A stretch of DNA of 64,000 bases from Haloarcula marismortui ATCC 43049 (GCF_000011085.1 NC_006396.1:2418001-2482000), one strand, 5' to 3'; shown: positions 1 to 64,000, counted from the stretch's first letter. Numbers and translations: made by a program. Notes: generated by a model from the sequence alone, not told the origin.

Positions 1-824
1 TGTATTTCCCGGATGTGCCCCGAACGCACAACCCCTCGACCGCCGACCGCCACGTTCAGGCGGCGCTCATCTCCGATGTCCACGTCGGCAGTCAGGAGTT
101 CATGGAGGACGCCTGGCACCGCTTCACGGACTGGCTCCACACGCCGGAGGCCGAGCACGTCGAATACCTGCTCATCGCCGGCGACATGGTCGAAGGCGTC
201 GGCATCTATCCCGAGCAGGACAAGGAACTGGACATCATCGACATCTACGACCAGTACCGCGCGTTCTCGGAGTACCTCAAGGAAGTCCCGGCGGACATGG
301 AAATCCGGATGATTCCGGGCAACCACGACGCCGTTCGGCTGGCCGAGCCCCAGCCCGGCTTCGACGAGGAACTCCGGGACATCATGAGTGCCCACGACGC
401 GCAGGTCCACTCTAACCCCTCGCTGGTCACTGTCGAGGGCGTCACAGTGCTGATGTACCACGGCGTCTCGCTCGACGAGGTCATCGCCGAACTCCCGGAC
501 GAGGAAGCCAGCTACGAGGAACCACACAGGGCGATGTACCAGCTCCTGAAGAAGCGCCACGTCGCGCCGCAGTACGGCGGCCACACCCGACTCGCCCCCG
601 AGGACCGCGATTATCTGGTGATGGAGGAGGTGCCCGACGTGTTCCACACCGGCCACGTCCACAAGCTCGGCTGGGGCGAGTACCACAATGTCGTTGCGCT
701 GAACTCCGGCTGCTGGCAGGCCCAGACTGAATTCCAGAAAAGTGTCAACATCGACCCGGACGCCGGCTTCGCGCCGATTCTCGACCTGGATACGCTTGAG
801 ATGACGGTCCGGAAGTTCTCCTAA
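1..824 (+). CDS. polD1: DNA polymerase D small subunit DP1 (C-terminal part)
   Basis: The reading frame is open from the left edge (in frame from base 3), so the gene begins outside the window. The visible roughly 273 residues are the calcineurin-like phosphoesterase domain of PolD DP1, with the metal motifs in order: SDVHVGS, GDMVEG, GNHD, YHG and GHVHK. In the family this domain is a Mre11-like 3'-5' proofreading nuclease that pairs with the DP2 catalytic subunit in the archaeal replicative polymerase. The N-terminal OB-fold region is not visible. A run of five T at 831-835, directly after the stop, is a plausible archaeal terminator. Confidence 0.95.
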   Translation, partial: YFPDVPRTHNPSTADRHVQAALISDVHVGSQEFMEDAWHRFTDWLHTPEAEHVEYLLIAGDMVEGVGIYPEQDKELDIIDIYDQYRAFSEYLKEVPADMEIRMIPGNHDAVRLAEPQPGFDEELRDIMSAHDAQVHSNPSLVTVEGVTVLMYHGVSLDEVIAELPDEEASYEEPHRAMYQLLKKRHVAPQYGGHTRLAPEDRDYLVMEEVPDVFHTGHVHKLGWGEYHNVVALNSGCWQAQTEFQKSVNIDPDAGFAPILDLDTLEMTVRKFS

Positions 825-905
825 CCCACCTTTTTGCTGCGAGGGTGTCCTCGGCCGCGGAGCGGCCTGCGGGCACCCCCCTTGCAAAAACGTGGGCGAA
901 AAAGG

Positions 906-932
906 CCGGTCGCTCACTGCGTTCGCGACCGG
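906..932 (-). terminator. Terminator-like hairpin with GAACNNAGTGA-type loop
   Basis: A perfect 8-bp stem, CCGGTCGC with GCGACCGG, encloses an 11-base loop that reads GAACGCAGTGA on the minus strand. On that strand the 3' arm is followed by CCTTTTT. The same loop form and stem length recur at 10773-10799. Confidence 0.55.
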
Positions 933-1208
933 GGAAACCGCGCGCCGGCGGCGCGCGGTATACTTGTCAACCATGTCTATCTGTAACTGAGGCATGCCTG
1001 CCCTTCCCCGGGTCGCTTCGGGTGCGACAGTCGTCGCACCACTCGCTCCCGGCCCGAGTACTTCTCTTCGTGTTCTTCCAGAAGCACGATACTGACTCCA
1101 CACGGCCTTCCGCGCATGAATGCGTCCGGAAACGGCGCGAAGAATCACCGGTATCTCGTAGCAGTGGCGGGCCTCACCGATTGAGGCGCAATTAAGACCC
1201 ATCCGGTA

Positions 1209-1217
1209 AAAGGAGAG
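1209..1217 (+). promoter_or_regulatory. Shine-Dalgarno of metY
   Basis: AAAGGAGAG ends four bases before the ATG at 1221. This is one of the few strong Shine-Dalgarno sequences in a window dominated by leaderless starts, and it fixes the metY start. Confidence 0.7.
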
Positions 1218-1220
1218 AGT

Positions 1221-2519
1221 ATGAGTGACGACCAAGACCACGGATTCGAAACCGATGCGCTGCACGTCGGACAGGAAGAGCCAGACGCCGAGGCCCGTTC
1301 TCGCGCGCCGCCACTGTATCAGACCACCTCATACGTCTTCGAAGACGCCGAAGACGCGGCAAAGCAGTTCGCACTGGAAAAGCCGGGCCACATCTACTCG
1401 CGGCTGATGAACCCCACCGTCGGCATGCTACAGGAGCGGCTGGCGGCGCTGGAGGGCGGCGTCGGCGCGGTCGCCACCGCCTCCGGGATGGCGTCGCTGA
1501 ACCTCGCAACCTTCCTGCTCGCGGACGTCGGCGACAACGTCGTCACGGCGTCGTCGCTGTACGGCGGCACCTACACCTACTACACCCACACCGCGCCGCG
1601 CAACGGTGTCGAGACGCGGTTCGTCGACACGCTCGACTACGATGCCTACGCCGAGGCTATCGACGAGAACACGGCCTACGTCCACTGTGAGACCATCGGC
1701 AACCCGTCGCTGGTCACACCGGACTTCGAGCGCCTCGCCGAAATCGCCCACGACCACGGCGTCCCCTTCTTCGTCGACAACACCTTCGCAACACCGTATC
1801 TCTGCAACCCAATCGAACACGGGGCCGACCTCGTCTGGAACTCCACGACGAAGTGGATTCACGGTCACGGCACCACCGTCGGCGGCGTTCTCGTCGACGG
1901 TGGCTCCTTCCCGTGGGAGGAACACGCCGACAAGTACCCCGAAATCGCTGGCGACAACCCAGCCTACCACGGCGTTAACTTCCGGGAGCGCTTCGAGGAC
2001 GCGGCCTTCACCTACGCCGCCATCGCCCGCGGCCTCCGTGATCTGGGCTGCCAGCAGTCTCCCTTCGACGCGTGGCAGACGATGCAGGGTCTGGAGACGC
2101 TGCCCGCGCGGATGGACCGCCACTGCGACAATGCGATGGGCGTCGCCGAGTTCCTCGCGGACCACCCCGAAGTCTCGTGGGTCACCTACCCTGGCCTCGA
2201 AGACCACGAAACGCACGACACCGCCAGCAAGTACCTTGACGGCGGCTACGGCGGCATGATAACGTTCGGCCTCGACGCGGGCTACGACGCCGCCCGAACG
2301 ACCGTCGAATCGACGGAAATCGCCTCTCTGCTGGCAAACGTCGGCGACGCGAAGACGCTCATCATCCACCCGGCCTCGACCACCCACCAGCAACTCACTG
2401 ACGAGGAAAAGGCCGCCGCCGGCGTCACCGACGACATGGTCCGTCTCTCCGTCGGTACCGAGTCTGTCGAGGACATCAAAGCTGACCTCGATCAGGCTAT
2501 CGGCCAGGCGACCAACTAA
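1221..2519 (+). CDS. metY: O-acetylhomoserine sulfhydrylase (Cys/Met metabolism PLP enzyme)
   Basis: A 432-residue PLP-dependent enzyme of the Cys/Met metabolism family. Family members of this length with an N-terminal FETDALHVGQ-type segment use sulfide and O-acetylhomoserine to make homocysteine in methionine biosynthesis. The PLP phosphate loop (ASGMASLN, residues 87-94), the aspartate of VDNTFATP (about 186) and the Schiff-base lysine in NSTTKWIHGHG (Lys211) are all present. The long insert carrying NFRERFEDAAF distinguishes MetY types from the shorter cystathionine lyases. The cytoplasmic enzyme appears to be transcribed alone. Assignment to MetY rather than another family member rests on overall resemblance. 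Confidence 0.92.
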   Translation: MSDDQDHGFETDALHVGQEEPDAEARSRAPPLYQTTSYVFEDAEDAAKQFALEKPGHIYSRLMNPTVGMLQERLAALEGGVGAVATASGMASLNLATFLLADVGDNVVTASSLYGGTYTYYTHTAPRNGVETRFVDTLDYDAYAEAIDENTAYVHCETIGNPSLVTPDFERLAEIAHDHGVPFFVDNTFATPYLCNPIEHGADLVWNSTTKWIHGHGTTVGGVLVDGGSFPWEEHADKYPEIAGDNPAYHGVNFRERFEDAAFTYAAIARGLRDLGCQQSPFDAWQTMQGLETLPARMDRHCDNAMGVAEFLADHPEVSWVTYPGLEDHETHDTASKYLDGGYGGMITFGLDAGYDAARTTVESTEIASLLANVGDAKTLIIHPASTTHQQLTDEEKAAAGVTDDMVRLSVGTESVEDIKADLDQAIGQATN

Positions 2520-2802
2520 CCAACGATACTGTATTTTGCGGAGCTTTTCTGGACGAGCGTACCACTGTTCTGCAATAATTCACCTGTTCATTAGGCTTAT
2601 TACGGGAGAGGCTAATGTATTCAATGAACCGTCGCCGATAGCGAGCACGCGTCGGTTCACGCTCAACCATACTCTGTCATTGGTCCGACAACGACTGCTC
2701 GCATCCGTGGGGAGCGTGCCACTCCCTCGTTCAACCTTTCAACCGTCGTATAACGATGAGAATACTTAGTAGCGACTTCTGTGTGCGAACACGAAGGCGT
2801 CG
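2520..2802. other. Convergent intergenic region between metY and serB
   Basis: 283 bases lying between two converging genes. T-rich stretches (ATTTTGCGGAGCTTTTCT near 2532-2550) could end metY transcription. I see no gene, tRNA or clear repeat in it. Confidence 0.5.
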
Positions 2803-3435
2803 CTACAGGATTTCTTCGGCTTCCAGCAGGTCGTACAGTTCGTCCATTGTCTCGACCGACGTGTCACACGACGGTGCGACGGCCGGTTTCGGGTCGAAGC
2901 CGATAGCCAGATTCGCGACTTCGAGCATCGGCAGGTCATTGGCCCCGTCGCCGACGGCGACAGTCGTGTCCCGGTCTTCTCCAGTAACGGCGGTCACGAC
3001 CTCCATTGCGTCGTCTTTGGTGCCGGAGATGAGCGGTCCGCGAACTTCGCCGGTCAGCTTTCCGTCTTCCACTGGCAGTCGGTTGGCGACGATGGCGTCG
3101 ACCTCGACCCCCTCCGTTTCGAGTGCAGCTTCCACGCCGCGCTCGAACCCGCCGGTAAGGATAGCGACGTAGACGCCGGCGTTCCGCAAGGCTTCGATGA
3201 CTTCCGCCGCGCCGGGGCGCAGGGCGACCTCGTCGAAGGCCGCTTGGGCCTGCTCGTCCGGGAGGTCCTCCAACAACGCACACCGCTGACGGAGGCTTTC
3301 GGCGTACTCGATTTCGTTGTTCATCGCGCGCTCGGTGATGTCGGCCATGTCCTCGGCCGTCCCGTTCTGGCTCCCGAGCAGGACTGTCATCTCCGAATCG
3401 GAGAGTGTCCCGTCGAAGTCGAAGGCGACTAGCAT
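2803..3435 (-). CDS. serB: Phosphoserine phosphatase SerB
   Basis: A 210-residue HAD-superfamily phosphatase, most like SerB, which makes serine from phosphoserine. It begins with the DxDGT motif (DFDGT; nucleophile Asp6, acid/base Asp8), has motif II in LTGGF, the lysine of the TKDD segment as motif III, and the metal-binding VGDGANDLPML as motif IV, with a helical cap between. The frame is open 18 codons further upstream, but the ATG at 3435 places the DFDGT motif at the very N-terminus as is usual. It is divergent from the cupin gene at 3530, with about 95 bases between them for both promoters. Confidence 0.9.
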   Translation of the reverse strand: MLVAFDFDGTLSDSEMTVLLGSQNGTAEDMADITERAMNNEIEYAESLRQRCALLEDLPDEQAQAAFDEVALRPGAAEVIEALRNAGVYVAILTGGFERGVEAALETEGVEVDAIVANRLPVEDGKLTGEVRGPLISGTKDDAMEVVTAVTGEDRDTTVAVGDGANDLPMLEVANLAIGFDPKPAVAPSCDTSVETMDELYDLLEAEEIL

Positions 3436-3495
3436 TACCCGTCCGTTTCGCGTGGAGGGTTTCAAACTATCCGGTTTCCAGCCGACCAACTGGGG

Positions 3496-3504
3496 TTTAT
3501 TTTT
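3496..3504 (+). promoter_or_regulatory. TATA box of the cupin gene
   Basis: TTTATTTTT is centred about 30 bases before the ATG at 3530, the spacing expected for a leaderless haloarchaeal transcript. Confidence 0.6.
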
Positions 3505-3529
3505 GTGTATTCCCTGCTACTGTCCCCGT

Positions 3530-4009
3530 ATGGAGCACGTCTCCGTCGACGAAATCGAACCACAGGCGATGGGTGGCGACGTTGACCGGCGTGGGCTTGC
3601 GGACCCGCTGGGAACGACGGACGTCGCAATCAACCGGTATGTTCTGGACCCCGGCGAGGCCTTCTCGGGCGGATTACACGCACACCTCGATCAAGAAGAA
3701 GTGTTCTACGTCGTTGAGGGCACCGCCACCTTCGAACACCGGACTGACCCCGCCGGTGAAAGTGAGATGGTCACCGTTGGTCCCGACGAAGTCGTCCGGT
3801 TCGCGCCCGGAGAGTATCAGCAGGGCCGGAACGAAAGCGACGACCGGGTGGTCGCGTTGGCACTCGGTGCGCCCATGAACTCGACAGAAGGCCGCGTTGC
3901 ACAGCCCTGCCCTGACTGTGACAGCGATGTCCTCGCGCTGGAACCAGCTGACGAGGGTTTCCTGCTTGTCTGCCCTGACTGTGGCACCGAAGTTGAACCG
4001 GACCTCTAG
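3530..4009 (+). CDS. Cupin protein with C-terminal zinc ribbon
   Basis: A 159-residue cytoplasmic protein. Residues ~30-110 form a cupin barrel, with the metal-type motif HAHLDQEEVFYVVEG followed by the second motif containing PGEYQQGRNES. The C-terminal ~40 residues carry two CPDC knuckles (CPDCDSD and CPDCGTE), a rubredoxin-like zinc ribbon. The combination of a small-molecule-binding barrel and a zinc ribbon is common among uncharacterised haloarchaeal proteins; the substrate is unknown. The frame is open back to 3317, but the TATA box at 3496-3504 supports the ATG at 3530. Confidence 0.85.
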   Translation: MEHVSVDEIEPQAMGGDVDRRGLADPLGTTDVAINRYVLDPGEAFSGGLHAHLDQEEVFYVVEGTATFEHRTDPAGESEMVTVGPDEVVRFAPGEYQQGRNESDDRVVALALGAPMNSTEGRVAQPCPDCDSDVLALEPADEGFLLVCPDCGTEVEPDL

Positions 4010-4066
4010 CGGTTCGTAGTCGTAATCGAGCGTTAGAACCAACTGTAACAGTTATTTCCACCCGTC

Positions 4067-6244
4067 TCAGGGATTCGGCGGCGGTCCGTCGTAGGCGTCC
4101 ATGTCCTGATAGAAATTCAGCATCGCGAACTTGAGCTTCTCGGGCCCGATATCGACCATCTCTCGGCGTTCCCCCGGTGGAAAGGTCCCGCGGACGGCGT
4201 AATCGTGCATCTCCATCTCGGCGGCTTCGGTGTATCGCTTGTCGAGCAGAATGCGCGCCCCGAAGTCGTCCGGCGAGCGGACCACGCGCCCGAGGGCCTG
4301 CCTTGTCTTGCGAATTGTCGGAATCTCGACGGCGTAGCGCCAGCCCGCGTCATCCTCGTCGTCGCCGAAGGCAACGTCGTAGGCGTCCTGTACGGCGTCC
4401 ATCCGGTCGTCGAGGTGCGGGTACGGGACGCCGACAACCACGACGGTTCGGGCATCGTCGCCGTCGTAGCTCACGCCCTCGCCCAGTGTCCCCCACAGCG
4501 AGGTGTAGAGGACGCCGTCGTCGCCGTCGGTAAAGGCCTCCCGGAGGTCACGGGCCTGCGTGCCCGGTTCGTCCAGATACCGGGTCGCGCTCACAGCGGT
4601 CATGTCGTGGTAGCGTTCGGCCTCGCTGTAGGAGGGACAGAACACGAGCGTGTTCCCGGGCGTGAAGCGAACGATGTCTTCGAGCGTGCGCGCAATGCGT
4701 TGCTGTGTCTGTGGGTCGTCCCGTTCGCTGGAAAACAGCGCCGGGCCGTCAACGGCGTAGGTCCGGCGGCGCTCCTCGGGGAACTGTGCCCCGTAGGCCA
4801 TCGTCACCGGGTCCTCGACGCCAACGACGTTCTCGGTCACGTCGAAGGGCCGAAGCGTGGCGCTCATCAACACGGCGGCATGGAGGTCGGAAAACAGGTC
4901 GCGAGTGACCTGCTCGGGGATGCAGGTGTACAGCTCCGCGCGGCCGTACACGTCGTCGGTCGCGTCGTCGCGGCGAACGCTGACGACGGGGTACTGGCCA
5001 GTTTCGTCCGTCTCATCGAGCCAGTCAGAAATGAAGCCGGCGGCCTGCAGGGTCTGACACTCCTTTCTGGTGTCCAGCTCACCTTCTTTGAATGCCTTCT
5101 GGTAGCGCGCGTCGAGGTCGCGGCCGAGTTCCAGTGCGCGGTCCAGTTCCTCGTGGAAGCCGGGGCCGGTGTACCCCTGCAGGAAGGCGAGTGTCAGGTC
5201 GTCTTTCCGGTCGTCGTTGGCGATGGTGATATCGTCCCAGTGTTCGTCGACGGCCTCGCGGCCGCCGAACCCGAAGGAATCTTCGTAGGCCTCGACGAGT
5301 GCGTCCCGGAACGTCTCGATGACGTTCGCTGCAGCGTCGGTCCGGGCGTCCTCCTCGTTGTCGAGTTCATCCAGCGCCTGGTCGAGCGTGTTCTCGGTAA
5401 GCGTCCGCCGGGCGTGGTCGCGGGCGGCCGACTCGACGTTGTGGGCCTCGTCGAAGACGGCGATGATGTCTTCGGGGTCGCGCCCGATCCAGTGGAAGAA
5501 CTGTTCGCGGATGGTCGGGTCCAGCAGGTGATGGTAGTTACAGACGACGAGGTCGACGCCGTCCATTCCTTCTTTCAGTAGTTCGTAGCCACACAGCCCT
5601 TGCTGGTGGGCGTACTCGTACACGTCGTCGGGCGTCCGAACGTCGTCGAACAGCCAAGAATAGAACTCGCTGGTGTCGACAGTGAGGTTCCGATAGTAGT
5701 GGTCACAGGTCGAGCGCTCGGTTTCGATTTCCTCGCGCTCGTCCTGCAGGTCCCGGAGTTCCTCGACAACGGCGTTGCGGGCCTCCATCGCCTCGCTACT
5801 GCCAGCCTGCCCGTCAGAAAGGAGTTCTCCCTCGCGCTGTTCGAGTTCGGCGATATCGCTCTCGACCTCGACCAGGTCACGGGTCGTGTCCCGCAGCGCC
5901 TGGCACTCCTCGTAGTCTACGTCGATGTGACACATCGACCCTTTGCCCCGGAAGACGACCGCTCGCAGGCGCTCCTGGTCGGTAATTGCTCTGGCGTCCT
6001 CGACGAACTGGCGCATCTGCTGGTGAACGTTCGTCGTGATGACGACGGTCTTGCCCGTCTCGCGGGCGTGTTCTAGCGCGGGGACCAGCGACGCGAGCGT
6101 CTTCCCGGTCCCGCAGGCCCCTTCGAACAGCACGTCGCGGCCCTCTTCGAGCGCGTCGTATATCGTTCCCATCGCCTCCTGCTGATGGTCGTACGGCTCC
6201 TCGAAGGGGAAAAACCGCATGTAGCCGTCGTCCGTCGTTGCCAC
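4067..6244 (-). CDS. Rad3/XPD-family DNA helicase with Fe-S cysteines
   Basis: A superfamily 2 helicase of the XPD/Rad3/DinG group, about 725 residues. Order: a Q-motif-like YDHQQEAM, Walker A GACGTGKT (~42-49), four cysteines spaced as an Fe-S cluster domain (about 105, 114, 180, 218), DEAH box (VFDEAH, ~263-268), and C-terminal motifs including SATLRPFD, SLWGTLGEGVSYDG and the arginine-finger region QALGRVVRSPDD. A predicted coiled coil (~125-178) lies between the second and third cysteines. Family members unwind DNA 5'-3' in repair. The start is uncertain: GTG at 6244 is chosen; TTG 6271, GTG 6265 and ATG 6220 are alternatives. Confidence 0.9.
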   Translation of the reverse strand: MATTDDGYMRFFPFEEPYDHQQEAMGTIYDALEEGRDVLFEGACGTGKTLASLVPALEHARETGKTVVITTNVHQQMRQFVEDARAITDQERLRAVVFRGKGSMCHIDVDYEECQALRDTTRDLVEVESDIAELEQREGELLSDGQAGSSEAMEARNAVVEELRDLQDEREEIETERSTCDHYYRNLTVDTSEFYSWLFDDVRTPDDVYEYAHQQGLCGYELLKEGMDGVDLVVCNYHHLLDPTIREQFFHWIGRDPEDIIAVFDEAHNVESAARDHARRTLTENTLDQALDELDNEEDARTDAAANVIETFRDALVEAYEDSFGFGGREAVDEHWDDITIANDDRKDDLTLAFLQGYTGPGFHEELDRALELGRDLDARYQKAFKEGELDTRKECQTLQAAGFISDWLDETDETGQYPVVSVRRDDATDDVYGRAELYTCIPEQVTRDLFSDLHAAVLMSATLRPFDVTENVVGVEDPVTMAYGAQFPEERRRTYAVDGPALFSSERDDPQTQQRIARTLEDIVRFTPGNTLVFCPSYSEAERYHDMTAVSATRYLDEPGTQARDLREAFTDGDDGVLYTSLWGTLGEGVSYDGDDARTVVVVGVPYPHLDDRMDAVQDAYDVAFGDDEDDAGWRYAVEIPTIRKTRQALGRVVRSPDDFGARILLDKRYTEAAEMEMHDYAVRGTFPPGERREMVDIGPEKLKFAMLNFYQDMDAYDGPPPNP

Positions 6245-6320
6245 GTGCCCCGCTTGGCCGTTCACCGGCAAAAGGGTTCGCCCCCACAGCTACTTGCCGC
6301 GAGCGCCCCTCCAGAGAGGT

Positions 6321-7073
6321 ATGTGGCGCGTCACGCTCGCCGTCGGTATCGCGCTGATCGCGGGCTGTTCCAGCTTCTTTCCGACCAGCCCGACGGCGGA
6401 CGACAGCGACCCGGTGACGCCAGCGCCTGTCCCCACTGATTCGCCGGAGGCGACGGTGGCGGTCCCGACCAGCGACGGGACGGTCGACGTGGCCCGCCTA
6501 CTGGACCGTCATGAACAGGCGTTGGCGTCCCGGAGCTTTCACCGCCATGTCGAACAGGCGGGGCCACAGAACACGCTCGACGTCTGGATAGACCGGGAGC
6601 GGGAGATTCGGCGCGTCCGGCGGCGGCTCGGACCGATATCCAATGACGTGGTTCTCGCCAACCGGACGGTGTACACCAATGTCCGCGACGACCCCGATAC
6701 GCCGTACGCCACCAGAGACGCGACACCGAACACGTCCCTGCTCGCCTCGCCGGCCGGGACTGACCTGCTCCGACAGCTTCTGTCGGATACTGCGTATCGG
6801 CAGGTGGACTCCGTCCGGTGGAACGGACGCCCTGTCGCTGTTCTTGCCATGACGAACACAGCTGAGACACCGACCACCGAGAACGGGTCCGAAATCGGAC
6901 GGTCGCGGCTGTACGTCGACCGGCAGGGGGTAATCAGGTACGTCGAACACACCGAACGACGACCGGACCGCCCGGATATCGACACGACGATGACGGTCAC
7001 GACCGATATTGAGCGCGTCCCGATTCCGTGGTGGCTTGCAGAGAGCGACCCTTACAGCTCCGGCTCGATGTAG
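6321..7073 (+). CDS. Secreted lipoprotein, uncharacterised
   Basis: A 250-residue predicted lipoprotein. The N-terminus is a short signal peptide ending in the lipobox LIAGC (Cys about 16), followed by a Thr/Pro/Ser/Asp-rich linker (~20-55) typical of haloarchaeal surface lipoproteins. The globular part (~60-245) resembles the outer-membrane-lipoprotein-sorting-like fold of many haloarchaeal proteins: DVWIDRER, an RLYVDRQGVIRYVEH strand pair and a hydrophobic ligand-type barrel, but I recognise no specific family. Its 3' end overlaps the convergent CDF transporter by 22 bases. Confidence 0.75.
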   Translation: MWRVTLAVGIALIAGCSSFFPTSPTADDSDPVTPAPVPTDSPEATVAVPTSDGTVDVARLLDRHEQALASRSFHRHVEQAGPQNTLDVWIDREREIRRVRRRLGPISNDVVLANRTVYTNVRDDPDTPYATRDATPNTSLLASPAGTDLLRQLLSDTAYRQVDSVRWNGRPVAVLAMTNTAETPTTENGSEIGRSRLYVDRQGVIRYVEHTERRPDRPDIDTTMTVTTDIERVPIPWWLAESDPYSSGSM

Positions 7074-8023
7074 ACTTTCCTGATATCGCCGTTAGTGTCC
7101 TGCATCGCGGATTCAAGAGTCGTTATCTCGTCATCGATTGCTTCCGTGTCCAGCGCCGGGTCGAACTGCAGGTCTGCGAAGACGATGACCTCGTTCGGCC
7201 CGAAATAGACTGTCCGGAAGCCGATGACTTCGTCCACGTGTTCGTTCTGCATGACGATGTCACGGAGGCGCTGTTCCTCGTCCGTCGGGAGGCTTTCTCC
7301 CAGCAGGAGGCGCTTGTTCTCCCAGGCCAGCGCCAGGGCGAAGCCCATCAGCATAATCCCGATGAGTAGTGCGGAGACCCGGTCGAAAAAGGGGTTACCG
7401 GTCATCTGTTCGAGGACCAACCCGACCAGTGCGATGACGATCCCCGCGAGCGCGATGGTGTCCTCAGTCAGCGCGGTCAGCGTTGTCACGTCGCTGGTCT
7501 TGCGGAAGGCCTCGCGGTACCCCGACCAGTTGTTCCGGTCGATCTGTCGTTTCATCTCGGCGCGGGCCTTAATCAGCGCGTACGTTTCGAACACGAACGC
7601 ACCGATGAGGACAGTATAGTTGACCCACAGCGGGTCCAGCCACGCCGGGGGCTGGAAGGAAAAAAACAGGAACTCGACCGCCTCGCCGGCGTGTCCGCCG
7701 CCACCATGGCCGCCGGCAGTCAGTTGGTTATAGCCGTGTTTCGCGCTCTCCCACCCAGCGATGCCGAACAGGAACACGGAGACGAGAAAGCTGTAGAAGA
7801 ACTGTGCCTTGCCGTAGCCAAAGGGATGGCGACGGTCGCGCTCCCGCTCGCTGAACCGAATCCCGATAAGCAGGAACACCTGATTCCCGGTGTCCGAGAT
7901 GCTGTGGTACGTTTCTGACAACATCGCGGCACTCCCCGTCAAAAGAAAGCCGAAGAACTTCAGAATCGCAATCGCGCCGTTGGCTATCAGTGCAGCGATG
8001 ACGACTGACTTGCTCCCTGCCAT
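7052..8023 (-). CDS. Cation diffusion facilitator (CDF) transporter
   Basis: A 323-residue CDF-family metal/proton antiporter, probably exporting Zn2+, Fe2+ or Mn2+ across the cytoplasmic membrane. It has six predicted membrane segments; TM2 carries the metal motif SETYHSISD (His40, Asp44), and TM5 carries the corresponding acidic pair in ALTEDTIALAG, where the usual first His is replaced by Glu. A His/Gly-rich loop (GGHGGGGHAG) lies between TM3 and TM4. The cytoplasmic C-terminal domain (~240-323) is the usual dimerisation fold. ATG at 8023 is preferred to the further-upstream start at 8050. Confidence 0.88.
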   Translation of the reverse strand: MAGSKSVVIAALIANGAIAILKFFGFLLTGSAAMLSETYHSISDTGNQVFLLIGIRFSERERDRRHPFGYGKAQFFYSFLVSVFLFGIAGWESAKHGYNQLTAGGHGGGGHAGEAVEFLFFSFQPPAWLDPLWVNYTVLIGAFVFETYALIKARAEMKRQIDRNNWSGYREAFRKTSDVTTLTALTEDTIALAGIVIALVGLVLEQMTGNPFFDRVSALLIGIMLMGFALALAWENKRLLLGESLPTDEEQRLRDIVMQNEHVDEVIGFRTVYFGPNEVIVFADLQFDPALDTEAIDDEITTLESAMQDTNGDIRKVYIEPEL

Positions 8024-8062
8024 TATTTTTCCGTCACATTCATGACGCAAAATGCTTCTGGA

Positions 8063-8068
8063 TTTATA
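8063..8068 (+). promoter_or_regulatory. TATA box of the phosphoesterase gene
   Basis: TTTATA lies 22-27 bases before the ATG at 8090, supporting a leaderless transcript and that start. Confidence 0.6.
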
Positions 8069-8089
8069 CCTGGCTCCACTACCGGCAGT

Positions 8090-8599
8090 ATGCTCACTGC
8101 TATCTCAGACACGCACGGAACAGACAACCATCGGCTGACAGGTCGGACGCTTGACGCCGTCCGCGAAGCCGACCACGTTCTCCACGCGGGCGATTTCATG
8201 ACCGAGCAGGTGCTTGATGCCATCGACGCCGAATCCGACGAACTCACCGGCGTTGTCGGAAACAACGACAGACCGGCAGTCAGGGCCCGCCTTTCCGACG
8301 TTGCGACCGTCTCTTGGGAAGAACTGACGATCGTTGTTGTGCACGGGCACGAACACACCGAAACCGCCCTCGGAATGTTGGCTCGGCAGGAAAACGCCGA
8401 TATCGTCGTCGTCGGTCACTCACACAAGCCTGTCCTGACCGACTTCGGCGGCTGGACGCTCGTCAATCCGGGCAGCTACGCCGACCCGCGGCGATACCAG
8501 CCGGCCCACGCGGAACTGGATGTGATGGCCGGTGACGTACGCGTCCGCCTTCGCTCCCCGGACGGGACGCCGATTTCGACGACCATCGTCGAGCGGTAA
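8090..8599 (+). CDS. Metallophosphoesterase (YfcE/MJ0936 type)
   Basis: A 169-residue single-domain calcineurin-like phosphoesterase. All metal motifs are present in order: SDTHG at the N-terminus, GDFMT, GNND, HGHEH and GHSHKP. This small type (YfcE/MJ0936) hydrolyses phosphodiesters in vitro, with unknown physiological substrate. Divergent from the CDF transporter; the short 66-base gap holds both promoters. Confidence 0.88.
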   Translation: MLTAISDTHGTDNHRLTGRTLDAVREADHVLHAGDFMTEQVLDAIDAESDELTGVVGNNDRPAVRARLSDVATVSWEELTIVVVHGHEHTETALGMLARQENADIVVVGHSHKPVLTDFGGWTLVNPGSYADPRRYQPAHAELDVMAGDVRVRLRSPDGTPISTTIVER

Positions 8600-8665
8600 G
8601 CGTATTGCAGGGACGCTTCTGGTCGGGGTCGACTTCATATAACGGAGCAAAACGGTCGCAAGCGG

Positions 8666-9355
8666 CTATTGTCGCATGTACCACAGCGCCGCCATGCCGG
8701 CAATGACGAACGCGCCGCCGGCGAAGAACGCCACCCCCGGCGGAATCGCAGCGGCGGCGGCCTCGGCACCGCCCTGTGCGGCGGTATCGAGTGCGCCCGC
8801 GGTGGCCTCGAAGCCCCCGTCGGTCACGGTCGTGTTCCCGGGGTAAAAACTCGGGTCTCGGGTCCCAGTGTCCGCACTGCCGGACGACACCGTCGGGCCG
8901 CCGAGCAGCGATCCAACCCCACTCCCGAACACCTGCTGGACCAGCAGGCTGGCGAAGCCGATGATTGCGAGGCCGCCGATAATGTTCGCCAGCGCCGCCC
9001 GAAGCCCCGATGTCTCCTGCTCATCACCGGCACAGATGACGAGTGGCTGGTTGGCCGGCGCGAACACGTCCATTTCGCGCCCCTTCTCGGAGTACGCCGT
9101 ATCGACAACCTCGACCGCACCGGCGTTTTTGAGCTTCTTCAGATGGTACTGTGCGTTTTGCAGCGACGTATCGACCCGGTCAGCCAGCTCCGACGGCGGT
9201 GCTGGCTCCTTGTTTAGCTCTGACAGTAAGTTGCGCGCGGTCTCTGCCGAGAGTGCCGACAGCACGTCGTCCGCATCATCACTGTCGACACCGATAACTC
9301 GGGGTTCGGCGTCCGGGGTCGCCGGGTCCCGAGAGGGCAGCAACGACATGATCAT
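8666..9355 (-). CDS. ArsR-type winged-helix regulator with membrane anchor
   Basis: A 229-residue protein with an N-terminal winged helix (~30-95: LSALSAETARNLLSELNKE, then DTSLQNAQYHLKKLKNAGAV), as in haloarchaeal ArsR/HTH_20 regulators. Two hydrophobic segments follow, at ~120-140 and ~205-228, separated by a Gly/Ser/Thr-rich extracytoplasmic stretch. The layout suggests a membrane-tethered DNA-binding protein. The ligand and targets are unknown. Two in-frame ATG codons (9355 and 9349) start the protein; the sequence does not decide between them. Confidence 0.8.
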   Translation of the reverse strand: MIMSLLPSRDPATPDAEPRVIGVDSDDADDVLSALSAETARNLLSELNKEPAPPSELADRVDTSLQNAQYHLKKLKNAGAVEVVDTAYSEKGREMDVFAPANQPLVICAGDEQETSGLRAALANIIGGLAIIGFASLLVQQVFGSGVGSLLGGPTVSSGSADTGTRDPSFYPGNTTVTDGGFEATAGALDTAAQGGAEAAAAAIPPGVAFFAGGAFVIAGMAALWYMRQ

Positions 9356-9508
9356 CTGTATGTTCTATGGGATTATGAGTCTTTGCCAAAGCACAGTGGT
9401 CGTTGTAGCTATCGGTCAAACCCGTATTTTACCCTCCAATATCGACGGGTAGACGCCCGAAGGCGGGACTCCCGAAAGGACTTTGATGTCGGCTCGACAA
9501 CCGCCGGT

Positions 9509-9634
9509 ATGGCTGACCTGCTCACTTACGCACTCCTCGCTGCTGTGCTCCTGTTTTTTTTCTTCATGTATCTGATGCTCCGCCGGACCTTTCAGGGATT
9601 CAAAGAAGGGTTCCAGCAGAGCAAGAAGAAGTAG
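9509..9634 (+). CDS. 41-residue single-pass membrane microprotein
   Basis: A tiny gene encoding one strongly hydrophobic helix (LLTYALLAAVLLFFFFMYLM) followed by a basic tail ending in SKKK. Inside-positive topology puts the tail in the cytoplasm. The ATG at 9509 precedes the hydrophobic helix directly; the longer open frame upstream has no membrane-like or conserved character. It sits 43 bases before the aminopeptidase, on the same strand. Function unknown. Confidence 0.65.
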   Translation: MADLLTYALLAAVLLFFFFMYLMLRRTFQGFKEGFQQSKKK

Positions 9635-9677
9635 CCGGGAGGGTAACGGTTAGGGGCCGTCGGTGGTGCCTATCTGT

Positions 9678-10769
9678 ATGGACCCACGTATTCGCGAACA
9701 TGCGGAAGTCATCGTCGACCACTCTATCGATCTGAGCGAAGGCGACAACCTCGTTATCGACGCCCACCCGCAGGCTGCGGATCTTGTTACTGCGCTCCAC
9801 GAGTTTGCCGCCGACCGCGGCGCGAACCCGCTCGTCGTACAGGACCGCCTCGGCGAGCGGTTCCGCCGCGCGTACCTCCGAAACCGGGACGAGTTCGAGA
9901 CGCCGAGCCACATCGAGGCGCTGTACGAGGAGATGGACGCGTATATCGCGATCAAGGGTAGCGACAACGTCACCGAGACCAGCGACGTCGACCCCGAAAC
10001 AACAGCCGCCTATCAGCAGTCCCAGCAGCCGCTCCTGAACGAACGCCTCTCGAAGACCTGGTGTCTCACACAGTACCCCGCGCCCGCCAACGCCCAGCTC
10101 GCACAGACCTCCACGGAGGGGTACGAGAACTTCGTCTGGGACGCCGTCCTCAAAGACTGGGACGCTGTCCGCGAGCATCAGGCACAGATGGTCGAGATAC
10201 TCGATCCTGCCGATGAGGTCCGCATCGTTTCCGGGGAGACAACGGACGTGACGATGTCTGTCACCGGTAACGAGACGCTCAATGACTACGGCGAGAAGAA
10301 TCTTCCCGGTGGCGAGGTGTTCACTGCGCCAGTCCCTGACAGCGTCGAGGGCGAGGTGTTGTTCGACAAGCCGCTGTACCATCAGGGCCGGGAAGTGACT
10401 GATGTCTTCCTCCGGTTCGAGGACGGTGAAGTCGTCGAGCACAGCGCCGGCAAGAACGAGGACCTTCTGACAGAGGTGCTGTCAACTGACGACGGTGCGA
10501 GCCGACTCGGCGAACTGGGTATCGGAATGAACCGGGATATCGACCAGTTCTCCTACAATATGCTGTTCGATGAAAAGATGGGCGATACCGTTCATATGGC
10601 AGTAGGGCGATCCTACGACGAGACAGTTGGCGAGGACAACGAACAGAACGAGTCGGCCGTCCACGTGGACATGATTGTCGACATGAGCGAGGACTCGTTC
10701 ATCGAAGTTGACGGCGAAGTCGTCCAGCGAAACGGGACGTTCATCTTCGAAGACGGGTTTGAGGACTAA
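9678..10769 (+). CDS. M29-family aminopeptidase
   Basis: A 363-residue metallopeptidase of family M29 (thermophilic aminopeptidase AmpS/PepS type), releasing N-terminal residues from peptides in the cytoplasm. The family's dinuclear metal and catalytic residues are visible: Glu in GGEVFTAP, Glu in RLGELGIGMN, His and Tyr in HMAVGRSY, and His/Asp in VHVDMI. Full length for the family. The last 16 codons plus the stop region are duplicated 149 bases downstream (10868-10933). A hairpin terminator follows at 10773-10805. Confidence 0.92.
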   Translation: MDPRIREHAEVIVDHSIDLSEGDNLVIDAHPQAADLVTALHEFAADRGANPLVVQDRLGERFRRAYLRNRDEFETPSHIEALYEEMDAYIAIKGSDNVTETSDVDPETTAAYQQSQQPLLNERLSKTWCLTQYPAPANAQLAQTSTEGYENFVWDAVLKDWDAVREHQAQMVEILDPADEVRIVSGETTDVTMSVTGNETLNDYGEKNLPGGEVFTAPVPDSVEGEVLFDKPLYHQGREVTDVFLRFEDGEVVEHSAGKNEDLLTEVLSTDDGASRLGELGIGMNRDIDQFSYNMLFDEKMGDTVHMAVGRSYDETVGEDNEQNESAVHVDMIVDMSEDSFIEVDGEVVQRNGTFIFEDGFED

Positions 10770-10784
10770 GTACCGACCGCGAAC
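10719..10784 (+). repeat. Tail repeat, copy 1 (inside aminopeptidase 3' end)
   Basis: 66 bases covering the last 16 codons of the aminopeptidase, its TAA stop and 15 following bases. They recur at 10868-10933 with two differences (GAAGAC/GAGGAC and TAA/TGA). The offset is 149 bases. Confidence 0.9.
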
Positions 10785-10805
10785 AAAGTGAGCGGTCGGC
10801 CTTTT
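10773..10805 (+). terminator. Hairpin terminator after the aminopeptidase
   Basis: CCGACCGC (10773-10780), loop GAACAAAGTGA, GCGGTCGG (10792-10799), then CCTTTT. The stem is perfect. In the downstream tail repeat only the left arm is present, so that copy cannot form it. Confidence 0.65.
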
Positions 10806-10867
10806 CATCGACGTTTTTCAAGGAGCGGTCGCCAGCGGCGACCCGACGCCGACAAAGGTCGGTGCAG

Positions 10868-10933
10868 GTCGTCCAGCGAAACGGGACGTTCATCTTCGAG
10901 GACGGGTTTGAGGACTGAGTACCGACCGCGAAC
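10868..10933 (+). repeat. Tail repeat, copy 2 (orphan aminopeptidase 3' fragment)
   Basis: A 64/66 match to the end of the aminopeptidase gene, still encoding the same last residues in frame with a TGA stop, but with no gene body in front. It ends 23 bases before the stop of the convergent chemoreceptor. Confidence 0.9.
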
Positions 10934-10956
10934 GTCGTCTGCTGGACGTTGATCGC

Positions 10957-13311
10957 TCAGTCGTCCCCTGTTGACTCTGCTCCTGTGCGGTCCTCGACCG
11001 CCATCTCGAACACCTCAGTCCCGCTGTCGATAGTCCCGGGTTCGTCGACGGTGAACGTTTCCAGCAACTGCCCGAGGTCGGTGGCACGGCCGGAGAGTTG
11101 CGCGACGGAGGATTCGACGTCGTCGACGGCCACAACCTGCTCGGTCGCCGCGTCGGCGACGGCGGCCGCTTCGACAGCCGTGTCGTCGCTAATGTCGCCA
11201 ACTGTCTCGACCATCGAGACGACCTCCTGTGTCGACTCGGCCTGCTCATCGGTCGCACGGTCGATCTCTCGCATCCCGCTGGTCGCGTCCTCGATATCGC
11301 CGACGATGTCGTCGAACGCATCGAGGGCGTCGCCGACGGTCTCGGTTCCAGTGTCGACTTTCGACTGGGTGGCGTGCATCTCGTCGACGGTGCGCTCGAC
11401 CTGCTGACGCATCTCGTCGATAGCGGTTTCGATGTCAGCAGTCGCTGCCACCGTCTCGTCGGCGAGCGCCTTCACCTCATCGGCGACGACTGCAAAGCCG
11501 TCGCCATCGCCTCCGTTCCCGGCACGGGCGGCCTCGATGTTGGCGTTCAGCGCGAGCATCGTCGTCTGGTCTGCGATATCGGTGATGAGGTTGGTGACGG
11601 ACTCGATCTCTCCCATCAGCGCGTCCAGTTCTTCGACTTGTGCGACGGTCTCGTCGGTCGACCGCTCGATATCGTCGAGAGCCGTCGCCGCCCGCTTGGC
11701 GGCCGTTCGCCCGCTCTGTGACCGACTGAGGGCTTCATCAGCCCGATTCCTGACTGTGTCGGCGGCGGTAGACACCTCTTCGACGGTCGCCGAGAGGTCC
11801 TCCAGCTCCTTCCAGACGGTTTCGAGTTTCTCCGACTGTGTCTCTGCCCCGTCGGCCATCTCTGCGGCCGAGGATTTCACGCTGGTGCTGCGGTCCTGAA
11901 CCGCGTCGACGTTCTCCGAGACCGTCTCGCTCGCGGTGTCGACGGCCTCGCTGAACGACCGGACCTCGCGGATGGTGTCTTCCCACTCGTCGAGCAGGTC
12001 GTTGTAGGCTGTTGCGATCCGGGCCATCGACTCGGCGTCCGTGTCGGACGACATCCGCGCCGTCAGGTCCCCATCGGCACAGGCGGCCATGACCTCGGCG
12101 TAGTCCTTGGCGCGGTTCTGGAGGCTCTCGCTGAGTTCCTCTGCGGCCTCACGAGCCGCTTCGGCCTCTCTTTTCGCCGATTCAGCCTCGTTTCTGGCGG
12201 ATTCGGCATTTTCTCTGGCCGCCTCCGCGTCAGCGATTTGCTCGCGGAGCGACTGCCTCATCTCGTCGAAGGCGTCGAACAGCCGGCCGATCTCGTCGGA
12301 CCGGGATGTTTCGAGCGTCACGTCGAGGCCACCGGCTCGCATCTCGTCGGCTGTCTCGGCGAGCTCCGAGAGGGCTGTCGCCGAGCGCCTGCTCATCGCG
12401 ATGGTCACGCCGCCGAGGACCACCACTGCGGACACGAGCGTCAGGACAAGGCTGGTGGCGATCTGGTTCCGGAGGGCATAGGCGCTCGACGCCGGCACCT
12501 GCGTTACGACTGTCCACCGAACACTATCGAGGCTCGCGTACCCGTATACCGTCTCCGATGACTGGGTAAAGCCATTGGCACCCCCGTTCGTGACCGTAGT
12601 GGCGGTCTCCTCTGGCACGCTTTTACCGACGACGGCCGCGCCCTCCGACCCGAGAATCGTCGTCTCGCTGTCGGCCGGCGACCCGCGGAACGATTCGGTG
12701 CGGGCGGAGAGGTTCGCCTCGACGACGACGACGTGTTCTGTGTTCTGTGGTGCGGAGCTGACGAATGCCAGGACGCTGTCGTTTGTCACCGGCGACCGGT
12801 AGGGCTCCGCCGGAACGACAACACTCCCCGGCGTGTCGGTCTCGTCGTCGATGGCTGTCATTTCCGACCCCCACGGAACGCCGAGGGATGCCAGCGTCTC
12901 CCCGCTGACGCCGCTTGCGGTGCTCGCTTCTACCGTGCCGTCGGAAGCTTGGACGTAGTGGACGGCCACGAACTCGGACGTGAGGTCGTCCGATTCGAGC
13001 AAGAGGTAGTCCCTGATGACGCCCGGTTGCCCGTTCTGGAACTCCTTGACCGACGAGAGCGTGCGGGCCTGCCGCCGGAAGCCGTCAACCCAGTTATCGA
13101 GGCCGTCAGCCTGTAACTCGGCGGTCGAGACGACCTGTGCCTCTACGCGCTGGTCGAGCGTTCGCGTCGTGTCAGTGTAGAACACCGCTCCGATTCCTCC
13201 GGCAACCAGGACCGCCACCAGCACCGCGGCCACGAACTTCCGGACGAAGCTCCCTCGCACAGCGGCCGGGACGAGGTGGGCGACTCGGGGACGGAAATCT
13301 CGGCTCACCAT
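10957..13311 (-). CDS. Haloarchaeal chemotaxis transducer (Htr/MCP)
   Basis: A 784-residue methyl-accepting transducer. TM1 (~26-46) and TM2 (~288-310) bracket a ~240-residue extracytoplasmic sensor domain with Cache-like features (PYRSPVTNDSVLAFVSSAP). HAMP follows (~311-365), then a long Glu/Ala/Arg coiled coil, a second HAMP-like unit, and the kinase-control hairpin whose tip is [20 protein letters not shown] (~575-595). The segment after the tip, GNGGDGDGF, is two residues longer than the corresponding DKDGEGF of the other transducer in this window. It would signal to CheA/CheW; the ligand is unknown. No che genes or binding protein adjoin it. Confidence 0.93.
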   Translation of the reverse strand: MVSRDFRPRVAHLVPAAVRGSFVRKFVAAVLVAVLVAGGIGAVFYTDTTRTLDQRVEAQVVSTAELQADGLDNWVDGFRRQARTLSSVKEFQNGQPGVIRDYLLLESDDLTSEFVAVHYVQASDGTVEASTASGVSGETLASLGVPWGSEMTAIDDETDTPGSVVVPAEPYRSPVTNDSVLAFVSSAPQNTEHVVVVEANLSARTESFRGSPADSETTILGSEGAAVVGKSVPEETATTVTNGGANGFTQSSETVYGYASLDSVRWTVVTQVPASSAYALRNQIATSLVLTLVSAVVVLGGVTIAMSRRSATALSELAETADEMRAGGLDVTLETSRSDEIGRLFDAFDEMRQSLREQIADAEAARENAESARNEAESAKREAEAAREAAEELSESLQNRAKDYAEVMAACADGDLTARMSSDTDAESMARIATAYNDLLDEWEDTIREVRSFSEAVDTASETVSENVDAVQDRSTSVKSSAAEMADGAETQSEKLETVWKELEDLSATVEEVSTAADTVRNRADEALSRSQSGRTAAKRAATALDDIERSTDETVAQVEELDALMGEIESVTNLITDIADQTTMLALNANIEAARAGNGGDGDGFAVVADEVKALADETVAATADIETAIDEMRQQVERTVDEMHATQSKVDTGTETVGDALDAFDDIVGDIEDATSGMREIDRATDEQAESTQEVVSMVETVGDISDDTAVEAAAVADAATEQVVAVDDVESSVAQLSGRATDLGQLLETFTVDEPGTIDSGTEVFEMAVEDRTGAESTGDD

Positions 13312-13580
13312 TCGTTCGGCGATTTCCAGTTATCGTACAAAAAACTACGAGATATATAGAAGTACTGACAAAGGTATATACGAACAGTATGGATGAATTC
13401 AGGCAATGAAACGTCTAAGAGTTACCTCCAGAATCACCGGTCCGACAATTCGACATCGATAGCCACCCACCCATTATCAAATTCAACACTCTGGTGTGAT
13501 ACTATCCCTGCCATCCGTTGCTGGCGCGGCCGTCTCGCTTCCAACCGGAGACTTATGCCGGCAGGTACGGTAGTGTCGAT

Positions 13581-13955
13581 ATGAGCGAACAGCGGTCCCT
13601 GCTCGTTCGGGCGGTGTGGTTCCTGCTCGTCGGCTGGTGGGTGACTGGCATCTGGCTCTCGGTCGCCTGGTTCCTGAACGTCACAATCATCGGCCTCCCG
13701 TTCGGCATCAAGATGATAAACAAGGTGCCGCTGGTGCTGACGCTCAAGCGACGCGACCGACTCGTCACGGAGAGTGACGGCGGCTCACAGCACTCTCTGC
13801 TCATCCGCGCAGTCTGGTTCGTTTTCGTCGGCTGGTGGGCCAGTGGGGTCTGGACTGGTGTCGCGTACGCGCTCTCGCTGACAATCGTCGGCCTGCCGCT
13901 GGCGATCTGGATGTACAACAGGCTCCCGTTCGTCGTTTCGCTGTACCAGTACTGA
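13581..13955 (+). CDS. YccF-domain membrane protein
   Basis: 124 residues made of two tandem copies of the YccF (DUF307) unit. Each copy has the same order: (L/I)(V/I)RAVWF, VGWW, a hydrophobic helix and (T/L)I(I/V)GLP(F/L). Four membrane segments are predicted. Function is unknown across the family. It is divergent from the chemoreceptor, with an A/T-rich gap of 269 bases (13312-13580) between the two starts; ATG 13581 begins immediately before the first repeat. Confidence 0.85.
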   Translation: MSEQRSLLVRAVWFLLVGWWVTGIWLSVAWFLNVTIIGLPFGIKMINKVPLVLTLKRRDRLVTESDGGSQHSLLIRAVWFVFVGWWASGVWTGVAYALSLTIVGLPLAIWMYNRLPFVVSLYQY

Positions 13956-13958
13956 CCG

Positions 13959-14474
13959 TCAGTCCAGATACGGCTTCTCGATGTCTGTTTCGACGGTGAT
14001 GAGAGCGTTTATGCGCGTGGTGATGCCGTCAAACAGGGTGATAAGTGGGGAGAGCACGCGCTCGACGACCCGGACCGGCGGTGCGACGGTCAGGGCCCAC
14101 TCCTGTGCGTTGCCGAGGCCGAACGCCTTTGGCACGATCTCGCCGAAAATCAGGATGAGAAAGCTGGTGACGACTGTGGTTGCGACGACCGCCGGCCCCG
14201 GTGAGAGATAGCTCGCCACGAGGACGGTGATGATGCTCGAAATTGCGATGTTGACGATGTTGTTGCCGACCAGCAACGTCACTAGCAGGCGATGTGGATT
14301 GTCGTACAGCTCCTGTAGCACCTGCGCCCGTCGCTCCCCCGTTGCCGCCTGTTGTGCTATCCAGTCTTTCTGTAGCGAGAACACTGCTATCTCCGAACTG
14401 GAAAAGAACGCACTCAATCCGAGAAGCAAGACCACCGCAAGCCCGCCACTGATTGCCACGATAGGACCACTCAT
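13959..14474 (-). CDS. DUF21 (CNNM transmembrane domain) protein, lacking CBS domains
   Basis: 171 residues comprising only the DUF21 membrane domain of the CorC/CNNM family: SAFFSSSEIAVFSLQ near the N-terminus, the GNNIVNIAIS helix and the FGEIVPKAFGL signature. Full-length family members continue into a CBS pair and a CorC_HlyC domain, implicated in Mg2+ or Co2+ transport; here a stop follows the DUF21 domain. The next bases belong to the convergent YccF gene, which ends three bases away, so no detached remainder is present. It could be a natural stand-alone form. Confidence 0.83.
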   Translation of the reverse strand: MSGPIVAISGGLAVVLLLGLSAFFSSSEIAVFSLQKDWIAQQAATGERRAQVLQELYDNPHRLLVTLLVGNNIVNIAISSIITVLVASYLSPGPAVVATTVVTSFLILIFGEIVPKAFGLGNAQEWALTVAPPVRVVERVLSPLITLFDGITTRINALITVETDIEKPYLD

Positions 14475-14581
14475 ATCCCGTCTTCAGCCAGCCGAGGCAA
14501 GAAGGCGTCGACGCTGCCTGAGGGCCCGTGAGCCGACGGATGCGGCGAAGGATACTCTACGTTCCAGCCCATTGTTATCGT

Positions 14582-14911
14582 ATGCCACCTGGCCAGGTGG
14601 AACTGGCACTGCGCGTCATCGCTGGCCTGTTCGTCATTGTCGCACCGACGCTGTTGTTTCTGGGGCTGTGGCGCGGCCTCGAAGCGATGCGTGACGACGA
14701 ACTCATTCAGCAGGCCCACCAGCGCGCCGAGATGCGGGACCAGCCGTCCGCTGGTCCTGACTGGTCGACCGATACGCTCCTTGCTGATGAGTCGTCACCG
14801 CTGTCTGAAACAAAGATGTCGGTCGTGACCTGTAGCACCTGTGGCACGCCGAACGTACAAGACGCCAGCTACTGTCAGTCGTGTCTCACAGAACTAGATG
14901 AGTCAGTCTAA
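14582..14911 (+). CDS. Membrane-anchored zinc-ribbon protein
   Basis: 109 residues: one N-terminal membrane helix (~9-30), a charged spacer, and a C-terminal zinc ribbon (CSTCGTPN...CQSC, ~83-102). Haloarchaea carry many such small anchored ribbons of unknown function. ATG 14582 places the helix at the N-terminus. The 3' end overlaps the converging gene at 14903 by nine bases. Confidence 0.7.
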   Translation: MPPGQVELALRVIAGLFVIVAPTLLFLGLWRGLEAMRDDELIQQAHQRAEMRDQPSAGPDWSTDTLLADESSPLSETKMSVVTCSTCGTPNVQDASYCQSCLTELDESV

Positions 14912-15742
14912 CGAATCGTCTCCGTCGATCTGAATCGCTATCGTCGGCTCGGACCGCACGACGCTGCAGTCGCTGCCTCGCTCGATGGCGAACGTTACCT
15001 GTCCAGTGCGGTTCGTGTCCAGTCTGAACTCGCCCGTAATTGCGTAGGACTTCGTGGTCGACCCGGCGAGCGTATCTTCATCCCAGTCTCTATCCACATC
15101 CACCCACACGTCCTCCCGGGGGTTCTCGGCAAGTCCGACGAGACAGCTTGAGACGCTCGGGGGGTTGAGTGCCCGCAGGAACGGTGACGGGTTCGAAGCC
15201 GTAACCGTTCCGATCTGCCTGCTGACGGGTGGGTACCCGCCACCTCCCTGCCTTGTTTCCGGGACCGACACGGTGACAGACTCGTTTGTCTGCACATCGT
15301 AGGTCACCCCGCCGCTGAGCGCGTCGGCTCCCACGATGACGGCGCTCACGATGAGGAGGCCGCCGAGGGCGGCTGCCGCCGTTCGCCGCGACGGTGTCGG
15401 AATCCCTGCCCGGAGCGCGTAGCCGAGCCCGACGAACAGCCCCGCGGACGCGGCGAGCAACAGGAACGTCCCTGTCTCGCCCGGCGAATACCGAACGACG
15501 ACGTAGCCGACGAACACGACGTAGGTCACGCCACTGAGAGCGAAGGCGACGACATCTAGCACGTCCCGCTCGAGGGCCACACCCGCAACGAACAGCGCAA
15601 TAAACCCCAGCAACAGCAGCGCCGCTTTCACCGTTATCGAGAGATTGAACACGACATCGCGGACGAAATACAGGAGCGCTGCCGCGGCGAACAGGACGCC
15701 AAGTGCATACAGGAGCTTGCCGCTGTCGATAGCAAAGCGCAT
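14903..15742 (-). CDS. Polytopic membrane protein, uncharacterised
   Basis: 279 residues. Five predicted membrane helices fill the first ~150 residues, followed by an extracytoplasmic domain (~155-279) of beta-rich character containing one Cys pair (SSCLVG and SDCSVV), which could form a disulfide. I do not recognise a family. It converges on the zinc-ribbon gene with a nine-base overlap and is preceded by a ~100-base gap after the radical SAM gene. Confidence 0.65.
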   Translation of the reverse strand: MRFAIDSGKLLYALGVLFAAAALLYFVRDVVFNLSITVKAALLLLGFIALFVAGVALERDVLDVVAFALSGVTYVVFVGYVVVRYSPGETGTFLLLAASAGLFVGLGYALRAGIPTPSRRTAAAALGGLLIVSAVIVGADALSGGVTYDVQTNESVTVSVPETRQGGGGYPPVSRQIGTVTASNPSPFLRALNPPSVSSCLVGLAENPREDVWVDVDRDWDEDTLAGSTTKSYAITGEFRLDTNRTGQVTFAIERGSDCSVVRSEPTIAIQIDGDDSLD

Positions 15743-15843
15743 GGAGGGTCACCGGCGTTTCTCTTAGCTGACAAATAAATCCACGGCTGGACAGTGCAGG
15801 CCTGGGACTTGCGGTAATCGAGAAGCCAAACAGAACCGGGTCG

Positions 15844-16872
15844 CTAGTCGTCGGCTGTCGCTCGTCCGGCGTCAGCACCGTTCGACAGCGGTGTCCGCTC
15901 GACGACTGTGCCGTCGTAGGTCGGGTACTGCTCGACGATTTCGCCCTTCTCGACGTCGCCTTCCTCGACCATCTCCTCCAGCAGCCACCAGGCGAGTTCG
16001 ACGTGCTCGGATTTGACGGTGTAGTACTCCTCGGGGACGCCGAGGGTTTCCAGACGGGCTTCGGAGGTCCACGCCTTCCCGTAGACGAGCGTCCCGTCGT
16101 CGGTCACGTCGTCGAACGGACGGCGGATGTTGCGGGCCATTCGCTTGAGCCGCGAGCGGTGCTGGGCGGCGTCCTTGAACACGCTCGTACAGAAGTACAC
16201 CTTCTCGTGGTCGCCCATCTTTTCCAGAATATCGTGGGACCCCTCGACGGCGCTCATGTGGTCCTCTTTCAGTTCGAAGCCCTCCTCCTGCATCCGGCGG
16301 TAGTTCCCGTCGGACATCTCGAACTCGTTGATGTTACAGAAGTCGGCCGCGCCCTCGTCGAGGAATTCGAGGAACTCCTCCTCGGCGCGAATGCCGGGGA
16401 TTTCGAAGGCCGGCGTCAGTCCTTCTTCGCGGGCGATGTAGAGGATATCCTCCCACTCGGTGCCGTGGAGGTCGCCCCACTGCTCCAGTGGCGGGTGGAA
16501 GCGAATCTCGTCGAGACCAGCTTCCGAGAGGCGGCGCATATTCTCGCGGCCGCCGGGGATACCGGTGTAGAGGTGCGTGTGGTGATCCTCGCCGAACTCG
16601 TCTTTCAGCAGTTCCAGATAGTGACAGGTCCGGTCAAGCACTTCCTGGGGTTCGCCACCCGTGATTGAGGTGCCCAGCGCGCTCATGCGCTTGGCTTCCT
16701 CGATAACGTCCGCATCGTCCTCGATGGGGCGCTCGTTGGCGTACATCTGGGTGACGTTCTTGCGGTTTTCCCCGAGGGGACAGTAGAAGCAGTCTCGCTG
16801 GTCGCAGTAGCCGTAGACGAACAGCACCATTTTGCCGCCTTTGGCGCACTGTTCGCAGCCCTCGGAAATCAT
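15844..16872 (-). CDS. Radical SAM protein with CX4CX2C cluster motif
   Basis: A 342-residue radical SAM enzyme. The cluster motif is GYCDQRDCFYCPLGE at ~21-35; the cysteines are spaced CX4CX2C rather than the canonical CX3CX2C, confirmed on the nucleotide sequence. The glycine-rich SAM motif (TSITGGEP), the ribose-binding strand (HLYTGIPGG) and later barrel strands are present. A short Cys pair (CEQCAKGG) precedes the motif. This resembles the archaeal group related to pyruvate formate-lyase activases (COG2108, from memory); substrate unknown. ATG 16872 is chosen because the segment before it is not protein-like. Confidence 0.82.
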   Translation of the reverse strand: MISEGCEQCAKGGKMVLFVYGYCDQRDCFYCPLGENRKNVTQMYANERPIEDDADVIEEAKRMSALGTSITGGEPQEVLDRTCHYLELLKDEFGEDHHTHLYTGIPGGRENMRRLSEAGLDEIRFHPPLEQWGDLHGTEWEDILYIAREEGLTPAFEIPGIRAEEEFLEFLDEGAADFCNINEFEMSDGNYRRMQEEGFELKEDHMSAVEGSHDILEKMGDHEKVYFCTSVFKDAAQHRSRLKRMARNIRRPFDDVTDDGTLVYGKAWTSEARLETLGVPEEYYTVKSEHVELAWWLLEEMVEEGDVEKGEIVEQYPTYDGTVVERTPLSNGADAGRATADD

Positions 16873-16997
16873 TACCTGTAAACACCGCTCCCAGCGGGAA
16901 AAAGCGTGCGCATCGGCTCGTGAGTGAGATGGGACAACATGGGTGGGCCACGCCAGATAGGGACCGCTTTGAACTGGCTGGGGCCCGTTCTGTGTGT

Positions 16998-17498
16998 ATG
17001 GATGACGAGGATGCTGACCCCGTGGGCGGGCCACTGCCGGAAGCGGAGTCGTTCGACGATAGAGTGCTGGGGGTCAGCGAGTCGCTCATCCGGTACGTCG
17101 AGGTCATCGCGGCGCTAGTGCTGGTTCTCCTCTTTGCTATCGGCGTCTTCGACCTGACACTCCAGATATTCCAGAGCGCGCTTCGTGGCGATATCACCGA
17201 CCCGCTAGTCGTCGTCGGTTTCATCGACACGGCGCTCCTCCTGTTCATTATCGTCGAGGTGTACCAGACCGTCGTCGCGTACACGCAGGAAAGCGAAACG
17301 CGCCGCATCGTCCGTCTGGTTATCTACACGGGCGTCATCGCGATGGTCCGGAAAGCTATCATTTTCCGCACCGGTGAGTACAGCTCCGAACAGGCCGCGC
17401 TCACCGCCGCCGCAGCCTACACGCTCATCATCCTCGGGCTCGCGGCGCTGCTGCTCGTCGAGCGTCGGACCCGAGACAGGCTCCCGGAATCAGGGTGA
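16998..17498 (+). CDS. PsiE-like membrane protein
   Basis: 166 residues with four predicted membrane helices and an acidic N-terminal tail. The pattern (a VIAALVLVLLFAIGVFDL helix, a short re-entrant segment, VEVYQTVVAY, then VIAMVRKAIIF) matches the phosphate-starvation-inducible PsiE family, whose role is unknown. It precedes the DUF373 gene by 44 bases on the same strand, and the two may be cotranscribed. Confidence 0.72.
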   Translation: MDDEDADPVGGPLPEAESFDDRVLGVSESLIRYVEVIAALVLVLLFAIGVFDLTLQIFQSALRGDITDPLVVVGFIDTALLLFIIVEVYQTVVAYTQESETRRIVRLVIYTGVIAMVRKAIIFRTGEYSSEQAALTAAAAYTLIILGLAALLLVERRTRDRLPESG

Positions 17499-17542
17499 GC
17501 GGTCCCGAAAGAAGTTAAACACAGGCGGCGTAGCGCCGATAG

Positions 17543-18640
17543 ATGCTGCTGGTGCTGTGTATCGACCTCGACGACGACCTCGGCCGCAAGACCGGCATCG
17601 ACACGCCAGTCATCGGGCGCGATGCCGTCGTAGACGCAGCCGTGGCGCTGGCCTCGAACGACCCGGAAGACTCCGATGTGAACGTCCTGTTCGAGGGCGT
17701 CCACATCTATGACGACATCACCGACGAGCCGGTCGAAGTCGCAGCCGTCACCGGCGTCGACGGAAGCGATGTCGCCGCTAACCGGGCAGTCGGCGAGGAG
17801 GTCGATACCGTTCTCGCGTCACTGGCGGCCAGCGAGGACGTGCGGGCGCTGCTGGTCACCGACGGCGCACAGGACGAGTCGGTGGTCCCCGTTATCCGCT
17901 CGCGGGTCCAAATCGACGGCGTTCGTCGCGTCGTCGTCCGACAGGCCCAGAACCTCGAATCGATGTACTACACCATCAAGCAGGTGCTCGACGACCCGGA
18001 GACCCGCGGGACGATACTGGTTCCGCTGGGCATCCTCCTGCTGATTTACCCGCTGACAATCGCCGTCGAAGCGCTGGGGTACCCCGGCTCCGCGCTGGGT
18101 GTTATGTCCGGCTTGCTTGGGCTCTACATCCTCGCACGGGGCCTCGGCGCTGAGAAGATACTGGATGAAGCCGTTGAGCGAACGACCGCCGGACTGTACG
18201 CCGGTCGCGTCACGATCATCACCTATGTCGTCGCGGCTGCACTGCTCGCTATCGGCGGCGTCAGCGGCGTTCAGGAACTCGAACGCCAGACGGACCCCGA
18301 CGCCCTCGAAGTCATCGCGTCGCTGGTCTCCGGCGCGATTCAGTGGTTCGCCGCCGCCGGCATCACTTCCAGCCTCGGCCGCGTGACCGACGAGTACCTC
18401 GACGGGAGCTTCCGCTGGCGGTATCTCAACGCTCCCTTCTACGTCCTCTCGATCGCCCTCGTGTTACACGCTGTCAGCGCCTTTTTCCTCGGGGTGCAGG
18501 ACTTGGAATACCTCGCGATAATGCTCACTGGTGGGACGCTGCTCGGGCTGGTCAGTACCTTAGGCTTCGCTGTCGCGGAGGCCCGCTTCGACCGCGCCGA
18601 ACAGCACAATCAAGGCCCCGGCGGTCCCTCATCCGAGTAA
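17543..18640 (+). CDS. DUF373 family membrane protein
   Basis: 365 residues. The N-terminal ~140 residues form a cytoplasmic alpha/beta domain starting with the family's conserved LVLCIDLDDDLG(R/x)K, with an IGRD segment and VRRVVVRQAQNLESMYYTI. Six or so membrane helices follow. DUF373 proteins are confined to archaea and have no assigned function; the acidic DLDDD cluster suggests a metal or nucleotide site, which is inference. The stop TAA overlaps the ATG of the next gene (TAATG). Confidence 0.88.
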   Translation: MLLVLCIDLDDDLGRKTGIDTPVIGRDAVVDAAVALASNDPEDSDVNVLFEGVHIYDDITDEPVEVAAVTGVDGSDVAANRAVGEEVDTVLASLAASEDVRALLVTDGAQDESVVPVIRSRVQIDGVRRVVVRQAQNLESMYYTIKQVLDDPETRGTILVPLGILLLIYPLTIAVEALGYPGSALGVMSGLLGLYILARGLGAEKILDEAVERTTAGLYAGRVTIITYVVAAALLAIGGVSGVQELERQTDPDALEVIASLVSGAIQWFAAAGITSSLGRVTDEYLDGSFRWRYLNAPFYVLSIALVLHAVSAFFLGVQDLEYLAIMLTGGTLLGLVSTLGFAVAEARFDRAEQHNQGPGGPSSE

Positions 18641-18936
18641 TGTACGTCTCCCGTGCTGTCGAGAGTCTGCGCGCGGACCCACTCGACGGCGAGCCCGTCG
18701 ATCTGGTTCTCGAAACGGCTGACGATGCTGACCCTGAGCGCGTCGCCGCCGCTGCGGAGGCCGCCGGCGCGACCGTCGAGCGCCACCTCCAGTTCGACGA
18801 CCTGCTGGTCTCAACGACACAGGACGAAATCGACGCCCTCTGTGACTTGGATGGCCTGACTGCGGTTCAGACTGGCAACGTGAACGCTATCACGACGGCC
18901 GACGACGTCGAAGAAGACCTCGATCCCGATCACTGA
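18640..18936 (+). CDS. Small acidic protein coupled to DUF373
   Basis: 98 residues, strongly acidic, alpha/beta in appearance (VDLVLETADDADPERVAAAAEAAGA, then LLVSTTQDEIDALCDLDGLTAVQT). The arrangement resembles a ferredoxin-like or propeptide-inhibitor-like fold, an impression only. Its ATG shares the A of the DUF373 stop codon, so translation is probably coupled. It ends 54 bases before tRNA-Arg. No known function. Confidence 0.72.
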   Translation: MYVSRAVESLRADPLDGEPVDLVLETADDADPERVAAAAEAAGATVERHLQFDDLLVSTTQDEIDALCDLDGLTAVQTGNVNAITTADDVEEDLDPDH

Positions 18937-18990
18937 CCGGCGACCGTGTTCCGCATTTCTTTTGTCACCGCCGGAAATACACGATATCGA

Positions 18991-19095
18991 GGGCACGTAG
19001 CTCAGTCCGGATAGAGCGTCGGACTTCTATCTCCGCTGGCGCTGCCATCGGGGGAAGACATCCGACGGTCGTGGGTTCGAATCCCACCGTGCCCG
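18991..19095 (+). tRNA. tRNA-Arg (anticodon TCT) with 30-base intron
   Basis: The 7-bp acceptor stem (GGGCACG with CGTGCCC), D arm (GCTC/GAGC), anticodon stem (TCGGA/TCCGA) and T arm (GTGGG TTCGAAT CCCAC) are all perfect once bases 19030-19059 are removed. That intron sits between positions 37 and 38, the standard archaeal site, and contains GAAGA complementary to the TCT anticodon region, as in bulge-helix-bulge precursors. Anticodon TCT is at 19026-19028. Mature length is 75 bases with discriminator G and no encoded CCA. Confidence 0.92.
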
Positions 19096-19505
19096 TTATC
19101 TGTAACTGAAAATAAGAAGTGCCGACACCACTTGCTGTCCGTTCTAGCGGAGCCAATTCCCGCTGAGACGAACTCTGTGACCCGCCCTTTGCAGTATTAC
19201 AGTGAAGGGAACACGACTACCAGTACCGCGTCAGTTTGCATGACTTGTCAGAGGCATGGCAACCCGACTTGGGGGGATGGCACTGGTTTCGTCCCCTCCA
19301 CACGCACGGATTCCCCGGCAACACGTATGTAACAGTGACATTTTCACACCCAGCTACTGTTTTGAACATCTGGGTAAAATCCCTGCACTGTCATGGTCCC
19401 CATTTGCTGGGACAGGACGACAGCAACACTGTGTTTCGCTGCATAATCAGCTTCAGCCTCCGACTCCAACACTATGTCGGCCCGTGTCTGACCCACGGCG
19501 GCCGG
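19096..19505. other. 410-base non-coding region after tRNA-Arg
   Basis: Noticeably less GC-rich than its surroundings, without the third-position GC bias of haloarchaeal genes in any frame. Translations in all frames gave nothing I recognise. The open frame covering 19236-19862 runs antisense into the haemoglobin gene. It contains a loose inverted repeat around ACAGTGACA/AGCTACTGT (19330-19365). It may be an eroded insertion beside the tRNA, but no transposase or att duplication is visible. Confidence 0.45.
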
Positions 19506-19868
19506 CTACGCCTCAACGATATCGTCTTTCATTGCGGCGACCTCGGTGAGAATCGCTTCGACGTCGTCGTCGGGGACGCCGTTCGCCCGGAGCGCGGCTT
19601 CGAGGTGGGTCGCAACGCTGGCAAACGCGTCTTCGGTGATCCCCATGCCCTCGTGGGCGGTTTGCATATCGTCGCCGTCGTAGTCGACCGGGCCGCCGGC
19701 AACGGTGCTGATGAACTGAGTCTGGTGGCTGCGGAGCTGGTCCATGTCGGTTTCCTCGAAGTACGGTTCGAGCAGCGGGTCGTCGCGTACGCGGTCGTAG
19801 AAATCCGAGACCACCGCGTCGACCGCGTCGCGACCGCCGATCCGCTCGAAAATAGACTGTGATGCCAT
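19506..19868 (-). CDS. glbN: Truncated haemoglobin (group I-like)
   Basis: A 120-residue truncated globin. It opens with the family's SIFERIGGRDAVDAVVSDFYDRV helix region and DDPLLEPYF, and has the proximal heme-ligand histidine in RSHQTQFIST (about residue 48 in the truncated fold's F-helix region is replaced here by the SHQTQF/AHEGMGI pair; the heme His is most likely in MQTAHEGMGI). Such globins bind O2 or NO. ATG 19868 gives the normal N-terminus. It lies downstream of the gluzincin gene on the same strand, with a 125-base gap likely containing its own promoter. Confidence 0.87.
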   Translation of the reverse strand: MASQSIFERIGGRDAVDAVVSDFYDRVRDDPLLEPYFEETDMDQLRSHQTQFISTVAGGPVDYDGDDMQTAHEGMGITEDAFASVATHLEAALRANGVPDDDVEAILTEVAAMKDDIVEA

Positions 19869-19993
19869 TGTCGAGTGACAGGTACGCAGTCGGCATGATT
19901 GTTGTGGAAAAACAGATTTGGCATCGACCGTCGCGCTGCTGCTCGGACGTGATGCCTGCGGCGACACTCTCAAAGCGGGCGATTATGGACGCG

Positions 19994-21442
19994 CTACAGT
20001 CGTTGACGACGAACCAGCAACAGAGACAGCAGGCCGAGCGTCCCAAGCACGGTCCACTCCCCGTGGCGGTCCGTGACGGGCCGCGTGGTATCGACGACGC
20101 GTCTGGGACCGTCGCCGGCGGTGGTCGCTGTGGTCGCACTGCTATCGCCCGACGGCGCGAAATTCGTCCGCCGGCCGGTCGTATCTGCTGCGCCGCTTCG
20201 CCGCAGGTCGCGGTCAGTGAGCACCTCGACCGGGACCGACGGCGCGGTGCCAGTGACAGCCTGTCGAACAAACGCATTGAGTCCATCTCCGGCGACAGCC
20301 GACACCGTCTCGGCGAACAGCGCGAGAGTGATGCGGTCGTCGTGTCGGGTCAGCCTGTCGAGGACCGCTTCGAACGTCCGGGTGCCATCGGTCGCTTGCC
20401 GGAGATGGGCGTCAATGGCCGCGACGACACGTGTTCCCTTGTGGTACTGTGCGCCCGGTCCCGCCCATGTGTCGGGCTGTGTCAGATCGGCGGTTTCGTG
20501 GCGCTCGGTCGTCACCCGCTCATGGAACTGGTCTGCATCGATGCCGCCCGTGCTGTAGGTGAGGGCCGCGGTGTGGTAGTCCGCGCTGCCCTCACTGAGC
20601 CAGTCCATCGCCGGTGCCGTCTCGAACGTCTGTCGGGTGTGGCGGTACTCGTGGACCCAGACGTTGACCGGGGAGCGGACGGGTTCGCCGGCGTTGACGA
20701 TGACGTCCGACTCGCCGTTCGACGGGGTGTACCCGCCCGATGCGAGTTCGTTCGGCGCGACAAACACGCGGATGTGGTCGTGGTCCGTTCCGGCGGTCGA
20801 GGCACGCTTCGCATGGCTGATTGAGTCAAGCGCGGCGGTACGGTTGGGTCGCAAGTCCGCATCCGCCGGGACAACGAGCGTGATTCGGTCGCCATCGACC
20901 GTTCTGGTTTCTGTCTCGTGGGGGCCGATGTAGGCGGCCGTACGCCCGGCGACACCGCTTTGCCCGGGTGCGAGTGCGAGCGACTCGTTCCACGTGGGCC
21001 GCGGCCCGACGTGCCAACGCCAGCGGGCACGCAGTGACACCTCCTGTCTGGCAAGCAGCGTCCAGTTGTGGGTGTCAGCGGTCCGCTGGCCGAACGTTGT
21101 CGAGAGTCCGACCGGCACGGTGTAGGTCAGTCGTGCTCTCTCAGTATCACCGCTGACACGCCAGCGGTCGCCATCGGACTGGAGTCCGTCGGCTTGGAGG
21201 ACTGTCGCCTCCCCCGGCGTCCGTACCGACAGTCCGGTGACGTGCCGTGGTCGCTCAATCGTCGCGGTTACCCGCACCCGGCCGGTCTTGTTCGGCTCTC
21301 TGTCGAGTGTGTACTGAACAGCAATCGACCTGTCGTGGTCGGCACTGCCCTGCGCTGGTGGCCCGGATTCGATACCGAGGGCGACCGGAGACGTGCAAAC
21401 CAGAAGGAGACAGACCAGTCCTGCAAACAGCTGCGTTCTCAT
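19994..21442 (-). CDS. Secreted gluzincin-like metallopeptidase with C-terminal anchor
   Basis: 482 residues. A Sec signal peptide (~1-24) leads to a beta-rich domain (~40-200), then a gluzincin active-site segment: VHEYRHTRQ (zinc histidines at ~264 and 268) and, 22 residues later, LSEGSADY supplying the third ligand Glu, as in M1/M61 peptidases. A Ser/Thr-rich stretch and a C-terminal hydrophobic helix (LGTLGLLSLLLV) plus RRQRL anchor it in the membrane with the catalytic domain outside. The HExxH motif is intact (HEYRH). Substrate unknown. Confidence 0.82.
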   Translation of the reverse strand: MRTQLFAGLVCLLLVCTSPVALGIESGPPAQGSADHDRSIAVQYTLDREPNKTGRVRVTATIERPRHVTGLSVRTPGEATVLQADGLQSDGDRWRVSGDTERARLTYTVPVGLSTTFGQRTADTHNWTLLARQEVSLRARWRWHVGPRPTWNESLALAPGQSGVAGRTAAYIGPHETETRTVDGDRITLVVPADADLRPNRTAALDSISHAKRASTAGTDHDHIRVFVAPNELASGGYTPSNGESDVIVNAGEPVRSPVNVWVHEYRHTRQTFETAPAMDWLSEGSADYHTAALTYSTGGIDADQFHERVTTERHETADLTQPDTWAGPGAQYHKGTRVVAAIDAHLRQATDGTRTFEAVLDRLTRHDDRITLALFAETVSAVAGDGLNAFVRQAVTGTAPSVPVEVLTDRDLRRSGAADTTGRRTNFAPSGDSSATTATTAGDGPRRVVDTTRPVTDRHGEWTVLGTLGLLSLLLVRRQRL

Positions 21443-21587
21443 AGCTCTGGGTGTTGCCGAGTGCTACGCGACAACCAGCGAGTGGCGGTAAAGTGTGTGC
21501 CGGTGAAAATCTCAAACGTAATAACAGGCTGTGCGCCTCGGACACGGGGTCGCAAGCGTTTTGCCAGCGGCCACGTTATCCCCTGAT

Positions 21588-22040
21588 ATGGCCGATTGTC
21601 CGCTCGCAGACGACTGTCCCGAATTCACCGAACGAATTCAGGGGATGGGCTGTACCCACTACGGCGACCGTGGCGGCGCCGAGTGGTGCAATCACTACAA
21701 CCAGCCGATCTCGGAGCTCAAGAGCCAGCCGGTCAAGATGGGCGAGGAAGTCACTGTCGACGTTGAGGACATCCATGAGAGCGGTGCCGGTGTCGGTCGG
21801 ACCGAGGACGGCTTCATCATCATGGTTGACGGCGTCCTGCCCCCGGCTCGCTCGCTGGTCAAGGTGACGAACGTTCACTCGAACCACGCCCGGGCTGAGG
21901 AAGTCGAGCGACTGGAGATGGACGAGGACCCCTCCGAGTCTGAAACCGAAGAAAACGACGCCGACGCTGACGAGACGGACGACAATGCTGATGATGACGG
22001 CCGGCGTCTCGGGAGTCGGGACAACTTCTGGGGCAGCTAG
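21588..22040 (+). CDS. TRAM-domain protein with N-terminal Cys cluster
   Basis: 150 residues. N-terminal cysteine cluster (CPLADDCPEF, then GCTHYGDRGGAEWCNHY) suited to metal binding, a TRAM RNA-binding domain (~48-105: GEEVTVDVEDIHESGAGVGR, DGFIIMVDGVLPPAR, VKVTNVHSNHARAEEV), and an acidic disordered tail. Small TRAM proteins are archaeal RNA-binding proteins, some proposed as RNA chaperones. It starts 145 bases from the divergent gluzincin gene. Confidence 0.85.
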   Translation: MADCPLADDCPEFTERIQGMGCTHYGDRGGAEWCNHYNQPISELKSQPVKMGEEVTVDVEDIHESGAGVGRTEDGFIIMVDGVLPPARSLVKVTNVHSNHARAEEVERLEMDEDPSESETEENDADADETDDNADDDGRRLGSRDNFWGS

Positions 22041-22103
22041 GACACACCGGTTGGACAGTTTGCGAGCGGGACTTCTTTGAGCCAGTCGGTCCTTCCTGTG
22101 GAT

Positions 22104-22886
22104 ATGGACCTCGAACTCGATGGCAACGCAGCGCTGTGTACCGCCGCAACGAGCGGACTCGGACTTGCGAGCGCCGAAGCCCTCGCTGCGGACGGTGCCA
22201 ACGTAGCGGTCTGTGGCCGGACGCCGGAACACGTCGACGAGGCACGGAACCGGCTCGAAGCGGTCGGCGACGGCGACGTACTGGCCGTCGAGGCCGATAT
22301 TACTGACCCCGACCAGATCGAGGCACTCGTCGAGGAAACTGTCGACAGCTTCGGCGGCCTCGACCACGTCGTCACCAGCGCTGGCGGTCCGGCCCCCGGA
22401 CCGTTCATGGAGACGACCGAGCGAGAGTGGTACAGCGCCTACGACCTGCTCGTGATGAGTGTCGTCTGGACCACCCGGGCCGCCTACCCACACCTCAGGG
22501 ACTCCGATGCCGGCACCATCGTCAATATCACCTCCCGTTCTGTCCGGGAAGCCATTGACGACCTGGTGCTCTCGAACGCTGTCCGCCGCGCTGTTATCGG
22601 CCTGATGAAGACACAGGCTAACGAGTTTGCGCCGGAAGTCCGCGTCAACGCCGTCCTCCCCGGCGCACACGAGACACCACGTATCGAGGAACTCGTCGAA
22701 GCAGCCGTCGAGCGTGGCGAGTACGACTCCTACGAAGAGGGCATCAAATCTTGGGCCGATGCCCCGCTGCAGCGTGTCGGCCGACCGGAAGAGCTTGGGG
22801 ATGTCGTCGCCTTCCTCTCCTCGCCCCGGTCCTCATACGTCACTGGAACGGCCCTGCCCGTCGACGGCGGGGCGATGCAGAGCTAA
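22104..22886 (+). CDS. SDR-fold protein with altered catalytic residues
   Basis: 260 residues with the short-chain dehydrogenase/reductase fold. The cofactor motif is TAATSGLGLA rather than TGxxxGxG. The usual catalytic Tyr-x-x-x-Lys is replaced: at YSASKAALIGL the protein reads SNAVRRAVIGL, so Tyr becomes Ser and Lys becomes Arg; the upstream Ser (NITSRSV) is kept. A described SDR subgroup related to beta-ketoacyl reductase shares both departures. It may bind a nucleotide cofactor without classical reductase chemistry. It follows the TRAM gene by 63 bases on the same strand. Confidence 0.85.
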   Translation: MDLELDGNAALCTAATSGLGLASAEALAADGANVAVCGRTPEHVDEARNRLEAVGDGDVLAVEADITDPDQIEALVEETVDSFGGLDHVVTSAGGPAPGPFMETTEREWYSAYDLLVMSVVWTTRAAYPHLRDSDAGTIVNITSRSVREAIDDLVLSNAVRRAVIGLMKTQANEFAPEVRVNAVLPGAHETPRIEELVEAAVERGEYDSYEEGIKSWADAPLQRVGRPEELGDVVAFLSSPRSSYVTGTALPVDGGAMQS

Positions 22887-22907
22887 CAGTTCCGGCCGCC
22901 GGGCCGC

Positions 22908-23903
22908 TCAGAACCGCCCGTCGTCGCGCAGTTCCCCGACCACCTCTCGGACCCGCTGGGCCTCCTCTTTCGGGACCACGAGCGTCCGGTCGTCGAATGA
23001 CGCCACGACGAGGTCTTCGACGCCGACGGCGCTGATGTGGCCGTCGCTCGCCAGCACGTTCCCGTCGGCGTCTATACTAACTGCCTCACCCAGCACCGCG
23101 TTTCCGTCTTGGCCGTCGAGGACGCGCTCGAAGGCATCCCACGACCCCAGGTCGTCCCAGTCAAGCGCCGCCGGAACGACAAAGGCGTTTTCCGCGTCTT
23201 CGAGCACAGCGTAATCGATGCTCACTGGGTCAACAGCGGCAAAGGCGTCGTCGTGGTCCCCGTCGTCGAGTCGCTCGACCATGGGTGCAAGCGGCGAGGA
23301 CGCTGCGGCGGACAGGAGAGCCGTCGGCGCCCACGCGAACAGGCCAGCGTTCCAGTAGAATCCCTCCCGGACGTACTCCGTCGCGGTCTCCCGGTCGGGT
23401 TTCTCGTGGAACGTTTCGACCGGCGCGAAGCCGTTCTCGGACGGTCCGGGCTTGATGTAGCCGTAGCCGGTCGCCGGCCGGTCCGGTTCGATACCGACGG
23501 TGACGAGCCCCTCGGTTTCCACTGCGACCCGCGTGGCCGTCCGTGCGACCGTCTCGAACGGCCCCGAAATCCGGTGGTCGCTTGGCAGACACAGCAGAAC
23601 ACAGTCGCCGACCTGCTCGCGGATGCGGTGGGCCGCATACGCCAGTGCCGGCCCGGTGTCTTTCGGTTCCGGTTCTGTCAACACTGCTACATTCGGGACG
23701 TGCTCCCGGACCCCGTCGGCGAACGAGTCCCGAGTCAGCACGTAGGTCTCGTCGGCGAACCCGACCCGACTGACAGTCTCGGCGAGTAGTGATTCGTCTT
23801 CCCCGAAGGAGAGAAACTGTTTGGGGCGGTCGCTCCGACTCGCCGGATACAGGCGCGTGCCGGTGCCGCCGGCCAGAACGAGCGCGACGATTGGTCGCTC
23901 CAT
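22908..23903 (-). CDS. Mannose-1-phosphate guanylyltransferase-like enzyme
   Basis: A 331-residue nucleotidyltransferase making GDP-mannose from GTP and mannose-1-phosphate for surface glycan or N-glycan synthesis. It has the pyrophosphorylase signature LAGGTGTRLYPASR followed by RPKQFL, the sugar-binding PSDH, GYGYIKPG, ETFHEKPD and YWNAGLFAW segments typical of type II enzymes. The isomerase domain found in bifunctional ManC is absent, so it is monofunctional. Its stop is 22 bases from the convergent SDR gene. Confidence 0.88.
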   Translation of the reverse strand: MERPIVALVLAGGTGTRLYPASRSDRPKQFLSFGEDESLLAETVSRVGFADETYVLTRDSFADGVREHVPNVAVLTEPEPKDTGPALAYAAHRIREQVGDCVLLCLPSDHRISGPFETVARTATRVAVETEGLVTVGIEPDRPATGYGYIKPGPSENGFAPVETFHEKPDRETATEYVREGFYWNAGLFAWAPTALLSAAASSPLAPMVERLDDGDHDDAFAAVDPVSIDYAVLEDAENAFVVPAALDWDDLGSWDAFERVLDGQDGNAVLGEAVSIDADGNVLASDGHISAVGVEDLVVASFDDRTLVVPKEEAQRVREVVGELRDDGRF

Positions 23904-23985
23904 ACTCGGGCTTTGCCCAGCCAGTGCTAAAATGTTGTACTGGCGACCGAGGCGGAGACCAGCCGAACCCACTGCCGTCAGCGAG

Positions 23986-24270
23986 TTACCACGTTTCTAT
24001 CGTCCCGTCCCTGATGTCTTCGACACAGCCCTGACAGTCCGGACTCTCTGCGTCGTAGCACACTGGCCGCCGTTGCTCGTCCATCGACACCGCGCGGTAC
24101 TCGGCGTGGCGGCGACAGACGATTCGGGCCCGTCCTTCCTCATCTCTGGGCAGGCCGGCTTCTGCCGACCGCTTGCCGTTCTTGTAGGCCTTCTTCGCAT
24201 CGGAGAGTTGCTGCTCGGCCGACCGCAAGGTATCTCGGATGAACCGTGCGAGTCGGTCGTCGTCGGCCAT
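23986..24270 (-). CDS. Small Cys/His-containing haloarchaeal protein
   Basis: 94 residues. The N-terminal half is a charged helix (LARFIRDTLRSAEQQLSDAKKAYKNGKR); the C-terminal half holds four cysteines and a histidine (VCRRHAEYRAV, PVCYDAESPDCQGC), arranged so they could bind zinc or form an Fe-S site. No recognised family. ATG 24270 is chosen over the upstream start at 24294. It is divergent from rpa3 and 82 bases from the guanylyltransferase start. Confidence 0.7.
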   Translation of the reverse strand: MADDDRLARFIRDTLRSAEQQLSDAKKAYKNGKRSAEAGLPRDEEGRARIVCRRHAEYRAVSMDEQRRPVCYDAESPDCQGCVEDIRDGTIETW

Positions 24271-24374
24271 ACTGACCGTTGTGTCCGGCCACAAATCAAT
24301 CTTCTCGCGTGGCTCGCACGACGTGACTCCGGGGGTCCGATATCCACATTCACTTTCACTCCGCTGGGCGAGTA

Positions 24375-24381
24375 TTTATAA
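24375..24381 (+). promoter_or_regulatory. TATA box of the rpa3 operon
   Basis: TTTATAA lies 62 bases before the rpa3 ATG, predicting a leader of roughly 35 bases, unlike the leaderless genes around it. Confidence 0.55.
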
Positions 24382-24442
24382 CCAAAGGCGACCAACCGTC
24401 GATTGTCTCCCAACGAAAACCAGGCGGAGACAGTGAAAGCCA

Positions 24443-25387
24443 ATGACTGAGTCAGATCTGCGTACCCACGCGACAGAGATACACGAGCAGTTTTCCGACC
24501 AGCTAGAGATCGACGTCGACGACGTTATCGAACGTCTCGATACGCTGGTGAACGATTATCAGGTCCCCATCAGTGAGGCCCGCCGGAGTGTCGTCAACAC
24601 GTACCTTGACGAGGCTGGCATGGACCGCGACCAGCTAGGTGGCGGCGATGGCGGCGGCAACGAGCAGGTGAACGTCGCTGATGTCGACGCCCCCGAGGAG
24701 TGGGTCGATGTCCGCGCGACGGTCGTCGAACTCTGGGAGCCACGCGCCGACGCCGTTGCGCAGGTCGGCCTGCTGGGCGATGAAACGGGCACGATCAAGT
24801 TCACGAAGTGGTCGAAGTCCGACCTTCCGTCGCTCGAAGAAGGCAAGTCCTACGCCCTGCGCAACGTCGTTACCGACGAGTACCAGGGTCGCTTTTCGGT
24901 GAAGCTCAACCGGACGACCACTATCGAGGAACTTGACGAGGCAATTGAGGTCGGCGACGACAGCGTCGAGGCCGACGGCGCACTGGTTGACATCCAGTCG
25001 GGCTCCGGGCTCATCAAGCGCTGTCCGGAGGACGACTGCACGCGCGTCCTCCAGAACGGCCGCTGTAGCGAACACGGCGAGGTTGAAGGCGAGTTCGACC
25101 TCCGAATCAAGGGCGTCCTCGACGACGGCGAGGAGGTCACCGAGGTCATCTTCGACGAGGACGCGACCGAGGAGTTGACCGGCATCGCCCTCGAAGAGGC
25201 GAAGGAGATGGCGATGGACGCGCTCGACACCACCGTCGTCGCCGACGAGATGCGACAGAAAATCCTCGGCCGGTATTACCGCGTCCGCGGTCCGACGTTT
25301 GGCCGCTACTTGCTCGCCGACGAGCAGGAGCGACTGACCGGGGCCGTGGATGCAGACGAGATTCTCATCAAAGCGAGGTCGATCTAA
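24443..25387 (+). CDS. rpa3: Replication protein A (Rpa3 type)
   Basis: A 314-residue single-stranded-DNA-binding protein. An N-terminal helical region (~1-60) and a Gly/Asp linker precede an OB fold (~80-165: DVRATVVELWEP, GLLGDETGTIKFTKW, GRFSVKLNR), then a zinc-binding element CPEDDCTRVLQNGRCSEHG (~195-213), and a second OB-like region ending in YYRVRGPTFGRYLL. The size and single zinc element match haloarchaeal Rpa3, and the next gene is its known partner family. Acts in replication and repair. The TAA stop directly abuts the ATG of rpap3. Confidence 0.9.
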   Translation: MTESDLRTHATEIHEQFSDQLEIDVDDVIERLDTLVNDYQVPISEARRSVVNTYLDEAGMDRDQLGGGDGGGNEQVNVADVDAPEEWVDVRATVVELWEPRADAVAQVGLLGDETGTIKFTKWSKSDLPSLEEGKSYALRNVVTDEYQGRFSVKLNRTTTIEELDEAIEVGDDSVEADGALVDIQSGSGLIKRCPEDDCTRVLQNGRCSEHGEVEGEFDLRIKGVLDDGEEVTEVIFDEDATEELTGIALEEAKEMAMDALDTTVVADEMRQKILGRYYRVRGPTFGRYLLADEQERLTGAVDADEILIKARSI

Positions 25388-26002
25388 ATGGCGAGTACAC
25401 CCACCCGCGAGGTCGCACGGCGCGTCTTCGCACGCGAGTTCAACGACGCAAGCTACACGTTCAAGGAATCCGACGACGACCGCGCGCCGGTGTACGTCCT
25501 CTTGCCGACCGGCCAGCGCGCCAACCGCGTGTTCCTGGTCGGCACCCTCACCGAGACCGAGGATGTCGGCGAGGACAGCGAGTACTGGCAGGGACGAGTC
25601 GTCGACCCCAACGGCGACACGTTCTTCATGTACGCCGGGCAGTACCAGCCCGACGCGGCGTCGATGCTGCGCGAACTGGAGCCGCCGGCCTACGTCGCTG
25701 TCGTCGGCAAGCCACGCACCTACGAGACCGACGAGGGCGAAGTGAACGTCTCGATTCGCCCCGAGTCCATTTCGAAGGTCGACGAAGCGACGCGGGACCG
25801 CTGGGTCGTCGAAACGGCCGAGCGAACGCTTGACCGGGTCAAGCGGTACAAGGAAGCCGACATGGAGGACCCGGCCACTGACGAGTATATCTCGATGGCT
25901 GACGAGGAATACGACCAACTGTCAATCGAGAACTATCGGCAGTCGGTCGTCGGCGCGCTGGAGAGTCTGCAGGACGAGCAGGCCGAAGCCAGCGCGGACT
26001 GA
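25388..26002 (+). CDS. rpap3: RPA-associated protein (RPAP3, COG3390)
   Basis: 204 residues beginning EVARRVFAREFNDASYTFKE and containing an OB-fold region (VFLVGTLTETEDVGED, WQGRVVDPNGDTFFMYAG), the hallmark of COG3390 proteins. In Haloferax these are encoded with RPA and interact specifically with their cognate partner. The zero-base junction with rpa3 implies cotranslation. The tail (~160-204) is strongly acidic. Confidence 0.9.
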   Translation: MASTPTREVARRVFAREFNDASYTFKESDDDRAPVYVLLPTGQRANRVFLVGTLTETEDVGEDSEYWQGRVVDPNGDTFFMYAGQYQPDAASMLRELEPPAYVAVVGKPRTYETDEGEVNVSIRPESISKVDEATRDRWVVETAERTLDRVKRYKEADMEDPATDEYISMADEEYDQLSIENYRQSVVGALESLQDEQAEASAD

Positions 26003-26048
26003 CCGCGGCGCAGTCGTCTATTTTTTGCTGCTGGTGAGTGGTCCGCTA

Positions 26049-26477
26049 CTACGGCTCCAGTAGCTCGATTCGGTTCCCCTCTGGGTCGACGACGAACATG
26101 ATAGTCGTCCCGCTTTCGGTCGTTTGCGGGCCGCTGAGCGTCTCAACGTCGTCGGGCAAGCGGTCGGCGACGGCGTCGAGGTCGTCGACTTCCAGACCGG
26201 GATGGGTCGCCCCCGGGCGATTGAGGTCGGGGTCGGGCATTTCCTCGCCCTCGGGTTCGTAGGTCGCCAGTTCCAGACGCACGTTGCCGGCGTCGAGGTG
26301 GACCAGTTCGGCGCTGGCTCCCTCAATGTCGACAGCGGCTCCAAACGCCTCGTCACCGACGGAAAAGCGAGTCACTACGTCAAGCCCCAGCACGTCCCGG
26401 TAGAACTCGACCGCGCGGTCCAGATTGCTGACGATGATACCGAAGTGGTGGCCAGTTGCGTCGATGTCTGTCGCCAT
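26049..26477 (-). CDS. VOC (glyoxalase/bleomycin-resistance fold) protein
   Basis: 142 residues, a single VOC unit made of two beta-alpha-beta-beta-beta halves: HHFGIIVSNLDRAVEFYRDVLGL at the N-terminus, HPGLEVDDLDAVADRL at the second half and FVVDPEGNRIELLEP at the end. His11 or His12, His60 and the terminal Glu in the IELLEP segment could make the metal site. Members include methylmalonyl-CoA epimerase, lactoylglutathione lyase and dioxygenases; the sequence alone does not choose. The stop lies 46 bases from convergent rpap3. Confidence 0.85.
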   Translation of the reverse strand: MATDIDATGHHFGIIVSNLDRAVEFYRDVLGLDVVTRFSVGDEAFGAAVDIEGASAELVHLDAGNVRLELATYEPEGEEMPDPDLNRPGATHPGLEVDDLDAVADRLPDDVETLSGPQTTESGTTIMFVVDPEGNRIELLEP

Positions 26478-26576
26478 CTTTGCCGATACCGAGGTCGGCC
26501 GGCGGTTAAATCACAGCGGTTCGACTGTCGTCAGAGACGGCCACCAAGGGACCGGTCCGGTAGCGTCTGACAAACG

Positions 26577-26584
26577 ATTAAATA
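26577..26584 (+). promoter_or_regulatory. TATA box of the RHH/coiled-coil gene
   Basis: ATTAAATA is 27-34 bases before the ATG at 26611, fitting a leaderless transcript. Confidence 0.6.
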
Positions 26585-26610
26585 CGTTGCTGCTAAAACA
26601 GTACATAATT

Positions 26611-27045
26611 ATGGGCAACAAAAACAAGACTATCTCCTTTCGCGTCAGCGAGGACAAATTCGAAACCCTCCGCGAAATCGCCGAGGAGCGCGATATCTCG
26701 CTGTCCGCAGTTTTTCGTGACTACGTCGACACGCTTGTTTCCCACGACGGTCAGGTGAAGGTCGCGCCGGAACACGAGTTCGAGGACGACGCAACCGAGA
26801 CCAGTACCGAGAGCTTCCCGCCGAAAGTCGAAGTTCCGAAGAGCTTCGTCCGCGAGCACGAGCGACTCGAACTCGAAGCCGAACATCTCCGCGAACAACT
26901 GGAAGAACACAAGCGTTACGTCACCAAACTCCGCCAGCAACTCGACGAGATGGATCAAGACGAGGTCATTCACCTCGAAGACCTCGACCAGGGCGAAGAG
27001 GAGGACGCCTCCTATCGCATCGGCAGCTTCGACGACCTAGAGTAA
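26611..27045 (+). CDS. Ribbon-helix-helix protein with coiled coil
   Basis: 144 residues. Residues ~6-45 (KTISFRVSEDKFETLREIAE, then SLSAVFRDYVDTLV) look like a ribbon-helix-helix DNA-binding domain. A spacer leads to a heptad-rich coiled coil (~85-118: REHERLELEAEHLREQLEEH) and an acidic tail. Suggests a dimeric or tetrameric DNA-binding protein. The leaderless ATG at 26611 is supported by its TATA box. The last nine bases overlap the convergent gene at 27037. Confidence 0.78.
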   Translation: MGNKNKTISFRVSEDKFETLREIAEERDISLSAVFRDYVDTLVSHDGQVKVAPEHEFEDDATETSTESFPPKVEVPKSFVREHERLELEAEHLREQLEEHKRYVTKLRQQLDEMDQDEVIHLEDLDQGEEEDASYRIGSFDDLE

Positions 27046-27489
27046 CCGCTGACGCTTCTGTTGTACGTCTTCGGCCACGTCGTCGCGCCCATCGACGTCG
27101 GCCAGAGTTTCCACGGCTTCTAACGTTCTGACGGAGTTATCGAGGAAAGACAGTACGTCGCCCGGATAGGCATACAGCATGTAGTCATCGCTCATCACGT
27201 CGACGATTGCGTCCGGCCCCATCCCCTGCTCGCGCAGTTCCAGCAGGTACGAAATGAACTTCCGCTCAGCACAGCCACAGTGGGGGTTGGCCTCACAGTC
27301 ACAGTCCAGGAAATCCTCCGCGAAATCCAGAACTCGCTCTCTGGAGGCTTCGTCGAGTTTTGCCAGCCCCTCGCCCTGAAAGAGGATGTCCAGCGTCGCC
27401 CCCTTGAACGCCCCTTTCGGGAAACTCGTCTCTAGCTGGGAGGCGAGTTGCTGGTGGTTCTTGACGTAAATCTTGTCCGTGATGGCCAC
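27037..27489 (-). CDS. Small conserved archaeal protein with CXCX5CXC motif
   Basis: 150 residues from a GTG start. The central motif DCDCEANPHCGCAERK gives a CXCX5CXC cysteine cluster likely to bind zinc. It is followed by an all-helical region (YLLELREQGMGPDAIVDVMS). I associate it with the archaeal DUF5814 group from memory, which is not checked; a role with nucleic acid enzymes would be speculation. GTG at 27489 begins VAITDKIYVKN; the frame upstream is not protein-like. Confidence 0.75.
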   Translation of the reverse strand: MAITDKIYVKNHQQLASQLETSFPKGAFKGATLDILFQGEGLAKLDEASRERVLDFAEDFLDCDCEANPHCGCAERKFISYLLELREQGMGPDAIVDVMSDDYMLYAYPGDVLSFLDNSVRTLEAVETLADVDGRDDVAEDVQQKRQRLL

Positions 27490-27665
27490 GCGTGCCCTTC
27501 CATACGTGTCGCCTGTGTAAAAGCGTCTCGAAGCACCTGATGGGTTTCGAAGCCAACCCCGAACCGCCGTGCCACCGCTGTCACGCGCTCTCACGACTCA
27601 CTGGTTTCCAGATTCGTAACGTATTTCTGTTCCAGCGGGATATCTATGAATGCTTCAGCAAGCGT

Positions 27666-27737
27666 GTCCGGGTTGGGGTAGTGGTATCCTTCAGCCTTGT
27701 GGTGGCTGAGACGTGGGTTCAATTCCCGCACCCGGAC
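27666..27737 (+). tRNA. tRNA-His (anticodon GTG)
   Basis: The acceptor has the 8-bp helix unique to tRNA-His, GTCCGGGT paired with ACCCGGAC, including encoded G-1 opposite C73. The anticodon stem is CAGCC/GGCTG with loop TTGTGGT, giving GTG at 27699-27701. The T arm is GTGGG TTCAATT CCCGC, with one G-T pair. No intron and no encoded CCA. Confidence 0.92.
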
Positions 27738-27810
27738 TGTATAAATTTTCTTACATATCATTCGGCGAAGCTCAGCCTGCTAGTTTCACTGCCACCCCAC
27801 TCGGCCCGGA

Positions 27811-27818
27811 TTTATTAT
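27811..27818 (+). promoter_or_regulatory. TATA box of the HNH nuclease gene
   Basis: TTTATTAT is 23-30 bases before the ATG at 27841, so transcription likely starts at the start codon. Confidence 0.6.
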
Positions 27819-27840
27819 CTCCCCCATTCCTGTCTATAAT

Positions 27841-28689
27841 ATGGCAGAACATGACTGCCCGACCTGTGGGCGGGTGTTCGACAGCCGCCGCGGTCTCGGG
27901 GTACATCACAGTCGCGCCCACGACGAACGGCTACCAAACAGAGAGTGCAACCGCTGTGGAGCCGAATTCTACGCCGAATCTACCCGTGCCTATTGTTCGG
28001 ACGTATGCCACGACGCTGCCGTATCGTACGAAGGAGAGGCGAATCCAAACTTTTCGGATGCGAAAGAACAGACGAACTGTGATATCTGTGACGCGGGGTT
28101 CGAGTACTACCCCTCGGAAAAAGACGGCATGTACTGCCCCGACTGCGTCGAGACTGCGGCGTGGCGCGAACCGCCACAGCGTACCGGAACTGCGCATCAC
28201 TCCTGGTCAGGTGGCAAACTGTCTGTCTCTTGTGATGTTTGTGACAGCCCCGTTGAGCGATATCCGAGCCAGATTCAGAGCGAAGTCGTCCTTTGCAGCC
28301 GCGACTGCCACGCCGCGTGGCTCTCCGAGGCGTTCACTGGTGACGGCCATCCGAACTGGCGCGGCGGTGGCGTCGGCGACTACGGGCCGGGATGGCGGGC
28401 AGTACGCGAGCAGGCTTTAGCACGGGACGACCACGCTTGCGTATTGTGTGGGACTAATGCCGACGAATTGGGGCGGAACCCGGATGTGCACCACATCGTC
28501 CCAGTCCGTCTGTTCGCCGCACTGCGGGCGCTCGCCGTTCGGGACGCACACACGCTTGACAATGTCGTCTCGCTGTGTCCGAGCTGTCACCGTCGGACGG
28601 AGTTCGGCCGTGTCTCGCGGGCGGAACTGCGCTGGCGGGCCGGCATCCCGCGATGGGACCCGTCTGCTGTTGGCGGCGCGACGGTGTAA
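27841..28689 (+). CDS. Multi-zinc-finger HNH endonuclease
   Basis: 282 residues. An N-terminal C2H2 finger (CPTCGRVF...HHSRAH, ~6-27) is followed by three Cys4-type knuckle pairs (CNRCGAEF/CSDVC, CDICDAGF/CPDC, CDVCDSPV/CSRDC, ~36-155), the motifs NPNFSD and HPNWRGG like the DNA-contact repeats of homing nucleases, and an HNH nuclease core (~195-255: CVLCG, VHHIVPV, LDNVVSLCPSCHRR). All catalytic His/Asn and structural Cys residues appear intact. It stands alone just downstream of tRNA-His. A free-standing mobile nuclease or a defence/restriction nuclease are both possible. Confidence 0.83.
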   Translation: MAEHDCPTCGRVFDSRRGLGVHHSRAHDERLPNRECNRCGAEFYAESTRAYCSDVCHDAAVSYEGEANPNFSDAKEQTNCDICDAGFEYYPSEKDGMYCPDCVETAAWREPPQRTGTAHHSWSGGKLSVSCDVCDSPVERYPSQIQSEVVLCSRDCHAAWLSEAFTGDGHPNWRGGGVGDYGPGWRAVREQALARDDHACVLCGTNADELGRNPDVHHIVPVRLFAALRALAVRDAHTLDNVVSLCPSCHRRTEFGRVSRAELRWRAGIPRWDPSAVGGATV

Positions 28690-28732
28690 TCGGACCGGAA
28701 TCTACACAATCCGGCCCGCCGCCAGTACGCGT

Positions 28733-29011
28733 ATGTCACCGACTGTCGACGAACTCCGAAACGAGATTCGTGAAGCTGTTGGGCGGTACGAACGGCCGGT
28801 CTCGACTGCTTTCACCAAGGAAGCCCTGGCAGCGATCTGCGAGGCTGTGGGGTACGACATTGACACGGACCGGCTCCCATCGAAGCCACAGATGCGAGCG
28901 GGTATTCTCTGGAAAATCGGAGCGCAGGAGGACGACGACCCGGCGGACGCGGAGCAGCCCTTCCGGAAGGGCGAACTCGAAGCGGTTGCCACAGCGCTGT
29001 CCGACGACTAA
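28733..29011 (+). CDS. Small haloarchaeal protein of unknown function
   Basis: 92 residues, mostly helical and acidic: DELRNEIREAVGRY, FTKEALAAICEAVGYD, PQMRAGILWKIGAQ, PFRKGELEAVATAL. The repeated helix-turn pattern resembles a small SAP- or HTH-like helical domain, but I cannot place it. ATG 28733 follows the HNH gene by 43 bases on the same strand. Confidence 0.65.
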   Translation: MSPTVDELRNEIREAVGRYERPVSTAFTKEALAAICEAVGYDIDTDRLPSKPQMRAGILWKIGAQEDDDPADAEQPFRKGELEAVATALSDD

Positions 29012-29100
29012 CGCGGGGCTTTGCCGGGATCGGCTCGTTCGACTATCTCGCCGCTGTCAGAATGCGGAAATATTTGCATCTCGACAGCGAACTAACTAGT

Positions 29101-29748
29101 ATGGGACGCAACCGCTCCCCGACGTTCAAGAACAGGCAGGCTGCTGGACAGCGGCTGGGAGAGGCGTTGCGTGAGCGGGACATCACAGTCGACATCGTCC
29201 TCGCAATTCCGCGCGGTGGACTCCCGGTCGGGCGGCCCGTCGCCGACGCGCTGGACGCGCCGCTAGACATCGCGGTCGCAAAGAAGATCGGCGCACCGAA
29301 CAACCCCGAGTACGCTATCGGCGCCGTCGCCGCGGACGGAGCGGTCTGGCTCAACACCGATGTCATCGAGCAACGCGAGATACCCCGGGACTACGTTGCG
29401 AGCACACGAGCGGAGATGGCGGAAGCCGCCCGACAGAAGGCCCAGCGCTACCGCAGTTCGGAGTCGTCGCCGACACTTACCGGGAAGCGAGTCTGCCTCG
29501 TCGACGATGGTGTGGCGACGGGGGCAACGGCGCGGGCCTGTATCGAGCAGATTCGACAGGCGGACCCCGAACGACTCGTGCTCGCGGTCCCGGTCGCCTC
29601 GCCGCGGGCGATGTCGGACCTCGAAGCGCTGGTCGACGAAGTGGTCTGTCTGGAAAGGCCGTCGGCGTTTCGCGCTGTCGGCCAGTACTACGAGCAGTTC
29701 GAGCAGGTCTCCGACGAGGCGGCGATGTCGTATCTCGCCGAGGAGTGA
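29101..29748 (+). CDS. Phosphoribosyltransferase-like protein
   Basis: 215 residues with the type I PRTase fold. The PRPP-binding loop is VCLVDDGVATGATARA (~130-145), with the two acidic residues and the TGAT turn. The N-terminal segment DIVLAIPRGGLPVGRPVAD and AKKIGAPNNPEYAIGAV match the PRTase domain often found fused to dienelactone-hydrolase proteins. The substrate is not evident; the hood region is atypical for nucleobase salvage enzymes. It ends three bases before the convergent protease gene. Confidence 0.85.
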   Translation: MGRNRSPTFKNRQAAGQRLGEALRERDITVDIVLAIPRGGLPVGRPVADALDAPLDIAVAKKIGAPNNPEYAIGAVAADGAVWLNTDVIEQREIPRDYVASTRAEMAEAARQKAQRYRSSESSPTLTGKRVCLVDDGVATGATARACIEQIRQADPERLVLAVPVASPRAMSDLEALVDEVVCLERPSAFRAVGQYYEQFEQVSDEAAMSYLAEE

Positions 29749-29751
29749 CCG

Positions 29752-30957
29752 CTACCGCTCGATTCTTGATTCCGGCCGGACGGTCTCGGTTTCTGACTCG
29801 CCGATGGCGGTGTAGTCGCTGCTTGATTTGATAATCGAAAGTGCTGTCATGATGTCAGACCGGGTGAGTAGTCCCTCGAAGGAGCCATCCTCGTCAGTGA
29901 CGAGCAGGCGACCAACGGAGTTCTGCTGCAGCGAGGTCAGCGCGTCCATCACGTCGGTCTCCGGACTGATTGTGATGATTTCCGTCGTCATCACGTCGCC
30001 GACGGTGTAGGCCTCGCGCTCGACTTCCTGAACGGCGCGGGCGTCTTCGAGCGTGACGAGGCCGACGACCTCGCCGCTGCGCTTGACCGGATAGCCGGTG
30101 TGGCGCTCCCTGAACATCGTCTGAATGAGTTCCCGGACAGACATATCGTCGGCGACTGTCGTGACGTGGTCCGCTGGGGTCATCACGTCCGCGACGGTGA
30201 CGCCCTCGAACGCGGCCCGCATCGAGGTCTGGCGGGACTCGCCCGCCGCCCCGATGTAGATGAAGAACGCCAGCCCGGCGAGGAAGATATTCCCGAGGAC
30301 GAAGATGCCAAACAGGCCGAGAAAGACGGCGAATATCTTCCCGACTTCGGCGGCGATTGTCGTCGCTCGGGCGTAGGACCGCCGGCGGGCGAGCAGCGCA
30401 CGCAGGACACGGCCGCCGTCCATCGGGAACCCCGGCAACATGTTGAACGCCGCCAGCGCGATATTCATCAGCGCGAGATAGCCGAGGATGAACCGCGTCG
30501 ATTCGACGATGGTCCCCGCGCCGCTCGGGAGAATCTGGAACGCGACGAAACAGACAGCGCCGATGGCGATGCTGACGATGGGGCCGGCGATGGCGATGAC
30601 CAGCTCCTGTTTCCAGTCTTCGGGCATCTCGCTGAGTTGGGCGATGCCGCCGAACAGCCAGAGCGTGATGGAATCGATCGGGAAGCCATAGCGGATAGCG
30701 ACGAGGGAGTGGCCGAGTTCGTGGAGGACGACGCCGGTGAACAGGCCGAGGGCCGCACCGATGCCGAGTACCCAGACGAGCGCGCCGTCGGTGAGGACGG
30801 CCACGTCCAGGCCAGCGTTCAACGTCCCGTTCAACAGCTCGGTCGTCTGTTCGATCTGTGTCCCGATAATCCAGGCGAACAGCGGTAGCACGAGGAGAAA
30901 CGTCAGGTCCAATTGGATGGGGATTCCAAACGCGCTTCCGATGCGAAACCGGCGCAT
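29752..30957 (-). CDS. Site-2-type intramembrane metalloprotease with CBS pair
   Basis: 401 residues. The M50 zinc protease core spans ~60-235: HELGH in VVLHELGHSL and the third ligand in NMLPGFPMDGGRVLRALL, set in about six membrane helices. Two CBS domains follow (~255-370: VADVMTPADHVTTVADDMSV and VGDVMTTEIITISPETDV). CBS-type S2P enzymes cleave membrane-bound regulators; the CBS pair probably senses adenine nucleotides. ATG 30957 starts MRRFRIGSAFGIPI, the family's usual N-terminus. Confidence 0.92.
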   Translation of the reverse strand: MRRFRIGSAFGIPIQLDLTFLLVLPLFAWIIGTQIEQTTELLNGTLNAGLDVAVLTDGALVWVLGIGAALGLFTGVVLHELGHSLVAIRYGFPIDSITLWLFGGIAQLSEMPEDWKQELVIAIAGPIVSIAIGAVCFVAFQILPSGAGTIVESTRFILGYLALMNIALAAFNMLPGFPMDGGRVLRALLARRRSYARATTIAAEVGKIFAVFLGLFGIFVLGNIFLAGLAFFIYIGAAGESRQTSMRAAFEGVTVADVMTPADHVTTVADDMSVRELIQTMFRERHTGYPVKRSGEVVGLVTLEDARAVQEVEREAYTVGDVMTTEIITISPETDVMDALTSLQQNSVGRLLVTDEDGSFEGLLTRSDIMTALSIIKSSSDYTAIGESETETVRPESRIER

Positions 30958-31057
30958 ATCGGGAGGTTGACGCGGGACGGTCTTAAGCCCCCTTGGCGGG
31001 ACTGCCATGGTCACCGCCGCCGGTACGCCTTTGCGCCGAGCCCGCGATGGACCGCAT

Positions 31058-31423
31058 ATGAGCGACCCACTGATTCGCCGCGCGGACGACATTGCGTACG
31101 AGGCCGTCGACGCAGCTGACGGGCTGGAAAAGGGCGTCCTCATCGGCGAGGAGAGCGGCGGCGGCAACCTCGCAATCCGTCGCTTCACGCTCGCCCCCGG
31201 CGGCAGCGTGCCGAAACACACCAACGACATCGAACACGAGCAATACGTCCTTGCTGGCCGGTACACCGTCGGCATCGAGGGCGAGGAGTACGCCGTCGGG
31301 GCGGGCGACAGCCTCCATATCCCCGCTGGCGCTGTCCACTGGTATCGTAACGACGGCGACGAACCGGGCGCGTTTCTCTGTGCGGTTCCCGCCGGCGATG
31401 ACGAAATCAAACTGCAAGAGTGA
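31058..31423 (+). CDS. Small cupin protein
   Basis: 121 residues, a single cupin barrel. Motif 1 is HTNDIEHEQYVLAGRY and motif 2 PAGAVHWYRNDG, giving two His, one Glu and another His for a metal site. Related single-domain cupins include dioxygenases and isomerases; the substrate is not identifiable. ATG 31058 begins MSDPLIRRAD; an earlier in-frame start at 31007 lies in a less protein-like stretch. Confidence 0.82.
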   Translation: MSDPLIRRADDIAYEAVDAADGLEKGVLIGEESGGGNLAIRRFTLAPGGSVPKHTNDIEHEQYVLAGRYTVGIEGEEYAVGAGDSLHIPAGAVHWYRNDGDEPGAFLCAVPAGDDEIKLQE

Positions 31424-31707
31424 CTGCTAGCATGTGCATCTACCACAGGCGTAGCAACAACTGAGCACCAGAGCGCCCAACACAGAGCCGACTACCCAAT
31501 CCAGGCCGGGTGGGACCGAAAGGGGCGAGCCGCTGGGCGTTCGAGACGACGTAAGCACCGCAGGGAGTGCAACGACCGAGGAGCGCAGCGAGTCGCAGTA
31601 GTCCAGCGGCTCGGGGCTTTCTGGCTGTTCGAAACCGTAGCCGCGTGATTCGTCCCGCTCACAGCTAGTCCGAACCGCTCAAGTAGCGCAGTCGCCACTA
31701 GATAATT
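31424..31707. repeat. Structured intergenic region with a long imperfect inverted repeat
   Basis: No gene. Arms around 31518-31538 (GAAAGGGGCGAGCCGCTGG) and 31602-31622 (CCAGCGGCTCGGGGCTTTC) are complementary in 16 of 19 positions with a mismatched GGG/GGG centre. Inside lie two smaller hairpins, GCACCGCAGGGAGTGC and GACCGAGGAGCGCAGCGAGTC. The whole could fold as a three-way structure. Confidence 0.6.
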
Positions 31708-33753
31708 GTGTCACAGCAGGCCGCACAGGTAGAGACCCTGTTCCTCCACGAACACGGCGAGGAGTTCCGCGTCGCCGCCCACCGGGACGGCGAGCGGCTC
31801 TTCCACGGAATCCTCGAACTGAAAGAGACCGACGCCGGCCCCCGCCCGCGTCGGCTCCGTGTCAAGGACGGGACCAGCGAGGAGCTTCGCTCGCCCGACC
31901 AGTTCGTCGACCTCGCTCGCCGTGCGGCCCGCATTCGTATTTCAGAACAGACCGCGCCGCTCGCCCGCGACCGCGTCCGCGAGATGCTCGACGCGTATCA
32001 GGTCGAGGCCAAGGTCGTCCGGACCTGTCGGCTGTGTGCCTCCGACGGGCGTTACTCGCCGATTACCAGCGAAACTGCTATCGAGACCGATGACGAAACC
32101 ATCTGTCCGGAGTGTGCTCGCCAGCAACTCGACCGCGAACTCGCGTTCAAAGGGAGCATCAGCGGCGACGCCCGCGACCGGCTCGAAGAGCTGCTACTGG
32201 AGGTGCAGGACCTCGACCGGGTGACGAACCTTCTGTCGGGCCAACTAGACCCGGACCTGACGAAGTTCGACGAAATCTCGGCGACCGTCGATGAGGTCGA
32301 CCCCGTTCGCGTCGATTCGCTGGACCTCCATCCCGGGATGCAGGAGCATCTCGAATCCCGGTTCGATACACTGCTCCCGGTCCAGAGTCTCGCCGTCGAG
32401 CACGGGGCCACGGAGGGCCGCGACCAGCTCGTCGTGAGCGCAACGGCGACGGGGAAAACGCTCATCGGCGAAATGGCCGGCATCGACCGCGTCCTGAACA
32501 ACAAGGGTACGATGCTGTTTCTCGTCCCGCTGGTCGCCCTTGCGAACCAGAAATACGAGCAGTTTCAGGACCGCTACGGCGACATGGTCGACGTGTCGCT
32601 GCGTGTTGGCGCGAGCCGCATTGCTGACGAAGGCGGGCGCTTCGACCCCGAAGCCGACGTTATCGTCGGGACCTACGAGGGCATCGACCACGCGCTCCGG
32701 ACCGGCAAGGACCTCGGTACTGTTGGGACCGTCGTCATCGACGAGGTCCACACGCTCGGGGAGGACGAGCGGGGCCACCGGCTTGACGGCCTGATTTCCA
32801 GACTCAAATACTACTGCGAGTCCGGTGGCGCACCGGATAGCGGCGACACGCAATGGATCTATCTCTCGGCGACGGTCGGCAACCCCGGACAGCTGGCCGA
32901 CCAGCTCCGGGCGACGCTCATTGAATTCGAGGAGCGACCGGTTCCAATCGAGCGCCACGTCACGTTCGCCGACGGCCGCGAGAAGATCGAGACCGAAAAG
33001 AAGCTCGTCAAGCGGGCGTTCGACAACAAATCCAGCAAAGGCTATCGCGGCCAGACTATCATCTTCACGAACTCCCGGCGGCGCTGTCACCAGATTTCAC
33101 GCAAACTGGAGTACAGTTCTGCGCCGTACCACGCCGGACTGGACAACCGGAAGCGCCAGCGGGTCGAGCGGCAGTTCGCCGATCAGGACCTCGCAGCGGT
33201 CGTGACGACGGCGGCGCTGGCTGCCGGAGTCGACTTCCCCGCCTCGCAGGTCATCTTCGACTCACTGGCGATGGGTATCGAATGGCTCACAGTCCAGGAG
33301 TTCAGCCAGATGCTCGGCCGGGCCGGCCGCCCGGACTACCACGACAAGGGGACCGTCTACATGCTGGTCGAGCCTGATTGTTCGTACCACAACAGCATGG
33401 AGATGACCGAAGACGAAGTGGCGTTCAAGCTGCTGAAAGGCGAGATGGAGCCGGTCATCACCCGCTACGACGAGGGCGCAGCCGTCGAAGAGACGCTGGC
33501 TAACGTCACCGTCGCCGGCAAGCAGGCCAAGCGGCTCAACGACCGGATGGTCGGCGAGGTGCCGACGAAACACGCGCTGGGGAAACTGCTCGAATACGAG
33601 TTTATCGACGGCCTCTCGCCGACGCCGCTTGGCCGGGCTGTGACCCGGCATTTCCTCGCGCCCGACGAGTCTTTCCAGTTGCTCGACGGTATCCGCAAGG
33701 GACAGCATCCCTACGAAATCGTCGCCGACATGGAATTACGCGACGAGCACTGA
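31708..33753 (+). CDS. Archaeal superfamily 2 helicase (COG1202 type)
   Basis: 681 residues from a GTG start. The N-terminal ~180 residues include a zinc knuckle pair (CRLCASDG...CPEC, ~110-138). The helicase core follows: Walker A SATATGKT (~247-254), VGTYEGIDHAL, DEVH box (VIDEVHT), SAT motif in YLSATVGNP, then C-terminal RecA motifs including IIFTNSRRRCHQ and the arginine-finger motif QMLGRAGRPDYHDKG. This architecture is archaea-specific. Its DNA or RNA substrate is not known to me. The GTG start is preceded by a possible TATA-like region only loosely; alternatives downstream exist. Confidence 0.9.
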   Translation: MSQQAAQVETLFLHEHGEEFRVAAHRDGERLFHGILELKETDAGPRPRRLRVKDGTSEELRSPDQFVDLARRAARIRISEQTAPLARDRVREMLDAYQVEAKVVRTCRLCASDGRYSPITSETAIETDDETICPECARQQLDRELAFKGSISGDARDRLEELLLEVQDLDRVTNLLSGQLDPDLTKFDEISATVDEVDPVRVDSLDLHPGMQEHLESRFDTLLPVQSLAVEHGATEGRDQLVVSATATGKTLIGEMAGIDRVLNNKGTMLFLVPLVALANQKYEQFQDRYGDMVDVSLRVGASRIADEGGRFDPEADVIVGTYEGIDHALRTGKDLGTVGTVVIDEVHTLGEDERGHRLDGLISRLKYYCESGGAPDSGDTQWIYLSATVGNPGQLADQLRATLIEFEERPVPIERHVTFADGREKIETEKKLVKRAFDNKSSKGYRGQTIIFTNSRRRCHQISRKLEYSSAPYHAGLDNRKRQRVERQFADQDLAAVVTTAALAAGVDFPASQVIFDSLAMGIEWLTVQEFSQMLGRAGRPDYHDKGTVYMLVEPDCSYHNSMEMTEDEVAFKLLKGEMEPVITRYDEGAAVEETLANVTVAGKQAKRLNDRMVGEVPTKHALGKLLEYEFIDGLSPTPLGRAVTRHFLAPDESFQLLDGIRKGQHPYEIVADMELRDEH

Positions 33754-33832
33754 GCGGTCCGCGCCCGTCCAACCTGTCGGCTGAATATCCTTTCGGCGTA
33801 CATTCTTGTAGCGGCACGTACTTCCGGTGTCC

Positions 33833-36022
33833 ATGGGCCTGTTCGATAGGATCCGTCGGGCCGTCGGTGGCGATGACTCGTCGACCGACGGGGACGAGCG
33901 GACGGCAAAGGATAACGGGCCGTCCGACGATGGGCCGGACCGCCTAGACACGGCGGCGCTCGACCCGACGACGTTCCGGGAGTACGCCGAGAACGTCGTC
34001 GATGGCGCGGACCCGCTGACATTCGACCCCGATGCGCTTGCCCGCCTCGATACGGCCATCGAGGAGAGCTACGGCGGCGAGACCGTCGGCGACGCCGCGG
34101 GGACGACGACCTACACCGAAAACACGGTTCGGTTCGGGAGCTATCTCGGTGAACTCCTCGTGCGGGCGTACGACGGCGAGTGGGTCCAGTCCGACGGCCG
34201 ATGGGGCGTTACCGTTTCCGGCCCGGACGACGAGGTGACCGTCGCGGTGTTCGACGTGGCTGCCCGCTCGTTCGGCGACGAGCCGGTGTTCGCGGCTGTC
34301 GTGACACGTCTGGAATCCGAACTGGCACTGGATAGCATACAGACTCCCGACGGTGATGGACGGGCAGATTTGGAGGCAGATGAAACCGACGCCGACAGCG
34401 TCGTCTCCGAGCCGACGCGGATCGTTAGCCGTGTTGGTGATGCACAGGCGGACGAGCGAGGTGAAGCACCTGCCGGCGATACCACTGATTCTGAGCCGTC
34501 TCAAGCTGTCGAAACGGAGCCGACCCGCATCGTCAAACGGGTCGAATCCGAGTCGGAAGCTGATGACCGGTCGGACGACACCGACCCCACGCCCGTCGCC
34601 AGTGCGGTTGATGACGAACCGGAGAACGAGCCACCGCGGGGCAGTGACGACCCCGACAGCAACGAGAGCGCAGATTCCGATACAACTGATTCAGTGTCAG
34701 ATGCTGCTGGTAGCGAGCCGCCAGCCACTGCAGCCACCGAAGAAGAATCGATTGCCGATCCGAGTGACAGGCCGGCGGCTGACGACACCGCCCCAGAGCG
34801 GTCGGCGGATGATACCGCCCTAGAGCGGTCGGCAGATGACACCGCCACAGAGTGGTTGGCTGATGACACTGCTGATGAGCAGCCAACAGTTGAAACGCTG
34901 GCCGAGGAGTCAGCCGTCGATGATTCTGCGGATGAACCGGCCGCTGATACGACTAATGCTGTCGAAACAACGACCGATGCGGCCGCAGCCGACGAGCCGG
35001 TTGCGTATATCGATGAAGCGGAGTCGTCGTTCGATAGTGCCACAGCGGACTCCTCTGATGAAACGACAGCGGCCGAGACACCGTCCGAAGACTCGGCTGT
35101 CGACTCCCGCGATGAGGATGGAACTGATGACACCACGCCCGCGCGGGCGGCAACTGACACAGCCGACGACGAAGCAGCAACTGACACAGCCGCTGACGAA
35201 GCAGCGACGGACACAGCCGACGACACATCGTCCGACACATCGATGGACGACGAACCGATCCGCGATAGCTCGCCGGATGCGTTGTCAGATGCCGTTCCAG
35301 ACGCAGAGGCGGCTGCCGAAACGACGGCTGATGAGTCACCTGCAGACATCGCCGACACGAGGGCCGATGATACCCTGGCAGCCGTTTCGGACTCTGACAC
35401 CACGGAGCTGTTTGATGACAGTCCCAACACATCGGCTCCTGTCGCAGATGTCAAGGCGACCGATACCAGCGAGCACGCAGCGTCACAGGACGTAACCGCT
35501 GACGAGACGGCTGCGACAGCAGACACCGACGAGAGTGACCTATCTGCACCCAGTGACAGCGATTCGACCGCTAGCTCGATGGCCCGCTCGTGGGAATCCG
35601 GCACGGTCCGGGCGGACCACGCCGACACCGCTGTCGAGTTCGCTGACTTCTGGGGCGAGCACGACCTCGATTTCTCGCCGGCCTCGCTTTCGCGGCTCGA
35701 CGACCTAGTCGACGCCGAGTGGGACGACGAGCGCTTCGCCGAGACGACCTTCGGGAGCGACGCGTCGTTCGACGACCGCGCGTTCTCCAGCGTCGTGCGA
35801 GAACTCGGCGGCTACTTCGGCGAAGTCCTCGTCCGGCACCTCGATGGCGACTGGACCGACGAGACGGACCACGAAGCGGCCGTCGTCGTCGGTGGGCCGG
35901 CCGGGCAGTTCGCAGTCCCTGTCTTCAAGGTCGCGATAACGTCGCTCAGAAAACAGGCGGTGTTTGGCCGGAGCTACGACGCCCTGCTCGACGATCTTGG
36001 TCGTGAGGGGCCGGCACGGTGA
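33833..36022 (+). CDS. Acidic disordered protein with duplicated terminal domain
   Basis: 729 residues. The N-terminal domain (~35-165) and the C-terminal domain (~586-725) are homologous: FGSYLGELLVRAYDGEW in the first matches LGGYFGEVLVRHLDGDW in the second, each preceded by FDPDALARLD/FSPASLSRLD and followed by a VAVFDVA/VPVFKVA strand. Between them lies about 420 residues of Asp/Thr/Ala/Ser/Glu-rich low-complexity sequence with short repeats (EPTRIV(S/K)RV twice; ADDTA(x)ERSADDTA; ATDTADDEA). No membrane segment or signal peptide. Function unknown. Codon bias is normal, so the linker is probably translated. Confidence 0.8.
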   Translation: MGLFDRIRRAVGGDDSSTDGDERTAKDNGPSDDGPDRLDTAALDPTTFREYAENVVDGADPLTFDPDALARLDTAIEESYGGETVGDAAGTTTYTENTVRFGSYLGELLVRAYDGEWVQSDGRWGVTVSGPDDEVTVAVFDVAARSFGDEPVFAAVVTRLESELALDSIQTPDGDGRADLEADETDADSVVSEPTRIVSRVGDAQADERGEAPAGDTTDSEPSQAVETEPTRIVKRVESESEADDRSDDTDPTPVASAVDDEPENEPPRGSDDPDSNESADSDTTDSVSDAAGSEPPATAATEEESIADPSDRPAADDTAPERSADDTALERSADDTATEWLADDTADEQPTVETLAEESAVDDSADEPAADTTNAVETTTDAAAADEPVAYIDEAESSFDSATADSSDETTAAETPSEDSAVDSRDEDGTDDTTPARAATDTADDEAATDTAADEAATDTADDTSSDTSMDDEPIRDSSPDALSDAVPDAEAAAETTADESPADIADTRADDTLAAVSDSDTTELFDDSPNTSAPVADVKATDTSEHAASQDVTADETAATADTDESDLSAPSDSDSTASSMARSWESGTVRADHADTAVEFADFWGEHDLDFSPASLSRLDDLVDAEWDDERFAETTFGSDASFDDRAFSSVVRELGGYFGEVLVRHLDGDWTDETDHEAAVVVGGPAGQFAVPVFKVAITSLRKQAVFGRSYDALLDDLGREGPAR

Positions 36023-36059
36023 GCGATGTGAGTCCCGGTCCGTCGTTTCCCCGCTGTTG

Positions 36060-36233
36060 CTAGTCAGACAGGGGGAGGACAGCCGTGCTCCCACAGTCGG
36101 GACACTCGTCGTGATCCGTGTAGAGGCGCGTTTCACACTCGCTGCACTGGTGGGTGGCCTCGTCGTCAGACGCCTTTTCGACTTCCTGCTTCAGCGCCTC
36201 GACTTTCCGACCGATATCGTTGAAAAGGCTCAT
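36060..36233 (-). CDS. 57-residue zinc-ribbon protein
   Basis: A helix (SLFNDIGRKVEALKQEVEKASD) followed by a zinc ribbon: CSECETRL and CPDCGSTAV. Ends in LPLSD. It converges on the acidic-protein gene and is divergent from the transporter. Such small ribbon proteins are numerous in haloarchaea and mostly uncharacterised. ATG 36233 is the only start that keeps the helix intact. Confidence 0.75.
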   Translation of the reverse strand: MSLFNDIGRKVEALKQEVEKASDDEATHQCSECETRLYTDHDECPDCGSTAVLPLSD

Positions 36234-36348
36234 TATGATACGTTCGGCCCGGACAGGCATAAACGTCGGCTGCGGTTCCGGGTCGTGTGAGGATGTCGCC
36301 ACTCGCAAACGACCCATCCTTTTGTCACTGGCGGCGCAGGGGCCAGAC

Positions 36349-38250
36349 GTGTCGCTGCCACCTCTCACGCCGGGGATGTTGTTCGTGTTTGCGGTCATTG
36401 TCGCTGCGCTGGTGCTGTTTGCGACGGAGGCGCTGCCCGTCGATGTGACCGCTATTGCCGTTATGGTCGCGCTGATGCTGGCCGAACCGGTGACGGTGCT
36501 CGCGACCGACCTCGGGTTGCTTGCCGAGCCGGTGTACGTGTTACACCAGGCCGGTGACGGGATTTCGCCGCTGGATCGTGGGCTTTCCGGCTTTGCCTCG
36601 ACGGCGACGATAACGGTGCTTGCGATGTTCATTCTCTCGGACGGCGTCCAGCGGACCGGGATCGTCCAGATTCTCGGCGCGAAAATCGCCTCGCTGACCG
36701 GAGACAGCGAAACGAAACAGCTCAGTGCGACCGTCGGGCTGGTCGCGCCTATCTCCGGGTTCATCAACAACACTGCCGCCGTTGCCATCCTCCTGCCGAT
36801 GGTCACTGACATCGCACACAAGGGCAAGCTCTCGCCGTCGAAACTACTGTTGCCGCTGTCCTATGCTTCGATGTTCGGCGGAATGCTGACGCTCATTGGG
36901 ACGTCGACGAACATCCTCGCCTCGCAGCTCTCGGCGGAACTGATCGACCAGCCGTTCAGTATGTTCGAGTTCACCCAGCTCGGCATCATCGTGACCGTCA
37001 TCGGAACGGTTTATCTTCTTACCGTCGGGCGCTATCTGGTCCCGTCGCGGATTCCGGTCGAAGAGGACCTCACCGAGGAGTTCGAGATGGGTGAGTATCT
37101 CACCGAGGTCGTCGTTCGCCAAGACTCCCCGCTCATCGGGCAGACTGTCGACGAGGCGCTCAGAGTTTCGGCGTTTGACGTGGACATCGTCCAGTTGGTC
37201 CGTGAGAAACGCACGTTCCTCGAACCGCTCGGCCAGAAATCCATTCGGGCCGGTGATGTCTTCGCCGTTCGGACGGACCGAGACACGCTCGTCGACCTCC
37301 TCGATGTCGAAGGGCTGGACATCATTCCGGATGTCGAGGTCGACGACGCGGAACTGGAAACCGCAAACGAGCGGAAAAACCTCGTTGAGGTTGTCGTCGC
37401 CCCCGGCTCCTCGCTTATTGGCGAGACACTCGTCTCCACGAACTTCCGCCAGCGCTACGACGCGACAGTGCTGGCGCTTCGCCACGGGCAGGAGCTGTAC
37501 CGCCAACGAATGGACCACGTTACACTCCGCATCGGCGATACGCTTCTGGTGCAGGCCACTCCTGAAAGCATCGACCGTCTCAACCGTAACAACGACTTCA
37601 TCGTCGCCCAGGAGGTCGCACGCCCGGATTTCCGGCGGTCGAAGATTCCCGTCGCTATCGGCATCGTCGCTGCTGTCGTCGGCGTCGCGGCGCTGACGCC
37701 GGTTCACATCGTCATCTCGGCGCTCGGCGGCGCGCTGGCGATGGTGCTCACCGGCTGTCTCCGCCCCCCGGAGCTGTACGACGCCGTCCAGTGGGATGTC
37801 ATCTTCCTGCTCGCCGGCGTCATCCCGCTTGGTACCGCACTACAGGAGACCGGCGGCGCTGACTTGCTCGCGGAACTGTTCGTCATGGGCGCTGGCAGCA
37901 TCCTCGCCGCCGGGGGCGGCCTCGCCGTCGTTCTCGGGCTGATGTACCTCGTTACGGCGCTGCTGACGAACATCATCTCGAACAACGCCTCCGTCGTCCT
38001 GATGATCCCGGTCGCCATCGAAACCGCCCAGCAACTGAACGCCAACGCCTTCGCCTTCGTCCTCGCCGTCACCTTCGCTGCCTCGACGGCGTTCATGACG
38101 CCGGTTGGCTATCAGACCAACCTCCTTGTCTATGGGCCCGGTGGGTACCGATTCACCGATTATCTGAAGGTTGGTGCGCCGCTACAGGCCGTATTCGCCG
38201 TCGCAACGACGCTTGGCATCGCGTATTTCTGGGGCCTCGCTCCCGCGTGA
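36349..38250 (+). CDS. SLC13/ArsB-type anion transporter with TrkA-C domains
   Basis: 633 residues. Two membrane blocks of the ion-transporter superfamily (helices ~10-235 and ~430-633) flank two soluble RCK_C/TrkA-C units (~250-330 and ~345-425: GEYLTEVVVRQDSPLIGQT and RKNLVEVVVAPGSSLIGET). Hallmarks are FINNTAAVAILLP and its counterpart NIISNNASVVLMIP, the paired helix-break motifs for Na+ and anion. Resembles Na+/sulfate or related symporters; substrate not decided. Start uncertain: GTG 36349 or ATG 36376. Confidence 0.88.
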   Translation: MSLPPLTPGMLFVFAVIVAALVLFATEALPVDVTAIAVMVALMLAEPVTVLATDLGLLAEPVYVLHQAGDGISPLDRGLSGFASTATITVLAMFILSDGVQRTGIVQILGAKIASLTGDSETKQLSATVGLVAPISGFINNTAAVAILLPMVTDIAHKGKLSPSKLLLPLSYASMFGGMLTLIGTSTNILASQLSAELIDQPFSMFEFTQLGIIVTVIGTVYLLTVGRYLVPSRIPVEEDLTEEFEMGEYLTEVVVRQDSPLIGQTVDEALRVSAFDVDIVQLVREKRTFLEPLGQKSIRAGDVFAVRTDRDTLVDLLDVEGLDIIPDVEVDDAELETANERKNLVEVVVAPGSSLIGETLVSTNFRQRYDATVLALRHGQELYRQRMDHVTLRIGDTLLVQATPESIDRLNRNNDFIVAQEVARPDFRRSKIPVAIGIVAAVVGVAALTPVHIVISALGGALAMVLTGCLRPPELYDAVQWDVIFLLAGVIPLGTALQETGGADLLAELFVMGAGSILAAGGGLAVVLGLMYLVTALLTNIISNNASVVLMIPVAIETAQQLNANAFAFVLAVTFAASTAFMTPVGYQTNLLVYGPGGYRFTDYLKVGAPLQAVFAVATTLGIAYFWGLAPA

Positions 38251-38305
38251 CATGGCCGCCTCGCAACGAAACGCTTTACAGGCTGTCGAATCGAGAGAGT
38301 AGTAC

Positions 38306-38378
38306 GGGATCGTGGGGTAGCTTGGTAACCTTCGGGCCTTGGGTGCCCGCGCCCCTAGTTCAAATCTGGGCGATCCCA
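38306..38378 (+). tRNA. tRNA-Pro (anticodon TGG)
   Basis: Acceptor GGGATCG/CGATCCC, anticodon stem CGGGC/GCCCG with loop CTTGGGT (anticodon TGG at 38340-38342), and T arm CCTAG TTCAAAT CTGGG with one G-T pair. Discriminator A, no encoded CCA and no intron. Located 55 bases after the transporter stop. Confidence 0.92.
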
Positions 38379-38600
38379 TACCTGCGATAACGAACGCAGC
38401 CTTTCTGCCGCGTCTACCGCTACTTCCCTAGCACCCTGTCTTGCCAGCCCCTTGCTGTCATTGCCACTCCCACTCGTAGCCGCGGCCCGTCCTCACCACT
38501 ATGCCCGTAGCGACTCCCCGGGCGACACTGCAAAAAGAAGCCGTCGCGATGTTACACCGCGCTAGTCGCCAGTCCCGTCAGGGGCGGAACGCGTGGCGTG

Positions 38601-40931
38601 TTATCGCTGGCCTCCGACATCGCTGTGGTCGTCCTCCCTGCTACTGGTGTCGAACTCGTCGACGGTCGCGGCCAGCGAGTCGGCACGGTCGCGGAGTTCG
38701 TCCGCGCTCTGGGCGATTTCAGCGACGGACGCGGACTGCTCTTCGGCGGCCGCCGATACCTGCTCGGCGTCTTCCGTCACGTTCTGGCTGATCTCGGACA
38801 CCCCGTCGACGCGGTGGACGACGCTCTGCGTTGCGTCGGCCTGGTCCTCGGTGGCGTCCGCAATCTCCTGAATCCCATCGTTGGCGTTCTCGATTGCGTC
38901 GACAGTGTCCGCTATCGCGTCGGCAGCCTCGCGGACAGTCTTCACACCGGTGTCGATGTGGTCGCTGGTCGCGCGGATGTCCGTGACAGTCTCGTCCGTC
39001 TCCGTTTGCACGGCCGCGATTTCGGCTTCTATCTCTGCTGCCGCCTGCTTTGTCTCCTCCGCGAGGTTCTTGACCTCGTCGGCGACAACGGCGAAGCCCT
39101 CGCCGTCCTTGTCGGCACGGGCGGCCTCGATGTTGGCGTTCAGGGCGAGCATATTCGTCTGCTCGGCGATATCCGAAATGAAGTCGACAATCTCGCCGAT
39201 GTCGTCCATCCGCTTCTGTAGCGCGAGAATCTGGTCGACCGCATCTGCCGAGCGGGACTCGATTTCCGCCATGTCGTCAATGGCTGACTCGGCGGCTTCC
39301 CGGCCCGTTTCGCCACGGTCGACGGCTTCCCTGGCCGTCTCTGCGACCGTCGTCGATGACGCTGCGACTTCCTCGATGCTCGCCGATAGCTCGTCCATTT
39401 CGGCGGCAGCCTCCTCAAGGTCGTCGTGCTGTCTGATAGCGCCGTCGGCGATCTCCTGTATGCGGTCACTGACGGTCTGGCTCGTCGTCTCGATTTCTTC
39501 GGCCCCAGTTGCGACCTCGATTGTGGCATCCGCGACCTCGTCGGCGAACGCCGCGACCTCACTGACGGTGGCTTCGAGCCCGTCGAGCATTGCGTTGAAC
39601 TCCACTGCGACTTCTCGCATTGCCGTCTCCTCCGCGTCTTCGTCGAGTCGCTTCGTGAGATCACCGTCAGCGATCTCCTGCATCACCGCGCTGTACTCGG
39701 TAGCGCGCTCCTGAAGCCGCTGGCTGGCTTCCTCCGCCTCAGCCCGTGCGTCCTCCGCTTCCGTGCGGAGCTCCTCGGCCTCCGACCGCGCCGTCTTCGC
39801 TTCCTCAACTGCATCCTCCGCTTCCTGAATGCGGTTCTGCAGAGAGATCCGCATATCGTCAAACGTCCCGTAGAGCCGGCCGATTTCATCGGCACGGTTC
39901 GTCGAGAGGTCGACATCGAAGTTGCCGGCCTCGATGCGTTCAGCACGGTCTCGTAGCTGCTTCAGGGGGTCAACCGTGCGTTTTCCGAGTACGAGGCCGA
40001 CAGCCGACAACGAAACGAGTGCCAGCAGGACAAGCAGTCCGACCGTCTGCCCGACCGTATCCCGGACACTGAACGCCTGTGCCGTGTCTAGACTGGTCAC
40101 TGTGACCCAGTTCGTGGTCGGGACGGGCGCGAACGCGTACACGCGACCATCGGACACCGCTGTCACCGGGGCTGCAGTGCCGTTCGCGTCGCGGATTGCC
40201 GCGAGGCTCTCACTGTGGGTGGCAGCATCGAACTCGCGGTCGATGTTCAGTACCGTCTCGTCGTTGGTGTTCAGAATCGTGGTTTCCTTCGTCGAATTCG
40301 TATCGCTGAGCCGGTCGACCTGACTCTGGATACGCGTGACGACGACGAGGTGCGAGCCGTCACGCTTCGGGACCGAGCTCGCGAACGCCATCACGGGCTC
40401 GTCGTTGAGGACCGGCGAGCGGTACGACCGACTACTCGACCAGACCTGTGTGTTGTTGCCGGGCCCCTCCGGCACTTCGGCGGCCGTCCACGGCGCGTCA
40501 AGTTCGGACAGCGACCGTCCCTCTAGCGGGAGTTCCGTGCTGGCGACTACCTCGCCACGGGATTCGTTTACGAGGTGCATACTGACAACGTCGTCAGGCA
40601 GTAACTGGTCCTGCAGCAGGATGTACGCCGCAGCGCGCCGGTCGCTCCGGAGTGGTTCACCCTGCGAAATGGACCGGGTGTGCGTGCGTTGCTGTTCGAC
40701 CCACGAGCCGATAGAGTCCCCCTCCAGCTGGCTGGTCTCGGCGAGCTGTTCGGTTGTCTGTTGCTCGACTGCTGTGGATGTCGCCTGAAACGTGAACGCG
40801 CCGGCGCCCGCGATGACGAGCAACACGGCGAGGAACGCAACAGCAAACTTCGCAGCGAACCGTTGCCGTATGAATTCGGGAGCGACTCGATCAAGCGCAC
40901 TCGCCAGTCCGTCGAGCGGACCGCCCGCCAT
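38601..40931 (-). CDS. Chemotaxis transducer coupled to a BMP lipoprotein
   Basis: 776 residues. TM1 (~27-47) and TM2 (~282-302) flank an extracytoplasmic Cache-like sensor domain ([22 protein letters not shown], close to the corresponding stretch in the other transducer). HAMP (~303-360), a coiled coil, a second HAMP-like unit and the signalling hairpin follow; the tip is [20 protein letters not shown] (~580-600). Its ATG overlaps the TGA of the upstream BMP-family lipoprotein by one base, so the pair is translationally coupled. Haloarchaeal pairs such as BasB-BasT and CosB-CosT work as binding-protein-dependent receptors; this looks like another such pair. Confidence 0.93.
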
Positions 40932-42073
40932 CAGGCACCACCCGTGTTGGAGCGCTCAGTGGGCACGACGATGTCGCCGGCGGCGATTTGCTCCCGCGAT
41001 GTCGACAGCGCCTCCCTGATATCGTCGGGAATTGCCGGCTCGAGGGAGGTGCCATAGACGACGCCGACGCCGTCACTATCAAGCCCGAGCGAGACAACCT
41101 CACCAGCGGGGAGGTTGTCCGCGACCGTCGCCGTCGCCGCGTCGTAGACCGCAACGTTCACTCGCTTGACCATGCTCGCGAGTACGACATCCGCGTACCG
41201 AGGGTTACTCCGGGACTGGTCTGAGTCCACCCCGATTGCGTACCGGCCATGAGCCTGTGCGGCCTGGAAGATACCAACACCTGCGCCACCCGCCGCGTGG
41301 TAGACGATGTCCGCCCCATCGTCGTACATCTTGGCTGCGATGTCCCGAGCGCCCTGCACGTCGTCGAAGTTCCCGAGGTACTCGGTGAGGACATCAACGT
41401 CTGTGTTAGCGTACTCGACGCCGGCTCTGAAGCCGGCCTCGAACTTGTGGATGAGCGGCTGGTCGAGGCCGCCGACGAATCCGACGGTCGTCTCGTCCGG
41501 GTTCGTCGAGCCTGCCCCGAGGTCGACATCTCTGGTTGTGAGCAGCCCAGCGAGGTTCCCGGCCTGAAACGACCCCTCGTGTTCGCGGAACACGTAACTC
41601 GCCACGTTGTCTGCCTCCACGACAGAGTCGACGATCATGAACTGCTGGTCCGTGTACTCCGATGCAGCCTCAGATAGCCCTTCAGCCTGCAGAAATCCGA
41701 TACAACAGATAAGGTCGTATGACGGACTCGTCGAACTCGCCAGCTCGGCCTGTATTTCGCCGAACCCGGCGACACTGGTTGGCTCGTGGTTCGTGTACTC
41801 GACCCCGTCATCGAGGCGTGCGCGCTGAATGCCGCGGTTCGCAGCATCATTGAACGAGCGGTCATCGAGCCCACCCAGCGCGTACACCATTCCGACAGTC
41901 GCCGCCGCATCGCTCTCGTCGATGCCACTGGCAGTTGCTTCTTGGCTGTCGCTGGCCCCCTCGTCTCCCTGTCCGCTCCCTCCGAAGCCGCCCGCACAGC
42001 CGGCGAGTGCTGCGGTCGCGGCCGCGCCGCCGCTGGCGAGGAGCTGACGTCTTGTAATATTGTGATTGCGCAC
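40931..42073 (-). CDS. BMP-family substrate-binding lipoprotein
   Basis: 380 residues. A Tat signal ([10 protein letters not shown]) with lipobox LAGC (Cys ~26) and an acidic Gly/Ser-rich linker lead to a periplasmic-binding-protein fold of the basic membrane protein (BMP/PnrA) family: [51 protein letters not shown] and GVDSDQS. BMP proteins usually bind nucleosides for ABC import, but no permease or ATPase genes adjoin here. Instead the stop codon overlaps the start of a chemoreceptor. A TATA-like GGTATAGTT lies 25-30 bases upstream. Confidence 0.9.
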
Positions 42074-42229
42074 GATTATTCTACTCTGAGTGAATCAACT
42101 ATACCAGCAAAAACCACGGGGCCCAATTCTCGACAGTGATACTGATACCGCCCTCGTGCCGCCTTATTTCAGTTCCACCCCGGTTTGCGAACCTTCTTAG
42201 GCCAGTGGGCATAACCACTGTCCACTCAA

Positions 42230-45200
42230 ATGGCGACCGCCGAGAACACCGAACTCATCGACCGCTTCGAGGAGTTCTACCGCAACTACTACCGCAACGA
42301 GATCGGTGAGCTCGCCCAGAAATATCCGAACGACCAGAAATCGCTGTATATCGACTGGGACGACCTCTATCGTTTCGACCCGGATCTAGCCGACGACTAC
42401 CGGACAAAGCCCGAGCAGATACAGGAGTACGCCGAGGAGGCCCTTCGACTGTACGACCTCCCGGTTGATGTCTCGCTCGGGCAGGCCCACGTCCGCGTCC
42501 GGAACCTCCCCGAATCCGAGGACATCCGCGACCTGCGCCACGAACACCACGGGAACCTCGTTGCCGTCAGAGGTATCATCCGGAAGGCGACCGACGTGCG
42601 CCCGAAGGTTATCGAGGCGGCCTTCGAGTGCCAGCGCTGTGGCACGCTCACGCGTATCCCCCAGACCGCCGGTGACTTTCAGGAACCGCACGACTGCCAG
42701 GGCTGTGAACGACAGGGGCCGTTCCGGCTCAACACCGACCAGTCCCAGTTCATCGACGCCCAGAAGCTCCGTGTGCAGGAATCTCCCGAGGGACTGCGTG
42801 GTGGGGAGACGCCCCAGTCAATCGACATCAACATCGAGGACGACATCACGGGCCACGTCACCGCCGGTGACCACGTCCGCGTGACCGGCATCCTCAAACT
42901 CGACCAGCGGGGCAACGACAACGAAAAGTCCCCGATGTTCGATATCTACATGGAAGGCGTCAGCGTTGAAATCGAGGACGAGCAGTTCGAGGACATGGAG
43001 ATCACCGACGCTGACAAGACGGAAATCGTCGAACTCTCCAGCGAACCCGACATCTACGACAAGATGGTCGGGGCCATCGCCCCCTCTATCTACGGCTACG
43101 AAAAAGAGAAGCTCGCGATGATGCTCCAGCTCTTCTCCGGCGTAACGAAGGAGCTACCTGACGGATCTCGAATACGTGGGGACCTCCATATGTTGCTGAT
43201 AGGCGATCCGGGGACGGGGAAATGCGTCCACGGTGACACGCGGGTAACTCTCGCAGACGGCCACGAACGGCCGATACGAGAGGTCGTTGAATCGAACTTA
43301 GATGATCCCAAACCAGTCGACGACGGCGTGTGGGACACTGTTGATTTCGATGTCCCCTCACTCCAATCCGATGGAACAGTAGCCACGCAAAACGCGACCA
43401 AGGTTTGGAAGCGCAAGGCACCGGAAACACTGTATCGGATACGAACCGCGACTGGTCGTGAACTCGATGTAACCCCGTCCCATCCACTGTTCGTCCAATC
43501 TGACGGCCGGTTCCAGGCCAGGAAAGCCGAGGAATTAGAGAGCGGGACACACGTTGCCGTTCCACGGAAGGTTTCCACAAATGCCTGTAACGAACTGGAT
43601 GTCACGTTCCGACAATCACAGGCCCACAACAGAATCGATCTTGACCTTCCACCGCAGTGGACACCCGAACTGGCCCGTCTGATCGGTTATATTGTTGCCG
43701 AGGGGTACGTCGAGCAACGTCCGGATAACACGGGGTATGTTTCGATAACCAATAACGACCGCGAAGTTCTCGATGACGCGAAATCTGTTCTGGAGACACT
43801 GAACCTCAACGTTACGGAACGGAGTTCACACGAGGGGAAGACCGCCCGCGAACTGTTGTGTTCTGCCGGCGAGTTCGTGAGCTTCCTCGCATCTCTGGAC
43901 GAAACGTTGCTCCAGTCCTCGGCGGAGAGACGCGTTCCGCAAGATATCATGCGAGCCAGCGACAACGTTGTCACCGGATTTATTCGAGGCTATATCGAGG
44001 GAGAGGGACACGTTTCGACATCACAGAGAGAGATTACTGTTGCTTCGATGAGTAAACCGCTGCTGGAAGACGTTCGAACCTTGCTCGTCACACAGGGAAT
44101 CACGGCACAACTCCAACCCCGGAACAACGGCAGCTACCGGCTTCGAATCTCCGGGCAGTCTTTCCACGACTACGCCGAACAAATCGGATTCATCACAGCG
44201 CGAAAGACCGAAGCGTGCCGGCAATTCGAGGGAACCCACGGAAATACGAATCTTGATATTGTCCCCAATCTGGGTCCGGAACTCCGTCGCATCCGGGAAG
44301 CACTTGGACTGACCCAATCCGAGTGCGGCCTTCCGCGTTCGACGTATCAACACTACGAGCGGGGACGCCGAAACCCAAGCCGTGACAGTCTCGAATCGGT
44401 TCTCGATGCCTTCGAGACGCGGTTGGCTGAGATGAACAATGACACACCTATCAGCGACACTGCGCGTAGCGACGGCGGCGGAACGGGGTCACTCCGTCAA
44501 GACCTGAACGGACTCGCTGCACTCGTCGAAGGTGACATCGCGTGGGACCGGATCGAATCGATAGAACCCATCGAACACGATGAAAAGTGGGTCTACGACC
44601 TCGAAATCGAGGGGACACACAACTATCTCACTAACGGAGTTGTCTCGCATAACTCACAGATGCTGTCATATATCGAGAACATCGCGCCGCGCTCAGTCTA
44701 CACCTCCGGCAAAGGGTCGTCGAGCGCGGGGCTCACCGCGGCCGCCGTCCGCGACGACTTCGGCGACGGCCAGCAGTGGACGCTAGAGGCCGGCGCGCTC
44801 GTGCTCGCAGATCAGGGCATCGCCGCCATCGACGAACTCGATAAGATGTCTCCGGAAGACCGTTCGGCAATGCACGAAGCGCTGGAACAGCAGCGTATCA
44901 GCGTCTCGAAGGCTGGAATCAACGCGACACTCAAATCCCGCTGTTCGCTGCTGGGCGCGGCTAACCCGAAGTACGGTCGTTTCGACCAGTACGAGCCTAT
45001 CGGCGAGCAGATCGACCTCGAACCGGCACTCATCTCCCGGTTCGACCTCATTTTCACCGTGACGGACAAGCCTGACGAGGAAAAAGACCGGAACCTCGCC
45101 GAGCACATTATCCAGACCAACTACGCCGGTGAACTCCACACGCATCGGACGGAAAATCCCACGTCGAATTTCAGTGAGGAGGAGGTTGGGACCGTCACCG

Positions 45201-45757
45201 AAGAGGTTGCGCCGACTATCGAGCCGGACCTTCTCCGGAAGTACGTCGCCTACGCGAAGCGCAACTGCTTCCCGACGATGACCGAGGAGGCGAAATCGCG
45301 CATCGAGGACTTCTACGTCGACCTGCGGCTCAAGGGGCAGGACGAGGACGCACCGGTGCCGGTCACCGCCCGGAAACTGGAGGCGCTGGTCCGGCTTGCC
45401 GAGGCGTCCGCTCGAATTCGGCTGTCTGATACCGTCGACGAAGCTGACGCCGACCGGGCGGTCGACATCGCCCACTACTGCCTGAAGGAGATCGGCGTCG
45501 ACCCCGAAACCGGCGAGTTCGACGCCGACGTGGTCGAAACCGGCCAGTCGAAGACTCAGCGCGACCGCATCCAGAACATCAAAGGCATCATTTCCGACAT
45601 CGAGGACGAGTACGATGAGGGCGCACCCGCCGACGTAGTCATCGAACGCGCTGAGGAGGTCGGCATCGACGAGTCGAAGGCCGAACACGAGATTGACAAG
45701 CTGAAACAGAAAGGCGAGGTGTACGAACCTCGGACGGATCACCTTCGGACAACCTGA
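42230..45757 (+). CDS. mcm: MCM replicative helicase, interrupted by an intein
   Basis: 1175 codons, of which 332-808 are an intein. The spliced MCM would be 698 residues. N-terminal part: zinc site CQRCG...CQGC (~127-163) and OB fold. Walker A GDPGTGK|S is split exactly by the intein after GK. After it: ENIAPRSVYTSGKGSSSAGL, Walker B in IAAIDELDKM, sensor AANPKYGRF, the arginine finger LISRFDLIF, and a C-terminal winged helix (GAPADVVIERAEEVG). Replication fork helicase, 3'-5'. The start is 156 bases from the divergent BMP gene. The next gene begins one base after the stop. Confidence 0.96.
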   Translation: MATAENTELIDRFEEFYRNYYRNEIGELAQKYPNDQKSLYIDWDDLYRFDPDLADDYRTKPEQIQEYAEEALRLYDLPVDVSLGQAHVRVRNLPESEDIRDLRHEHHGNLVAVRGIIRKATDVRPKVIEAAFECQRCGTLTRIPQTAGDFQEPHDCQGCERQGPFRLNTDQSQFIDAQKLRVQESPEGLRGGETPQSIDINIEDDITGHVTAGDHVRVTGILKLDQRGNDNEKSPMFDIYMEGVSVEIEDEQFEDMEITDADKTEIVELSSEPDIYDKMVGAIAPSIYGYEKEKLAMMLQLFSGVTKELPDGSRIRGDLHMLLIGDPGTGKCVHGDTRVTLADGHERPIREVVESNLDDPKPVDDGVWDTVDFDVPSLQSDGTVATQNATKVWKRKAPETLYRIRTATGRELDVTPSHPLFVQSDGRFQARKAEELESGTHVAVPRKVSTNACNELDVTFRQSQAHNRIDLDLPPQWTPELARLIGYIVAEGYVEQRPDNTGYVSITNNDREVLDDAKSVLETLNLNVTERSSHEGKTARELLCSAGEFVSFLASLDETLLQSSAERRVPQDIMRASDNVVTGFIRGYIEGEGHVSTSQREITVASMSKPLLEDVRTLLVTQGITAQLQPRNNGSYRLRISGQSFHDYAEQIGFITARKTEACRQFEGTHGNTNLDIVPNLGPELRRIREALGLTQSECGLPRSTYQHYERGRRNPSRDSLESVLDAFETRLAEMNNDTPISDTARSDGGGTGSLRQDLNGLAALVEGDIAWDRIESIEPIEHDEKWVYDLEIEGTHNYLTNGVVSHNSQMLSYIENIAPRSVYTSGKGSSSAGLTAAAVRDDFGDGQQWTLEAGALVLADQGIAAIDELDKMSPEDRSAMHEALEQQRISVSKAGINATLKSRCSLLGAANPKYGRFDQYEPIGEQIDLEPALISRFDLIFTVTDKPDEEKDRNLAEHIIQTNYAGELHTHRTENPTSNFSEEEVGTVTEEVAPTIEPDLLRKYVAYAKRNCFPTMTEEAKSRIEDFYVDLRLKGQDEDAPVPVTARKLEALVRLAEASARIRLSDTVDEADADRAVDIAHYCLKEIGVDPETGEFDADVVETGQSKTQRDRIQNIKGIISDIEDEYDEGAPADVVIERAEEVGIDESKAEHEIDKLKQKGEVYEPRTDHLRTT
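43223..44653 (+). mobile_element. MCM intein with LAGLIDADG endonuclease and HTH domain
   Basis: 477 residues from Cys1 (CVHGDTRVTLADG) to the terminal VVSHN, followed by extein Ser. Splicing blocks are intact: block B VTPSHPLF, block F VYDLEIEGTHNYLTN. Two LAGLIDADG helices, LIGYIVAEGY (~43676) and FIRGYIEGEGHVS (~43978), keep their acidic residues, so the homing nuclease may be active. Between the second LAGLIDADG motif and the C-terminal splicing block lies a helix-turn-helix of XRE type (LRRIREALGLTQSECGLPRS, ~44280-44415). Base composition is visibly more A/T-rich than mcm. Confidence 0.93.
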
Positions 45758-45758
45758 T

Positions 45759-46031
45759 ATGGACCGTATCTCCGCACTCCGCAACATCGAGGAGGCGCTG
45801 GCCGAGTTCGAGGCAGGGTCACGGTCGCTCAGTGACCTCGAACGGGACGTTCGTGGGACGCTCCGGACCTATGCGACTGAGTTCGAGGGCGACCTGCAGG
45901 CCTATCGGGCAAACGGTGGAGCCACCGTGGATGGTCTCGTCGTCCTCGCACCGTCTGAGACAGCGGCCCGCGAGCGGGTTCAGGACCTCGTCTCAGATGC
46001 CGGCGAATTCACCGTCACAGTCGTCGAGTAG
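45759..46031 (+). CDS. Small haloarchaeal protein behind mcm
   Basis: 90 residues, helical then beta: RISALRNIEEALAEFEAGS, LERDVRGTLRTYATEFE, then GLVVLAPSETAARERVQDL and FTVTVVE. Charged and soluble, with no recognised domain. The ATG lies one base after the mcm stop, so it is probably cotranscribed with mcm. Confidence 0.72.
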   Translation: MDRISALRNIEEALAEFEAGSRSLSDLERDVRGTLRTYATEFEGDLQAYRANGGATVDGLVVLAPSETAARERVQDLVSDAGEFTVTVVE

Positions 46032-46168
46032 ACCTTTTCGAGCAGCGTAAGTACTGTCGGCACACTCCACACCTCCCCTACAGTACTGACTCCCGAGTCC
46101 GCCTGCCCCTATCTTTCTTGGCGACTAGCATATATATTCAGTCTACGGCTCATTCAATTCAGTAAAAT

Positions 46169-46174
46169 TTTATA
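46169..46174 (+). promoter_or_regulatory. TATA box ahead of the MinD-like cluster
   Basis: TTTATA within an A/T-rich stretch sits 24-29 bases before GTG 46198. It predicts a leaderless transcript starting at that GTG and separates this cluster from mcm. Confidence 0.6.
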
Positions 46175-46197
46175 GTAATAATAGCAATGTCTACCCA

Positions 46198-46533
46198 GTG
46201 CTACTCGTCGTCACGTACTCCCGGGCGGCACGCAGAGACCTGCGAAACGCCTGTCGTGCCCATGAAGACTGTGTCGTTCGGCAGTTCGGGAGAGCAGCGT
46301 TGTTCGCCGGAACAGAGTTCGGGGCCTTTCAGGCGCTTCGGCTCCACGAGAAACACGACCTTGACGTGCAGATCGAGCACGTCGAACCGTTCGAGCCGAC
46401 AGATGCTCCGGAGCATATCCGTGAGGCGGCCAAACGGTATGAGGCACGCGAGGAACCGGCGACGCCATACGAGCGGTTCGCGTCGGGGCGTGACCTCCCG
46501 GACCCGGACCAACTCCGAGGCGTTGACCTGTGA
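46198..46533 (+). CDS. Small haloarchaeal protein, first gene of the MinD-like cluster
   Basis: 111 residues from a leaderless GTG. Starts VTYSRAARRDLRNACRAHED, has FGRAALFAGTEFGAFQALRLHE and a charged acidic tail. No recognised domain. An ATG at 46187 opens a different frame, which has no conserved features. The final codons overlap the GTG of the next gene (GTGA), coupling translation. Confidence 0.68.
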   Translation: MLLVVTYSRAARRDLRNACRAHEDCVVRQFGRAALFAGTEFGAFQALRLHEKHDLDVQIEHVEPFEPTDAPEHIREAAKRYEAREEPATPYERFASGRDLPDPDQLRGVDL

Positions 46534-47339
46534 AGCTCCACGTCGCTGGAACCACGTACACGGGCGCCGTCGTCGACCTTCGCACCCGAAACGTCGACGG
46601 TCGGACCATCGCCGCAAGCATCCGCGGGCAGCAGTCCGTTCCGGTCGTTTCCTGTCCGGAACCACCGTCCGTGTACGCCTACGCAGGGCACGTCCATCCA
46701 TCGATGGGACTGCGAACGCGGACTGCGCTCGCGGCTGCCGCTCGGTCACGGGGATACGAGACGCCACAGGACGACGCCGTCACAGAGTGCCACGCCCAGC
46801 TGGCCGAACTTGAGTGCTCGCCGCCGGAGCTGCCGGACCCCATCGACCCAGTCCCGGAGTCGACCATCGACGGCCTGCAGGAAGCGGTCGCTACCCACCG
46901 CGGTCGCCTTACCGCTCGGCAGGCGGTCGGTGCGGACGACGGGGCGGTACAGGCCGCTCTCCGGGACGCGGCGACGGAACTGAGCGAACGGGAAACTCGA
47001 CAGGCTGCCGCCAGAGAGACACGCGAACTCCGTCGGGAGCGGGCACGCGCCTATCGGGACACGCTGGAGGAACAGCGTCGGCTTACCGACGAACTGGCCA
47101 ACCTCCGGCGGAGCGCCCGAGCGACCCTCGTTGACCGGTGCGCTGATACGTTCGCTCGGGCCATCGAAGCCGTTCCCGGGCCAGTTCCGGACGACCCGTT
47201 CGATGCCGACCCAGTAACGGCTGCCCTGGCCGTACTCCGGGTCGCCAAAACGCCTGCACCGGTCGTCCTCGAAACGGACCGGTTCAGGACCCCAGCGGCT
47301 GCGTCGGACTGTCTTGACGCCCCCGTCGTCCGTTGCTGA
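46530..47339 (+). CDS. Coiled-coil protein of the MinD-like cluster
   Basis: 269 residues from GTG 46530, which overlaps the previous stop. N-terminal ~100 residues are a globular domain (KLHVAGTTYTGAVVDLRTR, SVYAYAGHVHPSMGLRTR); the middle (~115-210) is a charged heptad-rich coiled coil (RETRELRRERARAYRDTLEE, LTDELANLRRSARATLV); the tail contains AALAVLRVAKTPAPVVLE. A coiled-coil partner for the MinD-like ATPase further on is an attractive idea but unproven. Confidence 0.7.
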   Translation: MKLHVAGTTYTGAVVDLRTRNVDGRTIAASIRGQQSVPVVSCPEPPSVYAYAGHVHPSMGLRTRTALAAAARSRGYETPQDDAVTECHAQLAELECSPPELPDPIDPVPESTIDGLQEAVATHRGRLTARQAVGADDGAVQAALRDAATELSERETRQAAARETRELRRERARAYRDTLEEQRRLTDELANLRRSARATLVDRCADTFARAIEAVPGPVPDDPFDADPVTAALAVLRVAKTPAPVVLETDRFRTPAAASDCLDAPVVRC

Positions 47340-47340
47340 G

Positions 47341-47348
47341 TTTTAAAT
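47341..47348 (+). promoter_or_regulatory. TATA box of the proline/alanine-rich gene
   Basis: TTTTAAAT is 24-31 bases before the ATG at 47372. It implies an internal promoter serving this gene and the MinD-like gene. Confidence 0.6.
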
Positions 47349-47371
47349 CGGAAGGCCGGGCCACCGTTCCT

Positions 47372-48139
47372 ATGGTTACCTTCGACTGTCGCGCCGAGCG
47401 AGTCGACGGCGTGACGCTCGTCACAGCGACTGTCGGCAACATCGCCGAACCGACTCGAATTACTGTCCAGAACCGTCTCGATGGCCCTCTCTGGCCGCCG
47501 AGAACGCAGGGCGTTCCTGCAGCCGGTTGGTCCGAGGACGGGTTCGAAGGGGTCCTCAGACCGGAAACGCAGGCGCTCGGGTACGCGACGCCAGCCCCAC
47601 CGTCTGCACAGCCGGCGGAGCTGGTGAGTACCGAGCCGGCACCTGATACGACGATAGCGGACGACCGACTCGACTCCGCGGACGCCGTTCTCAGAGAACT
47701 GGGTGACCCGTCGCCGCCTGCTGCTGCCGTCCCAACAGCTGAGTCAATGCACGTAGCCGAAGCCGCGAGCGCTGGGCCGCCCGGTCCAACGCCGGAACAA
47801 GACATCGAACCGCAGCCAGCGGGACGCCAACCGTCAGCCGAACCGAGGACTGCGGCCGGGCACCAGCCGGACCAGCAACTCCCCGATGCAGTTTCGCAGT
47901 GGCTCGAAACCGTTGCTGGGCGGGTCGACCGTGCTGAGCGGCTAGCCGAGGCGGATTCGCTGTCAGCAGCGACGGCTGCGGTTCGCACGGCAGACGGCCT
48001 GTCTGGCGTCCGGACGGTCGCGGCACGGGGCGAGACCGACGAGCAAATGCTCCGGGCGCTGGCCCGACGGGCCGAGCGGCTCGCCGACCGACGAGCGGCT
48101 GCCACGGTGCCGACTGAGACCCTGTCCCGCCTGGCATGA
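47372..48139 (+). CDS. Low-complexity-linker protein of the MinD-like cluster
   Basis: 255 residues. A beta-rich N-terminal domain (~1-75: VTFDCRAERVDGVTLVTATV, RITVQNRLDGPLWPP), a Pro/Ala/Glu linker (~80-175), and a helical C-terminal region (~178-250: AVSQWLETVAGRVDRAERL, EQMLRALARRAERLADRRA). No recognised family. The stop TGA overlaps the ATG of the MinD-like gene (ATGA), so the two products are made together. Confidence 0.72.
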   Translation: MVTFDCRAERVDGVTLVTATVGNIAEPTRITVQNRLDGPLWPPRTQGVPAAGWSEDGFEGVLRPETQALGYATPAPPSAQPAELVSTEPAPDTTIADDRLDSADAVLRELGDPSPPAAAVPTAESMHVAEAASAGPPGPTPEQDIEPQPAGRQPSAEPRTAAGHQPDQQLPDAVSQWLETVAGRVDRAERLAEADSLSAATAAVRTADGLSGVRTVAARGETDEQMLRALARRAERLADRRAAATVPTETLSRLA

Positions 48140-48852
48140 TTCTGGCAGTCACCGGCGGGAAAGGCGGTGTCGGCAAGTCGACTGTCGCGTACAATCTCGC
48201 GGCAGAACTCGACGCGCTCGAACGGACCGACAGCAGGGATTCGCACTCGACCGCGAACGCCGGGAGCGTCGTCGTTGACGGCGACCTCGGGATGGCGGAC
48301 CTCCCGTCCAGTCGTGGTCCCGACCTGCACGACGTTCTTGCCGACCGCGCCGACCCGCACGAAGCTGTCCGGGAGGACGGTCCAGTGACTCTCGTCCCAT
48401 GCGGACGAACGCTGGCCGGTGCTCGGAGTGCCGACTTGCGGGGGCTCACAGATGTATTCGCCGCGCTGGAGCGGACCTATCGCTGGGTCATTGTGGACTC
48501 GCCGGCGGGGATGCACGCCGACGTGGGGTTACCCCTTGCTGCTGCCGACGCTGCGGTACTCGTCACGACGCCGGAGGACGCGGCGCTCGCTGATGCGCTT
48601 CGGGTCCGGGCGCTGGCCCGCGAACTCGACGCCGGACTCTGTCGGGTCGTCCTCAACCGTGCCGGTCCGAACCCCGCGATCGGGGCTGTCGCGGACCGGT
48701 TCGGTGCGCCAGCTGTCGCTATCCCGAAAAGTGAGCCGCTAGCGACGGCACAGGCACATGGACAGCCGCTCCGAGAAACAGCGCCGGACACGTCGGCTCG
48801 GCGCTCGATTGAATCGCTCGCTGACGCCGTCTATTCCTGTAGCTCGGTGTAG
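48136..48852 (+). CDS. MinD/ParA-like P-loop ATPase
   Basis: 238 residues of the deviant-Walker ATPase family. Begins ILAVTGGKGGVGKSTVAYNL with both signature lysines, then VVDGDLGMADLP (switch I region), VIVDSPAGMHADVGLPL (Walker B/switch II) and VLNRAGPNPAI. Relatives position membrane, DNA or surface structures by ATP-driven dimerisation. The C-terminus (RRSIESLADAVYSCSSV) does not look like the amphipathic membrane helix of bacterial MinD. It overlaps the preceding gene by four bases and the convergent tfb by 22. Confidence 0.9.
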   Translation: MILAVTGGKGGVGKSTVAYNLAAELDALERTDSRDSHSTANAGSVVVDGDLGMADLPSSRGPDLHDVLADRADPHEAVREDGPVTLVPCGRTLAGARSADLRGLTDVFAALERTYRWVIVDSPAGMHADVGLPLAAADAAVLVTTPEDAALADALRVRALARELDAGLCRVVLNRAGPNPAIGAVADRFGAPAVAIPKSEPLATAQAHGQPLRETAPDTSARRSIESLADAVYSCSSV

Positions 48853-49691
48853 GTCCCACGTAGCGTGACCGGCGTTACGTCCGCTGTCTCTGCCGCTTTG
48901 GCCTGCGTAAGTGCCACGTCCTGCTCCTGAGCCGCAGTATAGAGACACGCCGCTGCGACGCCGGCCGGATTGCGCCCGCTGACCAGCCCGCGGTCCTGTG
49001 CCTCGTCGACGAGCTGTTCCGCGCGCTGGCGGACCGCCGTCGGCAGGTCCAGCGTCGTCGCGAACCGAGGGACGTACTCGCGTGGGTCAATCGGACCGGT
49101 CGGCAGCCCGAGCTCCCTGTTCAGAGCGTCGTAGGCCGCGCGGAGTTCCGCCTGTGTCGCCTTGGCGACGGTACAGAGTTCGTCGACGGTCCGGGCAACA
49201 CCTTCGGTCCGGCAGGTGGCGTAGATGGCCGCGGCCGCAAACCCTTCCAGCGTCCGTCCCTGCAGCAGATCCTCGTTCTGTGCGGATTCGAACAGCACAC
49301 AGGCCCGGTCCCGAATCGCGTCTGAAAGCGCCATTGAGCTGATGATACGTCGGATCTCGGTGAAGGCGTACACCTTGTTTCGCTCGCGTTTCGAGCTGAT
49401 CTGGGCGCGGTTGTGCTCGCGCCGGAGGCGGGCGAACTGCCGCCGCTTGCGCCCTTTCAGCCGTGTCGACCGGCCGATCTTCGTCGAGAGCCCGCGGTCG
49501 TGACGCGACCGCGTCAGCGGCGCGCCCGTGCGTGCCCGGTCGGTGTCGTCATCCTCGAATGACCGCCACTCCGGGCCGGGGTCGATGGCGTCCTCGCCGA
49601 CGACCAGCCCACAGCTGCCACAGACCGATTCGACGCCCTGTTGTTTGACTGACCCGTTACACTCCGGACATTGCGTTACCGTCGTACTCAT
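48831..49691 (-). CDS. tfb: Transcription initiation factor TFB
   Basis: 286 residues. N-terminal zinc ribbon (CPECNGSV...CGSCGLVV, ~8-28), the B-finger region (EWRSFEDDD...RTGAPLTRSRHDRGLST), and two cyclin-like repeats (~105-190 and ~200-285) with the TFBIIB signature GRTLEGFAAAAIYATCR and its second-repeat counterpart GRNPAGVAAACLYTAA. TFB recruits RNA polymerase to TBP at TATA/BRE promoters; haloarchaea have several with different promoter preferences. Its 3' end overlaps the MinD-like gene by 22 bases. TATA box on the minus strand at 49718-49725. Confidence 0.95.
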   Translation of the reverse strand: MSTTVTQCPECNGSVKQQGVESVCGSCGLVVGEDAIDPGPEWRSFEDDDTDRARTGAPLTRSRHDRGLSTKIGRSTRLKGRKRRQFARLRREHNRAQISSKRERNKVYAFTEIRRIISSMALSDAIRDRACVLFESAQNEDLLQGRTLEGFAAAAIYATCRTEGVARTVDELCTVAKATQAELRAAYDALNRELGLPTGPIDPREYVPRFATTLDLPTAVRQRAEQLVDEAQDRGLVSGRNPAGVAAACLYTAAQEQDVALTQAKAAETADVTPVTLRGTYTELQE

Positions 49692-49717
49692 GTTTCCACC
49701 TACGGCTGGATGGAGGG

Positions 49718-49725
49718 TTAAAAAA
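49718..49725 (-). promoter_or_regulatory. TATA box of tfb
   Basis: TTTTTTAA on the minus strand, 27-34 bases before the tfb ATG at 49691, fitting a leaderless transcript. Confidence 0.55.
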
Positions 49726-49767
49726 CCGATGCAACGGCGGGTTTCCGGGCGCTTTTCGGCGAAACTG

Positions 49768-49786
49768 CCTACCGGTAACCGGTAGG
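49768..49786. promoter_or_regulatory. Palindrome between divergent tfb and the 49863 gene
   Basis: CCTACCGGT-A-ACCGGTAGG: two perfect 9-base arms around a single A. A further GGTAGGC overlaps its right side and pairs with GCCTACC on the left. It lies about 45 bases from either TATA box, suited to an operator serving both promoters. Confidence 0.55.
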
Positions 49787-49830
49787 TAGGCACTGGGATT
49801 GACACCAGCGCCTATCGAGATACCGACAGC

Positions 49831-49837
49831 ATTAAAT
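49831..49837 (+). promoter_or_regulatory. TATA box of the 49863 gene
   Basis: ATTAAAT is 26-32 bases before the ATG at 49863, predicting a leaderless transcript. Confidence 0.55.
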
Positions 49838-49862
49838 TCCAATGTAGAGAAGGAAATTTTTA

Positions 49863-50357
49863 ATGGCATTGTCGGATATCGCCGCTGGTGTCGAGGTCAC
49901 GACCCGCCAGCGTGACCGCGGCGTCGCTGCTGTCGACGAGACGGACGCGCCCCTCCCGGAGCGGCTGGCCCCGTTTGCCGACGACCTCCCGTGTTCGGCG
50001 GCGGCAGCGGCAACTGTCGTTGAGGCCTACGCAGCCGGTCGGAGTGTGGGCGATGCAGGCCGCGCCGCCGGTGTTGCGCCCGTGCTGGCCGCAAAGACGC
50101 TCCATCTCGTCGGTGAGCAAGTCTCACCGGTCGGCCCACAGGGCCGTGAGATAATCGCCGATTGGCTTGCCGGAGACCTCTCCCGCAGCGACGCCATCGC
50201 ACTCGCTGACGTGACTGAACAGGAGTTTGCCCTGGCTGTGTACATCGAGACGCACGACCCGCTGCCCGCGGCCCGTGACGCCGTCGAGGGAGCGCTTACA
50301 ACTGAGGACCGGGACCCGTTAGGAGAGACGATGAGCGACGTCGGCGAGCTGCTGTGA
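49863..50357 (+). CDS. Haloarchaeal protein divergent from tfb
   Basis: 164 residues, mostly helical with small HTH-like repeats: AAAAATVVEAYAAGRSVGDAGRAAGVAPVLAAKTL resembles a resolvase-like or sigma-like helix-turn-helix, and a second similar stretch covers GREIIADWLAGDLSRSDAIALADVTEQEFALAVY. Possibly a DNA-binding regulator. The 3' end (MSDVGELL stop) is repeated just downstream at 50393-50418. Confidence 0.7.
   Translation: MALSDIAAGVEVTTRQRDRGVAAVDETDAPLPERLAPFADDLPCSAAAAATVVEAYAAGRSVGDAGRAAGVAPVLAAKTLHLVGEQVSPVGPQGREIIADWLAGDLSRSDAIALADVTEQEFALAVYIETHDPLPAARDAVEGALTTEDRDPLGETMSDVGELL
50332..50357 (+). repeat. Short tail repeat, copy 1
   Basis: 26 bases encoding the last eight residues and stop of the preceding gene. 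They match 50393-50418 at 22 of 26 positions, an offset of 61 bases, with weaker similarity continuing ~20 bases further. Confidence 0.7.
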
Positions 50358-50392
50358 GCGTGTGTGAATAGCTTTCTCGGCGAGGTCGGGAG

Positions 50393-50418
50393 TGAGCGAT
50401 GTCGGCGACATGCTGTGA
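50393..50418 (+). repeat. Short tail repeat, copy 2
   Basis: The second copy would encode MSDVGDML-like residues and a TGA but has no gene body in front of it. It lies in the leader region of the next gene. Confidence 0.7.
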
Positions 50419-50494
50419 CGGTGTCGCAACTGCTCTCTCGCTCTCGCCTCCTGTCTGGGGCATGCTTAACACCCATGGCTGCAAACCCGGAGAT

Positions 50495-52015
50495 ATGTCG
50501 GCTTCGGAACTGGCGGACCGGGTGGCAGAGGTGCTTGCGACGGACAGCGAGGCGTTCAATGAGCGCGCTCGCGAGGAGGCGCAGGCGCTCAAATCCGCTG
50601 TTCGTGACGGGACGTTTGACAACACGGAAGCGATCGTTGGTATGGAACTGGAGCTGTATGCTGTTGATGAGCAAACCGACGCGCTCCAGCGGGTTCCCCG
50701 CCAGTTGCTTGAACTCATCGGGTTCGAGAAGGAGCTTGGCCTGCACAACGCCGAGATGCAGACGAGCCCACAGCCGCTGAACACCCACGGACTGGCGGCC
50801 CAGCGAAACGAACTGAAGGCGTCGCTGATGCCGGCCCAGCAACGGGTACGCAACGAGGGCATCCGCCTCGTCTCCGACGGTATGTGGACTGTTCCGCCCG
50901 CCGGCGAGACAGCCGAGACGTATCTCTGTGACTGTGTCGAACAGAGCGGTGTCCGCATTGGGACGAACATGTCGGACTCCGTCCGCTATCACACGATGGC
51001 CAATACGGACTACCCCTCGGCGTTCGAAATTGACGCACCCCACGTCTCCCTGCAGGCCGAGACGGTGATGCCGGAATCACTTATCACTTCGATTCAACCC
51101 CACTACCAGATTCCCCACGCCCCGGACCTGCCGGAGTATTTCAGCTACGCGCTCCGAATTGCTGCGCCGCTGCTGGCGCTTGGCGTCAATTCGCCGTTTT
51201 TCCCGCCGGACCTGTACGACGACGCGCCCGACCCGGAGATCGTTGCGGGGGCGAACATGGAGAACCGCATCGGCGTCTTCGAGTCAGTCCTCAATCCGCC
51301 CGATGGCGATTCGACGCCACCGAAGGTCTGTTTCCCCCCGGATTTCGACACCGTTGAGGATGCCATCGACGACATCGTCGCGGACGACACCATCGTCCCG
51401 GTCGACCTGCCGTCGGGCACCCGCTTCGACGACGACTTCGTTCACCTCCGGCACAAGCATGGCTCCTACTGGCGGTGGGTCAGGCCGGTGTTTGAGGGAG
51501 CCACCCGGTCGGCGGCTAACGCCCGCATCGAGTTCCGCCCGCTGGCCGCACAGCCGACCGTCGACGACGCGATTGGTTTTGCAGCCGTCTTTGCCGGCCT
51601 GATGGAGAGCCTACCGCGACTCGAACACCCAATCCAGTCACTGGACTGGGAGACGGCAAAGCAGAACTTCTACACCGCCGCTCGGAACGGCCTCCGGGCG
51701 AAAATCGAGTGGATCACCGCTGATGGAGCAACGACGACCAGCACCGAAGAGATATACGGTGAACTGTTCGAGCACGCACGCGAGGGCCTCGAACAGCGCG
51801 GCCTCTCGGCGGAGGAGGCCCATGGATACATCCGGCCGTTGCGCGAGCGCGTCGACCGCCGGCTCACGCCCGCACGCTGGAAACACGACTACGTCCGCCG
51901 CCGCGTCGAGGAGAACGTCCCGCTGGCCGAAGCCATCTGGGGGATGCAGGCCACCTACATCCGCCATCAGGAGGGGAACCTGCTGGAGGGGAGTTTCGTC
52001 GATTGGTTCGAGTAA
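50495..52015 (+). CDS. Glutamate-cysteine-ligase-like carboxylate-amine ligase
   Basis: 506 residues of the GCS2/glutamate-cysteine ligase superfamily. The ATP-grasp-like glutamine-synthetase fold begins at AIVGMELELYAVD, with metal-site Glu residues, GLHNAEMQTSPQPL, HVSLQAETVM, and NARIEFRPLAAQPT. Halophiles make gamma-glutamylcysteine as their major thiol, so the enzyme could serve that, but the protein is longer than the haloarchaeal GshA I recall and may use another amine or acid. Start: ATG 50495 chosen; ATG 50462 and 50399 are in frame upstream. Confidence 0.78.
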   Translation: MSASELADRVAEVLATDSEAFNERAREEAQALKSAVRDGTFDNTEAIVGMELELYAVDEQTDALQRVPRQLLELIGFEKELGLHNAEMQTSPQPLNTHGLAAQRNELKASLMPAQQRVRNEGIRLVSDGMWTVPPAGETAETYLCDCVEQSGVRIGTNMSDSVRYHTMANTDYPSAFEIDAPHVSLQAETVMPESLITSIQPHYQIPHAPDLPEYFSYALRIAAPLLALGVNSPFFPPDLYDDAPDPEIVAGANMENRIGVFESVLNPPDGDSTPPKVCFPPDFDTVEDAIDDIVADDTIVPVDLPSGTRFDDDFVHLRHKHGSYWRWVRPVFEGATRSAANARIEFRPLAAQPTVDDAIGFAAVFAGLMESLPRLEHPIQSLDWETAKQNFYTAARNGLRAKIEWITADGATTTSTEEIYGELFEHAREGLEQRGLSAEEAHGYIRPLRERVDRRLTPARWKHDYVRRRVEENVPLAEAIWGMQATYIRHQEGNLLEGSFVDWFE

Positions 52016-52017
52016 CC

Positions 52018-52602
52018 TCAGTCTCCGGTCGCTAGTTCCGACTGTTCCGCTTCCTCGCGTTGGTCCGCAATCCCTGCGCACGCGACGACGCTTGCGCCCA
52101 GTTCTTCGACACGCTCTATGATGTCTCCGTCGGCGATGGTGCCGTCCTCGAAGGCGGCCCACGAGTCGGGGATGGCGACATCTTGCGGGAGCGGCCAGCC
52201 CTTCAACTCCAGGACGGAGGCCCGAAGATGCTGTAGCGTCGGCGTGGGGAACCCGCCGCCGGCCACTGCAAGGATGCCGACGGTCGTCCCCTCGACATCC
52301 TCGATACTGCAGTAGTCGAGCGCCGTCTTCAGCGGTGAGGCGATTGTGCCATGATACACGGGCGTTCCGAGGACCATCGCGTCGGCCTCGCGGACACGGG
52401 CAGCGAGTTCCGGGCCGTCACCGGAGTCTGCCGCACTCGCGTCAGGGTCGAACAGCGGGAGGTCCCACTCTCGAAGGTCGATGTGTGCAACCGTCGCGCC
52501 AGCCCCCGCTGCTGCATCGAGGGCGTGCTGGACGGCGATTCTGGTTCCGCTCTCGTCACGAAGGCTGCCGCTGACACCGATAACGTGTGGCGTGTCGGGC
52601 AT
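52018..52602 (-). CDS. NAD(P)H-dependent FMN reductase
   Basis: 194 residues, flavodoxin-like fold of the NADPH-dependent FMN reductase family. FMN-phosphate loop GVSGSLRDESGTRIAV near the N-terminus, GTPVYHGTIASPLKTALDY and VAGGGFPTPTLQHLRA match the family's flavin site. Members reduce FMN, quinones or azo compounds with NAD(P)H. The promoter carries direct-repeat operator sites (52631-52671). It ends two bases before the convergent ligase gene. Confidence 0.9.
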   Translation of the reverse strand: MPDTPHVIGVSGSLRDESGTRIAVQHALDAAAGAGATVAHIDLREWDLPLFDPDASAADSGDGPELAARVREADAMVLGTPVYHGTIASPLKTALDYCSIEDVEGTTVGILAVAGGGFPTPTLQHLRASVLELKGWPLPQDVAIPDSWAAFEDGTIADGDIIERVEELGASVVACAGIADQREEAEQSELATGD

Positions 52603-52625
52603 TGTGTGCCTGTTCGTAGCTGCCG

Positions 52626-52675
52626 CCTATCAGTAAGTATTCTGAGAAATAGATTTCAGTACGTATTCTGATAGG
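52626..52675. promoter_or_regulatory. Direct-repeat operator ahead of FMN reductase
   Basis: Two 15-base repeats, CAGTAAGTATTCTGA (52631-52645) and CAGTACGTATTCTGA (52657-52671), differ at one base and start 26 bases apart. They are bracketed by CCTATCAG and CTGATAGG, an 8-base inverted pair. The first repeat overlaps the position expected for TATA, favouring repression. Confidence 0.65.
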
Positions 52676-52769
52676 TGGCTACGTCGCTAGACGGTCCGTT
52701 GTGACATTGCGATTTTCACCCGCGTTCACTGCGGAATACCCTGCCAACCCCGGCTATCGTTGTCTGTGA

Positions 52770-53075
52770 CTACGCCTGGTCTTCGTCGTCGCCCGCTGTC
52801 TCGTCCGTCTCGCCGCCGGCTTCGGACTCCGCCGTCTCAGTTTCTGCGTCTGCCTCGTCCATCTCCTCGTGTTCGGCCTCCTCCGTCTCATCCATCTCCT
52901 CGTGTTCGTCGTGTTCAGCGAACTCGACTTCGGCTTCCAGTTCGATTTCGACGCCTTTGCCCTCTAGTTCTGCCTCGAACTCAGCCATGTCTTCGACTTC
53001 GGCTTCCAGTTCCGCTGTGTCTATCTCTACTTCGACTTCCACTTCGACAGAAACGTCGTCTCGGTCCATACTCAT
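52770..53075 (-). CDS. Extremely acidic small protein
   Basis: 101 residues, about half Glu or Asp, with only a few basic residues. The first part alternates Val and Glu (SVEVEVEVEIDTAELEAEVE), consistent with an amphipathic beta or coiled-coil element; the C-terminal half is Glu/Asp/Thr/Ala repeat (EEMDETEEAEHEEMDEADAE). No signal peptide or membrane segment. Starts at 53069 or 53093 are also possible. GC-biased codons suggest real translation. Function unknown. Confidence 0.62.
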   Translation of the reverse strand: MSMDRDDVSVEVEVEVEIDTAELEAEVEDMAEFEAELEGKGVEIELEAEVEFAEHDEHEEMDETEEAEHEEMDEADAETETAESEAGGETDETAGDDEDQA

Positions 53076-53166
53076 ATTCTGAGGGGCTGACATAACTCCG
53101 TTTTGCAATCGGCACCCTGCGGACGACTTCGACATCGATATGTGTGTCAATCGCCGACAGGTTGCT

Positions 53167-53709
53167 ATGAGCGACCCCGTGGATGTGACCGTTGACGCTG
53201 ACGACGAGTCGGAGTCGGTCCGCATCCACGACGACGGCGGCGAGGTCGAAGCCGGCGACGCGACCGTCCGATTCAGCTTTTCTGGGACTGGCGACGATGT
53301 GCAGTCCAGCGGTGACGACGAGCAGTCACCCGACGACAACGACGACGGTGACGAGCCGCGCCGTATCGTCGACCTCGATTCGGTGCCCACCGACAGCACG
53401 CTCGTCTTCGAGGCGCGCGACGGTCGGCGCGGTGTCAACTGCATTCTGCACCGTTCGGGCGACGCCGTCGCCGCCTGGCGCAACTCCTGTCCCCACCAGC
53501 CCGAGGTCCCGCTGGACCCGGGTCGGGGCGCGATTGTACGGGGGGACCAGCTGGTGTGTCACAAACACGGCGCGCAGTTCGAACCCGACGACGGCGTCTG
53601 CACGCATGGGCCCTGCGCTGGCGATGCTCTCGACAGTATCGAGGTCTCGGTTCGGGACGGCGACGTGTACCTGACCGACGAGCGCTTCGAGCGGGCCGAC
53701 CGGCGCTGA
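53167..53709 (+). CDS. Rieske 2Fe-2S protein with acidic N-terminus
   Basis: 180 residues. A disordered acidic N-terminal ~60 residues (DADDESESVRIHDDGGE, SGDDEQSPDDNDDGDE) precedes a Rieske domain with CPHQ (Cys, His) and CHKHG (Cys, His) cluster motifs, about 20 residues apart. No membrane helix, so a soluble ferredoxin-type Rieske protein, perhaps partner to an oxygenase not encoded nearby. ATG 53167 follows the divergent acidic-protein gene by about 90 bases. Confidence 0.88.
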   Translation: MSDPVDVTVDADDESESVRIHDDGGEVEAGDATVRFSFSGTGDDVQSSGDDEQSPDDNDDGDEPRRIVDLDSVPTDSTLVFEARDGRRGVNCILHRSGDAVAAWRNSCPHQPEVPLDPGRGAIVRGDQLVCHKHGAQFEPDDGVCTHGPCAGDALDSIEVSVRDGDVYLTDERFERADRR

Positions 53710-53754
53710 CACGCTGTCAGACTGTTTTCAGTTATCTCCTAATAAGCAGCGCCG

Positions 53755-55242
53755 TCAGTCGTCGGCGACGGCCGGTTCGCTGTTGTTCCGGGGGTCGGCC
53801 TCACGCCACGTTCCTCGGAGGAACCAGGCCGCTGCAAGGCCGGCCGCGAGGACGTTTGAGACGGCGAAGGCCAGCCAGATGCCCTGTTCGGCCAGTGAGT
53901 ACGCGAAGAGGTCGACGACCTGCGGGCCGAGCCATGCCGGGACCGAGACCGGGCGGGAGGCGACCCAGGCGACCGGCAGGCGGATGATTCCCAGCATGGT
54001 AACTGCCAGCGCCGCTGCGGTGAGCGTCTTGCCGGCCCCACGGAACCCGCCGGAGTAGGCCCGAACGATGCCGATGAAGCCGAAGGTCGGGGCGACCCAC
54101 TGGAGGAACTCGGCCCCGATGCGGACGACCTCGGGGTCGTCGCTGAACACGCTCACGACGGCTGGGGCGGCGAAGATAGTAACCACGCCGAGGACGGTGA
54201 GGATGGCAAACGAGACTTTTGCGGCGAAGTGGTTCGCCGTCGCTGCGCGGTCAGGCCGCTCGGCACCGAGGTTCTGGCCGGTCATCGTCTCGACGCCGCG
54301 GTCCATCGCGATGGCCGGCATGAACACCAGCGAGAACACGCGGATACCGACGCCGAAGGCTGCCACGACGGTCACGGAGAACGTCCCGACGATGAACAGC
54401 ATGGCGTTGACCGACAGCGCGCGGCCAGTCCCCTCAACGGAGGCCGGGATGCCCAGCCTGAGCAGTTTCCGGAGGTACTCCAGGTCGGGGGCCATATCGC
54501 TGAGGTGAATCCGCACCCCGCGCCTCCCCGACAGGAGGATACCGATGCCGACGACCAGCGCGACGCCACGCGAGAAGATGGTCGCGACGGCCGCGCCGAC
54601 GACGCCCATCTCGGGGAACACCCACCAGCCGAAGATGAGGAACGGGTCGATGACGATGTTCAGCACGACGGTTCCGAACATCACTAGCATCGGCGTGATG
54701 GTGTCCCCGGCCCCGCGCATCAGTGAGATGAACACGAAGAAGCCGAACATCGCCGTCAGCCCGAGTGAAACGACCTGTAGGTAGCCCGTTGCGCCCGGGA
54801 GAACCTCGTTGGATGCGCCCAAAAGCGACAGAAAGTCTTCGACGAAGAAGTAGCCGGCCGTGCCGAGCAACACGGAAGCCAGCAGCGCGAACGTCACAGT
54901 CTGGGAGGCGGCGTATTCGGCCTCGCGGTGCTCCTCAGCCCCGGTATGCTGGGCGACCAGCACGCTGCCTGCCACTGACAGTCCCATGCCGAGCGAGATG
55001 AGCAGGAAGATCATCGGGAAGGCAAAGGAGATTGCCGCAAGCGCTGTCGTGGAATACTGGCCGAGCCAGAACGTGTCGGCGAGGTTGTACGCCACCTGGA
55101 GCAGGTTCGTGATGACGATGGGGAAGGAGAGAAACAGCAGCGGCTTGCCGATGTCGCCGCTTGTCAGTTCTAGTTCCTCTTGCCCCTTGAACAGGTTCCC
55201 GAGTCGCGCTCCCAAGCGGCCTAGTTTCTGCCGGAGGCTCAC
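53755..55242 (-). CDS. MATE-family multidrug efflux protein
   Basis: 495 residues with twelve predicted membrane helices in two similar halves: SGDIGKPLLFLSFPIVITNLL at the N-terminus, MGLSVAGSVLVAQHTGAEEHRE, then RLGIPASVEGTGRALSVNAM in the second half. Na+- or H+-coupled drug exporter. GTG 55242 overlaps the TGA of the tetR gene (GTGA), so the two are translated together and the exporter is presumably under TetR control. Confidence 0.9.
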   Translation of the reverse strand: MSLRQKLGRLGARLGNLFKGQEELELTSGDIGKPLLFLSFPIVITNLLQVAYNLADTFWLGQYSTTALAAISFAFPMIFLLISLGMGLSVAGSVLVAQHTGAEEHREAEYAASQTVTFALLASVLLGTAGYFFVEDFLSLLGASNEVLPGATGYLQVVSLGLTAMFGFFVFISLMRGAGDTITPMLVMFGTVVLNIVIDPFLIFGWWVFPEMGVVGAAVATIFSRGVALVVGIGILLSGRRGVRIHLSDMAPDLEYLRKLLRLGIPASVEGTGRALSVNAMLFIVGTFSVTVVAAFGVGIRVFSLVFMPAIAMDRGVETMTGQNLGAERPDRAATANHFAAKVSFAILTVLGVVTIFAAPAVVSVFSDDPEVVRIGAEFLQWVAPTFGFIGIVRAYSGGFRGAGKTLTAAALAVTMLGIIRLPVAWVASRPVSVPAWLGPQVVDLFAYSLAEQGIWLAFAVSNVLAAGLAAAWFLRGTWREADPRNNSEPAVADD

Positions 55243-55835
55243 GCTGTGACCTCCTGCTGTCCGTCGAGAAGGTGCGTCTCGACGTACTCGGTGAGCATCC
55301 GTCTGGTACACTTGACCGGGCGTCCGGTCGTGACGCGCTCGGTCGCAGCCCCGGTCAGCACGGTGACGATGAACTGGGCGGTCTCATCGGCGTCGAGGTC
55401 CGACTTGAACGTCCCGTCAGCGATACCGTCTTCGAGAATCACTTCGAGTTCGTCGACGAGGTAATCGTCGAACTTCGTGAGCCGCTCGCGAAAGCCAGGT
55501 TCGTATGGCGCGTGGGCGCGGATTTCGAGAATCGCTGTCCCGAACTCTTCGCTCCCGTCGTCCGGCTTGTCCAGCACGGAATCGATGAGCGAAAGTAGGC
55601 GCTCGTGTGGGGTCTCGCCGGCGGGGTCCTCGATCCGGTCGACGAACCCGTCATAGAGGTATTCGAGGAACGCACAGAGGAGGTCGTGTTTGCTGTCGTA
55701 GTGGTAGTGGAGGGCAGCCTTGCTCTTGTCCGACTCGTCAGCGATGTCCTGCATCGTCAGATCCGCGTAGCCGTGCGTACACAGCGCACGGTAGGTTGCA
55801 TCCATAATATCGTCGGCCGTATCGCCGTCATCCAT
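55239..55835 (-). CDS. TetR-family transcriptional repressor
   Basis: 198 residues. An N-terminal TetR helix-turn-helix (IMDATYRALCTHGYADLTMQ, DIADESDKSKAALHYHYDSK) and a helical ligand/dimer domain (~65-198). It precedes the MATE exporter in the same operon, overlapping by four bases. A palindrome, ACTGACTGGTCAGT, at 55848-55861 lies 13 bases upstream of its start and overlaps the expected TATA/start region, implying autorepression; the ligand is probably a MATE substrate. Confidence 0.9.
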   Translation of the reverse strand: MDDGDTADDIMDATYRALCTHGYADLTMQDIADESDKSKAALHYHYDSKHDLLCAFLEYLYDGFVDRIEDPAGETPHERLLSLIDSVLDKPDDGSEEFGTAILEIRAHAPYEPGFRERLTKFDDYLVDELEVILEDGIADGTFKSDLDADETAQFIVTVLTGAATERVTTGRPVKCTRRMLTEYVETHLLDGQQEVTA

Positions 55836-55847
55836 TACGTGTTACTA

Positions 55848-55861
55848 ACTGACTGGTCAGT
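55848..55861. promoter_or_regulatory. Putative TetR operator
   Basis: ACTGAC-TG-GTCAGT: perfect 6-base arms around TG, 13 bases before the tetR start. An AATACTTGA TATA-like element on the minus strand overlaps its far end. Confidence 0.6.
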
Positions 55862-55975
55862 CAAGTATTCGTCGGTACCGTCTGCGGGCGGGTTCGCATG
55901 CCCTGCTATATCGGGCTCAGACTCGCGGGAGCCGTCGCTCTGGGAGAGGTCGGAACGACGGCAGAAGGCCAGTCG

Positions 55976-56434
55976 CTACTCCTTCAGGTCGAGGTCGAAC
56001 TGTTCGTGTTCGCTTGCGGCGTTGAGTACGACGGAGGTGTTCGACTCCCTGATGTCCGGGTCAGTGAGGAGTTCCTTTATCTGGGCGTTCATGCCGTCGG
56101 TATCGGTGAACTTCCCGACCGCGATGATGTCGTAGTCGCCGGTGACCTCGTACACGGAGATCATCTGCTTGTGTTCTTTGAGGTCTTCGGTGACTGCCGG
56201 GAGCGACGACCCCTCCACCTTGAGCTGGATGATTGCCGTCACGTCGTAGCCGAGCTTGTCGTAATCGACCTTGGGGGTGTACCCGTTGATGATCCCCTCG
56301 TCCTCAAGATCGGAGAGGTGATTTGAGACGGTTGTTACCGATACGTCGAGGTCCTCTCCGAGGCTTCGGAGGCTGGCACGGCCATCCCCAAGCAGGGCAT
56401 TCACTAGCTCACGGTCGAGATTTTCGTACGTCAT
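55976..56434 (-). CDS. lrp: Lrp/AsnC-family regulator
   Basis: 152 residues. N-terminal HTH ([40 protein letters not shown]) and C-terminal RAM effector domain (~65-150: [33 protein letters not shown]). Divergently transcribed from glnA; in haloarchaea an Lrp gene commonly sits next to glnA and regulates nitrogen or amino acid metabolism. A GGGGG-ACG-CCCCC palindrome (56441-56453) in its leader region could be an operator. Confidence 0.9.
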
Positions 56435-56560
56435 TACATCGGGGGACGCCCCCCAGGGATTAGAATTTTACGAATGTCCAAATGTAGGCGAAAGCGTCGA
56501 AACCTTTGCGCAAATCAGCAGGGTTTTAGTAGTAGCACCGCTCCTATCGGGTGTCCAAAG

Positions 56561-57916
56561 ATGACAAGCGAACTTTCAGAGGCGGCACAGGAGGTACTCG
56601 ACGAAATCGACGAGAAGAACGTCGACTTCCTCCGGCTCCAGTTTACCGACATCCTCGGCACGATCAAGAACGTCTCGATCACAGCCGACCAGGCAGAGAA
56701 AGCGTTCACAGAGGGGATTTACTTCGACGGCTCCTCGATCAACGGCTTCGTCCGGATTCAGGAGTCCGACATGCGTCTGGACCCGGACCCCTCGACGTTC
56801 TCCGTGCTCCCGTGGAGAGAAAACGTCGAAGGCGGTTCCAGTGCCCGTCTCATCTGTGATGTCATCGACACCTCGACCGGCGAACCGTTCTCCGGTGACC
56901 CGCGCGGCGTCCTGAAGCGTGCGATCGAGCGCGCAAACGACATGGGCTATACGGTCAACGCCGCCCCCGAGCCCGAGTTCTTCCTGTTCGAAGAAGACGA
57001 AGAGGGCCGTGCGACGACCAAGACCAACGACGCCGGTGGCTACTTCGACCTCGCGCCGAAGGACCTCGCCTCCGACGTGCGCCGTGACATCATCTACGGC
57101 CTCGAAGACATGGGCTTCGACATCGAAGCCTCCCACCACGAGGTCGCTCAGGGCCAGCACGAGATCAACTTCACCTACGACGACGCGCTCTCGACGGCCG
57201 ACAACGTCGCAACCTTCCGCTCTGTCGTCCGCGCCATCGCGGCCGAGCACGACCTGCACGCGACGTTCATGCCGAAACCCATCCCGAAGATCAACGGTTC
57301 CGGGATGCACACGCACCTCTCGCTGTTCACCGAGGACGGCGAGAACGCGTTCCACGACGAGGACGACGAGTTCAACCTCTCCGAGACGGCAAAGAGCTTC
57401 ACCGCCGGTATCCTCAAGCACGCACCGGCTATCACGGCCGTCTCGAACCCGACCGTGAACTCCTACAAGCGTCTGGTCCCGGGCTACGAGGCACCCGTCT
57501 ACGTCGCCTGGTCCGACCGTAACCGCTCGGCGCTCATCCGCAAGCCGGCCGCCCGCACCCCGGCCGCAAGCCGTATCGAGGCTCGCTTCCCCGACCCGTC
57601 GTGTAACCCGTACCTCGCCTTCGCCGCACTCATCCACGCCGGTCTCGACGGCGTCGAGCAGGACCTCGAATGCGACGACCCTGTCCGCGAGAACATCTAC
57701 GACTTCGACGAGGAGAAACGCGAGGAGTACGGCATCACCACGCTCCCGTCGAACCTCGGCGAAGCCGTCGAAGCGCTCGAAGACGACGAAGTGATTCAGG
57801 ACGCTCTCGGCGAGCACGTCTACGAGAATTTCGTCGAGGCCAAAACGCAGGAGCACAAGGAGTACCTCGTCGACGTCTCCGACTGGGAACTCGACCGCTA
57901 CCTCGAGAAGTTCTAA
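56561..57916 (+). CDS. glnA: Glutamine synthetase
   Basis: 451 residues, type I glutamine synthetase, making glutamine from glutamate, ATP and ammonia. Signature segments in order: [65 protein letters not shown] and [23 protein letters not shown] 56561 starts [16 protein letters not shown], preferred over the 29-codon upstream extension. Divergent lrp gene with 126 bases between; a TTTTAGTA box lies at 56523-56530. Confidence 0.95.
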
Positions 57917-57928
57917 ACGGCTTCCACT

Positions 57929-58822
57929 TCAGTATTTTTCTGCGAGTTGCTCACCGGCCAGCGGTAGCGTTAGCAGGACCCCGGTCCCAAGCCCCGCAAG
58001 TAACGTGATGACGCCCGGCGTCGGGTCTAACTCGAACGTCACCCCGAGCAACGTTCCAACCGAGACAACGCCCAGCAGCGCTGTGATACCGACACCGTGC
58101 CGGGTCGGTTCCGGGATTGAATCTCCTAAGAGCGCCCAGACCACGGCACCCGCGACAGCGACACCCAGCGCGCCGGCCGAATTGCGGGAAATGCCGGTGA
58201 CGAACAGCCCTGCCACGGCGATGACGGCCGCGAAGCCGAATACTCGCTCGGGCGTTTTGAGTGCGCTGAGGGCGAGTACGAGGGCTGTCCCGGCGATGGC
58301 AAAGCCCGCGACGATGTCGGCGAGGTAGTGGACGCCCAGTACTAGCCGGGAGAGCCCGATGAGGGCAACGATTGTCGCGGCGACAGCGGTGCGCTGTCGG
58401 CGCGTGCCGACCCGGAGCGCCCACGCGATACCGCCCCAGACGAGCAGCGAAAGGGTGGCGTGGCCACTGGGGAAGCCAAACCCTTCGCCGGTCGCCATCG
58501 ACTCATAGACGCCCCGCAGCGCCGCCGGGAGCAGTTCGGCGTGGGTGGCCGTGCCCGCCCCGGGCGGTCGTGGCAGCGCGAACACGCCTTTCAGTGACAC
58601 GACGAGCGCGACGCCGACGGCGAGCAGTGCCACCAGCATCGCCGTCCGGTCGCGAGTGAGGTCCTGCCCGAGTTTTGGCGTCCACGGGCCGAGCCAGTAC
58701 AGCAGGCCACAGGCCAGAAACGTGAACCAGAAATCACCCAGCTGGGTGATTAGGGAGAACAGCACGACGACTGCGCCGGGCAGCGCCGACAGCACCTCGG
58801 TGACGCCGACAGCCCGTATCAC
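57929..58822 (-). CDS. PAP2-family membrane phosphatase
   Basis: 297 residues with about six to nine membrane helices. The phosphatase motifs are complete: KGVFALPRP, PSGH (in FGFPSGHATLS) and SRLVLGVHYLAD. PAP2 enzymes remove phosphate from lipid phosphates such as prenyl pyrophosphates. Its GTG start overlaps the TGA of the upstream YihY-type gene (GTGA), so they are likely translated together. Confidence 0.88.
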   Translation of the reverse strand: MIRAVGVTEVLSALPGAVVVLFSLITQLGDFWFTFLACGLLYWLGPWTPKLGQDLTRDRTAMLVALLAVGVALVVSLKGVFALPRPPGAGTATHAELLPAALRGVYESMATGEGFGFPSGHATLSLLVWGGIAWALRVGTRRQRTAVAATIVALIGLSRLVLGVHYLADIVAGFAIAGTALVLALSALKTPERVFGFAAVIAVAGLFVTGISRNSAGALGVAVAGAVVWALLGDSIPEPTRHGVGITALLGVVSVGTLLGVTFELDPTPGVITLLAGLGTGVLLTLPLAGEQLAEKY

Positions 58823-60054
58823 TGTCGCCAGTCGCGCACGCGGTCAACGAGTCGTCCGGGGAGGCCGGTGGCAGTAAGCGTCACACCGACAGCAATCATG
58901 ATAGCGTAAAGGCCCAGTACCGACAGCCAGATGACCAGCATCGCCAGCACGGCCCAGAGCCCCTTCAGGTAGTAGAACGCGCCAAGGGTCATGATCGTGC
59001 CGTACAGCAAGACGATGTAGGGGCCCCACTGTCGGGCGTGGCCGCGGCGCATCCGGCGGCGGACGTACTGCTTGAGGTCCGACCGCACCTCGTCACGGTG
59101 GAGCGTCCGGCCCTCGATGTCCTCGCGGAACGACTCGAACTCCTCGCGGAGTTCCTGTAGTTCCTCGTCTGTCAGCGTATCAGTGTCTCGTCCGGTTGGC
59201 CCGGTTCCGGCTGGCGGGGGCGTGTCGGTCTCGTCAGCGTCCTCACTCATCGCTTTGCCGGACCGTCGGCGCGATACCTGTTGTAGTTGCCGGTCCGCGA
59301 GCGCCGCGTTGACCGCCGCGCCCACGAGGAGCACCTGTCCGGCGAAGTAGAACCACGTCACGAGCAACAGGACCCCGCCGATGACGCCATACACCTGATA
59401 GGAATCGGCCTGCGCCGCATAGACGTTGAACCCCGTCCCGAGCAGCGTCCACCCACCACCGGCAAACACCGCGCCGGGAACGGCCTCCCGCAGTGTCATC
59501 TCCTGGTCGGGAAAGAGGTAGTACAGCGGGAGGAAGGCGACTGCCAGCACGGGAACGAGCGCGAGCCCGCCGAGCGCGACCTGTACGCCGAGCACCGTCC
59601 CGAACGCGCCGATGATACCGAGCCCGACCAGTGCGATGCCGATGCCGCCTAGCGCGGCCAGCCCGTCGACGATTTCTCGGACAATCGAGTCGGGGCCGTC
59701 CGTCCCGTAGACGCGGCTGAAGGCCGTATCCAGTCCGCGAAACACCTTGAGCGCGCTCCACAGCGTCACGCCGACACCGAGCACAGTCGCACCACCGCGA
59801 CCGGCCCCGCTGGTCAGCGCATCTTCGAGCAGTGTCGACGCCGCCGGTGTGAGCACATCCCCCGCCGCCGTCACGATTCGCTCTGCGAAGGCTTCTCCGC
59901 CCGCCAGCGTGCCGACGACCAGCGTCAGCAACAACAGCGGCAGGAGCGAGACGAACATGTAGTAGGCGATGCCGGCGGCGAGAAAGGAGACCTCCTCTTC
60001 CTGAACGGTTCGGATGACAGCCCGACCGACGGAGACAGCGCGTGTGCGGTCCAC
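58819..60054 (-). CDS. YihY/BrkB-family membrane protein with C-terminal extension
   Basis: 411 residues. The N-terminal ~270 residues carry six membrane helices of the YihY (UPF0761) family: EEVSFLAAGIAYYMFVSLLP, LWSALKVFRGLDTAFSRVYG, GGVLLLVTWFYFAGQVLLVGA. A charged, partly coiled linker (~275-345) leads to two further membrane helices near the C-terminus (YIVLLYGTIMTLGAFYYL, VLAMLVIWLSVLGLYAIM), unusual for the family. Role unknown, despite older names as ribonuclease BN. Overlaps the PAP2 gene by four bases. Confidence 0.87.
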   Translation of the reverse strand: MDRTRAVSVGRAVIRTVQEEEVSFLAAGIAYYMFVSLLPLLLLTLVVGTLAGGEAFAERIVTAAGDVLTPAASTLLEDALTSGAGRGGATVLGVGVTLWSALKVFRGLDTAFSRVYGTDGPDSIVREIVDGLAALGGIGIALVGLGIIGAFGTVLGVQVALGGLALVPVLAVAFLPLYYLFPDQEMTLREAVPGAVFAGGGWTLLGTGFNVYAAQADSYQVYGVIGGVLLLVTWFYFAGQVLLVGAAVNAALADRQLQQVSRRRSGKAMSEDADETDTPPPAGTGPTGRDTDTLTDEELQELREEFESFREDIEGRTLHRDEVRSDLKQYVRRRMRRGHARQWGPYIVLLYGTIMTLGAFYYLKGLWAVLAMLVIWLSVLGLYAIMIAVGVTLTATGLPGRLVDRVRDWRQ

Positions 60055-60124
60055 GCGAGCACGTCAGAGTGGAGCCACAAATATACTGTCGACTGGCTGA
60101 TGTCAGTCGGCCATCGACGCTATC

Positions 60125-61561
60125 TCAGTCGTCGAGCGCTGCGTCGGGCCGGTACGACCGGCTCACGACCCGCCACGTCCCCGACCGGAACCGATAGTAG
60201 GTCACCGCCGCGGGAACCGCCGTTTCGACGACGAGCGAGGCGTATAGCGCGAGTTTGCCAAGCGGCGTGACGTAGCCGAGATACGCCAGTGGGAGGGCAA
60301 ACAGGTACATCCCGGCCAGCTGTGAGTAAAACGGCCAGCGCGTGTCGCCGCTGGCACGGAGCGGCCCGACTGAGCCGCCGTCGACGCCACGGAACACGAC
60401 ACTGGCACACGCAACGGCGACGAACACTGTCACCAGCGGGAGCACTGTGGGGTCCGAAACGAACAGACGGGCGATGCCCCGCGAGAACGGGAGCAGCATT
60501 GCTGCGACGACGATGTACACGCCGATACTCAGCCGGAGTACTGTCTCCGCCCAGACGGTCGCCTCGGCCTCGTCATCGTCGCCGAGTGCCTGCCCAACGA
60601 GGCTACTCGATGCGAGGCTCAGCCCCCAGTTCGGCGTATCAAGCAGCGCCCGGACGCGGAGTGCCACGACGTAGGCCGAGACGACGCCGGGCCCGAACAG
60701 GCCGACGATGAACAGCCGGGGGAACTGCGCCCCGGTCCGTGCGAGGTTGGCCCCTACGAGCGGGGCCCCGGTCCTCGTGAGGTCGCGAGCCAGTCCGCTA
60801 TCGAAGAACGGCCGGGTGACCGGTATCTGTATCGGCAGTGTACCGACGAGTGGGAGTCGTCCACGAGTCAGCCCGACAGCGAACCCGACCGTGACGAGGA
60901 CGTTCGCAACGACTGTCCCGAGCGCCGCACCGACGACACCGAGGTCAGCCACGAAAATGAGGACGGCGCTCAGCACGATGTTTCCGACCGCACCGCCGGC
61001 CCGTAACAGCATCGGCGTCCATGCGTCATCAGCCCCGACGAGTGCTCGGCTCCCGATGAGGTTGAGCACTGCAAACGGCACACCGAGGGCGACGACGCGC
61101 AAGTACCGCACACCGTACCTGATTGCCTGTGGCCCTGTCCCAACCAGATCGACGAGTAAGCCTGGAAGGACCCAGTACACCACTGCGAACGGGACAGTGG
61201 CCGCTACCACGACGACACTGCTGGTCGTAACGGTGACCGCTAGCTCCTCGCCGGCGTCGGCCCCGTAGCGCTGTGACACCATGCCGATAGTCCCACCAGC
61301 AACACCTGCGCCCAGCGCGAACACCAGTTCCCAGAACGGCGCGGCGAAGCCGACGCCGGCGATGGCGGTCGGTCCGAGCGCCAGCCCCACCATCGCCACG
61401 TCGACCGTCGACTTCGACATCCGGGCGAGTCCGGTGACGATCCGGGGCCAGGACAGGTCCGACGCTCGCCGGACCCGCTCGCGTTCGACAAGCCCGAACC
61501 GCGCGAGCAAGCTGCCGACGAGCAGCAGGACGCCACGGACTGGATTGTACGTGGAGGGCAC
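60125..61561 (-). CDS. Second MATE-family efflux protein
   Basis: 478 residues from GTG 61561, twelve membrane helices. N-half: WPRIVTGLARMSKSTVDVAM and GVAGGTIGMVSQRYGAD; C-half: GLARDLTRTGAPLVGANLAR and VGQALGDDDEAEA. Belongs to the haloarchaeal MATE group, distinct from the one at 53755. No regulator adjoins it. GTG 61561 is weakly supported; later starts in the first twenty codons are possible. Confidence 0.87.
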   Translation of the reverse strand: MPSTYNPVRGVLLLVGSLLARFGLVERERVRRASDLSWPRIVTGLARMSKSTVDVAMVGLALGPTAIAGVGFAAPFWELVFALGAGVAGGTIGMVSQRYGADAGEELAVTVTTSSVVVVAATVPFAVVYWVLPGLLVDLVGTGPQAIRYGVRYLRVVALGVPFAVLNLIGSRALVGADDAWTPMLLRAGGAVGNIVLSAVLIFVADLGVVGAALGTVVANVLVTVGFAVGLTRGRLPLVGTLPIQIPVTRPFFDSGLARDLTRTGAPLVGANLARTGAQFPRLFIVGLFGPGVVSAYVVALRVRALLDTPNWGLSLASSSLVGQALGDDDEAEATVWAETVLRLSIGVYIVVAAMLLPFSRGIARLFVSDPTVLPLVTVFVAVACASVVFRGVDGGSVGPLRASGDTRWPFYSQLAGMYLFALPLAYLGYVTPLGKLALYASLVVETAVPAAVTYYRFRSGTWRVVSRSYRPDAALDD

Positions 61562-61626
61562 GTGTTCGCCCCTCCTTTGCGGTCGAACAGCAAAGGCGTT
61601 AAGAAAGGGGAGCCGCCCTCACAGGG

Positions 61627-61632
61627 TTTATA
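61627..61632 (+). promoter_or_regulatory. TATA box of the 61656 gene
   Basis: TTTATA is 24-29 bases before the ATG at 61656, fitting a leaderless transcript. Confidence 0.6.
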
Positions 61633-61655
61633 CAGCGCCGCCGCAACGACCGGAT

Positions 61656-62072
61656 ATGGATACGGAAGCGGCCATCCGGAACGGGACGATGCAGGTGACG
61701 ATCCTGTTGCTCGTCGCGGCCGCGCTGGCTATTGGCTTTGGCGTCGCCGGGGTCGGCGCGTCCCTGCCGATTGCCGTGGGCCTGCTGGTACTGACGGCTG
61801 TGCTGTACGCCGTCCGCCCTGACGAGGACCGATTCGGTTCCGTCGCCGGTGTCGATCTGGACGGCGTCGTCCAGTCGCTGTGGCTCGCGCCGCTCGTTAC
61901 GGCTCTGCCGCTGCTCGTTCGCCTGTCGGCCACACCCGGCGAGGTGCAGGCTATCGGCGGGCTGCTTGGGCTCGCGGGGATGGCGAACTACTTCCTGCGC
62001 CCGGTGTATCTGCTGGGCTATGACCTCGTCTCCGCGGTTCGAGAGAGCGTCGGCCGGGCGAACGGTCGGTGA
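61656..62072 (+). CDS. Small membrane protein, uncharacterised
   Basis: 138 residues with about four predicted membrane helices: VTILLLVAAALAIGFGVAGV, LPIAVGLLVLTAVLYAV, a stretch with SLWLAPLVTALPLLVRL, and IGGLLGLAGMANYFL, followed by a cytoplasmic tail. No recognised family. The ATG at 61656 has a well-placed TATA box. Divergent from the MATE gene; it precedes the HTH regulator on the same strand by about 75 bases. Confidence 0.7.
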   Translation: MDTEAAIRNGTMQVTILLLVAAALAIGFGVAGVGASLPIAVGLLVLTAVLYAVRPDEDRFGSVAGVDLDGVVQSLWLAPLVTALPLLVRLSATPGEVQAIGGLLGLAGMANYFLRPVYLLGYDLVSAVRESVGRANGR

Positions 62073-62147
62073 GGCGATTGCCGACGGCGACGCTCGCCAC
62101 GGGATTTACACAGTCCGGCTGTGTGGTACGACTGGCGACACTATGCC

Positions 62148-62834
62148 GTGGCCACAGCCAACATCTTGCCGGAGGCGGTCGGCGTGATTGCCGCTCGGCT
62201 TCGAATTCGCCTCCCAGAGGACATCTGGATCGCTGACGTCTCACAGGCGAACCCGCAGGCCACGTTCCGGTTGCTCTCCGGTATTCGAGCTGCGACGAGG
62301 GCGGTCGAACTCGGCGAGGTGACGACTGACGACCCCGCGACCGCCGGCGACGCCATCGCGACGCATCCCTCGGTTACCGCATACGAGGAACTGGAACGCA
62401 CTGCCGATCGGGTACTCGCGAAGTACGAGACGACGGACACGGACCTGTACGAGTTCGTCGCTGAGTCCGGCCTCCCTATCGAGTACCCGGTCACTGCCGA
62501 GAACGGCTGGTACGAGTTTGACCTCACCGGGTCCCGTGCGGAGTTCGACCACTTCCGGACGGCGATTGAGGACGCAGGTAGGCAGTACGAGCTGCTGTCG
62601 CTCGTTCACAGCACAGATCCGTCCGGACTCCTGACAGAGCGCCAGCGGGACGTCCTCATGGCTGCGCTCCGAGCGGGCTACTTTGAGTTGCCCCGCGACT
62701 GCACGCTCGCCGACCTAGCGTCGGCGCTCGATATCGACAAGTCGACCGCGAGCCGTGTGCTCAGACGTGGACAGACGCGAATTGTCAAGTGGTTTCTCAC
62801 CACGGCGGCCTCGCAGTCCCCGGAGAATCGCTAA
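62148..62834 (+). CDS. Bacterio-opsin-activator-type HTH regulator
   Basis: About 228 residues. An N-terminal alpha/beta sensor-like domain (~1-155) leads to a C-terminal HTH_10 (bat-type) domain: LTERQRDVLMAALRAGYFEL, PRDCTLADLASALDIDKSTA, SRVLRRGQTRIVKWFL. Haloarchaea have many such regulators. Start uncertain: GTG 62148 chosen; GTG 62121 and GTG 62184 are in frame and plausible. The upstream GATTTACACAG could be a weak TATA. Confidence 0.82.
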   Translation: MATANILPEAVGVIAARLRIRLPEDIWIADVSQANPQATFRLLSGIRAATRAVELGEVTTDDPATAGDAIATHPSVTAYEELERTADRVLAKYETTDTDLYEFVAESGLPIEYPVTAENGWYEFDLTGSRAEFDHFRTAIEDAGRQYELLSLVHSTDPSGLLTERQRDVLMAALRAGYFELPRDCTLADLASALDIDKSTASRVLRRGQTRIVKWFLTTAASQSPENR

Positions 62835-62847
62835 CCGTGAGTGACAA

Positions 62848-63258
62848 CTACTGGTCGCTCACTCTGGACACACCGTGTTGCTCCTCGGTCCAGTGAGCCG
62901 TCTCACGTGTGCGTTCTGCCGGCGATGACGGCGCTTCGAGAAGCTGTTCAAGCCGCCGCTCGAACTCAACTTCTGAGAGTTCGCCCCGAGCGTACCGCTG
63001 GCGAAGCGTGGCCAGCGCCGACTCTGTCTCGCTCTCCCGGTCGGTGGTCGTATTGCGGGTGTCACTGTCTTGATTGTATTCGACCACCCCCACTGCCGCC
63101 GGGAGGACCACACCAAAGCCGACGACGAACGCCAGCCAGAACGACTCGACGCCCAGTGCCAGCAATCCGAACGCAATGAGCAGTGTGGCCGCCGTCACGA
63201 CTGCTGAGACGACTGCGCTCACCGGCTTGGGGCGCGCGTGGGACAGCGTTTGGCTCAT
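62848..63258 (-). CDS. SHOCT-domain membrane protein
   Basis: 136 residues. Two membrane helices (~12-50: AVVSAVVTAATLLIAFGLLA, FWLAFVVGFGVVLPAAVGVV) precede a SHOCT domain (ALATLRQRYARGELSEVEFE, ~85-108), often a small oligomerisation module. Its ATG overlaps the stop of the upstream gene (ATGA). Function unknown; found in many haloarchaeal copies. Its stop is 13 bases from the convergent HTH regulator. Confidence 0.82.
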   Translation of the reverse strand: MSQTLSHARPKPVSAVVSAVVTAATLLIAFGLLALGVESFWLAFVVGFGVVLPAAVGVVEYNQDSDTRNTTTDRESETESALATLRQRYARGELSEVEFERRLEQLLEAPSSPAERTRETAHWTEEQHGVSRVSDQ

Positions 63259-63713
63259 CGGCCACCTCGAAGAACGAGGACCCCGGTGTACGCTGCCCCG
63301 ATGGCGACAGCAGCGATGAGTGCAAGCAGGACCCCGAAGGCCCCGTAGCCGAGCATCGGATCGTTGTACGGTGCAATGATGTCCGACGGTGGTTCGATAG
63401 CCCAGGGACCGAGGTGGACGGACGCGAGCACCACGCTGTTCGCCGTAAAAAATCCGAGCCAGTACCGCAGTCCGGTCCGCCCGGTTACCGTGAGGACGAG
63501 GCCGATTGCCAGGAGTGGGTAGACGGCGAGACTGAGCGTGAACGCGTTTACTTCGGGGGTCAGCGGCCAACCCACGTGGTTCCCGCGGACGATGTGGTCG
63601 ACGTGATGCGCGGCCCCGAATAGCGCCGGCACGAACAACACGAGAATCATCTTTCTCGGGACGGTAGCCGTACTTGCGACGTGACTGTTCGAACGGTGTT
63701 CGTTCCGTTCCAT
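63255..63713 (-). CDS. Polytopic membrane protein coupled to SHOCT protein
   Basis: 152 residues, four predicted membrane helices: KMILVLFVPALFGAAHHVDH, NAFTLSLAVYPLLAIGLVLTV, a helix around WLGFFTANSVVLASVHLGP, and GAFGVLLALIAAVAIGAAY. A His-rich HHVDHIVRGNHVGW element sits at the end of TM1 on one face, suggesting a metal or heme site, which is speculative. Translationally coupled to the SHOCT gene. No recognised family. ATG 63713 is chosen over the start at 63764. Confidence 0.75.
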   Translation of the reverse strand: MERNEHRSNSHVASTATVPRKMILVLFVPALFGAAHHVDHIVRGNHVGWPLTPEVNAFTLSLAVYPLLAIGLVLTVTGRTGLRYWLGFFTANSVVLASVHLGPWAIEPPSDIIAPYNDPMLGYGAFGVLLALIAAVAIGAAYTGVLVLRGGR

Positions 63714-63817
63714 ATGTACACAGAACGGACACAGTGAGGTGACGCTTACAGCAACATGTTGCATCCCGCTAGTACCGGTACCGCTGTTCGCGGGCGGTCA
63801 ACGAGCACCCGGCGGTC

Positions 63818-64000
63818 TCAGTCTGCCGTCGCCTCGCGTATCTCTACCACGTCGGCGTCCGTCTTGAACGTCGTGCCGCCGTAGTGCGTTCGGGAGGCCG
63901 CGTAGCCAGCGTCACGGAGCTTCTCGATGAACTCGTCCATGGCTTCAGCGCCGCGCCCCCAGCGCTTGCAGAGGCGGTGCTGGTCATAGTGGGTCGGCGT
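63818..64000 (-). CDS. trm1: tRNA (guanine26-N2)-dimethyltransferase Trm1 (C-terminal part)
   Basis: The last 60 residues of Trm1 run off the right edge. Segments [20 protein letters not shown] and [20 protein letters not shown] are characteristic of the Trm1 C-terminal domain, with FKTDA-type ending. Trm1 dimethylates G26 of tRNA with SAM. The catalytic N-terminal domain lies outside the window. Confidence 0.9.

What the first reader, a model, noticed from the sequence alone, without database searches (positions are those of the whole stretch)
46169..49863. MinD/ParA-like ATPase inside a cluster of uncharacterised haloarchaeal genes facing a TFB
Sequence: between mcm and tfb sit a leaderless operon of a 111-residue protein, a coiled-coil protein, a beta-domain plus low-complexity-linker protein, and a MinD/ParA-like ATPase, chained by GTGA and ATGA overlaps with one internal promoter. 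The ATPase keeps both signature lysines but lacks the terminal amphipathic helix of MinD. Family knowledge: such ATPases position cargo with a dedicated partner. Inference: the coiled-coil and linker proteins could be the partner and adaptor of a new positioning or assembly system.
Basis: partly seen in the sequence, partly recalled or inferred. Interest (0 to 1): 0.62.

Follow-up and report, generated by a model that had tools for sequence, protein, structure and literature searches.

The report
Haloarchaeal MinD1 and its coupled partner
A salt-loving archaeon carries a MinD-type positioning ATPase, the ortholog of the known but unexplained MinD1 of Haloferax volcanii, and comparison of over a hundred genomes shows that it comes as an inseparable pair with one undescribed protein, while the two other genes next to it form a separate pair that is often absent.

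Summary
The genes are as described, but they are two two-gene modules, not one four-gene system. Module 1 is DUF7855-DUF7856 (coiled coil). Module 2 is DUF7857 (beta-sandwich, linker, helical end) plus a MinD-family ATPase that is, by synteny, the ortholog of H. volcanii MinD1 (HVO_0225). Each pair overlaps by exactly 4 nt (module 2: 116 of 121 loci; module 1: 97 of 104; junction between modules: 3 of 99), and each has its own conserved TATA box. In 116 haloarchaeal genomes the ATPase never occurs without DUF7857 (81 both, 4 DUF7857 only, 0 ATPase only, 31 neither), but 15 of the 81 lack DUF7855/7856 and 9 genomes have DUF7855 without the ATPase. One genus that keeps DUF7857 but lost the ATPase has lost exactly the linker segment with its conserved helix-PP motif, which points to the ATPase-binding part. 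A derived clade has moved the pair beside a DUF7125 ATPase and a type IV pilus/secretion-like cluster. Best reading: MinD1 and DUF7857 form an ATP-switched ATPase-adaptor pair; its cargo is unknown. No complex could be modelled.

The parts
46164..46175 (+). TATA-like box of the DUF7855-DUF7856 unit
   Evidence: Sequence; conserved A/T 6-mer in 79 of 105 loci
46198..46533 (+). DUF7855 (111 aa), first gene of module 1
   Evidence: PF25253, 1.5e-47; start codon of DUF7856 inside its last 4 nt in 97 of 104 loci
46530..47339 (+). DUF7856 (269 aa), head plus coiled-coil hairpin, second gene of module 1
   Evidence: PF25254, 1.1e-66; AlphaFold2 mean pLDDT 96.4, pTM 0.82
47341..47348 (+). TATA-like box TTTTAAAT of the DUF7857-MinD1 unit
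   Evidence: Sequence; A/T 6-mer in 60 of 114 loci against 0 in the control stretch
47372..48139 (+). DUF7857 (255 aa), partner protein of module 2
   Evidence: PF25256, 1.6e-32; present in all 81 genomes with the ATPase
47372..47641 (+). DUF7857 N-terminal beta-sandwich (residues 1-90)
   Evidence: AlphaFold2 pLDDT about 97; generic beta-sandwich matches, best Z 7.1
47663..47731 (+). DUF7857 helix plus PP motif (about residues 98-120), proposed MinD1-binding segment
   Evidence: Present in all intact DUF7857 next to the ATPase, absent in 18 of 18 without it, all of one genus
47873..48136 (+). DUF7857 C-terminal helical domain (residues 168-255), lost in the short-form clade
   Evidence: pLDDT about 95; in 80 of 95 loci with DUF7855/7856 nearby, in none of the short-form clade
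48136..48852 (+). MinD1-type ATPase (238 aa)
   Evidence: PF10609 above cut-off, TIGR01969 1.1e-32 but below cut-off; nearest solved relatives archaeal MinD 1hyq, 1g3q, 1ion
48154..48183 (+). Deviant Walker A GGKGGVGKST with Lys9 and Lys14
   Evidence: Alignment of 39 orthologs
48831..49691 (-). Convergent transcription factor B gene (context, not part of the module)
   Evidence: PF00382 1.8e-41
45759..46031 (+). DUF7854 between mcm and module 1 (context)
   Evidence: PF25252 2e-35

Best explanation
The stretch holds two independent transcription units, each of two translationally coupled genes. The second unit makes DUF7857 and MinD1 together. SHOWN (by genome comparison): in the genomes sampled MinD1 does not occur without DUF7857, the exact 4-nt overlap is kept even where the pair has moved, and the two are usually lost together. 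INFERRED: they form a complex in which MinD1 is an ATP-dependent dimer switch of the MinD/ParA kind and DUF7857 is its dedicated partner/adaptor; the conserved helix-PP motif in DUF7857's linker contacts MinD1, the beta-sandwich is the common docking part, and the C-terminal helical domain is an extra arm present mostly in species that also have DUF7855-DUF7856. INFERRED, weaker: the cargo is a membrane machine; in one clade the pair sits beside a type IV pilus/secretion-like cluster. MinD1 has no membrane-binding helix of its own, so membrane or cargo targeting would have to come from DUF7857.
For: Co-occurrence of DUF7857 and MinD1 in 116 genomes: 81/4/0/31, Fisher p 3.6e-24, phi 0.92, against phi 0.54 for DUF7855 and MinD1. 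A start codon for MinD1 at exactly -4 in 116 of 121 loci; the remaining five are a 2-nt gap or shifted/disrupted reading frames. Own conserved TATA box. Pair kept after relocation in Halorubrum (e.g. L019, L021, L023) and in the short-form clade. Joint-loss sites: G018 and G054 have DUF7856 abutting TFB; G100 has DUF7856 fused to DUF7858 with DUF7857, MinD1 and TFB all gone. In one genus (20 genomes) DUF7857 keeps beta and C-terminal domains but lacks the motif in 18 of 18 copies, and MinD1 is missing in 19 of 20. Short forms are one clade (support 100/99), and most stand beside DUF7125, TrkA_C, HerA, DUF7310, DUF7311 and T2SSE genes.
Against: No complex was modelled or measured. The motif argument rests on one genus, so probably one evolutionary event; losing linker and ATPase together could be coincidence. 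4-nt overlaps are common in prokaryotic operons (general knowledge). DUF7857 survives without MinD1 in that genus, so it has some function of its own. Deleting all four minD genes in H. volcanii did not affect growth or division and added nothing to the motility defect of the minD2/minD4 double mutant (PMC11588486, PMC11621097). Co-variation between the two proteins was uninterpretable (effective 49 sequences). The pilus neighbourhood follows one clade and may reflect one transposition.
Confidence: 0.62

Rival explanations
1. One four-gene positioning or assembly system: DUF7855, DUF7856 (coiled-coil partner), DUF7857 (adaptor) and MinD1 all work together.
For: All four are neighbours in most genera, with 66 genomes holding DUF7855 and MinD1 together; the C-terminal domain of DUF7857 was seen only in genomes or genera that hold DUF7855/7856, which would fit an adaptor bridging both modules.
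Against: 15 of 81 MinD1 genomes lack DUF7855/7856; 9 genomes have DUF7855 without MinD1; separate promoters; no conserved junction between DUF7856 and DUF7857 (3 of 99 overlaps); modules split apart in part of Halorubrum.
Confidence: 0.2
2. Regulatory switch rather than positioning: MinD1 works like FleN/FlhG, binding a regulator in one nucleotide state, with DUF7857 as effector and perhaps the facing TFB as target.
For: After archaeal MinD the best solved relatives are FleN and FlhG; it faces a TFB, and H. volcanii TFB variant HVO_0226 is named among possible regulators of motility and shape (PMC13286277).
Against: The pair persists away from this TFB in many genomes; the orientation to TFB is convergent, not co-transcribed.
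Confidence: 0.12
3. Ordinary redundant MinD paralog: MinD1 backs up MinD2/MinD4 in polar organisation, and DUF7857 is a minor accessory such as HVO_0596 is for MinD2.
For: No phenotype reported for MinD1; HVO_0596, the operon neighbour of MinD2 with a predicted interface, had no phenotype on deletion (PMC11588486).
Against: MinD1 is lost together with DUF7857 in several lineages and keeps it on relocation, which a mere backup would not need.
Confidence: 0.15
4. Operon inertia: adjacency and overlap are inherited and selectively neutral, with no physical or functional link.
For: The short-form clade is monophyletic, so much of the relocated adjacency counts as few events.
Against: Exact overlap kept over deep divergence (ATPase identity down to 46%) and at least two relocations; joint losses in several families; other gene junctions in the same stretch are not conserved.
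Confidence: 0.1

Closest known systems
Haloferax volcanii MinD1 (HVO_0225)
   Same: Same position between mcm (HVO_0220) and a TFB (HVO_0226); nine other Haloferax loci show the gene order with this ATPase family; H. volcanii is positive for DUF7854-DUF7857 (control genome)
   Different: The H. volcanii protein itself was not retrieved; its function is undescribed and no partner is named in the papers read
Archaeal and bacterial MinD (1hyq, 1g3q, 3q9l)
   Same: Deviant Walker A with two lysines; same family by sequence profile
   Different: No C-terminal membrane helix; score below the TIGR01969 cut-off; proposed partner is DUF7857, not MinE
MinD2 with HVO_0596 in H. volcanii
   Same: Haloarchaeal MinD paralog with a small conserved operon partner
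   Different: HVO_0596 lies downstream and its deletion had no phenotype (PMC11588486); DUF7857 lies upstream, overlaps by 4 nt and has a beta-sandwich
FleN/FlhG
   Same: Next-best solved relatives of the ATPase
   Different: Those act with flagellar regulators (family knowledge); no counterpart of DUF7857 is known to me there
Tad pilus TadZ/CpaE ATPases (from memory, a lead)
   Same: MinD-like ATPase next to a T2SSE pilus/secretion ATPase, as in the short-form clade
   Different: In those loci the DUF7125 ATPase may be the true counterpart; most MinD1 genes are not near such a cluster

Membership tests
MinD/ParA P-loop ATPase superfamily | Profile match above curated cut-off | tested here: met
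   PF10609 48.3 bits (cut-off 27.1), PF01656 32.8 (25.4), PF13614 29.9 (27)
MinD/ParA P-loop ATPase superfamily | Deviant Walker A with signature lysine plus P-loop lysine | tested here: met
   K9 invariant, K14 nearly invariant in 39 orthologs
NCBIfam TIGR01969 archaeal MinD subfamily | Score above curated cut-off | tested here: not met
   113.3 bits against cut-off 201.75; so not filed as a member of that model
Canonical MinD | C-terminal amphipathic membrane helix | tested here: not met
   Protein ends with the core; tails not conserved across orthologs
Canonical MinD | MinE/MinC partner and oscillation | not testable with these tools
   Needs localisation and biochemistry
MinD1 (HVO_0225) orthologs | Same syntenic place between mcm and TFB | tested here: met
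   HVO_0220 mcm, HVO_0225 MinD1, HVO_0226 TFB; Haloferax loci L090, L092, L095, L112, L119, L121, L124, L125, L131
MinD1 (HVO_0225) orthologs | Direct sequence comparison with HVO_0225 | not tested
   H. volcanii locus not returned by the scan
Pfam DUF7857 | Profile match above cut-off | tested here: met
   113.1 bits, cut-off 27
SMC/Rad50 head-and-coil fold for DUF7856 | Significant structural match including the head, and Walker A | tested here: inconclusive
   Foldseek best E 0.03 with SMC/Rad50 heads filling most of the top 12; Z 8.9 over 258 residues but rmsd 6.9; no Walker A in the alignment

The most novel reading that the evidence does not exclude
DUF7857-MinD1 is a transferable ATPase-adaptor module, unrelated to MinE, ParB or other known partners, that organises haloarchaeal membrane machines: the long form through DUF7855-DUF7856 (the latter a possible degenerate SMC/Rad50-like coiled-coil protein), and the short form a type IV pilus-like system together with DUF7125.
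Probability: 0.17. Interest if true: 0.75.

Novelty: new variant of a known kind. Interest (0 to 1): 0.5.

Why it matters
Haloarchaea carry several MinD paralogs, but the papers read name no MinE-like partner for any of them, and MinD1 has no known role. A single obligate, translationally coupled partner with a candidate binding motif makes MinD1 testable: which protein to delete, tag and mutate, and in which background. It also redirects effort away from the coiled-coil neighbour.

Tried and rejected
A conserved-stretch genome scan with DUF7857 failed (alignment too variable); the ATPase core was used instead. Natural DUF7857-ATPase fusions to model the complex as one chain: only L139 and L075, both frameshifted and without the motif, so not used. 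Inter-protein co-variation: 114 pairs, effective 49, top pairs scattered, no conclusion. Fold searches: the DUF7857 beta domain matches only generic beta-sandwich/immunoglobulin-like folds, none at Z 8 or more; the C-terminal helical domain was barely tested. DUF7856 as an SMC/Rad50 relative: suggestive order of hits but not significant. DUF7857 outside Halobacteria: none over cut-off in 197 genomes of the phylum, one weak hit below it. No paper in the library names these DUFs.

Full report
What is there. Between mcm and a convergent TFB gene the window holds DUF7854, DUF7855, DUF7856, DUF7857 and a MinD-type ATPase, all on the plus strand. All the unnamed proteins are Pfam families with neighbouring accessions, which suggests (inference) that curators built them from one syntenic stretch; no paper in the library names them.

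What the ATPase is. It passes the Pfam ParA, CbiA and AAA_31 cut-offs but stays below the archaeal MinD cut-off of NCBIfam. The ortholog profile finds solved archaeal MinD first and FleN/FlhG next. In H. volcanii mcm is HVO_0220 (PMC3972481), MinD1 is HVO_0225 (PMC11588486) and a TFB variant is HVO_0226 (PMC13286277); nine other Haloferax loci show the same gene order with this ATPase. So by synteny this is MinD1. Its function is not described; removing all four minD genes left growth and division normal, and the quadruple mutant swims like the minD2/minD4 double mutant.

Two modules, not one. In 116 haloarchaeal genomes drawn evenly, DUF7855 occurs in 75, DUF7856 in 73, DUF7857 in 85 and MinD1 in 81. 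MinD1 scores in these genomes stop at 122 bits, with the next paralog at 99, so the threshold is clean. DUF7855 with DUF7856: 73 both, 2 DUF7855 only, 0 DUF7856 only, 41 neither. DUF7857 with MinD1: 81, 4, 0, 31. Across the modules the link is weaker: DUF7855 with MinD1 66, 9, 15, 26 (the table for DUF7856 with MinD1 entered there was wrong and was corrected). Gene junctions say the same: the downstream start codon lies exactly 4 nt inside the upstream gene in 116 of 121 DUF7857-MinD1 loci and 97 of 104 DUF7855-DUF7856 loci, but in 3 of 99 DUF7856-DUF7857 junctions and 0 of 101 DUF7854-DUF7855 junctions. Conserved TATA boxes stand before DUF7855 and DUF7857 and not before MinD1.

Movement and loss. 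In part of Halorubrum the DUF7857-MinD1 pair has left the mcm region while DUF7855-DUF7856 stayed. G018 and G054 have lost both DUF7857 and MinD1 between DUF7856 and TFB; in G100 one deletion removed DUF7857, MinD1 and TFB and fused DUF7856 to DUF7858; G029 and G047 keep only DUF7855 between mcm and TFB. Genera that contain both states (g9, g10, g15) imply several separate joint losses; this rests on taxonomy labels, not on a species tree.

The partner's anatomy. AlphaFold2 gives DUF7857 a confident beta-sandwich (1-90), a flexible middle with short helices, and a confident helical C-terminal domain (about 172-255). The middle carries a conserved helix followed by a PP motif. It is present in every intact DUF7857 next to MinD1 (112 by profile, 4 more by eye; the other three are frameshifted or damaged). 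In genus g3 all 18 DUF7857 copies run straight from the beta domain (profile 1-93) to the C-terminal domain (about 145-232) with the motif gone, and MinD1 is missing in 19 of 20 genomes. The one exception, a fragmentary assembly (G125), has MinD1 next to a second, motif-bearing DUF7857 piece and may be contaminated. Conversely the short-form clade has beta domain and motif but no C-terminal domain and no DUF7855/7856. This suggests motif = MinD1 side, C-terminal domain = other side. The caveat is that each pattern is one clade, and about fifteen loci have DUF7855/7856 without a well-scoring C-terminal domain.

The short-form clade. It is monophyletic (100/99). L029 and L030, the first branch within it, still lie between mcm and TFB; most others lie beside a second MinD-like ATPase with a KGGCGKT P-loop (DUF7125), membrane proteins one of which has a weak TrkA_C match, a HerA-like ATPase, DUF7310, DUF7311, a DUF7382 protein and a T2SSE secretion/pilus ATPase. 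That is the only hint at cargo, and it may stem from one transposition.

Mechanism proposed. MinD-family ATPases dimerise with ATP and are reset by a partner (family knowledge). Here the only gene that tracks the ATPase is DUF7857, made in a coupled way, so it is the most likely partner. Without its own membrane helix MinD1 would depend on DUF7857 for targeting. Shown: genome-level coupling. Inferred: binding, motif role, switch, cargo.

The coiled-coil protein. DUF7856 is predicted with high confidence as a small head built from both termini plus a coiled-coil hairpin. SMC/Rad50 heads dominate its weak Foldseek list and align over the whole chain, but not significantly and without Walker A: a lead only.

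Noticed in passing
42230-45757: The MCM gene carries an in-frame intein interrupting its Walker A region (GTGK/C...HNS).
   Followed up: no
L010, L035-L041, L044, L047, L048, L062, L177-L187, L192: Relocated short DUF7857-MinD1 pairs stand beside DUF7125, TrkA_C-like, HerA-like, DUF7310, DUF7311 and T2SSE genes, a type IV pilus/secretion-like cluster.
   Followed up: partly
46530-47339: DUF7856 is predicted as a head-plus-coiled-coil protein whose weak structural matches are mostly SMC/Rad50 heads; no Walker A.
   Followed up: partly
L042 4260-4931 (G001): MinD1 with the P-loop lysine replaced (GGKGGVGTST), so ATP hydrolysis is doubtful there.
   Followed up: no
L061 5095-13421 (G086): A fragment with the first 34 codons of DUF7855, then an ORF of about 2400 codons, then an intact DUF7855: looks like an insertion with a partial duplicate of the gene start.
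   Followed up: no
L058 4770-5384 (G100): Deletion fusing the N-terminal part of DUF7856 to the end of DUF7858, removing DUF7857, MinD1 and TFB.
   Followed up: partly
L191 (G125 contig C33): The only MinD1 in genus g3, with a motif-bearing DUF7857 piece at the contig edge and another MinD-like ATPase next to it; fragmentary assembly, possible contamination or transfer.
   Followed up: partly
L139 4086-5552 and L075 4314-5537: DUF7857 and MinD1 joined in one frame by frameshifts, in a Haloarcula rara chromosome record and in a metagenome assembly.
   Followed up: partly
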